Assembly: GCF_017873415.1 (NCBI RefSeq) | Contig: NZ_JAGGKD010000018.1 | Location: forward strand, 1 to 41,117 | Direction of reading: 5' to 3' | Length of the DNA stretch: 41,117 nt | Source: Methanolobus bombayensis | GTDB taxonomy: Archaea > Halobacteriota > Methanosarcinia > Methanosarcinales > Methanosarcinaceae | Shown: piece after piece, positions 1 through 41,117 of the stretch | Position numbering within the stretch: position 1 is the stretch's first letter | How the letters are laid out: the number at the start of each line of letters is the position of its first letter | The notes under the pieces: generated by a model | The model's input: the letters and a program-made list of their open reading frames with translations, nothing else | The model's database searches: none | What the model was told of the DNA's origin: nothing | Made by a program: the position numbers and the translations under genes

Positions 1-196
1 ATCAGTTGTCCGACAGGGCATCGCTGAGCAGCTACGCGCTAAGGAATAAGAGCTGAATGCATCTAAGCTCGAAATCTGACTTGAAAAGAGACCACGTTAA
101 GGATTCCGGTACAAGACCGGTTTGATAGGGTCGGGATGTAAGCACCAAGGCAACGAGGTGTTAAGTCTGCGGCTACTAACTATCCGTGCCTGTCTG
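1..196 (+). rRNA. 23S ribosomal RNA, 3' end (partial)
   Basis: The first about 196 bases match the conserved 3' end of archaeal 23S rRNA: the GCGCTAAGGAATAAGAGCTG region, the AAGCTCGAAA and GAAAAGAGACCACG segments, then GTTAAGTCTGCGGCTACTAAC close to the mature end. The gene enters from the left edge, so only its terminal domain is present. The mature 3' end is estimated by comparison with remembered haloarchaeal 23S ends and may be off by about 15 bases. It continues into a spacer with tRNA-Cys and 5S rRNA on the same strand. Confidence 0.93.
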
Positions 197-260
197 TCTT
201 GCTTTGTCCAGGCGAAATCTGATATGTGTATGTTGAATATACCCGATAACAAAGGTAAGC

Positions 261-270
261 TATAAATATA
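261..270 (+). promoter_or_regulatory. TATA box upstream of tRNA-Cys
   Basis: TATAAATATA lies 27-36 bases before the first base of tRNA-Cys, the normal archaeal TATA distance. This suggests that tRNA-Cys and 5S can be transcribed separately from the upstream 16S-23S unit. Confidence 0.55.
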
Positions 271-296
271 ATGGATTCATCCATAAATCGCTCACT

Positions 297-368
297 GCCA
301 AGGTGGCGGAGCGGCTACGCAATCGCCTGCAGAGCGATTCCATTCCGGTTCGAATCCGGACCTTGGCT
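297..368 (+). tRNA. tRNA-Cys (GCA)
   Basis: The acceptor stem GCCAAGG pairs with CCTTGGC at 361-367, followed by discriminator T368, usual for archaeal tRNA-Cys. The anticodon loop CTGCAGA, closed by ATCGC/GCGAT, carries anticodon GCA. The T arm TCCGG-TTCGAAT-CCGGA is complete. CCA is not encoded. It lies between 23S and 5S rRNA rather than after 5S. Confidence 0.95.
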
Positions 369-390
369 TTACCTTTACCAATTCATCGTG

Positions 391-523
391 AGTGAGTTTG
401 GCGGCCACAGCGGCAGGGTCATTCCTGTACCCTTCCCGAACACAGAAGATAAGCCTGCCAGCGTTCCATACTGTACTTAAGTACGAGAGTCTTTGGGAAA
501 TATGGATCGCTGCCAGCTCACTC
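391..523 (+). rRNA. 5S ribosomal RNA
   Basis: Conserved archaeal 5S blocks are present: GGCGGCCACAGCGG, GTACCCTTCCCGAACACAGAA, GATAAGCC, CCAGCGTTCC and CTTTGGGAAATATGG. Helix I forms between GTGAGTGAG near 389-397 and CTCACTCAC near 517-525, so the ends are accurate only to a few bases. A T-rich stretch follows from about 540. Confidence 0.9.
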
Positions 524-530
524 ACACATG

Positions 531-850
531 ATCTAACAACTTCTTTTTCTAATTTGTTTCATGATAATTAGTTTTGGCTTTAGTTAACTTTTGTTTTTCC
601 AAATAAAATTTTCATGTAAAAGTGACAGTGAAATAATTATTCATGATATTGAAAACATTTACCAAAAAAGTTTTGAAAAATATCTCATTAAAGCTTTGTA
701 TAATTACTTTTATTTTGATATTTTTTATTCCATGACTAATATACTCAAAAGCACCTTTATACAATAAGTAACTTAGAAAACATGTTTCTCTCTTGTTCAA
801 AATAGGGCTCAAATGCCCTTATTTCTTTTTTGTTTTTCCTAATTATGGAA
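531..850. other. AT-rich intergenic region, no gene seen
   Basis: About 320 bases between 5S rRNA and the UAG-readthrough end of the NSS transporter. The start has T-rich runs (TTCTTTTTCTAATTTG and TTTTGTTTTTCC, 540-605) that could end rRNA transcription. A 66-codon frame at 612-812 (minus) has low-complexity composition, no family resemblance and no ribosome-binding site. I see no tRNA or convincing structured RNA. Confidence 0.6.
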
Positions 851-2227
851 TCATAATAAATTAATCCAACCCTGTACAAGAATCATCAGGACTATGAAGG
901 GCAGTAAATATCTTGCATAAGGGCTTACCCACTCTGGTAATTTTCTTCCCTATTCGATATTTGCTTCTTTAATGAACCTATCCCAACCCCATCCGGTTTT
1001 TAATGTACAAAACATCACAATTGCAAGAGCACCAACTGGAAGAATATTGTTACTGAATATGAAATCTTCAAGATCAAGTATTCCGGTACCTGGTCCAAAA
1101 GGTTGTATCCAGCTTAAAGGGCCAAAACTCAGAGCACAAGGAAGTGAAAGCGCAAGTATCCCAATAGTATTGACAAATGCAGCCTTTTTTCGCTTCCATC
1201 CCCATTCATCCATGGTAAAAGCCATTATATTTTCAAATATTGCAATAACAGTTGACATGGCTGCAAATGCAAGGAATGTAAAGAAAAGAATACCCCATAA
1301 TCTTCCTCCTGTCATCTGGTTTAATATATTGGGAAGTGTTACAAAGATAAGTTCTGGTCCAGCACCTGCATCAATGCCAAAAGCAAATGCAGCAGGGAAT
1401 ATAACAAGTCCTGCAAGTAGGGCAATTGAAGTATCCAGCACAACCACGTTGATAGTTTCTCCCGGTAAGGAGCGTTCTTTACCTATGTAGCTTCCAAAAA
1501 TGGCCATTCCGCCCGCACCAGCACTAAGCGTGAAAAAAGCTTGTCCCATTGCAGCATAAATAGCTTCACTGTCTATAAGACTCATATCAGGTTTCAGATA
1601 GAAAATAATTCCTGCATTTGCTCCCGGCAGAGTGACAGATTTGATGACAAGTATCAATAAAATAAGCACCATTCCGGACATCAGTGTTTTGCTTACTTTT
1701 TCAGCTCCTTTTTGTAATCCTTTTGAACATACCCAGAATCCGGTTAGCACAACAAGTCCCATCCAGAATACTATCTCCTGTGTATGGCTAAGAAAAGCTT
1801 CGAAAAAGCTGCCAACTTCCTGAGGCTCAAGTCCGGAGAAACTTCCGTCAATAGAATAGTAAACGTAGGCAAGTCCCCAGCCTGCAACTGTCGTATAGAA
1901 CATTACGAGCAGTACATTTCTTATAATTCCCATGTATCCAAAAACATGCCATTTACTTCCTTCAGGTTCCAGTTTTCTCATGGCTCCGGCAATGTTCAGT
2001 TTTCCGGCTCTTCCAATAGAATATTCCATTAAAAGAATAGGGAAACCAAGTAGAATCAAGAATGCAAGATAAATAAGAACAAAAGCAGCTCCTCCATATT
2101 TTCCCGTGATGTATGGGAAGCGCCATATATTGCCAAGTCCGATGGCACATCCAGCAGATATAAGTAAAAACCCAAGTCTGCTGGAAAGTTCTTCTCTCTC
2201 TGTGTTGTCCTTTGTTTTTCCGCTCAT
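851..2227 (-). CDS. Sodium:neurotransmitter symporter family (NSS) transporter with in-frame UAG before TM12
   Basis: Multi-helix Na+-coupled amino-acid or osmolyte symporter of the LeuT/MhsT family. The N-terminal motif SAGCAIGLGNIWRFPY is the family TM1 signature (Na+ and substrate site), followed by about ten more hydrophobic segments. I start at the ATG of MSGKTKDN (2227); longer upstream reading has no support. The ordinary frame stops at TAG (950-952) after about 425 residues, just after IKEANIE. The same frame continues for 32 codons to TGA (851-853), encoding KLPEWVSPYARYLLP then a hydrophobic run ending QGWINLL. That is what the TM11-TM12 loop and TM12 of this family look like. I therefore annotate UAG readthrough, probably pyrrolysine, giving about 458 residues. 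The alternative is an 11-TM protein ending at UAG. Substrate unknown. Divergent from the flavoprotein gene. Confidence 0.8.
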
Positions 2228-2365
2228 TGTAAGTTCGTATTCATATTTGCATGCATGTATTATAATATTAATACTGAGTACTATAGTTTTACTTTTTTTA
2301 CATCGAAAGTAATTATACCTAATAGAAACCAATGTTCAAAGGAACATGATAAAGTGGGGAATCAA

Positions 2366-3796
2366 ATGAAAGAATATGATCTTATTGTAATTGGCTCAGG
2401 CTCCGGAACAAATTATATAAGTGGAATACTCGATGCGGATTCTGAAATGAAAATAGCATTGATTGATAAGGATGAACCAGGAGGAATTTGTCTAACCCGT
2501 GGTTGCATTCCTTCAAAAATGCTTCTATATCCTGCAGAACTTGTCAGGGAAATAGGAATTGTAGATAACTTTGGTATCAAGGCTTCAATTGAAAACATAG
2601 ATTTCAAGGCAGTAATGGAAAGGATGCAAAGTTCAATATCTCAGGATATTGAAGGCATCAGAAATAGTTATACTCATCTTCACAGGCTGGATTTTTACAA
2701 TGAGCCTGCTGAGTTTGTATCTCCCTATACAATGAAGGTTGGTGCTGAGACAATTACTGCAAAAATGATATTCCTGTGTACAGGTTCAAAGCCGGCTATT
2801 CCTACTATAAAAGGAATTGAAGATATAGATTACCTTACAAGTGATGATGTCCTGAAACTTACAGAGCTTCCAGAGAGCCTTGCAATAATCGGTGGAGGCT
2901 ACATAGCAGCTGAATACGGACATTTCTTCTCTGCCATGGGCTCGAAGGTTACTATCATAGGTAGAAACCCAAGGCTTATCCCTGAAGAAGAACCAGAAAT
3001 CTCCACTCTTGCAAAGAAAATGATGTCAAAGCACATGGATATCCTTACCAACTGTGAAGTAATTGAAGTGAAATCCTCTGCAGAAGGCAAAGTCGTCATT
3101 GCAAAAGACCGTGAAACAGATGAGGAAAAAGAAATCACTGCATCTGCAATACTTGTGGCAACAGGCAGGAGCCCTAATACGGATATCCTCAAACCAGATC
3201 TTGGAGAGATTGATACTGATAAGCGTGGCTGGATCAAAGTGAATGAACACCTTGAAACAAGTTCAAAAAATGTCTGGGCTTTTGGAGATGCCAATGGTAA
3301 ATACCTTTTCAAACATGTTGCAAACCATGAGTCTACTGTAGTGTACTATAATGCTATACTTAAAAAGAATATGAAAGCCGATTATCATGCTGTTCCTTAT
3401 GCCGTGTTCTCATACCCCGAAATTGCCGGTGTCGGAATGACGGAAAGACAGGCTGTTGTGGAATATGGAGAGGACAAAATTACTATTGGTTTCTATCGGT
3501 TCCAGGATACTGCAAAGGGAGTTGCAATGTCCCTTGGTGATGAGTTCGTGAAAATTATCCTTGAAAGTGAAACACAGAAGATTCTTGGTGCTCATATTAT
3601 AGGACCTGAAGCTTCAGTCCTAATACATCAGATAATTCCTCTAATGTACACTCAAAATCAGGATGCAAGCCCTATAATGTATGCAATGGATATTCATCCG
3701 TCACTAAGCGAGGTCATAAAAAGAGCATTCTACTCAAGGATGCCTCCTATTGAATATCACATGATTATGCAGGCTTATGAGCTGGAAGAAGCCTGA
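2366..3796 (+). CDS. Dihydrolipoamide dehydrogenase-like flavoprotein disulfide reductase
   Basis: 476-residue FAD/NAD(P)H pyridine nucleotide-disulfide oxidoreductase, cytoplasmic. The N-terminal FAD motif is VIGSGSGTNY. The redox-active disulfide is CLTRGC near residues 41-46, then IPSKMLLYPAE. A second Rossmann site IIGGGYIAAEYG binds NAD(P)H, ATGRSPNTD and FGDANG touch FAD, and the C-terminal MDIHPSLSE supplies the His-Glu dyad typical of Lpd and mercuric reductase. I chose the ATG at 2366, preceded by GTGGGGA, rather than an extended frame to 2255 that has no homology. No 2-oxoacid dehydrogenase or lipoylation gene is adjacent, so the disulfide substrate is open. The gene is monocistronic and converges on the betaine transporter. 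Confidence 0.85.
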   Translation: MKEYDLIVIGSGSGTNYISGILDADSEMKIALIDKDEPGGICLTRGCIPSKMLLYPAELVREIGIVDNFGIKASIENIDFKAVMERMQSSISQDIEGIRNSYTHLHRLDFYNEPAEFVSPYTMKVGAETITAKMIFLCTGSKPAIPTIKGIEDIDYLTSDDVLKLTELPESLAIIGGGYIAAEYGHFFSAMGSKVTIIGRNPRLIPEEEPEISTLAKKMMSKHMDILTNCEVIEVKSSAEGKVVIAKDRETDEEKEITASAILVATGRSPNTDILKPDLGEIDTDKRGWIKVNEHLETSSKNVWAFGDANGKYLFKHVANHESTVVYYNAILKKNMKADYHAVPYAVFSYPEIAGVGMTERQAVVEYGEDKITIGFYRFQDTAKGVAMSLGDEFVKIILESETQKILGAHIIGPEASVLIHQIIPLMYTQNQDASPIMYAMDIHPSLSEVIKRAFYSRMPPIEYHMIMQAYELEEA

Positions 3797-3818
3797 ATCT
3801 AAGTAAAAAAGAGTTAAA

Positions 3819-3837
3819 GAGAGAACTTAGTTCTCTC
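3819..3837. terminator. Hairpin between convergent genes
   Basis: Perfect 8-bp inverted repeat GAGAGAAC-TTA-GTTCTCTC, in the 58-base gap between the convergent disulfide reductase and binding-protein genes. It is symmetric, so it could act on either strand; T-rich sequence follows it on the plus strand. Confidence 0.4.
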
Positions 3838-3854
3838 AAATTCACTTATTTAGT

Positions 3855-4760
3855 TTATTCCTGGGTTCCAATAACTTCATTTATCTTTTCAGGATTTTCT
3901 GCAAGCCAAGCAGCTGCAGCTTCATCCGGGGTCTGACCTTCATCAATTGCAATCATAATTGATTCTATGTCAGAAAGGTCCATCTCAAAGTTCTGGATTA
4001 TCTGATAGAATTCAGGGTTATCCTCTTCAAAACCAGTCCTGGTAAGTATAATAAGGTCATCACTTCCTCCATATTCTCCCTTTGAGTCTTCGAGGAATTT
4101 AAGGCCATCAATGCGAGCAAAACTCCAGTGTGGTCTCCAAAGGGTTACAACTACCCATTCTTCGTTGTTGATCTTGTCCTGAAGTTCAGTGACCATTCCT
4201 ACAGTACTGCTTGAGTAAAGTTCGTATTCTTCGAGTTCGTAATCTACAATGCAGCTTTCTGTGTTCTGCATGATACCTGCTCCAGGTTCAATACCACTTA
4301 TCTGTCCATCAAATTTGCTGGCATTGCCTTTGAGCTCTTCAATAGTGTTGATTGGTACGTATTCAGGAACAACCAGTCCGCACTTTGCACCTGATGCAAT
4401 TACCTGTGCTTGAACAAGGCTATCATTGTATTTATCCCAGTAAGGTGCCTGGGTTGCAGGTAACCATGCTTGAATCAGAACATCTATGTCACCCTGTGCT
4501 GTTGCCTGGTAAAGAGCACCAAGGTCTGCACCTTCTACAGTTTCGTATTCATATTCACTTTCATCAAGAATCTGTGTGAATACACTTCCAGTAGCACGTG
4601 AGTCATCCCACTGTACTATCCCAATTTTTACTGCTTCCTGTGTTGTATCTTCTGCCGTGGATTCAGTATCACTTGCGTTATCTTCAGAAGTACAACCTGA
4701 ACTAATAAGAGCGCATGCAATTATTAAACATGCAAGTATTTTTAAAAAATTATTTTTCAT
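3855..4760 (-). CDS. Glycine betaine/proline-type ABC transporter substrate-binding lipoprotein (second copy)
   Basis: 301-residue extracytoplasmic binding protein of the OpuAC/ProX type. The N-terminus has a hydrophobic signal ending in the lipobox SSGC (Cys about residue 23), then a Ser/Thr/Glu-rich linker. Motifs shared with its upstream paralogue are AWLPATQAPYW, PGAGIMQNTE, VVTLWRPHW and LKFLED, in which Trp and Tyr residues probably make the aromatic cage for a quaternary amine. It is the last gene of the transporter operon, 63 bases after the first binding protein. Two binding proteins on one permease suggest different ligands or affinities; the exact ligand cannot be read from sequence. 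Confidence 0.85.
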   Translation of the reverse strand: MKNNFLKILACLIIACALISSGCTSEDNASDTESTAEDTTQEAVKIGIVQWDDSRATGSVFTQILDESEYEYETVEGADLGALYQATAQGDIDVLIQAWLPATQAPYWDKYNDSLVQAQVIASGAKCGLVVPEYVPINTIEELKGNASKFDGQISGIEPGAGIMQNTESCIVDYELEEYELYSSSTVGMVTELQDKINNEEWVVVTLWRPHWSFARIDGLKFLEDSKGEYGGSDDLIILTRTGFEEDNPEFYQIIQNFEMDLSDIESIMIAIDEGQTPDEAAAAWLAENPEKINEVIGTQE

Positions 4761-4823
4761 AAAATCACCTCTATGATTTATTATATCATGTAAAATAAAA
4801 TTAAAAAATAAAGGTTAATACCT

Positions 4824-5714
4824 TTATTCTTCAGTTCCGAGCCATTCGTTTACTTTCTCAGGGTTTGCATCCACCCACTCCTGAGCAGCTTCTTCTTCTG
4901 ACATGCCCGCTTCAAGATTTGACATGACGGACTGGATGTCATCATGTGTCCACTGGAATCTGCTGATTATTCCATAGAGTTCCGGATCATCTTCTTCAAG
5001 GCCTACCCTTGCAAGTGTTTCAACATGATCTGCTTCGCCGTAGACTCCGTTTGGATCTTCAAGGTATTTCAAGTCAAAGCTGTTAAATGCCCAGTGAGGT
5101 GACCAGAGCGTTACAACAACCCAGTCATCATCTTCGATGGAACTTTTAAGTTCAGCTGTCATTCCGGCACTGCTACTTGAAACAAGTTCATAATCAAGAC
5201 TGTAATTCTCGATTGCAGTTTCTGTAGTAGACATGATACCTGCTCCCGGGTCAATACCAATGATCTCACCGTTGAACTGTTCCTTGTTGTCATTGAGTTC
5301 TTCTATGGAATCAATTGTTACATATGTTGGTACAACAAGGCCAATGCGGCAGTCTTCAAGGTTAACTGCAACACTGTCAATATCATCTCCGTACTGTTCC
5401 CAGTAATTCCTCTGTGTCTGTGGGAGCCATGCGGAAGTTGTAAAATCGAACTGACTGTCTGCAAGTCCCTGGTAGAGTGCTCCTGCATCAACAGCAATTA
5501 TCTCAACATCATAACCTGCCTGTTCAAGGACAAGTTTCATGACATTTGTGCTGGCAATCTCTCCATCCCAGAGCACATAGCCAATAGTTGCTTCTTTTGT
5601 AACTGTATCTTCTTCATTTCCTGTATCTGTAGTGCCTTGGTCAGCACATCCACTTACCATAACAAGCATGGCAAGAACTAAAATTACTGAAAGGACTTTT
5701 ATTTGACTTTTCAT
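4824..5714 (-). CDS. Glycine betaine/proline-type ABC transporter substrate-binding lipoprotein (first copy)
   Basis: 296-residue OpuAC-like binding protein. The signal peptide ends in lipobox VSGC (Cys about residue 23). Conserved motifs: SAWLPQTQRNYW, DPGAGIMSTTE, SSSAGMTAEL and VVTLWSPHWAF. The C-terminus, with EEAAQEWVDANPEKVNEWLG, is very similar to the downstream copy, so the two probably arose by tandem duplication. It lies 55 bases after the permease gene. The protein would bind compatible solutes outside the membrane and deliver them to the permease. Confidence 0.87.
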   Translation of the reverse strand: MKSQIKVLSVILVLAMLVMVSGCADQGTTDTGNEEDTVTKEATIGYVLWDGEIASTNVMKLVLEQAGYDVEIIAVDAGALYQGLADSQFDFTTSAWLPQTQRNYWEQYGDDIDSVAVNLEDCRIGLVVPTYVTIDSIEELNDNKEQFNGEIIGIDPGAGIMSTTETAIENYSLDYELVSSSSAGMTAELKSSIEDDDWVVVTLWSPHWAFNSFDLKYLEDPNGVYGEADHVETLARVGLEEDDPELYGIISRFQWTHDDIQSVMSNLEAGMSEEEAAQEWVDANPEKVNEWLGTEE

Positions 5715-5769
5715 TTTATCACAACTTTGTATAAAGTAAAAGACCGGATGGTCTTTAATTTAATATGAA

Positions 5770-6603
5770 TTATTTTTTTGGTGTAAGGTTTTGGGTCAGT
5801 CTGTCAAGTATGATCGCAATAATTACGATTCCTATACCCGCTTCAAATCCCTGACCTATGTCTACTCGCTGTATTCCTACAAGTACCTGGTAACCAAGCC
5901 CACGTGCACCGATCATGGCAGCGATTACAACCATGGATAGTGAGAGCATGATACATTGGTTTACGCCTGCCATTATTGTAGGAAGAGCAACTGGAAGTTC
6001 AACTTTGAATAGTTTTTGCATTGGTGTTGTGCCAAAAGCAGATGCAACTTCATCCAGCTCTACCGGAACCTGGCGAATACCCAGATTTGTCAAACGGATA
6101 GCAGGTGGCATTGCAAAAACGATTGTTGCCACAAGACCCGGGACATTTCCAAGTCCGAAGAATATGACTGCAGGTATCAGATAAACAAAAGAGGGCATGG
6201 TTTGCATGAAGTCCAGTACTGGTTTCACAATATGGAAAATCGTTTCATTCTTTGCAGCCAGAATCCCTGTAGGAATTCCTATCAATAAAGCTACAAGGGC
6301 TGATGATAATACTAGAGCGATAGTTTCCATGGAAAGAGTCCACAGTCCCATACTATCTATCAGTAAAAATCCGACTACGCTTCCAATTGCAAGTTTTAGA
6401 TTTTTCCTGGAACCCAGATATATAAGGATAGCAGCCACAATAATGAATGCAAAAGGTGGTAAAAATAACAATACATCCTTGAATCCGGAGATTAGCATAT
6501 CTATTAGGTCACTGAAGATATCCATTAAAAAACCAAAATTATCATTCAGCCAGTAAACTCCTGTTTCCACTGCTTCTCCTATGGGAAGTTCAGGCAAGAC
6601 CAT
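5770..6603 (-). CDS. Glycine betaine/proline-type ABC transporter permease
   Basis: 277-residue integral membrane protein of the OpuAB/ProW type, with about six or seven membrane helices. An N-terminal segment is followed by the binding-protein-dependent permease domain, whose coupling motif EVASAFGTTPMQKLFKVELP (about residues 186-205) contacts the ATPase. Start ATG 6603 lies one base after the ATPase stop codon and is preceded by AAGGAGGAGG, an unusually strong Shine-Dalgarno sequence inside the end of the ATPase gene, so the two genes are translationally coupled. It forms the transmembrane channel of the compatible-solute importer. Confidence 0.9.
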   Translation of the reverse strand: MVLPELPIGEAVETGVYWLNDNFGFLMDIFSDLIDMLISGFKDVLLFLPPFAFIIVAAILIYLGSRKNLKLAIGSVVGFLLIDSMGLWTLSMETIALVLSSALVALLIGIPTGILAAKNETIFHIVKPVLDFMQTMPSFVYLIPAVIFFGLGNVPGLVATIVFAMPPAIRLTNLGIRQVPVELDEVASAFGTTPMQKLFKVELPVALPTIMAGVNQCIMLSLSMVVIAAMIGARGLGYQVLVGIQRVDIGQGFEAGIGIVIIAIILDRLTQNLTPKK

Positions 6604-6604
6604 T

Positions 6605-7795
6605 CTAATCCTCCTCCTTCATTGCCAGAGCACCAAGTATGCTACCTCTGACTATTACTCCTAATATCTTTTCATTTTCGTTAATAACTGCAATAGGTAA
6701 GGCATTCTCTGCCATCATTGGTATTATTTCCTTTATGGGCATATCAGGAGTTATTATGTTGATATCGGTTCTCATGACATCCCTTATGCCTTTATGTTCC
6801 TTGGCTGCAGGAGCTGCAGCATCAACACATAATATTCCCTTTATCTTCTTATCTGCATCAACTACGAATATTGATGACATACCATGTTTCTTCATGAGCT
6901 GAAGTGCAACAGGAAGTCCTGAATTGACTGACACTACAGGATCTGGTCTTTTCATGATATTTTCAGCTGTAAGTATCTTTGTCCTGTCAACACCGGCAAC
7001 AAATTCTGATACGTAATCATCAGCAGGATTTGTAAGGATCTCTTCTGCAGTACCTATCTGTGCGACCATTCCGTCTTTCATGATAGCTATTCGATCACCA
7101 AGCTTCAGAGCCTCATCAAGGTCATGGGACACAAACACAATGGTTTTCTTCAATTTGTCCTGAAGTGCGATCAATTCATCCTGCATCTCCGATCTAATAA
7201 GCGGATCCAGTGCGCTGAATGCTTCGTCCATTAGAAGAACATCAGGGTCAGTGGCAAGGGCTCTTGCAAGACCCACTCTTTGCTGCATACCTCCACTTAG
7301 CTGAGATGTCTTGCTTGATCCGTAGCCTTTCAGACCAACCTTGGAAATAGCTTCTTCAGCTTTTGCATATCTTTCTTCCTTTGATATGCCTTGTATCTCA
7401 AGACCAAAAGCCACATTGTCTATTACAGTTCTATGAGGTAGAAGTGCAAAGCTCTGGAAGACCATACTCATTTTCTTTCTTCTGGCCTCTCTCAAATCCT
7501 TATCATCCATTGTGGCAATATCATCACCGTCAATAAGGATATGACCTTCACTTGGATTTATCAGACGGTTCAGGCAGCGCAAAAGAGTTGATTTTCCTGA
7601 ACCAGAGAGTCCCATGAGTACAAAAGTCTCTCCTTCGTAAACATCAAAGTTTACTTCATAAAGGCCAACGGTCTGTTTTGTTCTTTCAAAAATTTCCTGT
7701 TTGGAAACGCCTTCCTCTATGAGCGATATTGCTTTTTGAGGATTCTTGCCGAATATCTTGACAAGATTACGAACTTCTATTTTCTTTTTTCTAAT
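6605..7795 (-). CDS. Glycine betaine/proline-type ABC transporter ATP-binding protein, non-canonical start
   Basis: About 396-residue OpuAA/ProV-type ATPase. Walker A GLSGSGKST is at about residues 62-70, signature LSGGMQQRVGLARA, Walker B VLLMDEAFSALD, and a C-terminal pair of CBS domains that in the family senses ionic strength. Starting at the first ATG (7615) would cut into Walker A and lose about 60 expected N-terminal residues. The frame stays open upstream to a TGA at 7805-7807 and encodes typical OpuAA sequence (KIEVRNLVKIFGKNPQKAI, VGLYEVNFDVYEGETF) but contains no ATG, GTG or TTG. The best start is ATT at 7793-7795, six bases after GAGGT. It ends in TAG with a TGA four codons on. 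First gene of the operon. Confidence 0.88.
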   Translation of the reverse strand: MRKKKIEVRNLVKIFGKNPQKAISLIEEGVSKQEIFERTKQTVGLYEVNFDVYEGETFVLMGLSGSGKSTLLRCLNRLINPSEGHILIDGDDIATMDDKDLREARRKKMSMVFQSFALLPHRTVIDNVAFGLEIQGISKEERYAKAEEAISKVGLKGYGSSKTSQLSGGMQQRVGLARALATDPDVLLMDEAFSALDPLIRSEMQDELIALQDKLKKTIVFVSHDLDEALKLGDRIAIMKDGMVAQIGTAEEILTNPADDYVSEFVAGVDRTKILTAENIMKRPDPVVSVNSGLPVALQLMKKHGMSSIFVVDADKKIKGILCVDAAAPAAKEHKGIRDVMRTDINIITPDMPIKEIIPMMAENALPIAVINENEKILGVIVRGSILGALAMKEED

Positions 7796-7887
7796 TGGAA
7801 TACCTCAATTTGAAATAAGGTTGATAGAATTATTAGTCTATATTTTTGATTGGGCAACCCTATATTAATCTATCGTTTCATATCGCT

Positions 7888-7932
7888 AAAATAAGCCTTA
7901 TTTTGTTTTATTTTTTTAAAATAAGCTTAAAT
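7888..7932. promoter_or_regulatory. Repeated AAAATAAGC elements upstream of the betaine transporter operon
   Basis: AAAATAAG-C-CTTATTTT (7888-7904) is a perfect 8-bp inverted repeat. A second AAAATAAGC begins at 7918, exactly 30 bases from the first, followed by TTAAAT. Both lie about 95-140 bases before the presumed ATT start of the ATPase gene. Equal helical phase (about three turns) suggests a protein-binding operator or promoter element, perhaps osmotic control of the operon, but no regulator is identified. Confidence 0.35.
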
Positions 7933-8095
7933 ATGTCTTTTCTGATTATTAATATAAAATAGGTGGGCAACACATATCTTAATTATCTTTAATCTATGAT
8001 TATTTTTGCCGGAAGAAAAAAGGTTCCAATCCGGTTCAAGTTTAAACTGAAATGAAAAAAGAAAGAGGAATAAAACCCTCTTTTCATATTAAAAT

Positions 8096-9673
8096 TTACA
8101 TCTCGTTGATAATTTCTACTGCTTCCTGTGGTATGAAGAATTCATCATCTTCGCTGAGTGTGGAATCTCCATCTGCCATTGGTACAGCAACGACAATACC
8201 TTCAAGATCGTATTCTGTGCCGTCAATTCTGAGAATATCCTTGCTTACAGGAAGTTCAGCTTCTCCGTTGATTATGATGACAGGGTTTGCTGCGTCAGTT
8301 GTATCAAGTTCCCAGTCTTCTGCGAATGCATCGCTTACTTCTACAAAGAGTTCTTCAGAGACTTCATCAAGGTTAAAGCCGAATGCATCAGCAACACATG
8401 TTGCGAGTTCGGTGTTATCGAGGAGTCCGGTTGGCTTCTCAGGACCGTATGCATAGAGTGGTACATCTCCGCCTGTGTGACCACCTGTTGTCCATCCAAT
8501 TACAGACTCGCCTGCTCCGCCATTAATAGGATCAATGATCTCGTCTACTGAGACGTCAGTGTAAGTAAGTTCTGGATAAGCACCATTGGTGTTCTCGTTT
8601 CCTATTGTCATACCACCAGTGTTGTGGTCAGGGAACACGATTACAAGTGTGTGTCCATCTTCTTCAGCGAAGTCAACAGCTATCTTTACAGCGTCATCAA
8701 ATGCAATGAAGTCGGTTACCATGTACAGTTCGTCATTAGCATGTCCTGCCCAGTCGATCTGGCTACCTTCTACCATAAGGAAGAACCCGTCTTTGTCCTG
8801 TGAAAGAAGCTCAATTGCCTTGTCTGTCATTTCTGCGATTGAAGGCTGCTCAGTTCCCTCGCGGTTCATTTCAGCTTCCATGTGGCTGCTTGCGAACATT
8901 CCCCAGGTCTTACCGGTTATGATCGCTTCCATCTCGGTCTTTGTTGTAACGTAGTTGTAACCTTCGTCGATAAGAACTTCTGTGAGGTTTTCGCCATCTT
9001 CACGCTCGCCGCCGTCTGCTTCTGTAATTAAGTGGCGTTCTGCTCCGCCGAATACTACATCAATGTCCTGGTAGACCATGTGCTCCATAATCTCGTTGTC
9101 CATGCCTCTGTCGTGAATGTGTACTGCGTAAGCTGCAGGTGTTGCATGGGTTATGCGGGATGTTGCTACAAGACCGGTTGCCTTTCCTTCGAGCTTTGCA
9201 CCTTCAAGGACTGATGCTATTGGAGCGTATGGCTCAGCCATATCTTCTGCATCATAGATAGAAAGGAGATCTTCTGTCCTTGGTCCGACACCAAGGAATC
9301 TGGCGGTTGTCTTTTCACCTGTTGCAAATGCTGTTGCTGCTGCTGCAGAGCCGGTGATGACTGAGTTTGCCATGTTTGTGGAAACCATCCCGGTATACAT
9401 GCTGTCAAGCTGTAGTTCTTCTCCACCCTCTTCTGCAAGGTACCAGCGTGCAAGGGTCTGTATGTTCTGGTCACATCCGTCAGGAACCATCACAATAACA
9501 TTTTTAATTTTTTGGTTAGAGTTTTTGTCTGAAATATATTGACCTTTGTTTTTGTAATCATCATCATCCCATTTGTTGTTATTGTTCTTGCCAGCCATAG
9601 CAGCAGCTGCACTTCCAAGAACAAGCATGCATACAACAAATAATGCAAATATTAATGTGTGTCTTTTATCCAT
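8096..9673 (-). CDS. phoA: Exported alkaline phosphatase (PhoA family)
   Basis: 525-residue secreted phosphomonoesterase. A signal peptide (MDKRHTL then a hydrophobic run, SAAAAMAG) precedes an Asn/Asp/Lys-rich linker. The catalytic block VITGSAAAATAFATG places the nucleophile at about Ser109, with Gly108 where E. coli PhoA has Asp101. Metal ligands appear in MVPDGCD, MVEGSQIDWAGHANDE, FPDHNTGG and GHTGGDVPLYAYGP. A roughly 60-residue C-terminal domain (VIIINGEAELPVSK onward) follows. I chose ATG 9673, with GGTGA just upstream, over an in-frame ATG at 9694. Monocistronic; GTATATAG near 9783-9790 is a plausible TATA box with a long leader. It probably scavenges phosphate outside the cell. Confidence 0.92.
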   Translation of the reverse strand: MDKRHTLIFALFVVCMLVLGSAAAAMAGKNNNNKWDDDDYKNKGQYISDKNSNQKIKNVIVMVPDGCDQNIQTLARWYLAEEGGEELQLDSMYTGMVSTNMANSVITGSAAAATAFATGEKTTARFLGVGPRTEDLLSIYDAEDMAEPYAPIASVLEGAKLEGKATGLVATSRITHATPAAYAVHIHDRGMDNEIMEHMVYQDIDVVFGGAERHLITEADGGEREDGENLTEVLIDEGYNYVTTKTEMEAIITGKTWGMFASSHMEAEMNREGTEQPSIAEMTDKAIELLSQDKDGFFLMVEGSQIDWAGHANDELYMVTDFIAFDDAVKIAVDFAEEDGHTLVIVFPDHNTGGMTIGNENTNGAYPELTYTDVSVDEIIDPINGGAGESVIGWTTGGHTGGDVPLYAYGPEKPTGLLDNTELATCVADAFGFNLDEVSEELFVEVSDAFAEDWELDTTDAANPVIIINGEAELPVSKDILRIDGTEYDLEGIVVAVPMADGDSTLSEDDEFFIPQEAVEIINEM

Positions 9674-9898
9674 CAAATCACCAACCTTTTTCAAGGTTTC
9701 TGGCAGGATTTTGGATTTGAGGCACTAGTAGTTTCCACAAATGAATTATGTAGTTAAATTGTGTTTTTCATTTATCCGTAGCGCTATATACAAAATTTCA
9801 TCTACAATAGGCATATGTGATTATATGTTTCTATATATTTCTTTGAAGGCGCAGCATGTGTATTTATAAAGAAAAGTAATAATTATAAACTGAAAAAA

Positions 9899-10681
9899 CT
9901 ATGCTTTTCTGATATTGCTATAATACATGCACTCTTCCCTGCTGAAAAGGGGCATATCGATATCATCATCAACTACCTGGACAGGTGCACCTCTTACAAT
10001 TACAGCAGGCACACTTTCACCGGCTTCACCCATAAGTATCTGTGCTGCAGAAACAAGATTATCAGCAACTGCTTTACGGGTTATTGTCATTTCTTTCCCA
10101 AAAAGATCACAGCTTCCCCTTGCATCCTCTACAGGAATTATCCCGGAAGTCCCAAGGGCAATTCCAACACAACCAAGTCTCAGGGGCTGTGTCCGGCTGT
10201 CACCCACAATTACTCCAATATTGCATTTACAAAGTTCCTTGATTTTCTGTCTAATACTTCCTGCACTTTTCTGTGCGTTTTCCGGAAGGAGGACCACATA
10301 ACCTTCAGGTGCATTGGAATCGTCTATGCCGGCATTTGGTGCCAGCGTACCTCTGGTAATTGTTAATGCTGCTCCCGGAACTCCTCCAAATATTTCATCA
10401 CATTCCTGAACTATGAGCTCCATTTCCCTTTCATCCAGCTGGTATTTTTCAGCAAGCTTTTTGGCTTTCTCCCCTGGAGTGATGTCATCAAGGCGTACAA
10501 GGCGTCCCTCTGCTGTTGCAAGTGGAGATTCGGCAATGATGAGAATGTCATTATCCTGCAACTCCAATCCCTGTTTTTCAAGTGAATCAATGATTACCTC
10601 TGCAATGTTGTCGCCGGGTTTAATAATTGGAGTTTTGACACCAAACATTTGCAGGAATGGCAAAGATGGCTCTTGCGGCAT
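9899..10681 (-). CDS. CofE-like gamma-glutamyl ligase (F420-0:L-glutamate ligase family)
   Basis: 260-residue protein of the CofE family, which adds glutamate through its gamma-carboxyl to coenzyme F420-0 using GTP. Family-like blocks are VEIIDSLEKQGLELQDNDILIIAESPLATAEGR in shortened form near residues 28-58, VGDSRTQPLRLGCVGIALGTSGI, and a C-terminal IVRGAPVQVVDDD. It is the last gene of the C1 operon, its ATG overlapping the thiC-like stop as TAATG. In this setting it may be a paralogue acting on another substrate (for example a folate or pterin) rather than the main F420 enzyme; this is inference. It ends at TAG; readthrough would add 25 residues of no recognisable character before TAA. 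Confidence 0.75.
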   Translation of the reverse strand: MPQEPSLPFLQMFGVKTPIIKPGDNIAEVIIDSLEKQGLELQDNDILIIAESPLATAEGRLVRLDDITPGEKAKKLAEKYQLDEREMELIVQECDEIFGGVPGAALTITRGTLAPNAGIDDSNAPEGYVVLLPENAQKSAGSIRQKIKELCKCNIGVIVGDSRTQPLRLGCVGIALGTSGIIPVEDARGSCDLFGKEMTITRKAVADNLVSAAQILMGEAGESVPAVIVRGAPVQVVDDDIDMPLFSREECMYYSNIRKA

Positions 10682-11928
10682 TAGTTATCTCCTGTAAGAT
10701 AATTTTTCATTATTTTTATGGCGCAATAATCCCCGCACATTGAGCAGGGTCCTTCATCAGGACACATTTGTGAAGGCTTTGCAGGATCAATGGCAAGTTC
10801 TGCCTGTCCTCTCCAGTCAAAGTTTGCTCTTTTTTCAGCAAGCATCATGTCAGCATCATTTAATCCATATTTCATAGAATCTCCAATGTGAGCTGCAATC
10901 CTGAATGCAATAAGTCCTTCTTTAACCTGTTGTGGATCTGGAAGTGAAAGATGTTCTGCCGGTGTTATGTAACAGAGATAATCTGCACCTGCACCACTTG
11001 CCATGCTTGCACCAACTGCTCCTGCAATATGGTCGTAACCAACTGCAATGTCAGTAGGCAGAGGTCCGGCAACAAAGAGTGGAAAATCAGCTTTGTCCTT
11101 GTATAATTTCACAGAATCCGGAATATCAGCTGCCTGTATATGACCACCCATGCCATTGATTATTACCTGCACACCCATTTCATTTGCTCTTTTTGCAAGT
11201 GTTGCATTCGTCTCAATTTCCATTAACTGGGCGCTATCTTTCAGGTCATGGATGCATCCGCTTCTCATGGTGTTCCCAAGGGATAGTACAACATCATTTT
11301 TTCTGAGTATTTCCATTATCTCATCAAAATGCTCGATAAAAGGATTCTCACATTCATTAAGAAGCATGAAACTGCTGGTAAAGGAACCACCTTTTGAGAC
11401 CATTCCCATAACTCTGCCTGTGCCTTTGAGTTGTTCAAGCATCTCCTTTTCCACGCAATGAAGCAGTACTGAACTTACTCCCTCATCAACATGTTTTTTC
11501 AGGTAGGAAAGTATATCATTAATAGTTAAGTTCTCCATTCCACATTCAACGATTGTCTGGTAGATCGGAACTGTTGTAACAGGGAGTTCTGTATTCTCAA
11601 AAACCATTTTCCTTATGGCAGATATATCGCCCCCCATTGAAAGATCGGTAATTGTAGCTGCACCATATTGCTGTGCGACCTTAACCTTTTCGACCTCTGC
11701 TTCCGGGTCAATCGCAGCGGATGAGGTTCCAAGGTTAACATTGATCTTGGTCCTTGCACCTTTGCCAATCGCAACAGGCGGGCACCCTTTACGTGTCATT
11801 ATTACAAGGCTGCCATTTGCAACCCTTTCCAGAACAAGTTCTTTATCAATATTCTCTGCTTTTGCAACTTCCAGCATCTCAGGTGTGAGGATGCCCTCTT
11901 TTGCATGGTCGATTTGCGTTTTTGTCAT
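10681..11928 (-). CDS. ThiC-family radical SAM enzyme (phosphomethylpyrimidine synthase or paralogue)
   Basis: 415-residue member of the ThiC family, which rearranges aminoimidazole ribotide by a radical SAM mechanism. Family motifs: NVNLGTSSA, ATITDLSMGGDI, PVTTVPIYQ, VSKGGSF, ENPFIEHFDEI, GPLPTDIAVGYDHI and YITPAEHLSLP. The C-terminal cluster motif is CSMCGDYC, i.e. Cx2Cx3C, one residue shorter than the classical ThiC Cx2Cx4C (CSMCGPKFC). Candidates are thiamine HMP synthase or the related 5-hydroxybenzimidazole synthase (BzaF) for cobamide lower-ligand synthesis; methanogens are known to use 5-hydroxybenzimidazolyl cobamide. Embedded in the C1/folate operon with TAATG overlaps at both ends, so tightly coupled to metF and the cofE-like gene. 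Confidence 0.85.
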   Translation of the reverse strand: MTKTQIDHAKEGILTPEMLEVAKAENIDKELVLERVANGSLVIMTRKGCPPVAIGKGARTKINVNLGTSSAAIDPEAEVEKVKVAQQYGAATITDLSMGGDISAIRKMVFENTELPVTTVPIYQTIVECGMENLTINDILSYLKKHVDEGVSSVLLHCVEKEMLEQLKGTGRVMGMVSKGGSFTSSFMLLNECENPFIEHFDEIMEILRKNDVVLSLGNTMRSGCIHDLKDSAQLMEIETNATLAKRANEMGVQVIINGMGGHIQAADIPDSVKLYKDKADFPLFVAGPLPTDIAVGYDHIAGAVGASMASGAGADYLCYITPAEHLSLPDPQQVKEGLIAFRIAAHIGDSMKYGLNDADMMLAEKRANFDWRGQAELAIDPAKPSQMCPDEGPCSMCGDYCAIKIMKNYLTGDN

Positions 11929-12809
11929 TATTGTTTCTTCCTGATATCGGCCATTTCAAGTATGGTTGGTGTATTGTTATGTTTCCCAATTGGCATGAGA
12001 TGAATTCCACGGCAAAGTTTTTGCAGTTCTTTTATTGCCTCTGCACAAATAGCCATTCCTTCTTCTTTTGGTTTTTCAGCAGCTTCCATTCTCTCAATAA
12101 TCTCATCAGGCACATTTATTCCCGGAATGTTCCCATTCATGAATCTAGCCATGTTTGCAGATCTGAGTGGAATTACTCCTGCAATGATCGGAACTTCAAT
12201 GTCTCCAATAGATTCCATGAATGATTCGAACATGGAAATATCGTAAACAGCCTGAGTCTGCATGAACTCAATGCCTGTTTTGACCTTTTTTCGTAGTTTC
12301 ATCATCTGTGCTTTTTTGGAAGGATCAGTATTTGTTACAGCACCTAAAACAAACTGTGGCGGATTCTCTATTGGATTTCCTGCAATATCGTATCCATTAT
12401 GCATATTTTTTATAATGCTCAGAAGCTGCACTGAGTCCAGATCATAAACCGGCCTTGCTTTCGGGTGATCTCCTTTTGTTGTGTGGTCACCTGTCATAAT
12501 ACAGAGGTTCCTGATGCCCATAGAGTATGCTCCAAGCAGGTCGGATTGTAGTGCAAGTCTGTTCCTGTCCCTGCATGTGAGCTGCATGATAACTTCGTGA
12601 CCGCCGTCAAGGAGAGCTTTACTCACTGCCAGCGGGCTCATACGCATGATGGCTTTCTGGTTGTCAGTTACATTGAGAGCGTCAACCCATCCTCTTGTGA
12701 GTTCCGCATCAGAAAGCATGTCTGCAAGGTCTGTTCCCTTGGGAGGGCTAACCTCTGCTGTTATCAGAAAATCGTTTGATGTGAGTTTGTCTTTGAAGGT
12801 CCGGGACAT
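11928..12809 (-). CDS. metF: 5,10-methylenetetrahydrofolate reductase (MetF family)
   Basis: 293-residue TIM-barrel flavoprotein of the MetF family, interconverting methylene- and methyl-tetrahydrofolate. Recognisable blocks: TAEVSPPKGTD at the N-terminus, VDALNVTDNQKA, MQLTCRDRNRLALQSDLLGA (key ligand-binding region, about residues 75-94), NLCIMTGDHT, and FMQTQAVYD. Its start follows the MetV-like gene by about 72 bases and its stop overlaps the thiC-like start (TAATG). Methanosarcina species are known to have THF-specific enzymes beside tetrahydromethanopterin ones. Pairing with a MetV-like iron-sulfur protein suggests a MetFV complex with ferredoxin or another low-potential donor rather than NADH alone. 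Confidence 0.9.
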   Translation of the reverse strand: MSRTFKDKLTSNDFLITAEVSPPKGTDLADMLSDAELTRGWVDALNVTDNQKAIMRMSPLAVSKALLDGGHEVIMQLTCRDRNRLALQSDLLGAYSMGIRNLCIMTGDHTTKGDHPKARPVYDLDSVQLLSIIKNMHNGYDIAGNPIENPPQFVLGAVTNTDPSKKAQMMKLRKKVKTGIEFMQTQAVYDISMFESFMESIGDIEVPIIAGVIPLRSANMARFMNGNIPGINVPDEIIERMEAAEKPKEEGMAICAEAIKELQKLCRGIHLMPIGKHNNTPTILEMADIRKKQ

Positions 12810-12881
12810 CGGGAAAGTATATGTTTGTCAGGGTTTTAAAATCATCGCAGAGGCTACAAAGTATTTATCGTTTGCAAATAA

Positions 12882-13493
12882 TCACTCAGTAATTTCATCC
12901 ACTGTCCATATCTTATCCAGCAGGTCGAGTCTTCCAATTTTCTCAAGCCTGTTGCAGATAAGCTCCCATGCACAATCCTTTTCAGAATCGATTTCACATT
13001 TTCCGTTTACAGAACCTCCACAGGGTCCGTTTAGCAAATGCTTGGGACATAAACTCTTCGGACACACACTGCCAAAATAATATATCTTGCATTCACCACA
13101 CATGGCACAGAGTTCGGGAACAACTTCTCCCTGGGTTCTTCCTCCAAGGGATACAGTGTCATTTGATGGATAAACCGGCACATCCACAACACCGGCTACA
13201 ATAGAAACTCCGCTTCCGCAGGCCATTACAAGAATAGTCTTAGCATCCTTTATTGCAGGATTCTTTTCAACGAGTGAATCATATGAAGCTACACTACAGG
13301 CTGCACTTGGGATTACCCAGCCGACAACATGTTTTCCTGCATCTTCAAGACGCTGGCACATCTCCAGAACTTCAGGCTCTCCACCAACGTGTATCTTTGC
13401 TGCACATGCGTTGCAGCCGACAACGAAGATATCATCCTCGTCTTTCAGTATTTCAAGTATCTCTTCAAAGGGTTTCGCAGATGAGATTATCAT
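12882..13493 (-). CDS. metV: MetV-like iron-sulfur subunit of methylenetetrahydrofolate reductase
   Basis: 203-residue protein of the MTHFR C-terminal/MetV family. It is cysteine-rich: VVGCNACAAK near the N-terminus, CAMCGECKIYYFGSVCP and CPKHLLNGPCGG in the C-terminal half, consistent with iron-sulfur or zinc sites. In acetogens MetV is the partner of MetF and passes electrons to it. Here it lies directly before metF, and its ATG overlaps the DHPS-like stop (ATGA), so it is co-translated with that gene. The gene order supports a folate-linked methyl branch. Electron donor not determinable. Confidence 0.85.
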   Translation of the reverse strand: MIISSAKPFEEILEILKDEDDIFVVGCNACAAKIHVGGEPEVLEMCQRLEDAGKHVVGWVIPSAACSVASYDSLVEKNPAIKDAKTILVMACGSGVSIVAGVVDVPVYPSNDTVSLGGRTQGEVVPELCAMCGECKIYYFGSVCPKSLCPKHLLNGPCGGSVNGKCEIDSEKDCAWELICNRLEKIGRLDLLDKIWTVDEITE

Positions 13494-14725
13494 AATTCCC
13501 TCAGGTAACCATGCTCCACATCCATGTCATTTTCAAGCACTTCCGCAATCATCTCCGCGATCAAAGGAAGGTTGCGTGCCTGGAATGAGAGCTTATGGAC
13601 CAGTTTCTCAAATTGTAATATGGTTCCTATTATGAGTACATTGGTTTTGTCGGTTTCGTGTGATACTGCATCACGTTCAAGGGCAGCATCTCCGCCTCTT
13701 GCAAGGATCTCCTGCTTGATTATCAATGCCTCGGTGGTGGTGATGTTGTTCACACGGATTACCTTGCTAACGGTTTTGTTCTTCATGACCTTTGCACCGG
13801 TGCCGGTAACACGCATGCTCTTCATTAGGTATTCAGCATCATCCGGGTGTGTTATATCTGAAATGCTAACTTCAAAATCGCCTTCCTTCACAAAAGGCTG
13901 TCTTTTTCTCATTGCAGCCGCCACCTCTACAACATCCTTTGTTTCAGGGATATCATGCGTCCTTACAATATGAGCTCCCTTGTGAACTACTATAGCAGTC
14001 GCAGCAAGGCTTCCGTATAGTCTTTCGTTTGCAGGCTTGTGCAGCACAGCATCAATACATGATTTCCGTGAAACTGCTGCAAGCAGCGGCCTGTCAAATA
14101 TCCTTAGACTCTCGAACTGGTCTATGGTCTCAAAATCAAATATCGGGTCTTTTTCTGCTATCCATTTACCAACTGCAGGGTCAAGAATAAGTTTGGTGGT
14201 TTCTATGCCTTTAGCATCTGCTCTGCTTATAATATCAGCTAGTGATTGCATGATCGCATCCATGCCAATTGGATCACCGGGAAGTTCTTCTGATGCCATT
14301 ACAACAGCAGGGCAATCGTATTCAGCAACAACATCCATCATCTCAGGATTTGTGGTAAATCCCGAAACATCATTGATAATGTCCGCACCATGTTTCAGTG
14401 ATTCCTTTGCAACGCTTGCATAAACAGTGTCTACAGAAATAATTGCATCCACGTTATCATTCAGTATTTCCAGTGCAGGTATCATGCGATTGAGTTCTTC
14501 TTCCTCGCTTATCACCGGACTTGCAAGAGGCCATGTTGAACGTGCACCAATATCAATTATGGTCGCACCGTCATCGATCATCTTTTGTGCAACCTCAAGA
14601 AGAGAATCGTTACTAACAACAGATCCCTTGTAAAAGGATTCCTTGCTGAGGTTGATGATACCCATAAGTCTTACAGGATGTTCGTCACCAACTTTCAAGC
14701 CGCATATGTCTACATCAACAACCAT
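13490..14725 (-). CDS. Dihydropteroate synthase-related protein with C-terminal extension
   Basis: 411 residues: an N-terminal TIM barrel of the DHPS family (about 1-275) and a C-terminal extension of about 130 residues. Barrel motifs: LMGIINLSKESFYKGS, TIIDIGARSTWP (where classical FolP has GGESTRP), NDVSGF and LDPAVGKWI. DHPS joins pABA or a pABA ribotide to a dihydropterin. Classical FolP is about 280 residues, so the extension is distinctive. Archaeal DHPS-like proteins act in methanopterin synthesis; here, ahead of metV and metF and beside folD, a role in making or handling folate is plausible but unproven. The 89-base gap upstream holds a CTTATATTTTA that could serve as its own TATA box. 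Confidence 0.82.
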   Translation of the reverse strand: MVVDVDICGLKVGDEHPVRLMGIINLSKESFYKGSVVSNDSLLEVAQKMIDDGATIIDIGARSTWPLASPVISEEEELNRMIPALEILNDNVDAIISVDTVYASVAKESLKHGADIINDVSGFTTNPEMMDVVAEYDCPAVVMASEELPGDPIGMDAIMQSLADIISRADAKGIETTKLILDPAVGKWIAEKDPIFDFETIDQFESLRIFDRPLLAAVSRKSCIDAVLHKPANERLYGSLAATAIVVHKGAHIVRTHDIPETKDVVEVAAAMRKRQPFVKEGDFEVSISDITHPDDAEYLMKSMRVTGTGAKVMKNKTVSKVIRVNNITTTEALIIKQEILARGGDAALERDAVSHETDKTNVLIIGTILQFEKLVHKLSFQARNLPLIAEMIAEVLENDMDVEHGYLREL

Positions 14726-14814
14726 TATTCAACCTGGTAGTTTTGATCAAAGGATAAACAACTAAAATAGCTTAATCAAAATAGTATTCAATTAATAAAA
14801 TATAAGTGTGCTTA

Positions 14815-15675
14815 TCAGCTGTTTGAAGCTGCCATAAGCACATGTTCCATGAGAATTGCAATGGTCATCGGACCAACGCCTCCTGGAACGGGGGTTATAA
14901 GTGAAGCTTTCTTCACTACATTATCGAAATCAACATCACCGTAAACCTTGCCTTCTTTCTCGGTGATTCCCACGTCAAAGATCACTGCACCTTCTTTTAC
15001 CATATCTGCTTTAATAAGGTGCATCACACCGGTCCCAACTACAAGGATGTCTGCATCAAGTGTAAACTTTGTCAGGTCATCAGTAAAGACGTGGCAAACA
15101 GAAACAGTTGCATTCCTGTTGATAAGCATTGCAGCCATGGGTTTTCCAACAACATTGCTATGTCCTACAATAACTGCATGTTTTCCCTGGATTTCCACAT
15201 CATACTCTTCCAGTGCCCTGATAACTCCTTTTGGAGTACATGGCACAAGTCCTTCATCGCCGATGAGGAGTTTACCCATGTTGTATGGGTGGAACCCATC
15301 TGCATCCTTTGCAGGGTCGATTGCAATCATTGCTGATTTATCATCAAGGTGTTCTGGAAGAGGCAACTGGAGGAGAATTCCGTGTATGTCCTGCCTATTG
15401 TTCAATTCCTGAATACGCAGCATGAGTTCTTCCTGTGTGGTGGACTCAGGCATATTGTGGTCCTCTGCGTGTATTCCAACCCTGTCACATGCTTTGTGTT
15501 TAAGGCGGACATACATCTTTGAAGCAGGGTCCTCACCGACAAGTATGGTTGCAAGTCCGGGTGTGATTCCCTTCTCTGCTTTGAGCTTGTCAATTCCCTG
15601 CTTAACCTGTTCTTCCACTTTCCTTGAAAGGCTTCTGCCATCAATCTTTCTGGAATCGTAGTTCTCTTCTGCCAT
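14815..15675 (-). CDS. folD: Bifunctional methylenetetrahydrofolate dehydrogenase/cyclohydrolase
   Basis: 286-residue FolD, oxidising methylene-THF to methenyl-THF and hydrolysing it to 10-formyl-THF. The catalytic YVRLK (Tyr and Lys four apart) follows GEDPASKM; the region [12 protein letters not shown] and the Rossmann signature [15 protein letters not shown] are typical, and the C-terminus has [14 protein letters not shown] start at ATG 15675 ([13 protein letters not shown]), preceded by AGGTG; the longer frame runs into the end of glyA with no homology. It lies 46 bases after glyA. Together with glyA and purN it links serine-derived C1 units to purine synthesis. Confidence 0.95.
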
Positions 15676-15721
15676 TATGCAAACACCTGTTGATTTTCTA
15701 TACAGGACCTGCGTTTTTGAT

Positions 15722-16957
15722 TTACTTGTAAACCGGGAATCCGCTGCACAGCTGCTCAACATCGGAGTTAACACCATTAAGGACCGAATCATTGTCAAGG
15801 TTGTTGATGACCTCTGCAATGTATCCTGCTATTTCCTTCATCTGGTCTTCCTTCATTCCTCTTGTTGCTGCTGCAGGTGTGCCAATTCTGATTCCGCTTG
15901 TAATGAATGGGCTTCTGGTCTCGAATGGAATGGTGTTCTTGTTAAGGACAATTCCTGCCTTGCTCATTCCTGCTTCGGCATCCTTTCCTGTGATGTCGAA
16001 CTTGTTGAGGTTAAGAAGCATTACGTGGTTGTCAGTTCCGCCGGAAACAATATCAAAGTCCCTTGCCTGAAGTTCCTTTGCAAGGACATCTGCGTTCTTA
16101 ACAGTCTGGATCTGGTCTGCCTTGAACTGCTCTCCCATTGCTTCCTTGAATGCAACAGCCTTTGCTGCGATGACGTGCATGAGTGGACCACCCTGGATTC
16201 CAGGGAACACTGACCTGTTAAGGTCCTTTGCGTACTCTTCCTTGCACATTACCATTCCACCCCTTGGACCTCTTAGGGTCTTGTGGGTTGTGGTTGTTAC
16301 AAAATCAGCATAAGGCACAGGACTTGGATGTGCGCCTCCAGCTACAAGACCTGCAATGTGTGCAATATCTGCAAGCAGGTATGCTCCTACTTCATCAGCA
16401 ATATCCCTGAATGCCTTGAAATCAAGGGTTCTTGAGTACGCTGAAGCACCGCAGACTATCATTTGTGGCTTGTTTTCCTTTGCCATTGTCATGAGTGCAT
16501 CATAGTCAAGGGCTTCAGTTTCCTTGTCAACACCGTATGGTACTATATTATAGAGCTGTCCAGCAAAGTTCACAGGACTTCCGTGTGACAGGTGACCTCC
16601 GTGTGTGAGGTCCATTGACATGATGGTGTCTCCAGGTTTGATAACTGAGAAATAACATGCCATGTTAGCACCGGAACCTGAATGCGGCTGGACGTTTACG
16701 TGTTCAGCACCAAAGATTGCTTTTGCCCTTTCAATGGCAAGGTCTTCTGCAATATCTACAAATTCGCAGCCACCGTAGTAGCGTTTTCCTGAGTATCCTT
16801 CTGCGTATTTGTTTGTCATTACAGAGCCCTGTGCTTCCATTACTGCACGACTTGTATAGTTCTCTGATGCTATCAGGTTCAGCTTGTAATCCTGACGGTT
16901 TGCTTCAAGCCTCAAGGCTTCTGCAATCTCCGGGTCAATTTCTGAGACATAAGACAT
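15722..16957 (-). CDS. glyA: Serine hydroxymethyltransferase
   Basis: 411-residue PLP enzyme converting serine and tetrahydrofolate (or a tetrahydropterin) to glycine and the methylene form. Signatures: [50 protein letters not shown] and the PLP-lysine segment [15 protein letters not shown] chose ATG 16957 ([10 protein letters not shown]), with GGTTGAT upstream, over a TTG three codons earlier. Upstream purN ends 80 bases away and downstream folD starts 46 bases away, so a purN-glyA-folD unit is likely. In methanogens SHMT may use THF or H4MPT; adjacency to folD favours THF. Confidence 0.95.
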
Positions 16958-17037
16958 TGTTATCAACCATTAAATTCGATATCGATAGTAGTTGGATTCC
17001 TGCACAGCAGGATGTTATGGAATTTATATGAATCAAT

Positions 17038-17646
17038 TTAAGTGTGTACTACAATTCGACCTTCCACTTTAAGTTTACCCTCAACAAATAATCTTACAGC
17101 TTCAGGGAATATCTTGTGTTCCTGTTCAAGTATACGACCTGCAAGGTCATCGGCGGTATCTCCTTCTAGAACAGGGACACAATTCTGGATAATTATTGGT
17201 CCGGTGTCCATTCCTTCATCAACAAAATGTACGGTGCAGCCACTTACCTTTACACCGTAGTCAAAAGCCTGTTGTTGAGCATGAAGTCCTTTAAAAGAAG
17301 GAAGAAGTGCAGGGTGGATATTGATAATTCTGTTACTATATGCTGCAATCAGGTCCTTTCCAACCAGACGCATATAACCTGCAAGTAATATTAAATCAAC
17401 ATCGTTGTCTTCCAGAACTTGCATTATTTCTTTTTCATATTCCTGTTTACCTGAATAATCTGAGGGGTCTATGAAAACGTCGGTAATTCCATGGTTGCGT
17501 GCACGTTCAAGTGCATATGCATCACCAACATCGCTTATCACAACGGATATTTTTGCTTCCTTTATGTATCCGCTTTCGATATTATCTATAATAGATTGTA
17601 GATTCGATCCTCTTCCTGAAACAAGTACTGCAATGTTGGTAGTCAT
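17038..17646 (-). CDS. purN: Phosphoribosylglycinamide formyltransferase
   Basis: 202-residue GAR transformylase using 10-formyl-THF in purine synthesis. N-terminal phosphate-binding loop AVLVSGRGSNLQSI, catalytic region LLAGYMRLVG and INIHPALLPSFKGLHAQQQA (Asn, His), and VHFVDEGMDTGPII with the catalytic Asp. It is the first gene of the minus-strand C1 cluster. Many methanogens use formate-dependent PurT/PurP instead, so a formyl-THF-dependent PurN fits the folate enzymes downstream. Confidence 0.94.
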   Translation of the reverse strand: MTTNIAVLVSGRGSNLQSIIDNIESGYIKEAKISVVISDVGDAYALERARNHGITDVFIDPSDYSGKQEYEKEIMQVLEDNDVDLILLAGYMRLVGKDLIAAYSNRIINIHPALLPSFKGLHAQQQAFDYGVKVSGCTVHFVDEGMDTGPIIIQNCVPVLEGDTADDLAGRILEQEHKIFPEAVRLFVEGKLKVEGRIVVHT

Positions 17647-17737
17647 TGTTAGTTCTAAAAGTGATTTCTGTATATTAGGGTTTTGGATTTATCAATAACT
17701 GCCGGAAAATAATATCTTTTTCTTTTAAATAGCGATT

Positions 17738-18706
17738 TCAGGTATTTATATTATGTTTTTTTGTCCTTTCATCAATAAGTTCTGCAAGTTCTTCTGTTCC
17801 CGATAGCTTGTCAAGTTCGGTCTTCTCTATAAGTACGGTATTCTCCACAGTTTCTGACTTTATCTGTCCGTTAATTATGAAAACAGATTTTGTCCTTGTA
17901 ACACAGGAGATACTGCTCATGAGGTCTGCGCGCTTTATCATTGCACTGCTGTATGTACTGACACCTGTTAGAAGAGTATCGGATATATCTTTCGAGATCG
18001 CCTTAAAAGGTGCCTGACTTGTGGAAACAACCTGATATCCAAGTGTATGAAGCATTCCTAGTATTCCATCATCAGGTTGCGGTTCAGAGGTATTCTCTGC
18101 TGGAATATCGATACTGGTTCTTTTTTCAAAACAATGCAATATATCTATGGATTTTGCAAGGGCAACATCAAGCAGTTCTTCGAGATGAAGCACGATATCG
18201 ATGGAAGCATCCATTCCTCCCTCTTCATATTTACTGATGGTCCTTCTGGAAACGCCGAGTTCAGTGGCAAGGGCCCCAAGTGACATTGATGTTCTCTTGC
18301 GTGCTTCTTTTAGTACATCTCCATCAATTGATACATAAAGTCCTCCGGGAGCTGCTGACACAAGCGGAGGTATGTCCTCGACAAAATAATCATAAAGTGT
18401 CTGTACATTGACTGCCGGAATATCATAGCGCATATAGACTACGCTGTCCTCAAGCATCTGGTCCCTGGTCTTTGCGCCAATAAGTATTGCAGTTCCACCA
18501 AGATACCGTGCAAGGCTTTTCATCTCCCTTGCGGTCTCTTCATTGAGCCCGTCTATGTTAAAAAGAACTTTACAAAAAAGGAGTGTTTCACTTTTCCTTG
18601 CTGCAAGATCAAAGCTTCGTGGTCGAATATTGCATCTCTTTGATACAATGAAGCCTGCCTGCTGTAATACATCAATTATCTGATGTATAAGGATCTCTTT
18701 TGTCAT
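17738..18706 (-). CDS. Archaeal HTH-type transcriptional regulator with nuclease-like N-terminal domain
   Basis: 322 residues. Residues 1-115 form an alpha/beta domain resembling the restriction-endonuclease-like fold of this conserved archaeal regulator family (ILIHQIIDVLQQAGF, SFDLAARKSETLLFCKV). A helix-turn-helix of the Cro/CI type follows (about 130-185: RTSMSLGALATELGVSRRTI, SKYEEGG), then a C-terminal domain of about 120 residues repeating the N-terminal style (ILGMLHTLGYQVV, FKAISK). DNA target unknown. Monocistronic; ATATAAATATAT near 18731-18742 is a plausible TATA box. Family membership is from motif recognition. Confidence 0.75.
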   Translation of the reverse strand: MTKEILIHQIIDVLQQAGFIVSKRCNIRPRSFDLAARKSETLLFCKVLFNIDGLNEETAREMKSLARYLGGTAILIGAKTRDQMLEDSVVYMRYDIPAVNVQTLYDYFVEDIPPLVSAAPGGLYVSIDGDVLKEARKRTSMSLGALATELGVSRRTISKYEEGGMDASIDIVLHLEELLDVALAKSIDILHCFEKRTSIDIPAENTSEPQPDDGILGMLHTLGYQVVSTSQAPFKAISKDISDTLLTGVSTYSSAMIKRADLMSSISCVTRTKSVFIINGQIKSETVENTVLIEKTELDKLSGTEELAELIDERTKKHNINT

Positions 18707-18955
18707 GGCTAAATAGGCATTGTTTGCACATCTATATAAATATATCTTATGTCTGTAATTCCCGGATAATACTCCAATCTTTGATAAATTATCCTAATAA
18801 TATTTCATGAGAAAATTATTTATCTGATGCACATATTTTAATGTGTATATACAACAAAGTTACTTTTCTAGCATAGTTGTTACATTTGCCAGTAGAGTGG
18901 AAAAATATGGAATCAGAAATATACTTTGCATAATTATCATTTGAGGGTATTTCTG

Positions 18956-20851
18956 ATGTCTGAATTCAATAAATTTTTCTTCGATACCAGGATCATAATT
19001 TTGCTCTCATTAGTCTTTGGTTCTTTTTACTGGTTTATTGATGCCTTGATAGATTATATTTTCATCTCAGGCAATTCTTTTACAAGCTATCTTCTTTGGA
19101 ATGTTTCTACGCACGAAATATACATGCGTTTTTCAGTGATACTCATCTTTCTTTTGTTTGGAATTGTCATTTCCACATTTGCAGGTCATTCCAGGACAAT
19201 GAGCATTGCTGTTGAGGATGAAAAGAAAAAGTCCTATAAAATAATGGATATTCTTCCAATGATCGTTCTTTTTCTGGACATAAAAGGTAATGTTTCCTGC
19301 GTCAATAAAAAAATTCTTGAATTAACAGGCTATGAAGAAGAACAAATATCAGGTGATAAGTGGCTTCATCTCCTTTTTTCTGATAGCTCTATATATGATA
19401 TTCGATCTTACTGGGACCAATTCCTGTCCGGTGAAATTGATTCTGTCACCGATCTTGAGGTACCTATAATATGTGCGGATGGTTCCAGAAAATTAATTCT
19501 ATGGAATGCTGTTTCTTTTACGGATAAACACAATGAATTTAGTGGGATTCTCATCTCAGGTGAGGATGTTACAGATGTAAAAAATGCAGAAAAAGCTCTT
19601 CTTCTTGACGAATCAAGACTTGAGGCTCTTTTGAAGCTCAACCAGCTATCAGGTTCCACTAAAGAGGAAATTCTTGACTTTTCACTTGAGAAAGCAGTCG
19701 AACTTACTGAAAGTGAAGTTGGTTATGTTGGTTTTGTGAATGAAGCTGAAGAAGAATTCACTATGTATGGCAGATCCATAAAATCAGAAGATGGCTTCAA
19801 AGTTACTCCTGTAAATATAGATTTTGATATTGATGAAAATCATCTCTGGTCAATGGTAATGAAGCAAAGAAAGCCGGTCATATCTAATAACTATCCTGAA
19901 GATTCTCCTGTTAACCAAGGTTTTCCATCCGGTCATGTGAAGGTCCGTAATTATCTTTGTATACCAATATCCGACTCTGAAGAAATAGTTATGATAGCAG
20001 GCGTAGGTAACAAAAATGGTGATTATGACAGTTCTGATATCAGGCAAATGACACTTCTCATGGAAGGTACATGGAAGCTTCTGCAAAGAAGAAAGGATGA
20101 AGAAAAGATAAAGTCATATGCAAGAGAGCTTGAGGACAATAACAAAGAATTAGAATCCCTGGATCGCATGAAAGATGAGTTCATGGCAAACATCACTCAT
20201 GAACTTAAAACACCACTTATTCCTATAAAAGGATACAGTGAGCTTCTTTTTGAAGGTCATCTGGGTTCTATGTGTGATGAACAGAAAAAAGGTGTAAGCG
20301 TAATTCTGCAAAATGCCGAAAGATTGCATAAACTGATCGATTCCTTACTCTATATGCAGAATATCCGCACAGGTAATATGCAGTATCACCTTGATTCCAT
20401 TGATATTGTTTATGTAATTGACAAGGTGGTCGATAAGATTTTTTCTCATAAGGACGGGGATATCCCTGAGCTGAAAAAGGAATATTCTTCACCTTTGCCT
20501 TTCATTTGTGGAAACACAACCTATATGGAACAGGTTTTTTCACATATACTTGAAAATGCATTCAAATTCACTCCACCGGAAGGTTCGGTGACAATTGAGG
20601 TATTCCGGGAGAAAAAGAATATACATGTTATCGTCAGGGATACAGGTATAGGAATTTCAGAGGAGGAAATGCCTCACATCTTTAAAAGATTCTATCAGGC
20701 AGACGGTTCCCTGACACGCCGTCATGGTGGAAATGGTCTTGGACTATACCTTTGTAAAAGTGTTGTAGAGGCACACGGTGGGTCTATCCGTGCAGTCAGT
20801 GAGCTAGGAAATGGGACAGAAATACATGTTCTTCTACCTGTTATTGAGTAA
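18956..20851 (+). CDS. Membrane sensor histidine kinase with PAS and GAF domains
   Basis: 631-residue sensor kinase. Two membrane helices lie near residues 12-35 and 55-80, then a PAS domain (about 90-205, with ELTGYEEEQISGDKWLHLLF), a GAF domain (about 215-375, GYVGFVNEAEEEF, NYLCIPISD) and a coiled linker. The phosphoacceptor is His415 in FMANITHELKTPL; the ATPase domain has HILENAFKFT, DTGIGIS, FKRFYQ and GGNGLGLYL. I chose ATG 18956, preceded by GAGGGT, over ATG 18926. No response regulator is adjacent, as is common for archaeal kinases, so the partner and signal are unknown. Confidence 0.92.
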   Translation: MSEFNKFFFDTRIIILLSLVFGSFYWFIDALIDYIFISGNSFTSYLLWNVSTHEIYMRFSVILIFLLFGIVISTFAGHSRTMSIAVEDEKKKSYKIMDILPMIVLFLDIKGNVSCVNKKILELTGYEEEQISGDKWLHLLFSDSSIYDIRSYWDQFLSGEIDSVTDLEVPIICADGSRKLILWNAVSFTDKHNEFSGILISGEDVTDVKNAEKALLLDESRLEALLKLNQLSGSTKEEILDFSLEKAVELTESEVGYVGFVNEAEEEFTMYGRSIKSEDGFKVTPVNIDFDIDENHLWSMVMKQRKPVISNNYPEDSPVNQGFPSGHVKVRNYLCIPISDSEEIVMIAGVGNKNGDYDSSDIRQMTLLMEGTWKLLQRRKDEEKIKSYARELEDNNKELESLDRMKDEFMANITHELKTPLIPIKGYSELLFEGHLGSMCDEQKKGVSVILQNAERLHKLIDSLLYMQNIRTGNMQYHLDSIDIVYVIDKVVDKIFSHKDGDIPELKKEYSSPLPFICGNTTYMEQVFSHILENAFKFTPPEGSVTIEVFREKKNIHVIVRDTGIGISEEEMPHIFKRFYQADGSLTRRHGGNGLGLYLCKSVVEAHGGSIRAVSELGNGTEIHVLLPVIE

Positions 20852-20917
20852 TAAGTGCGATTATTCCTTTCAAGAGGAATAATTTAAAACCAATCAATTA
20901 TATTTGCAATTGGTCAA

Positions 20918-22222
20918 ATGAGCAGTGAACACACCAAACTTATCATCGGGATTGATGATACGGATTCCAGGGAAGGCATGTGCACAACGTATCTGTGTGC
21001 TCTTTTAAGGGATGATCTTTCCTCTTTTGTACAGGTCATATCAGAACCAATACTTGTGCGTCTGAATCCTACTATTCCTTACAAGACCCGGGGGAATGCA
21101 TCAGTGGCACTTTTTCTGGAATGCAGGGATTCTCAAAAAGTCATTGATCTGGTGATAGACACAGTTGCTTCCATGGCGTGTCTTGATGGAGAAAATACGA
21201 ATCCAGGTGTTGTTTTTGTGATTGAGGAGCAGTTTGGTAATGTAAAGAACAAGCTAAGTTCTTTTTTCAGACGTGCAGTTAAAGATGTCATAACAATAGA
21301 TGAAGCAAAGGAACTTTCATCTGAACTTGATCTTAAGTTCCGGGCTTTCAAGAATGGTCGTGGTCTGATAGGTGCTCTTTCTGCATGTGGAGCTATGCTT
21401 GATCCTGATTGGGATCACACATATGAGTATCTTGCTTATAGGGAAAAAGAAGTATGGGGCACAAAGCGTGAAGTTGAAGAGCTTTCTCTTTTTGAAGCCG
21501 ACAGGCAGACATACCCCGATACATGGGATACCGTTGACCATGTGAATAACATAACAGTCTGTGTTCCTCATTCAGGTGATCCCGTGCTTTACGGAATAAG
21601 GGGAAAAGATATTTCTTCTGTGGAAAAGGCGGCTTCTTTTGTAATTTCCGAACCCGTGGAACGTATGTGCATCTATCGTACTAATCAGGGTACAGATATG
21701 CATCTCATTCATGTTTCAGGAATTAGTGAGATAAAGGAGATGCATTCCTATATTCTGGAAGGTGAGGTTTTTTCAGAACCTGCAACCATTAGAGGAGGCC
21801 ATACTATATTCTCTCTGAAGGACTCTGCAGGTAATCTTATCGATTGTGCGGCATTTGAGCCTACAAAGAATTTCAGGGAACTTGTACGCAAGTTGATCCC
21901 TGGTGACCGAATAGTGGTCTATGGCAGTGTTACTGAAAATACCCTGAACATTGAAAAGATAAAATTATTGGAGCTGGTAAAGGCATATGAAATCCGCAAT
22001 CCTCTGTGTCCTTCATGTGGTAAAAGGATGAAATCTGCAGGTTCCGGACAGGGTTACAGATGCAAAAAATGCGGTACAAGGTCTGAATTTACTGAAAACA
22101 AAGAACTTAAAAGAGATGTTTTGCCAGGATTCTATGAAGTTCCACCATGCGCAAGGCGCCATCTTGCAAAACAACTTCTTCGATTTGAAAATGACGATCT
22201 GCCAATATATCCTGGCAGATGA
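20918..22222 (+). CDS. tiaS: tRNA(Ile2) 2-agmatinylcytidine synthetase TiaS
   Basis: 434-residue archaeal enzyme that attaches agmatine to C34 of tRNA-Ile2 (CAU) with ATP so it reads AUA. The N-terminus LIIGIDDTDSREGMCTTYL is the family hallmark; RLNPTIPYKTRGNASVAL and the region FRAFKNGRGLIGALSA follow. An OB-fold lies near residues 285-355 and a zinc ribbon begins with CPSCGKRM at about 364-371, then CKKCG. Full length for the family. The start ATG 20918 is 66 bases after the kinase; it ends 12 bases from convergent nadE. Confidence 0.95.
   Translation: MSSEHTKLIIGIDDTDSREGMCTTYLCALLRDDLSSFVQVISEPILVRLNPTIPYKTRGNASVALFLECRDSQKVIDLVIDTVASMACLDGENTNPGVVFVIEEQFGNVKNKLSSFFRRAVKDVITIDEAKELSSELDLKFRAFKNGRGLIGALSACGAMLDPDWDHTYEYLAYREKEVWGTKREVEELSLFEADRQTYPDTWDTVDHVNNITVCVPHSGDPVLYGIRGKDISSVEKAASFVISEPVERMCIYRTNQGTDMHLIHVSGISEIKEMHSYILEGEVFSEPATIRGGHTIFSLKDSAGNLIDCAAFEPTKNFRELVRKLIPGDRIVVYGSVTENTLNIEKIKLLELVKAYEIRNPLCPSCGKRMKSAGSGQGYRCKKCGTRSEFTENKELKRDVLPGFYEVPPCARRHLAKQLLRFENDDLPIYPGR
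22199..22218 (+). terminator. Possible terminator hairpin at the end of tiaS
   Basis: CTGCCA-8 nt-TGGCAG inverted repeat, inside the last codons of tiaS and followed by AT-rich sequence. The tiaS and nadE genes converge with only 12 bases between them, so a hairpin inside coding sequence could serve as transcription end signal. Short stem, weak evidence. Confidence 0.3.
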
Positions 22223-22234
22223 TTAAACTTATAT

Positions 22235-23014
22235 TTATCTTATTGATTTGAGATCTGCTATCGGAGGAGCTTTCTGTTTGTGCAGGTTGACGTTTATTCT
22301 TTTCAGGACGGAATCCCTCTGAGATGGAGTCATACCAAGTGTGTTCTGTGCAACCTGTGGGGTTTCACCTTCAAGTAAAAGTGCAAGGAACCTGTCAACC
22401 AGTTCATAGGTAATACCAAGCTCATCTTCGTCTGTCTGGTCGGCCCAGAGCCTTGCAGAAGGGGCTTTGCTAATGATCTCTTCAGGAATGTCCATAAGAA
22501 CGGACATTTCCCTGACCTCTGTTTTGTAAAGGTCACCTATTGGTTCAAGATCAACTCCACCATCACCGTATTTAGTGAAGTATCCCAGCAGTATCTCTGT
22601 TTTGTTTCCGGTTCCCATGACCATTCTGGACATGTAGTTAGCATAATAATAAAGGACTGACATTCGTATCCTGGCTTTCAGGTTGCCATTGGCGTGTGAG
22701 TCAGATTCTGAACTTTCAGGTATTGAATCCATGTATCCTGAGATTATACCTGATATGTCAACGGTTTTAAACTCGATTCCAAGTCTTGATGCAACCTCAG
22801 TGGCATCAAGTACGTCTTCGGCAGGTGTAAGGTTAAGTTCCGGCATATGTATGCCAAGGACATTTTCCTTTCCCAGGGCTTCAACCGTCAGATAGGCTGT
22901 AAGTGCGGAATCAATTCCTCCGCTAAGACCTACAACAGCACCTTTAACTCCGGATTCAATTGTTTTATCCCTGATGAACTCAATTATGACGTCTTTTGCT
23001 TTTGAAATATCCAT
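22235..23014 (-). CDS. nadE: NAD+ synthetase (ammonia-dependent)
   Basis: 259-residue NAD synthetase amidating nicotinate adenine dinucleotide with ATP. The PP-loop SGGIDSALTAYL is at about residues 31-42, NLKARIRMSVLYYYAN and GTGNKTEILLGYFTKYGDGG bind deamido-NAD, and the C-terminus has the substrate segment PSARLWADQTDEDELGITY. No glutaminase domain, so it uses ammonia. It converges on tiaS and lies 47 bases downstream of the first KaiC-like gene on the same strand. Confidence 0.95.
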   Translation of the reverse strand: MDISKAKDVIIEFIRDKTIESGVKGAVVGLSGGIDSALTAYLTVEALGKENVLGIHMPELNLTPAEDVLDATEVASRLGIEFKTVDISGIISGYMDSIPESSESDSHANGNLKARIRMSVLYYYANYMSRMVMGTGNKTEILLGYFTKYGDGGVDLEPIGDLYKTEVREMSVLMDIPEEIISKAPSARLWADQTDEDELGITYELVDRFLALLLEGETPQVAQNTLGMTPSQRDSVLKRINVNLHKQKAPPIADLKSIR

Positions 23015-23061
23015 TTTTACCAGCCCTGCCAGTCTTTAATTGAGAATGTTCTCAATCATAT

Positions 23062-23769
23062 TTATCTATTGGTCTTAGGAGTTAGTAGCCTGATACCTTC
23101 TTTGCTTATATTGTAATTCACAATATCCAGAGAAATTTCCGTGTCTCTCATCTTTGGTATGTATAGGTATCTTTCCATTTTACCCGTATAGGGATTTTCT
23201 TTTATCATCAAATGGATTGTTCCGTAAGTTGAGTATTCGGCTATCCTGTGAGTAAGTTCATGTGCAGTTTTATCCATTACTATTAGGCCTGTCCACTTTG
23301 ATTGCGAGAATATGTATACAAGAGTGTCAATTTGATCCCTGAAATCTTTTAGATCCTGGCCAATTGAAAATGTACCAATATTGTCAAAGACAATTATTTC
23401 TGTATCTTCCGGAATCAGGAATTTTATTTTACGCGGATCCGTGGAATTTGTTGTAATATTTGCGTATTTATCATCAATACCTTCTATTCTTCTTTCAAGC
23501 ACTCTCACCATTGTAAGCTGCTTGTTTTCCACAAAAGGTTCAATATCCCGACCAATTGTTTTTCCATGAAATATTATCTTCTCAGGGTTTTCTTCAGTTG
23601 CCAGCATCGCACATTTTTTCCCGTCCATGCAGGCTTTATAAAGAAAATGTATGGCAAACAATGTTTTACCTGTGCCAGGCTCTCCGGTTAATAAGACTGT
23701 TTCTCCTTCCACAAATCCTCCCTATATTCTTTTGTCGACATCAGGGATTCCGGTAGATATTCTTTTCAT
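23062..23769 (-). CDS. KaiC-like RecA-superfamily ATPase with in-frame UAG at codon 16
   Basis: Single-domain KaiC-like ATPase of 235 residues if UAG is read. Reading from ATG 23769 gives MKRISTGIPDVDKRI, then TAG (23722-23724), then GGFVEGETVLLTG. The downstream paralogue (24572) reads MARISSGISDLDKRLQGGF, so UAG sits exactly where the paralogue has Gln16; CAG to TAG is one base change. Walker A GEPGTGKT, KaiC-type glutamates ATEENPEK and Walker B IIVFDNIG are intact. The alternative is initiation at GTG 23712, with GGGAGG five bases before it, giving 216 residues lacking the conserved N-terminus. Both products could be made. Function unknown; family members signal by ATP-dependent oligomerisation. 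Confidence 0.8.
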
Positions 23770-23861
23770 AAATTACACCACATTTTTGCTGAAGCAGGCA
23801 AGATTGCTATGAATCACTTACAGTTTCAGTATTCAATGTGTGTTTTTTATCTGTTTGCAGT

Positions 23862-24572
23862 CTATCTGTTTGTCTTTGGAGAGAATAGTTTTATTCCGTC
23901 TTCTGTAATATCATAATTTATCAGTTCCAGAGTAATTTTTGTACCTCTCATTTTTGGTATGAACATGAATCTTTCCATTTTACCTGTGTATGGGTTTTCC
24001 TTGAACATCAGTCTGATGGTTCCATAGGTGGAATATTCCGCAATATTATGTGTAAATTCATGTGCTGCTGCATCCATTATGATAAGTGATGTTCTTTTTT
24101 GTGCAGAAAGCAAGAATGAAAGTACTTCAAGTTCTTCTTTGAATGTCTTAAGATCCACTCCGATAGAGAAAGTTCCCATATTGTCAAGGACAATAACATC
24201 TACTTCATCATTAATTATGTGTGTAAGATTGTTCAATGTGTCAATATTCATACATGTAAAACTGTCTGCACCTTCTTCCATGTTCATGACTCGCATTTCA
24301 AAAAAACGTATCATGGTGAGCTGGTTACTTTCAGTGTAAGGCTCCAGATCAAAGCCAAGAGCTTTTCCATGCTCTACTATCTTTTCCGGAGTTTCCTCTG
24401 TTGCTATCATTATACATTTTTTACCTTCGAGGCATGCACTATACAGGAACTGTATGCCAAATATGGTTTTTCCTGTACCTGGTTTCCCTGTTATGAGTAT
24501 ACATTCTCCCTCGGGGAAACCTCCTTGTAATCTCTTGTCAAGATCACTGATACCACTGGATATTCTTGCCAT
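23862..24572 (-). CDS. KaiC-like RecA-superfamily ATPase (intact paralogue)
   Basis: 236-residue single KaiC domain. SGISDLDKRLQGGFPEGECI at the N-terminus, Walker A GKPGTGKT (about residues 30-37), catalytic glutamates ATEETPEKIVEHG and Walker B VIVLDNMG are conserved. The C-terminal half, with NIAEYSTYGTIRLMFKENPY and YTGKMERFMFIPKMRGT, closely matches the neighbouring copy, so the pair is a tandem duplication; the gap is 92 bases. The start ATG 24572 follows AGGAAC. It stops at TAG, with a TAA five codons later after T-A-N-R, a near repeat of K-T-N-R. Role not known; possibly a signalling ATPase. Confidence 0.85.
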   Translation of the reverse strand: MARISSGISDLDKRLQGGFPEGECILITGKPGTGKTIFGIQFLYSACLEGKKCIMIATEETPEKIVEHGKALGFDLEPYTESNQLTMIRFFEMRVMNMEEGADSFTCMNIDTLNNLTHIINDEVDVIVLDNMGTFSIGVDLKTFKEELEVLSFLLSAQKRTSLIIMDAAAHEFTHNIAEYSTYGTIRLMFKENPYTGKMERFMFIPKMRGTKITLELINYDITEDGIKLFSPKTNR

Positions 24573-24683
24573 GGAATGTTCCTCTTGTATTTATATGTAT
24601 TTTCAAGTATATATTTAGTTGTATAACAAATACAGGTCTGTATAACAAAGAATTATCTATCTTCAGAAAGTATCTGAAATCAT

Positions 24684-25163
24684 ATGGAATACTACATCGC
24701 AGATTCTGCAGTTTTTATCATGGGAAGTGGAATAGAACCTTATCGTATCATAACTATTCCCTCGGTTGTTAATGAACTTAAAAGCAATGAGGCAGCCATG
24801 CGTTTTGATCTTGCCCGGGAGAATGGTGCCAGGGTGGAAATGCCGGATGTTATTTTCCGTGAAAAAGTTATGAAGGTTGCCAATAAGACAAAAGACTGTG
24901 AAGAATTATCTTCAACTGATATTGATATCCTGGCAAAGGCTCTTGAATATAAAGAAAATTCTGTGCTTTTGACCGACGATTATGCAGTCCAGAATGTTGC
25001 AAAGGTCCTGGGGCTGCAAGTAAAGCCAGTCGCCCAGAAAAAGATAAAGGATGTTCTGGTATGGGAAAAACAGTGTACAGGCTGCCGAAGGAAATTTGAT
25101 AGTGGTGATGTCTGTCCTGTTTGTGGTTCTCCTTTGAAGAAAAGGCGCAAAAGAAAAATATAA
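24684..25163 (+). CDS. nob1: Endoribonuclease Nob1 (PIN domain, zinc ribbon)
   Basis: 159-residue archaeal Nob1, the PIN nuclease that cuts the 3' end of pre-16S rRNA. Asp7 in YYIADSAVF starts the PIN acidic site, STDIDILAKALE and LLTDDYAVQNVA supply further acidic residues, and a zinc ribbon follows (Cys131, Cys134, Cys144, Cys147: CTGC and CPVC) before a basic tail KKRRKRKI. Full length. It is divergent from the KaiC-like gene and 54 bases before the gfcR-like gene. Confidence 0.92.
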   Translation: MEYYIADSAVFIMGSGIEPYRIITIPSVVNELKSNEAAMRFDLARENGARVEMPDVIFREKVMKVANKTKDCEELSSTDIDILAKALEYKENSVLLTDDYAVQNVAKVLGLQVKPVAQKKIKDVLVWEKQCTGCRRKFDSGDVCPVCGSPLKKRRKRKI

Positions 25164-25217
25164 CATCTCTGTTTGATATATTACATATAAGTTAAAACAT
25201 TAAAATACGGGATTCAT

Positions 25218-25829
25218 ATGAAGAATATTGATAAATTGATCCAAAAAGCCCTTGAATTGCAGGCTAAAGGTTTTGTTACAAGGCAAATAGCTGATGAGCT
25301 CAACGTTTCCCGGGAAACTGTCACATGGCTTCTGACCCGTGCAAAGAAGGAAGAGGTCTCATCTGCACCAAAAGATATCTCTGTCAACTGGAGCAGTATA
25401 GGAAAAAGTGCATTCAGAATGCGCCATGTAGGAATTGCTATGTGTGATATGGTTCTTGACACAGTAGAGGCAACAGAAAGTGATATTGACCTGGTGGTAG
25501 GAATTGGTCTGAGTGGTGTTCCCCTTGCAAGCTTCATAGCAGAAGAACTCAACACTGAACTTTCAGTGTATCATGCTTACAATGAACAGGGTGATGAATC
25601 AAGGCCAAGTGGGGCTTTCAGCAGAAATTTTGCAGGTATAAAGGGAAAGAAATGCATCATTGTGGATGATGTAATTACAACTGGTAACACAATGAATGAT
25701 GTTGTAACCCATCTGCGCAGTTCCGGTGCAAAACCTGTGGGAATTGCTGTGCTTGTAGATAAGACAGGTTCTGAAACTCTCTCAGAGGTACCTGTGCATT
25801 CACTTGTGCGCATCACACGTGTAGACTGA
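25218..25829 (+). CDS. gfcR: GfcR-like PRTase transcriptional regulator (PyrE2 family)
   Basis: 203 residues: an N-terminal helix-turn-helix (about 10-50, [20 protein letters not shown]) fused to a type I phosphoribosyltransferase domain with the PRPP loop [14 protein letters not shown] (about 149-162). Archaeal proteins of this form are annotated as orotate PRTase-like; the haloarchaeal GfcR is a transcription regulator of sugar metabolism. Lone PRTase activity cannot be excluded. In methanogens the regulated genes are unknown. It follows nob1 on the same strand and converges with the DHH gene. Confidence 0.85.
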
Positions 25830-25854
25830 TTCTAATTTTAAAAATTGTTTTTTA

Positions 25855-25876
25855 GTAGGAGTTATTCAACTCCTAC
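25855..25876. terminator. Convergent terminator hairpin with T-run
   Basis: Perfect 9-bp inverted repeat GTAGGAGTT-ATTC-AACTCCTAC, overlapping the stop codon of the minus-strand DHH gene. On the plus strand the T-run ATTGTTTTTTAG just before it is the likely end of the gfcR transcript. A hairpin shared by both convergent genes. Confidence 0.4.
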
Positions 25877-27985
25877 AGATCCTATTTTCTCAACAAGTTT
25901 GGAAAGCACTTCCGTACGCATTCCTTCAACAAATTTGATACTTCCCACGACAAGGTGTCCTCCGCCGTTAACTCCTCCGCCTTTTACTTCTTCATAAAGC
26001 TCCCTTACCATCTTGGGTATATTCATGAGGACGCCCTTTGAACGTATGACTGCAAAGTCCGGTCCATATCCTATTGTTATGACAGGTTTGCCTTCATATT
26101 TCTTGCAGAGTTTGTCATGAACCTCTCCTGATGTCTTTCCGGGTGGCGGGAATGTGAACTTGTGAGCATAGTTCTCAACATCAAGCACGTTCAGAATTGC
26201 ACCGTTAGGAAGGTCCTGTGCTTTTACATGGGACATACAGACATCTATCTGCTCATCGATCATCTCGTTAGCCTGTTCGCAGAGCAGGTTCACGAGGTTC
26301 TTATGCACTTTATGGTCACCAAAGTCCAGAATATCATCGATGATACCTTTTCCGTTGTTGAATTTAAGCCAGTATGCCTGAAAATCAAGAGCCAGTGCCA
26401 TATCTTTGAGGTCCTGGAGGGAGTATCTGTCAGAGACCATGTCAATGTACATCTTTGCTTCTTCTGCTTCTGAACGGTCACCCACTGCAGCCACGGCAGG
26501 CAGATGATCTATCTCTTTCTCCACATTTACATTGATCATACGCGCGACCTCGGTACACAACATACCTGCTGTCATACCGAAGTCTCCGCCAACATGTGCA
26601 GGGTTCACGTGGGCTATAAGATAATCGTCAACTTCCTCATCAGGATGGTGGTGGTCAACCACGATCATCTGGATACCATAGACCTTTGCCTGTTTCATCG
26701 CAGGGACATCTTCCAGGGTTGAACCGTTATCAACACTCACCACAAGAGGCATCTTCTGACCGTGTCTGGCTGCGTCCTCCAGGGCAAAACTGATATCTCG
26801 GACAACATCGGTTACTTCGTAGAATGGTGCCTTTGAAGGTGCACGTCTGTAGAAATGATATTCACCATCCTGCCCATTTACTTCATTTATAAGTGGAATA
26901 ATTGCCTTCTCAATTGCCAGTGCCGCAGTCATTCCATCAGCATCGGCATGGTGGCGCAGTAGTATGGGCGTGGATTTGATTATTGCTTTTCTTATTTCCT
27001 TTGCAACTTTTTTCATTGCGGGTCTGAGCTTTTCAAGTACCTCGCTCTCGACCATATATTCAATCTCATATGGTTCTGCCCTGCTGTCAATTGCAGCTTC
27101 AATGCGCTGGAGAATCTCAGCTTCCTGTGGTCCGGTCATTCTTTTAAGACTTTGTATTTCAAGCTGGAAGCTGTCACCACGGGAACTTATCTCTCCGGTG
27201 GCTGCAACTATCATATCTGCTTCTATTTCAGGATAAGCTCTTTCACCTGCACTCTCAAAGGCCGCTCCCGATATCTGCCCCGTTTCATCGGCTATGGTAA
27301 ATATTGTAGGTCCTGCTGTTTGTTTGACCTGAATGACCTCACCCTGTACTTTTACTTTCTTACCTACCATCTGAGGAATCTCACTGGCAAGTTTGACAGG
27401 TAGTTTCTTTTCAAGTTCAACAGTCTGGTATTCCTTTAGCTTGCGTGGAACAAGGTCCATTTTTCCTCTTGGTTTGATCTCCTTCAAGCTAACAATAACA
27501 GCTTCTCCAACTTCCATAGGTCCCTTCATATTACTAGAGTGTACAAGGCCTCTGAGATTTGAATTGAGATCAACGAAAACGCCGAAATCAGCAATATTCC
27601 TTACCTTTGCATGATACATCTTTCCAACTTCAAGCTCATCAAGGGTGCATGAATTATCCAGCTTGTAAACTACCTGTTTTTTAGCACATGACTGGCATAC
27701 TTCGTCTCCTTCATAAAGACTATCCATTGAAGTTCCGCAAACTTTACATTTGAAAAATACGCCTTTGCCGGAGCATGCGGTACATTTTTCCTTCTCTTCT
27801 ATTTCTCCTGTTCCCCCACAATTGTTGCATGAGGATCCATTTTTCAAGAAATTTGCCATATCCTTCTCTGAAAGTTTCATCAGGTCTATGGACTTTGATT
27901 TTCCAGTCCCTTTGCATTCGGGACATTTGGCAGTTCCTGTTACACTGTAGCCTTTCCCGTTGCATTCTTCACATTTCTCGCTCAT
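25862..27985 (-). CDS. DHH-family phosphoesterase (RecJ-like) with DnaJ-type zinc finger, S1 and OB domains
   Basis: 707 residues. The N-terminus has four CxxCxGxG-type repeats (CEECNGKGYS, CPECKGTGK, CNNCGGTGE, CTACSGKGV; about 4-80) as in DnaJ zinc fingers, then CKVCG and CQSCA, an S1 RNA-binding domain (about 118-175), an OB fold (about 205-285), a DHH domain (about 345-560, HADADGMTAA, VSVDNGS, VVDHHHPDEE) and DHHA1 (GGGVNGGGHLVVGS near 675). DHH/DHHA1 proteins are Mn-dependent phosphoesterases (RecJ exonuclease, nanoRNase). S1 plus OB plus zinc finger suggests a nucleic-acid substrate, RNA or DNA; specificity unproven. Monocistronic. An archaeal fusion rather than bacterial RecJ. Confidence 0.88.
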   Translation of the reverse strand: MSEKCEECNGKGYSVTGTAKCPECKGTGKSKSIDLMKLSEKDMANFLKNGSSCNNCGGTGEIEEKEKCTACSGKGVFFKCKVCGTSMDSLYEGDEVCQSCAKKQVVYKLDNSCTLDELEVGKMYHAKVRNIADFGVFVDLNSNLRGLVHSSNMKGPMEVGEAVIVSLKEIKPRGKMDLVPRKLKEYQTVELEKKLPVKLASEIPQMVGKKVKVQGEVIQVKQTAGPTIFTIADETGQISGAAFESAGERAYPEIEADMIVAATGEISSRGDSFQLEIQSLKRMTGPQEAEILQRIEAAIDSRAEPYEIEYMVESEVLEKLRPAMKKVAKEIRKAIIKSTPILLRHHADADGMTAALAIEKAIIPLINEVNGQDGEYHFYRRAPSKAPFYEVTDVVRDISFALEDAARHGQKMPLVVSVDNGSTLEDVPAMKQAKVYGIQMIVVDHHHPDEEVDDYLIAHVNPAHVGGDFGMTAGMLCTEVARMINVNVEKEIDHLPAVAAVGDRSEAEEAKMYIDMVSDRYSLQDLKDMALALDFQAYWLKFNNGKGIIDDILDFGDHKVHKNLVNLLCEQANEMIDEQIDVCMSHVKAQDLPNGAILNVLDVENYAHKFTFPPPGKTSGEVHDKLCKKYEGKPVITIGYGPDFAVIRSKGVLMNIPKMVRELYEEVKGGGVNGGGHLVVGSIKFVEGMRTEVLSKLVEKIGSVGVE

Positions 27986-28055
27986 TGTATCTAGTCTTAG
28001 ATAGTATATATTGGATTTATGTCTTTGCTTGTTCTCTGGAGTAATAAAAAAGAGA

Positions 28056-28290
28056 AATATTTATAATGGCTATTTATATATTCTGCGCAGCATGTCGTTT
28101 TTTGAATGTTAGTTTGAAATTATTAACATCAAAATCAATCACATTAATAAACAATAAATGAGTTCTATTATTTGTTGGGTCTGAAGTGTTATTTCAATAA
28201 TAACAATGCTTTCATGCTTTCGTGTACATCCCCTCAAACAAGAATTCAGACCCAGCCTTCTATACTTTTTTTCCTTGTTTTCAAACACAG
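28056..28290 (+). ncRNA. Candidate structured RNA with long-range 10-bp stem
   Basis: In the 400-base gap between the divergent DHH and slipin genes, TGGGTCTGAA (28176-28185) pairs perfectly with TTCAGACCCA (28245-28254) across a 59-base loop, followed by a T-rich tail ATACTTTTTTTCC (28261 onward). A TATA-like AATATTTATAAT occurs near 28057. The combination looks like a small transcription unit, but it may be the leader of slipin or chance. No known RNA family is recognised. Confidence 0.25.
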
Positions 28291-28384
28291 ATTTTGCGCT
28301 ATATTTCCACCGGTATATTTTTAATAAGTAGCTTCTTATATCTCTTATAAGTTCCTCGTTTCTTCTTCAGGAGAGTGGTAAAAT

Positions 28385-29149
28385 ATGGCTTTGATAGATT
28401 TTATTCTTCCGTTAGCAGTAGTGGCAGTTATTATATTGTCCAAGGCTATCAAGATCGTTAATGAATATGAGCGCGTGGTTATCTTCCGCCTGGGTAGGTT
28501 AAGTGGTGTTAAAGGCCCTGGTTTGTTCCTGATTATCCCGATAATCGATACGGTTGTAAAGATTGACCTGCGTGTGGTTGCCATTGATGTCCCGAAACAG
28601 GCAGTGATCACAAAGGACAATGTTACAGTGGCAGTTGATGCTGTTGTATATTATCAGGTCATTGATCCTACAAAGGCAGTCAACGAGGTTGAGAATTTCA
28701 AGTACGCAACCGCAATGCTTTCACAGACAACGCTCAGGGATGTTATAGGTCAGCTTGAACTGGATGATGTACTTTCTGACAGGGAAAATGTCAACAGGAA
28801 CATCCAAGAGCAGCTTGATATTTCCACTGATCCGTGGGGTATCAAGGTTACTGGTGTCACTCTGCGGGATGTAAGTATTGATGATACAATGCTCCGTGCA
28901 ATTGCAAAGCAGGCAGAGGCAGAACGTGAAAAGCGCTCACGTATCATTCTTGCAGACGGTGAGTTTATTGCTGCTACAAAAATGAAAGATGCTGCACGCA
29001 TGTACGCAGAAGTTCCTGTTGCCATCAAGCTCAGGGAATTACAGACCTACGCTGAAATTGCACGGGAGAAGAACATGATCGTTGTATCCAACTCAGGTGA
29101 TGTTGCAGATATAGCAGCAATGTCAAGGGCCTTTACAAACAAGGAATAA
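28385..29149 (+). CDS. Slipin/stomatin-like SPFH membrane protein
   Basis: 254 residues: one N-terminal membrane helix (about 2-22, IDFILPLAVVAVIILS), then the SPFH/band-7 domain (KIVNEYERVVIFRLGRL, KGPGLFLIIPIID, VDLRVVAIDVPKQ) and a C-terminal coiled coil with AKQAEAEREKRSRII. Stomatin homologues assemble into membrane rings or rafts. It is 11 bases upstream of the NfeD protease; the pair resembles the archaeal stomatin/STOPP operon in which the protease cleaves the stomatin. TATATTTTTAATAA at about 28312-28325 is a plausible promoter element; GGAGAG lies before the ATG. Confidence 0.93.
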   Translation: MALIDFILPLAVVAVIILSKAIKIVNEYERVVIFRLGRLSGVKGPGLFLIIPIIDTVVKIDLRVVAIDVPKQAVITKDNVTVAVDAVVYYQVIDPTKAVNEVENFKYATAMLSQTTLRDVIGQLELDDVLSDRENVNRNIQEQLDISTDPWGIKVTGVTLRDVSIDDTMLRAIAKQAEAEREKRSRIILADGEFIAATKMKDAARMYAEVPVAIKLRELQTYAEIAREKNMIVVSNSGDVADIAAMSRAFTNKE

Positions 29150-29160
29150 GCGGAGGGAAT

Positions 29161-30516
29161 ATGAAACACAAGTTCAGGTCATACCTGGGCATTTTTCTAT
29201 TTTTTATTTTGTTTATGACCCTGTTCACCGGTCAGGTATGTGCCGCAGAAAATCAGAAAGTTCTGGTGGTGGATATCTCAGATTCCATAACTCCGGTGAC
29301 AGATGATATTGTATCTGATGCCATCGCTTTTGCAGAAAATGACGACTATGAGGCTCTTGTCATCACTCTCAATACTCCCGGTGGGAATCTTGATGAAACG
29401 CTTTCAATTATGGAGCAGATAGCTTCAACTGATGTCCCGGTAATTGGGTACGTCTACCCCGAAGGAACAAAAGCATGGTCAGCAGGTACTTTAATTCTCA
29501 TCAGTACCGATGTTGCTGCAATGGCACCTTTTACCATTATAGGTTCGGCACAACCTGTTACTGTAACTGCAAGCGGTAGTGAGCCGGTAGAAGAAGACAA
29601 GATCATCAATGCCATTGTCAAGAGAGCGACGGAGAATGCAAAAATGCATGGTCGTAACGAGACGGCGGCTGAGGAATTTATAACAAAGAACCTGAACCTT
29701 GATGCCGATACTGCTCTTGAGTATGGGGTTATTGAGTATGTTGCGTCGGATATTGCTGATCTTATGTCACAGCTTGATGGTGCTGAAGTAAAGGACAAGG
29801 TTCTTGATACTGCTGGTGCGGATATCACATACTATGAACCATCTCTGAGGCTGGCTTTCATGGGTATAATATCTAACCCGATAGTTTCCTCGATGCTTCT
29901 GCTACTTGGAGTTTATGCCATCATACTCGGAATCTCAAATCCCGGTTTTGGTGCTGAACTCTTTGGCGTTATCGCTATTGCTCTGGGACTTATTGGAACA
30001 GGTTTTGATGTTGATATCGGTGCACTGTTTCTGGTTATTGCCGGTGTGATACTGCTGGTGCTTGAATTCCAGGCTCCTGGTTTTGGAATCTTCGGGATAG
30101 CGGGTCTTGTATGCATAATTGCAGGCAGCATATTGCTGGTTCCGACCGATTTCCCAAATAATTATACTCCAGCGGAATTCCAGCGTACACTGATAATATC
30201 CGTGGCGGCACCGACAATAATAATCGGACTTTTCTTTGTGTTCATCATTTACAAAGTATTTGAGGTAAGAAGAAAAAAACCGTTGTTCGGTGAGCTTATT
30301 GGTGATATGGCTGTTGCACTTGAACCAATTGAAAACGGCCAGAATGGATATGTTCTCCACAGGGGACAACACTGGAAAGCACGCTCATCTGATATTATTG
30401 AAAAAGATGACAAGGTAACGATTCTTGAAAAAGATGGTGTTGTACTTGTGGTTGAGAAATTAAAAGATGAATCTGAGTCTGAAAATCAGACAGATGATGA
30501 GCAAGATCAAAAATAG
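29161..30516 (+). CDS. nfeD: NfeD-family membrane serine protease (STOPP-like)
   Basis: 451 residues. A signal peptide (about 1-29, ending VCAAEN) leads to a ClpP-like protease domain (about 32-215: VLVVDISDSITPVTDDIV, NTPGGNLDETLS, WSAGTLI with the catalytic Ser, and a downstream lysine region RATENAKMHGRNETAAEEF). Four or five membrane helices follow (about 228-365), then a cytosolic OB-fold NfeD domain (about 380-435). Homologues cleave partner stomatin and act in membrane protein quality control. It is translationally linked with slipin. It stops at TAG with TGA five codons later. Confidence 0.9.
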   Translation: MKHKFRSYLGIFLFFILFMTLFTGQVCAAENQKVLVVDISDSITPVTDDIVSDAIAFAENDDYEALVITLNTPGGNLDETLSIMEQIASTDVPVIGYVYPEGTKAWSAGTLILISTDVAAMAPFTIIGSAQPVTVTASGSEPVEEDKIINAIVKRATENAKMHGRNETAAEEFITKNLNLDADTALEYGVIEYVASDIADLMSQLDGAEVKDKVLDTAGADITYYEPSLRLAFMGIISNPIVSSMLLLLGVYAIILGISNPGFGAELFGVIAIALGLIGTGFDVDIGALFLVIAGVILLVLEFQAPGFGIFGIAGLVCIIAGSILLVPTDFPNNYTPAEFQRTLIISVAAPTIIIGLFFVFIIYKVFEVRRKKPLFGELIGDMAVALEPIENGQNGYVLHRGQHWKARSSDIIEKDDKVTILEKDGVVLVVEKLKDESESENQTDDEQDQK

Positions 30517-30545
30517 AATTTGGAATTTTGAGTTTTAAATTTTAG

Positions 30546-30567
30546 GTAGAAAGGAAATCCTTTCTAC
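30546..30567. terminator. Convergent terminator hairpin overlapping a stop codon
   Basis: Perfect 10-bp inverted repeat GTAGAAAGGA-AA-TCCTTTCTAC followed by TTTCTTTTT on the plus strand: a good terminator for slipin-nfeD. It overlaps the last codon and TAG stop of the convergent AIR-synthase-like gene, so one hairpin lies in the 3' ends of both transcripts. Confidence 0.55.
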
Positions 30568-31883
30568 TTTCTTTTTACCATTTCAACAACGCGGCGTTTC
30601 TTCTCAATTGCATTGAGAGCTGCTGTATCAATGGCTTTTTTCATTTCCTCGAAGTCACGTGGATTCTCATCACCTATCATCTTTTTGATAGGTGTGTATG
30701 CTGATTCCCTGAAGCGTGGTGTGAAATCCCTTGCTTCTCCGTCAATTATGACTTCTGCACCGGTTCCTTCAACGACTTTTCCAATAATTGAAATATCCAC
30801 GTCTGCGCTTCTGATGGTCTTCATGATGTCTTCAGCGTACTCTTCAGGTGCAATGATTAGCAAAGCATCCAGGGAAACTCCAAGGTAGTCTATTTCCAGT
30901 GACTCAAGCATTTCAAGAACCTTAGGGTTGACAAGTTTTCTCATTTCCTTTTCTTCAAAAATTAGCTTGACACCTGCTGTTCTGGAAATCTCTTTTGCAT
31001 CCCCGCGGATTCCACCATTTGTGACATCTGTCATTGCATGGATATGTTTCACAAGGCCTGAATCCAGTAGTTTATCGCATGCCTCCAGGAACTTTATGTT
31101 GATTGTCTCGTCAACGATGTCATGCATCTCATAGTAGAGTGCAGTTGTGGATATTGTTCCGCCACCTGCTCCTTCTGTCATGAGGATGACGTCGCCTACC
31201 TGTGTCTGCTCACGTGATGTAAGGTCTGTTGAAACACCAACAGCACCGACTCCTCCTGTCATACGTTCACCGATGACCATGTCGCCACCTATTCTTAATG
31301 TGCTGCCTGTAATGAGTGGGATATTTGATAGATCGGCCACTGCTGTGATACCTGCAATGTGGTCAAAGACCTTGCCAACATCTCCGTCATCTGCTACGTG
31401 TATGTCGGAAAGCATTGCCACAGGTCTTGCGCCCATGACATAGACATCACGTAGTGCTGCCCTTGCAACGTGGAATCCTGCAAGGAATGAATAATCGCTA
31501 AGTCTGGAATGCATGCCGTCTACGGTGAGGATAACATATTCTCCTCCATCGGATCTCACTACTCCGGAATCATCAAGGTGTGTGGTGTCAACCACTGCTT
31601 TTGTTTTTCCGATAACTTCGGCTATCTTTTCATGGGTGTAAAAATCTCCGAGACCCCTGGAACCAACTCCGAATTCTCCCATTGTAACACCGGATACGGT
31701 GGGTTCGAGTACATCACCTTTCAGTACAAGGGTTGCTTTTGCTTCGGTGATGGTTGCCTGTGCAAGTTTGCGTGCATGTTCGGGATTTGTTTTCTTGACT
31801 TCCATTATTCTGGCAGTCAGCTTATCTTCAAGATTCGGGTCGTTGTTATTGAGCCCTCGTTTTGCGTAGCCTTCAATGTCCAT
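30564..31883 (-). CDS. AIR synthase-related protein (PurM/HypE/SelD superfamily)
   Basis: 439 residues. An N-terminal helical segment of about 85 residues precedes a PurM-like ATP-binding domain pair (VVDTTHLDDSGVV, YVILTVDGMHSRLSDYSFLA, ALRDVYVMGARPVAML, DVTNGGIRGD) typical of aminoimidazole-ribotide synthase-related archaeal proteins. These bind ATP and phosphorylate small substrates or proteins (PurM, ThiL, HypE, SelD); the reaction here is unknown. It follows hisH by 12 bases on the same strand, with GGGATGAG before its ATG. Ends in TAG; readthrough would reach TGA after 18 codons without recognisable sequence. Confidence 0.8.
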   Translation of the reverse strand: MDIEGYAKRGLNNNDPNLEDKLTARIMEVKKTNPEHARKLAQATITEAKATLVLKGDVLEPTVSGVTMGEFGVGSRGLGDFYTHEKIAEVIGKTKAVVDTTHLDDSGVVRSDGGEYVILTVDGMHSRLSDYSFLAGFHVARAALRDVYVMGARPVAMLSDIHVADDGDVGKVFDHIAGITAVADLSNIPLITGSTLRIGGDMVIGERMTGGVGAVGVSTDLTSREQTQVGDVILMTEGAGGGTISTTALYYEMHDIVDETINIKFLEACDKLLDSGLVKHIHAMTDVTNGGIRGDAKEISRTAGVKLIFEEKEMRKLVNPKVLEMLESLEIDYLGVSLDALLIIAPEEYAEDIMKTIRSADVDISIIGKVVEGTGAEVIIDGEARDFTPRFRESAYTPIKKMIGDENPRDFEEMKKAIDTAALNAIEKKRRVVEMVKRK

Positions 31884-31895
31884 ATTCTCATCCCT

Positions 31896-32504
31896 TCAGC
31901 ACATAGTTACAAAGTTCTTCAGTATTTTAAGGCCTGTATCACCGCTTTTCTCAGGGTGGAACTGGGTTCCGATAACATTGCCTGCATCATTGACAATGGC
32001 GGCTGCAAATTCTGTTCCGTATTCGCATGAAATAAGCGTGTTTTTATTTGATGTGTCAACGTAGTATGAGTGTACAAAATAAACAAATGAGCCTTCTGGT
32101 ATTCCATCAAAAATAGGATGTTGCTGTGCGATTTTGATTGAGTTCCATCCCATGTGAGGAACTTTGAGCTCGGAGTGTGGGAACCTTAATACCTGCCCTT
32201 TTACAAGGTCAAGACCTTCTGTGACCCCTCCTTCCTCTGATGTGGTCAGCATCATCTGCTGGCCAAGGCAGATTCCGAGCATTGGCTTTCCTGATGTTAC
32301 ATACTCATTGATGGTACTTCTGAGAACTTCCACATTCTTCATTGCATCCCTGAAAGCACCGACACCCGGAAGGATTACTCCATCTGCACTTTTTATCTCT
32401 TCAGGGTCACTTGAAATGATCACGTTGGCTCCCGCGTGTTCCAGCCCCTTGCGAACACTTCTGAGGTTGCCAAGTCCGTAATCGATGATAACGATCTTCT
32501 TCAT
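31896..32504 (-). CDS. hisH: Imidazole glycerol phosphate synthase, glutaminase subunit
   Basis: 202-residue class I glutamine amidotransferase. N-terminus IVIIDYGLGNLRSV, nucleophile Cys in MLGICLGQQMM (about residue 80), oxyanion segment GVGAFRDAM, and the catalytic His/Glu in QFHPEKSGDTG near the end. It supplies ammonia to HisF in histidine and purine-linked synthesis; hisF is not adjacent. Upstream gene of a two-gene unit with the AIR-synthase-like gene. Confidence 0.95.
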   Translation of the reverse strand: MKKIVIIDYGLGNLRSVRKGLEHAGANVIISSDPEEIKSADGVILPGVGAFRDAMKNVEVLRSTINEYVTSGKPMLGICLGQQMMLTTSEEGGVTEGLDLVKGQVLRFPHSELKVPHMGWNSIKIAQQHPIFDGIPEGSFVYFVHSYYVDTSNKNTLISCEYGTEFAAAIVNDAGNVIGTQFHPEKSGDTGLKILKNFVTMC

Positions 32505-32555
32505 GTGAGAATTAAAGAATGGTTTTGGTACATGAATGTAACGATGTGGGATTGT

Positions 32556-33190
32556 TCATGGATTGATTAATGTTTGATTAATTTCAATAGCGAATCCAAA
32601 GCTATCATAATCTAATAATGGAAGAATTGCATAGAAAAAACTAAAGAATATAATATAGATTACAAACATTTTCACGATTTTGCTGATTATCGCTTGTACA
32701 ATATTGTGATCAAGTTGTTTTTGGAATGCTTCTACAAATACCATTGATAATCCGGTGTTTATTGCAGAAGCTAACAAACACATTGCAACAAAGAGAATTA
32801 CATCTAAGCATTCTAAATTGATACTTCCATCGGAAAACATATAATTTTTTAATATCAAGTAGGATACAATAATGTAGGGAAATAGAAATGTCAGAATTGC
32901 ATAATTGTCATATGTACTTTTCTTAGACGTTCTTTTTTCTAATAATAAAATACCAATTGTGAATGCAGCTATTGCAAAAAATGTAACAGTGAGTATGCTG
33001 TATACTGAAGTTGTAGTGTTTAGTGGTAGGTTGCTTGAAGCAGTAAAACTAACCCTATAACGACTATTAAAATTTCCAACAATCTTATTTTATCGTTTAT
33101 TATCTCGTTGCCTTCTTTTGTATCATGAATGACATTTTTGTCTGATGATTCAGTTGTGTTAAAATTGACTAACGAGAACTTTATGCTCAT
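32556..33190 (-). pseudogene. Hypothetical multi-pass membrane protein, probably frameshifted
   Basis: Two overlapping minus frames look like one gene. The first starts at ATG 33190 (MSIKFSLVNF) and stops at TAA 33020-33022 after 56 residues, ending in a hydrophobic run LEILIVVIGLVLLL. The second is open from 33089 to TGA 32556 (177 residues) and encodes about four more hydrophobic segments, but has no ATG/GTG/TTG until TTG 32858, deep inside. A one-base shift in about 33020-33089 would join them into about 205-210 residues with five helices. Possible causes are a mutation, programmed -1 slippage or sequencing error. No family recognised. AT-rich and located beside a toxin-antitoxin pair. Confidence 0.5.
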
Positions 33191-33294
33191 TAATGAATCT
33201 AGATGGCAATTACATTATAACCTTTTCTATTTATGAAGGACAGCACCAAATTAGATTGTAATTCTTATTATGTCTGATATTTTTTGGAAGCAAA

Positions 33295-33561
33295 TTAAAG
33301 CCATTTGTACCCATAACCTCTTGGAATTATTTCAAGTACGTAAACAACATTCTCCTCAATTGCAAAAATAGCTCTGTAATCTCCAATACGCAGACGGTAA
33401 AGATCCTGTCTTCCTTTTGTGCCTTTCAGTTTTTTCACATCGTGGCTTAAAGGTTCGTTCTGTAATTTCTTAAGTCCTTCAATAAGCCTGCTTTTCGTTT
33501 CAGCATTTTGTGAATTAAGGAATTTACTGGCGTGCTGGTGCACGTTCACTTTGTATAGCAT
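33295..33561 (-). CDS. RelE/ParE-family toxin
   Basis: 88-residue type II toxin of the RelE superfamily: LYKVNVHQHASKFLNSQ, EGLKKLQNEPL, KLKGTKGRQDLYRLRIGDYR, AIFAIEENVVYVLEI. The run of Lys/Arg residues with GDYRAIF and a C-terminal aromatic residue fits ribosome-dependent mRNA interferases. It lies 12 bases after its antitoxin, which comes first, the usual order for autoregulated pairs. Confidence 0.9.
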   Translation of the reverse strand: MLYKVNVHQHASKFLNSQNAETKSRLIEGLKKLQNEPLSHDVKKLKGTKGRQDLYRLRIGDYRAIFAIEENVVYVLEIIPRGYGYKWL

Positions 33562-33573
33562 TTGTATCCACTA

Positions 33574-33765
33574 TTAAAGATCGTCAAGGGATACAAACTG
33601 TTCTTTTTCTTCAAGACGCTGGTACATACGGTCCATGAATTCATCTCTGTCTACAGCATCCATTAAGCGTGAAAGTATATCGCTATACGTTTCTCCTTTT
33701 CTTCCATATGTTTTCAGTCTGTCTCTTATCGTTTTAGTGGTTGGTATTGTTGTTGTGGTTGCCAT
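33574..33765 (-). CDS. RelB-like antitoxin
   Basis: 63-residue acidic protein, MATTTTIPTTKTIRDRLKTY with the pattern GRKGETYSDILSRLMDAVD as in short archaeal ribbon-helix-helix antitoxins, then a Glu-rich C-terminus (DRMYQRLEEKEQF) that would wrap the toxin. Beside the RelE toxin. ATG 33765, preceded by GAGGAAG. Upstream lie three phased repeats that may be its operator. Confidence 0.8.
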   Translation of the reverse strand: MATTTTIPTTKTIRDRLKTYGRKGETYSDILSRLMDAVDRDEFMDRMYQRLEEKEQFVSLDDL

Positions 33766-33785
33766 TTTTCTTCCTCGTTATATGT

Positions 33786-33822
33786 ACTTATATCTAATTA
33801 TAGTTACTTATAATTACTTATA
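33786..33822. promoter_or_regulatory. Phased ACTTATA repeats (probable toxin-antitoxin operator/promoter)
   Basis: ACTTATA occurs at 33786, 33806 and 33816, i.e. 20 and 10 bases apart: two helical turns, then one. They start 21 bases upstream of the antitoxin ATG. On the minus strand they read TATAAGT, so they may double as TATA boxes. Helical phasing is characteristic of ribbon-helix-helix repressor sites. Confidence 0.5.
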
Positions 33823-33965
33823 AATTCTAATTGTATATTATAATGACTGATGATTTTATATCAATTTGTCTTTGCTACTTTTAATTATTCTAAGCACTAC
33901 ATAAAAATCAGAAACAAAACAATAAATTTATATCTAATGTTCTTTTGTTAGCATTCGGTGATTTT

Positions 33966-34457
33966 TTGCCAAAGATTGAAAAACTGTTTGATGATGATAG
34001 GGCCATTGAGCTTCCTATCAATATAGTCGTCATGTTGGTGGTTGGTATGGTTGCCCTTGCGGCGCTTGTAGCTATTATTCCTCCTCCAACTAAGAATATG
34101 TCAGTGAATATTGTAGAATCAGGTGAACAAAGTACAGGTACTACTGCGGGAAACACTGTTATTGTTGATTCCACAATTGCAAATTCTCCTTTCACAGTAG
34201 ATGTGGTTATTTCAGTCGCAGATCCTGATGGTTATCCAGTTCGGGCAGCCAATGTTGTACTCCGAGGACTTGGTGGTGTGGCAACAGGTACAACCGATGA
34301 TTATGGAAATTGTACTCTTACCACAGCTTCCCCGGCTGGAGCCCAGATAACTCTTGGTTCTAATCAGAACGAAGGAAGCATGGACCTTACCATCTCCGCA
34401 GATGGTTTCTATGATTTCGAGAAAGCAGATGCTGTAATGGTAGTCAGGACTTCATGA
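33966..34457 (+). CDS. Membrane-anchored pilin-like protein with carboxypeptidase-regulatory-like domain
   Basis: 163 residues if translation starts at TTG 33966, which follows GGTGA with four bases; an earlier TTG is at 33945. A short acidic N-terminus (LFDDDRAIELP) is followed by one membrane helix (about 20-40, INIVVMLVVGMVALAALVAI), resembling the hydrophobic stalk of archaeal type IV pilins. An extracytoplasmic beta domain with VDVVISVADPDGYPVRAANV and GGVATGTTDDYGNCTL has the carboxypeptidase-regulatory/Ig-like repeat pattern. No prepilin peptidase site is certain. The downstream gene is a divergent paralogue, 30 bases away. Role unknown; perhaps surface-exposed. Confidence 0.6.
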   Translation: MPKIEKLFDDDRAIELPINIVVMLVVGMVALAALVAIIPPPTKNMSVNIVESGEQSTGTTAGNTVIVDSTIANSPFTVDVVISVADPDGYPVRAANVVLRGLGGVATGTTDDYGNCTLTTASPAGAQITLGSNQNEGSMDLTISADGFYDFEKADAVMVVRTS

Positions 34458-34487
34458 TCCTGGCATCTTTTTATTTTTTTGATTCTT

Positions 34488-34919
34488 ATGTTTGATAATG
34501 AATCTGCATCTGTGGGCCTTCCAATAAGAATTGTTGTTCTCACAATCATCGGTATGATAGGTATCTATACTATTCTCTCGGCTGTAACAAGCACCCCATT
34601 CGTTCCCGATACGATGTTTGCATCTTCCAATTGCAGTAGCTTTAACCTCACAAACGGCACAGGAGATTCTCCCTATCTCACAATCAATGTCTTTGACAAT
34701 GACGGAAGGCCGGTAGGCGATGCTAATGTCATTGTGTGGGGTCCATCAAGAGAAAAAGTTGCAGGTGGAATTACAGATGCTGACGGTGAGTTTGAGTATA
34801 GGTTACTGAATGTATCACTCCCACGGGGAAAGACCGAAGGTTACCTTTCTGTCAAGGTTATGCAGGATGGCTATCTTGATTATAGTAACGATTATTTCCT
34901 GAAAGTAAAAAAAGTGTGA
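34488..34919 (+). CDS. Second membrane-anchored pilin-like protein
   Basis: 143 residues from ATG 34488 (MFDNESASVG). The N-terminal segment GLPIRIVVLTIIGMIGIYTI matches the stalk helix of the upstream gene in position and pattern, and the outer domain again carries the regulatory-like motif (LTINVFDNDGRPVGDANVIV, GGITDADGEFEYRL). Cys at about residue 45 is unpaired. It is in tandem with the upstream gene, so a paired complex or fibre is possible. T-rich DNA (34467-34480) lies just before the start. Not recognised beyond this. Confidence 0.55.
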   Translation: MFDNESASVGLPIRIVVLTIIGMIGIYTILSAVTSTPFVPDTMFASSNCSSFNLTNGTGDSPYLTINVFDNDGRPVGDANVIVWGPSREKVAGGITDADGEFEYRLLNVSLPRGKTEGYLSVKVMQDGYLDYSNDYFLKVKKV

Positions 34920-34989
34920 GAAAATCTATCTGGTTTTCTCATTCTTTATTCTGTTTTAGAATTCTATTCTTGATACGTTTGTTGTATCT

Positions 34990-35646
34990 TCATGCTGTTT
35001 TGCTGTTGACCATATAGAACTTCATGAGCACCGCAACAGCAAACACAAGAGCGATGCTGAATGAGAAATAAGCCGATCTTATGATATTCCACTGCCCATT
35101 CATTATGAGGAATCCGGTGAGTGCAAGGATTGCGGCTCCCGCAACTCCTGAGAGTTCAACAGGTACCTTCACAGAACCTATATTGATGCGGTTGTGGTTC
35201 TCAGCCTTTTCCAGACGCATGTTCAGTTGTGAGATCTCATTCCTGATATCTACGGAGAGATTCTGGATTTCCTCGCTTCCGTTTGCATCTTTTGTCATGA
35301 CCTGCTCAGAGAGTTTATTGTTCTCATCCTGCAGTTTCATGATCTGCGAATTAAGGCCCGCGATCTCAGAGTTGATTCCCTGCAATATGATGTCATATTC
35401 ATGATTCTGGGAGTTATTCATGATGAGATTATTCATCTCGGCACGTATTGAGATAATTTCAGTCATTGTGCTCTCAAGTGCTTCCTCAAAATTAGTCTCG
35501 TACTCCGGGATGGAATCTTCCACGGGCACGTCTAAAGATAATCTGCGCTCCACTGCTCGCAGTCGTTTTTCCACACTTCTTATGGTCTGGTCAAGAGAGT
35601 GTAACCTGCCGTTGATATCGTCTTTTACCTGCTTATCGTTTTTCAT
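34990..35646 (-). CDS. Coiled-coil protein with C-terminal membrane helices
   Basis: 218 residues from ATG 35646, with GGTG six bases ahead; the frame also allows ATG 35670 (226 residues). Residues 1-160 are long heptad-like coiled coil (SVEKRLRAVERRL, GINSEIAGLNSQIMKL, EIQNLSVDIRNEISQLNMRL). Two membrane helices follow near 168-190 (LSGVAGAAILALTGFLIM) and 197-213 (AYFSFSIALVFAVAVLM). No family recognised. Possibly a tethering or scaffold protein. Confidence 0.65.
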   Translation of the reverse strand: MKNDKQVKDDINGRLHSLDQTIRSVEKRLRAVERRLSLDVPVEDSIPEYETNFEEALESTMTEIISIRAEMNNLIMNNSQNHEYDIILQGINSEIAGLNSQIMKLQDENNKLSEQVMTKDANGSEEIQNLSVDIRNEISQLNMRLEKAENHNRINIGSVKVPVELSGVAGAAILALTGFLIMNGQWNIIRSAYFSFSIALVFAVAVLMKFYMVNSKTA

Positions 35647-35851
35647 GGTCTGCACCAACAGACCTGTCATTTTTACTTAGAGTATTAAAAATCTTCTATT
35701 TAGCTCGGATAATTGAAGAGTTATATATTCAGAATTAATCTCATCAACGTATTATTTTCTCTTGTTGGGTATAACTAAGGATAACTTTTAGGAAAATAAA
35801 GGTTCAGAGAAATGCCGCTGTTTATCTTTTGAAAAAAGAGATAATATCTGC

Positions 35852-37147
35852 TTACCAGCAGATGCCTTCGTAATCGATCTCGACGCTGAGTTTTATCGGA
35901 TTGATAAGCTTCCTTCCATCGATCACCACACGGTTTGCCATGAGATCAAACTCTTTGTCAAGGTTCCTGAACTCGTTCCATTCAGTCATTACGAGGCAGC
36001 CGTCGGCTTCTGTCAAGGCTTCGGATGCGCTCTTGCAGTATGTTACATCGTGGAAGAGTTTCTTCATGCCCTCTTCAGCCATCGGGTCATATGCAGCGAT
36101 ATCAGCTCCAAGTTCCAGCAGTTTATCGATAACTGGAATGGATCTTGATTCCCTGATATCATCGGTGTCGTTCTTGAAGGCAAGACCAAGTACGGTTATT
36201 CTCTTGTTCCTAAGGTCGCCAATCTTTTCCTGAAGCAGTTCGATCATTTTCAGGGGCTGCCTGTTATTCACATCAACAACGGACTGGAGGAGGTCAGGTG
36301 CGTATCCTATCTGGTTCGCTTTTCCTATGAGTGCCTTCACGTCCTTTGGGAAGCATGAGCCACCAAATCCTGCACCGCAATTGAGGAACTGACGCTCTAT
36401 TCTGAAGTCTGTTCCCACGGCATCCATGACCTCGTATGTGTCGATACCAAGCTGCTTGCAGATGTTTCCAACCTCGTTGGCAAAGGATATCTTGGTTGCC
36501 AAAAATGAGTTGTTGACGTATTTGATCATCTCTGCTGTCCTTGGATTGGTGCGTGTGATCTCGCAGTCCAGCTTGCGATAGAGTTCTGATACAACAAAAG
36601 AGGACCTCTCATCTATCGCACCAACCACGATCTTATCAGGGTGCATGAAATCGTAGACAGCCTTGCCTTCCCGGAGGAACTCCGGGTTCATGACAATTCC
36701 AAAGTCCTTTCCTGCCCTTTTGCCGGAGTATTCTTCTACTATCGGAAGTACGACCTTCTCGGTTGTTTCAGGCACGACTGTGCTCTTTACAACCACTACA
36801 TGATAGTGATCTTTCTTTGCAATAGCCTTCCCAAGGCTGGCACTTGCAGCCTTGACTATTGAGAGGTCAATACTCCCATCCTCTCCTGATGGTGTCCCCA
36901 CGCAGATAAATGAAGCATCGGAGTTCTCCACAGCATAATCATAATCCGAGGTCGCAATGAGTGTCTTCTGGCTGTACTTTGCCAGCAGTTCATCCAGTCC
37001 CTCTTCCCAGATAGGCGCAATGCCCGCATTGATCTGTTTTACTTTCTCTTCATCAATGTCAATGCAGATGACTTCATGTCCGAGTTCTGCAAAACAAGCC
37101 GCTGAGACAGACCCGACATAGCCTGAACCAATAATGGATACTTTCAT
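35852..37147 (-). CDS. ugd: UDP-glucose 6-dehydrogenase family nucleotide-sugar dehydrogenase
   Basis: 431-residue NAD-dependent nucleotide-sugar dehydrogenase of the UDP-glucose/GDP-mannose dehydrogenase family. N-terminal Rossmann motif IGSGYVGSVSAACFAELGH, KSTVVPETTE, NPEFLREG with the catalytic Glu, and the catalytic cysteine in NCGAGFGGSCFPKDVKAL. I start at ATG 37147 (MKVSIIGSG), with AGGAG upstream, since the longer frame is unrelated. Produces a UDP-uronate (or related) used in cell-surface polysaccharide or N-glycan synthesis. Divergent from the helicase gene. Confidence 0.93.
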   Translation of the reverse strand: MKVSIIGSGYVGSVSAACFAELGHEVICIDIDEEKVKQINAGIAPIWEEGLDELLAKYSQKTLIATSDYDYAVENSDASFICVGTPSGEDGSIDLSIVKAASASLGKAIAKKDHYHVVVVKSTVVPETTEKVVLPIVEEYSGKRAGKDFGIVMNPEFLREGKAVYDFMHPDKIVVGAIDERSSFVVSELYRKLDCEITRTNPRTAEMIKYVNNSFLATKISFANEVGNICKQLGIDTYEVMDAVGTDFRIERQFLNCGAGFGGSCFPKDVKALIGKANQIGYAPDLLQSVVDVNNRQPLKMIELLQEKIGDLRNKRITVLGLAFKNDTDDIRESRSIPVIDKLLELGADIAAYDPMAEEGMKKLFHDVTYCKSASEALTEADGCLVMTEWNEFRNLDKEFDLMANRVVIDGRKLINPIKLSVEIDYEGICW

Positions 37148-37281
37148 GATAAGATTCTCCTGAGCTGTAAATTGTTTGGGAGTGTATATTAGGATTTGGT
37201 ATGTGATGAAGCATTGTAATTGGTGATATGCGCTACATAAGCACAACAGTTTTATGCCTGAAGTATATTAATATATTTACA

Positions 37282-39399
37282 ATGAGTCTCGATGATTTTA
37301 ATTTCAAAGGGCAATATGACTCTGAATCTGATTCATTATTGAAGGAATTTTACATACCCGCATTATCCGAGTCAGTTCTATATAAAAGAATAGCTGGGTA
37401 TTTTTCTTCGAATTCACTTGCAATAGCTGCCAGAGGAATTTCTGATTTTGTAAGTAATGGTGGGAGTATACAATTAATTGCAAATGTTGTTTTGTCTGAG
37501 GATGATCAAGATACTATTAAAAGAGCGATTCTACAGAAAGAACAAGAAATCCTTTTTGAGCTCGAAACCATGGACGATGCATTAAAGAAAGGCCATTTAA
37601 GGCTGCTTGCATGGCTTTTAAAAAACGAGAGGTTGGAAATCAAGATTGCAAAAATGAATAACGGTTTAGAACACCAAAAAATAGGTATTTTTGAAGACGC
37701 CAATGAAAATATAGTTCTATTTAATGGCTCTGATAATGAAACTATAAATGGTTGGCTGCATAACCACGAATCATTTCATGTATTTTGCAGTTGGATTGAT
37801 GATTTTACGAGACATTTAGAACCAGACATAATTAGTTTCCAAAAATTGTGGGACAATGAAAGGGATAGAGTAACTGTCTATGATGTTTCGGATGCATTTA
37901 AGGAAGGTCTAATTAAAAGTGCTCCTTCAAACGATGCTGAATTTGAGACTCTTTCAAATGAGATGTATCATAAATTGCGTGAAGAATATTCTAAAGAATC
38001 GGATGAAAATATCGCTTCATCAAGCTCCAAGAAATTATATCCTTTTCAATCAAATGCTATTGAAGAATTCAAATCTAACAATTACAGACATTTTTATGAA
38101 ATGGCTACAGGTACAGGTAAAACGTTCACTTCAGTTCATGCTCTTAAGGAATTAGTCGAAAATGTGCTCAATTCTTTTACCGTAATTTTAGTTCCACTTA
38201 TTGACTTACAAGAACAATGGATAGTTGAATTGGAAAATGCTGGTTTTTCGGACATTCAAATAATAGGAGGTCCAAGATCTCCTTCTGATTGGGAATATAT
38301 CTTCAATCAAAATCTATTAGACTATATAGAAGGGGAAGTTTCTAACATAATTTATGTTGCTGTTTATGATAGTTTTTTTTCGAAACTTGCTGCAAAAATG
38401 AAGAACATAGATAATTTGTTCATTATAGTTGATGAAGCCCATAATTTGAGTACAAATCAACTTCAAAAGATGCCTTCTAATGCAACTTATAGGTTAGGAT
38501 TAAGTGCGACACCTGAAAAACATGATGAAATAGAGTCAATGTCAATATTGAACTATTTCTTATCAGAAGATCAAACACCTTTCAAATACACTATTGAAGA
38601 TGCCATTAATGCTGGGTTCTTATCACGTTATTATTATTATCCAATTTTTACTTTTCTTGAAGATGATGAATTTTCCAGATACACTGACTATAGCAAAAGA
38701 ATAGCTGTCCTTCAAAATTTGGAACCAATTGATAAAGAAGCATTGAAGATAGCCTTAAGGGAACGCAGTTTAATAATAAAAAAAGCAGAACATAAAACAA
38801 TCAAATTGAAAGAAATGATTTCTTCTAACGATTACGACTTTTCGAACTCTGTTGTTTATTGTGGTCAAGGAAAATATGGAGACACAGATCAAAGTTTGAT
38901 AGATGTTGTTACTAAAGCCTTTGGAAATGAAGATTATATTGTTTCAACTTACACTAGTAATACTGAAAATCGCCATATCGTTTTAGAAAAATTCAAGCAG
39001 GGTTTTTATGATGTTCTAGTTGCGATTAAATGCTTTGATGAAGGAATAGATGTTCCCCAACTTGATAAAATCTATATTATGTCAAGTGATCGATTATTAC
39101 GGCAAACTGTACAAAGAAGAGGTCGTGTTCTTCGTGTTTGTAAAGAAACAGGTAAACAATTTGCTCATATCTATGATATGATTGTTTTGCCATCGCAAAA
39201 TTATGGAGATTTGAATTCTGCTCACACTTTGATTCAAAATGAAATGTACAGGGTTAACGAATATAATAGGCTTGCAGAAAATTGTTCAGAAAATTCAGTT
39301 AATGTTTCAAAGTTTATTAAAGACAATTATTCTCTTGATTTATCTCTAGATACTATTTCTGAAAACGAGATGGAGGATCTCATCCATGAGTATTGTTGA
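37282..39399 (+). CDS. PLD-type nuclease/SF2 helicase fusion (probable defence protein)
   Basis: 705 residues. The N-terminal third (about 20-200) is a phospholipase D-like domain with an HxK motif variant (His131-Gln-Lys in HQKIGIFED; LFNGSDNETING as its GSxN part). The rest is a DEAD/DEAH-type superfamily 2 helicase: Walker A ATGTGKT (about 275-281), DEAH box (384-387), SAT (408-410) and motif VI QRRGRVLR from residue 611. A single HKD half-site may act as a dimer. Start ATG 37282; the extended frame to 37228 is unrelated. AT-rich, unlike genes before 37147. Its last codons overlap the 54-residue gene by 14 bases. Candidate anti-phage or anti-plasmid effector. Confidence 0.85.
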   Translation: MSLDDFNFKGQYDSESDSLLKEFYIPALSESVLYKRIAGYFSSNSLAIAARGISDFVSNGGSIQLIANVVLSEDDQDTIKRAILQKEQEILFELETMDDALKKGHLRLLAWLLKNERLEIKIAKMNNGLEHQKIGIFEDANENIVLFNGSDNETINGWLHNHESFHVFCSWIDDFTRHLEPDIISFQKLWDNERDRVTVYDVSDAFKEGLIKSAPSNDAEFETLSNEMYHKLREEYSKESDENIASSSSKKLYPFQSNAIEEFKSNNYRHFYEMATGTGKTFTSVHALKELVENVLNSFTVILVPLIDLQEQWIVELENAGFSDIQIIGGPRSPSDWEYIFNQNLLDYIEGEVSNIIYVAVYDSFFSKLAAKMKNIDNLFIIVDEAHNLSTNQLQKMPSNATYRLGLSATPEKHDEIESMSILNYFLSEDQTPFKYTIEDAINAGFLSRYYYYPIFTFLEDDEFSRYTDYSKRIAVLQNLEPIDKEALKIALRERSLIIKKAEHKTIKLKEMISSNDYDFSNSVVYCGQGKYGDTDQSLIDVVTKAFGNEDYIVSTYTSNTENRHIVLEKFKQGFYDVLVAIKCFDEGIDVPQLDKIYIMSSDRLLRQTVQRRGRVLRVCKETGKQFAHIYDMIVLPSQNYGDLNSAHTLIQNEMYRVNEYNRLAENCSENSVNVSKFIKDNYSLDLSLDTISENEMEDLIHEYC

Positions 39400-39550
39400 T
39401 GATGTTTTAGAAGAATTAAGTTTTAAACCAAACGAAATTGAACTATATAGACGAATCCGATTTGAAGTGTTTTTAAAGAATAGCGATGGAGATAAAAACT
39501 CTATTGTTTCAAGAATATCCAAAATGATAGATGAGGAGTATTCAGAATGA
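39386..39550 (+). CDS. 54-residue protein of a three-gene defence-like operon
   Basis: Short frame MSIVDDVLEELSFKPNEIEL to EYSE with a highly charged, helical composition (basic LYRRIRFEVFLKNS in the middle, acidic end DEEY). It overlaps the helicase by 14 bases and its stop TGA overlaps the next start (ATGA at 39547-39550), so it is translationally coupled on both sides. That argues for a real gene, although no family is recognised. Possibly an adapter between helicase and ATPase, comparable in position to small proteins of Dnd-type systems, but there is no sequence likeness to DndE that I can see. Confidence 0.6.
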   Translation: MSIVDDVLEELSFKPNEIELYRRIRFEVFLKNSDGDKNSIVSRISKMIDEEYSE

Positions 39551-41091
39551 TATTTGAATCGATTGAATTTTATCAATATCGTTGTTTTATGGAAGGTTCT
39601 CTGAAGTTTTATGAAAAAAATGGAGATAACCGTTCAATAAACTTAATTGTTGCTGAAAATGGTGGCGGTAAAACAGAACTATTGTTCGCTTTTTCGTGGG
39701 TTTTATATGATTTTGATTTTTCAACTCTTCAAAACAAAGAAGATACTCCTTATTCTTTAAATTCTGAGATCTATCGTAACTTAGAAAAAAACATTGAAGA
39801 ATGTTGTGACGACTGTTGGGTTAAAGTTGTTTTTAGTCATGAAGGGAAAACTTACACTTTAAAGAAAAAAGAATATTTTGAAAAAGTAAACGGTTATTCT
39901 TCTCTTAAGAGAAGGGTAGAATCCGAGCTATTTATTAAGAAGGAAAATGGGGAAACTGATCCACCTATAATGGATCAAAAATATATTGAAAAAATACTGA
40001 ATGATGCAATTCCTCTCAAAGTATTAAATGGTATCATTTTTGATGGGGAAAGAATGCAAAAGCTTAGTTCTTCAGATGAGCGGTCAGTTGAAGGTGTAAA
40101 AGGTGTTATTTTTGATGTCACCAACCAGGAGAAACTAGAATATTTCCTAGAAATTATCAAGGAAGTTGAGAAAAAAATCAATACAAAATTGAAATCTGTT
40201 ACCAGAAAAACAGGTGGTCGTAAACTTGAAATTCTCTCTAATCAGATAGAATCTTTAGAAAATGAGATTGAGCATAAAGAACATCGCTTTGAAGAAGCAA
40301 ACAATGAATTGGAAGCATGTGAGGTCGAATTAGATCGTATTAGTTTTGAATTGAAAAAACATTCTGAAACTAAAGAGTTTGAAAATAAGCGCGTCGAATC
40401 TCAAAAAAATTTAAAAAAGATAGAAAAACAGTTACAAAAAGAGGTTGAAGCATTTGGAAGTGAATTTAATACTTACGGCTTTGTTTTAGCTTCCAGTAAT
40501 ATTTTGGATGATTGTCAGGAAATGATTGATACTTTTGATGTTCCACGTGGTCTTAATACTCAAGCAGTTGAATCAATATTAAAAGGTGATAAGTGTATTT
40601 GTGGTGTAGAATTATCACCTGAAAGAATTGAGACACTTAATAAATTGCTTGGTTTTCTTCCTCCAGGTAATTTAAACTCTGCATTGTTAGAACAGATAAA
40701 TGGTTTAAAAAGTATCAGTAAAAAAGCCAAGAGCAATTTAAAAAAACATCGTTTAGAAATAAAGAATCTCGATTCCGACCTTATTTCTTGTAAAGAAGAT
40801 ATAGCTTATTACAGATCTCAAATATCTCAATCTGAACTTACAGATTCTCAAAAATTGGAAGAAAAAAGGGATAATTTTCTTTCCAAAAAAGCTGAACTAG
40901 ATCTAATTACAAGAAACCTTCCTGAAGAGATCGAAGCAGACAAAATAACAGTGAACTATGCCCGTGAACAAAAAGCTTCACTTGTTGAGATGGATGAAAT
41001 AGGTGAAAAGTTAGCTGAAAAGTGGCTTTGTAGAAATCCTTATTTTGACAAAAAGTATAACCTTGACATACCTGTCAAGGTTATGCACTAA
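39547..41091 (+). CDS. DndD/Rad50-like SMC ATPase, C-terminally truncated
   Basis: 514 residues. N-terminal half of an SMC-type ATPase as in Dnd[12 protein letters not shown] (Walker A, Gly39-Thr43), an [10 protein letters not shown] block (about 163-172) and coiled coils (about 190-300, 385-470) separated by a zinc-hook-like CxC (Cys350, Cys352: [14 protein letters not shown]). DndD proteins are about 650-700 residues and carry the ABC signature and Walker B at the C-terminus. Both are missing; the reading ends with [19 protein letters not shown], whose last codons lie in a perfect palindrome. An insertion or other rearrangement probably cut the gene near 41050. AT-rich, coupled to the 54-residue gene. 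Confidence 0.8.
41057..41084. repeat. Perfect 12-bp palindrome at the end of the truncated ATPase
   Basis: ATAACCTTGACA-TACC-TGTCAAGGTTAT, 12-bp arms with a 4-base loop, overlapping the last coding codons of the DndD-like gene. Could be the subterminal hairpin or terminal repeat of an insertion sequence (for example IS200/IS605-like ends carry such hairpins), or a transcription terminator, since TTCTTTTAATT follows at 41107-41117. The window ends 33 bases later, so the other end cannot be seen. Confidence 0.5.
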
Positions 41092-41117
41092 CATCTTGAA
41101 TTTGACTTCTTTTAATT

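Follow-up and report, generated by a model that had tools for sequence, protein, structure and literature searches.

Introduction

In archaea that carry the pyl genes UAG serves both as a sense codon and as a stop codon (PMC2933860), and release factor and tRNA-Pyl compete at such codons (PMC8211752). A foreign amber gene introduced into M. acetivorans showed readthrough of 20-30%, and the PYLIS element has been found to be inessential for the insertion of pyrrolysine (Pyl) (PMC2933860). For Thg1, the tRNA-His guanylyltransferase of Methanosarcina, a neutral gain of Pyl has been described (Heinemann et al. 2009, as cited in PMC8211752 and PMC2933860), and lineage-specific amber ORFs predicted by clustering, such as genes of T. 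potens, have been ascribed to neutral drift in PMC3639795, the main text of which makes no mention of KaiC. Here we describe an in-frame UAG in kaiC1, a gene for a KaiC-like ATPase of Methanolobus bombayensis, for which an initial annotation, made from the letters of the DNA, had proposed amber readthrough. The window analysed comprises 41,117 nucleotides and is contig 18 of the 3.12-Mb draft genome, which consists of 35 contigs and is rated 99.98% complete.

Results

The kaiC1 gene and its product

The kaiC1 gene is flanked by kaiC2 upstream and nadE downstream, and its frame reads ATG (23769) ... ATA TAG (23724-23722) GGA GGA TTT GTG (23712-23710) ... TAA (23064-23062) on the minus strand (Table 1). 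Besides the TAG, no further stop or frameshift was found in the 235 codons. With TAG translated as sense, the product matched nearly the whole PF06745 profile with 163.4 bits (E 7.4e-48, cut-off 26.6), and the P-loop GEPGTGKT, the Glu-Glu pair and the Walker B motif EIIVFDN are all intact. The profile match, the P-loop and Walker B identify kaiC1 as a KaiC/RecA-superfamily ATPase, and a structure model of the product (mean pLDDT 83) resembled the archaeal RecA-superfamily ATPases SSO2452 (2w0m) and PH0284 (2dr3). The protein family itself is an ordinary one. As regards the arrangement of the locus, kaiC2 was not found adjoining kaiC1 in the related genome G063, and the kaiC1/kaiC2 pair is thus not fixed across the clade.

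Table 1. Coordinates of the kaiC1 region and of two further TAG-interrupted genes (positions in the window unless a prefix is given)
Feature	Position	Strand	Remarks
kaiC1, KaiC-like single-domain RecA-superfamily ATPase	23062..23769	minus	ATG start, TAA stop, 235 codons with TAG as sense; assigned from Pfam PF06745, fold matches and sister-species orthologues
In-frame TAG, kaiC1 codon 16	23722..23724	minus	CAG in the six closest orthologues
GGAGG between TAG and GTG	23717..23721	minus	Formed by conserved Gly-Gly codons; GGAGG also in sister species
GTG (Val20), candidate restart	23710..23712	minus	Pro (CCN) in all aligned relatives
Leader with GTGGTG element	23770..23785	minus	Just ahead of the kaiC1 ATG; element mostly kept in sister species
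kaiC2, intact tandem paralogue	23862..24572	minus	Ends in TAG; next in-frame stop four codons on
SNF/NSS sodium symporter	854..2239	minus	In-frame TAG at 950-952, restricted to this species and 32 codons short of the end
TAG-split 169-residue protein	C3:229732-230238 (L091:9732-10238)	minus	TAG at codon 77

A species-specific TAG at codon 16

Alignment of orthologues at codon 16, which the initial annotation had recommended, returned sense codons in all relatives, and the observation of an in-frame TAG in kaiC1 is confirmed. While kaiC1 reads ATA TAG GGA GGA TTT, the six nearest orthologues (68-74% identical; genomes G060, G062, G061, G063, G059 and G042) read ATA CAG GGA GGA/GGT TTT, and Gln occupies the position in 11/11 aligned relatives of the genus. 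In remoter genus members the codon is CAG, CAA or, in one case, GAG, and in other genera it is TCA, GAT, AGC, AGT, ATC or GGC, residue 16 among the homologues being Q, S, G, D, E or I. As CAG is shared by the six nearest orthologues, a single C-to-T transition on the branch of this species accounts for the difference, and the comparison at this codon gives Gln as the ancestral residue in the clade. The single-base change from CAG to TAG envisaged beforehand is thus borne out by the true orthologues of kaiC1, whereas kaiC2 itself has CAA at codon 16. The TAG had also been placed opposite Gln16 of the paralogue, and kaiC1 and kaiC2 do align without gaps over the N-terminal region. In the structure model residue 16 lies in the loop after helix 9-14.

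Homologues were present in 83 of the 112 genomes of the family, and kaiC1 was the only one among the matches listed with a TAG inside. A second KaiC match with a TAG (C1:263309) was rejected, the TAG there being its terminal stop only. A lone TAG in a frame of 235 codons is in itself unsurprising; a single TAG in an intact, constrained and conserved gene, however, exceeds chance frame noise. We also looked for the pattern that had been named as contradicting readthrough, namely orthologues that begin at the GTG and have no conserved sequence upstream, and found instead that the start and the upstream residues are kept in the orthologues. This conservation shows that the ancestral protein began at the ATG, and it speaks for the ancestor and not for readthrough of the present-day TAG.

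The GTG behind the TAG

Nine bases (GGA GGA TTT) separate the TAG from the GTG at codon 20. The GGAGG within them is common to the sister species and hence older than the TAG, so that only the start codon is new. Codon 20 is the only codon of the 235 that differs at all three bases from the six nearest orthologues, in which it is CCT or CCA, and Pro20 was found in 29/30 nearby homologues examined. Although noticed after the fact, this exceptional three-base change to GTG is the strongest single hint that initiation may partly occur there. The GGAGG-GTG spacing of 4 nt is shorter than the commonest spacing in this genome (5-6) and was met in 8/126 cases. The earlier suggestion that the GTG and its Shine-Dalgarno sequence could start a shorter form is therefore a plausible one.

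Rfam gave no noteworthy match to PYLIS or to any other RNA element at the kaiC1 TAG, and the predicted RNA fold around the TAG was no better than those of shuffled sequences. With neither a PYLIS match nor an unusual fold, the further idea that the UAG chooses between two isoforms found no support. An elaborated form of it, in which UAG16 and GTG20 would act as a switch, with methylamines raising charged tRNA-Pyl to give the full-length Pyl16 ATPase and a truncated form being made otherwise, is in our view very unlikely; were it true, pyrrolysine supply would set the isoform of a KaiC-like ATPase.

Decoding of UAG in the host

The pyrrolysine system presupposed by a readthrough model was found in the host. 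The genes pylS (373.6 bits), pylB and pylC lie together with a pylD-like frame next to them, and pylT, found by similarity, is located ~14 kb from pylS on the same contig and is 90% identical to a pylT sequence of M. mazei. ARAGORN found no tRNA on the stretches around pylS, pylT lying further along the contig. Near pylS there is a TAG-split methyltransferase gene, mtbB, in which the 100-base stretch from the TAG onwards gives a match to Rfam PYLIS_2 (E 3e-27), and mttB with an in-frame TAG occurs in 25/27 genus members, this species included. Given pylT, pylS and the biosynthesis genes together with Pyl-type mtbB and mttB, the host is able in principle to decode UAG as pyrrolysine.

UAG is also a normal stop, since 60/591 confident genes (~10%) in an 841-kb sample of the genome end in TAG. 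The sequence behind these terminal TAGs is almost always random-looking, and the distance to the next TAA or TGA is no different from that behind genes ending in TAA or TGA (p 0.28). Genome-wide reassignment of TAG was ruled out by the share of TAG-ending genes together with the lack of a closer backup stop. UAG is thus a dual codon in this host, both sense and stop, which fits the published picture of pyl archaea (PMC2933860, PMC8211752).

Frequency of interior TAG codons

Gene calls were compared with 1.6 Mb of the sister-species genome G060, giving ~370 orthologue-like pairs with a median identity of 90%. The real interior stops among these pairs amounted to one TAG, that of kaiC1, and to two genes interrupted by TAA or TGA, one carrying a TGA, a TAA and a deletion of ~72 codons and the other a TAA plus a frameshift. 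Other sites listed with interior stops lay no more than ~20 codons from a called start, and there the start seems to have been called too far upstream. Whole-genome domain matches (48 ABC, 65 HATPase and 40 radical SAM; n=153) contained no TAG and one TAA. In-frame TAG in conserved genes is therefore rare, and UAG is not freely tolerated. Two multiply damaged pseudogenes, at C1:70550-71000 and C1:353600-354400, methyltransferase-like and transposase-like by sequence appearance, were noted and would be useful as controls of decay.

An unbiased coding-score scan of 841 kb, which for TAA and TGA mixes in operon neighbours and which misses short arms like that of kaiC1, returned one TAG-split gene besides mtbB, that for the 169-residue protein of Table 1. 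This protein gave no Pfam match, has homologues in 22/26 other genus members, those aligned having E, D or T in place of the TAG, and shows similar identity on either side of the TAG; no start codon was found within 20 codons behind it. In the window itself the symporter has K, M, I or E at the TAG codon in nine relatives, and its last segment, beyond the TAG, is similar to theirs. There are thus three single-lesion, otherwise intact TAG genes here (kaiC1, the symporter and the 169-residue protein), in the last two of which the ancestral codon was other than CAG, while no single-lesion intact gene with TAA or TGA was met in these scans. The contrast of three such genes with two wrecked TAA/TGA genes, being one of small and partly ascertained numbers, points to tolerance of TAG and favours partial Pyl readthrough.

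The argument that two in-frame TAGs in one window favour readthrough accordingly holds in part. The symporter, presumably the second gene that was meant, is indeed a species-specific TAG gene; both, however, had been picked as unusual, which introduces ascertainment bias, and the unbiased scan added one more. Likewise, the proposal of amber readthrough has to be set against the use of UAG as a normal stop and its near absence from the orthologues and domain matches above.

A separate observation concerns a glycine-betaine/proline-type ABC ATPase gene in the window (7615-7804, minus strand), where homology reaches ~60 codons upstream of the first ATG through a stretch that contains no ATG, GTG or TTG. 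The likely start is an ATT six bases behind GAGGT, and the layout in G060 is identical, so that a conserved non-canonical start is possible.

Selection and divergence

Codon-model analysis with our own script, the TAG codon being treated as missing, gave a dN/dS of 0.19 for kaiC1 on the branch of this species against 0.065 on the other branches (2dlnL 5.7, p ~0.02). The value of 0.19 is below 1 (2dlnL 4.3, p ~0.04), although this result is borderline and gives no date for the TAG; that of kaiC2 on the same branch is 0.03. On this branch kaiC1 is thus under purifying selection that is weaker than in its relatives and than in kaiC2. The TAG could postdate any signal of selection, and constraint on the branch is no proof of present function.

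The kaiC1 protein is 70-75% identical to those of five sister species. The corresponding values are 88-90% for kaiC2, compared in four species, 88-90% for nadE and, for the product of the gene at 24684-25163, 89-92%. In the kaiC1 tree long branches were found on both sides of the split, so that faster evolution extends beyond this species. Out of 90 positions invariant in 12 other sequences kaiC1 keeps 83, the seven deviations (alignment numbering) being Q16 (TAG), P20V, I37L, N116K, V127I, T224S and K229R. Against G060, the 14 codons of residues 2-15 differ by 2 amino-acid and 5 silent changes, and the 215 codons behind codon 20 by 56 amino-acid and 72 silent changes; in this comparison the conservation of residues 2-15 equals or exceeds that of the rest, but against the other sisters it is no higher.

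Discussion

The explanation that we favour, and to which we would give about an even chance of being correct, is that UAG16 is a species-specific and probably recent CAG-to-TAG change that is partly read through with Pyl, accompanied by some restart and probably tolerated. Part of the ribosomes would insert Pyl at UAG16 and produce the 235-residue ATPase, with Pyl replacing Gln16 in a variable loop, and the remaining ribosomes would stop after a peptide of 15 residues. Readthrough would most likely be partial because tRNA-Pyl competes with release factor at UAG. Some of the stopped ribosomes would probably restart at GTG20 to give a form that lacks the first 19 residues. Basal Pyl insertion needs no cis signal, and no sign of regulation was found. 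Since residue 16 varies across the wider family and the genome also holds a paralogue, the change is more likely to have been tolerated than selected.

A young pseudogene, in which the UAG would stop nearly all ribosomes on a redundant paralogue, leaving its product lost or negligible before decay has begun, is an unlikely alternative but one that has to be taken seriously. It would agree with the use of UAG as the stop of roughly a tenth of genes, with the raised dN/dS and low identity of kaiC1 and with the possible redundancy offered by the paralogue next door and by 25 family matches in the genome, and in another member of the genus (G048) the homologue is indeed stopped by a TAA at about codon 140. 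kaiC1, however, has one TAG and a dN/dS below 1 instead of the several lesions or neutral dN/dS of a pseudogene, its invariant positions are largely kept, and the other TAG-interrupted genes likewise carry single lesions where those interrupted by TAA or TGA are wrecked. An error of sequencing or assembly, or a polymorphism at the level of the clone, at 23722-23724 would account for a single C/T difference in a draft of many contigs; we regard it as highly improbable given the completeness of the genome, the clean frame around the site and the two similar TAG genes with non-CAG ancestral codons.

It is also conceivable, but decidedly unlikely, that kaiC1 now starts at the GTG at 23712 altogether, the UAG ending a short leader, with a product that lacks residues 1-19 and with Pyl uninvolved. 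While the replacement of an almost invariant CCN by GTG at all three bases, with GGAGG four bases ahead and the TAG just upstream, is what such a start would look like, a three-base change can also result from one multi-base mutation. In the model the shortened product would be without strand 3-4 and helix 9-14, and of the 52 columns invariant across the family alignment it would lose six (R3, S5, G7, D12, G17 and G18). Moreover, residues 1-15 and the leader upstream of them are still conserved, and a long-standing start at the GTG alone would need neither.

In kaiC1 a Pyl-decoding genome offers a clear example of a fresh amber codon, together with six sister species that have CAG, an adjoining paralogue, an exceptional candidate restart codon and two comparable TAG genes. 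The gene thus allows one to test how Pyl organisms absorb amber mutations, be it by readthrough, restart or loss, and is relevant to the question of how stop codons turn into sense codons.

Among known systems, SSO2452, PH0284 and FlaH (4yds) share their fold, P-loop and length with kaiC1, and their structures were solved as those of ordinary proteins, whereas kaiC1 has an in-frame TAG. With MtmB, MtbB and MttB it has in common an in-frame UAG, flanked by homologous sequence on either side, in a Pyl archaeon. In these methyltransferases, however, the UAG is conserved and the residue catalytic, while that of kaiC1 is confined to one species, where relatives have CAG or CAA, at a non-catalytic position and without a PYLIS match. 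The amber ORFs predicted in PMC3639795, as far as they are described there, resemble kaiC1 as random amber gains that Pyl insertion might tolerate. In its workings kaiC1 would resemble Thg1, which, going by the citing papers, shares with kaiC1 a lineage-limited in-frame UAG, a lack of catalytic need for Pyl and a host with the Pyl system; Thg1 is a known Pyl protein in that literature, whereas readthrough of kaiC1 is suggested by its sequence. The single-base origin of the codon, its tolerant position and an otherwise intact and constrained gene agree with a neutral amber gain of the Thg1 type. kaiC1 may thus be regarded as a candidate for such a gain, to which the restart codon directly behind the UAG, a feature that sets it apart from Thg1 as described in those papers, would be an unusual addition.
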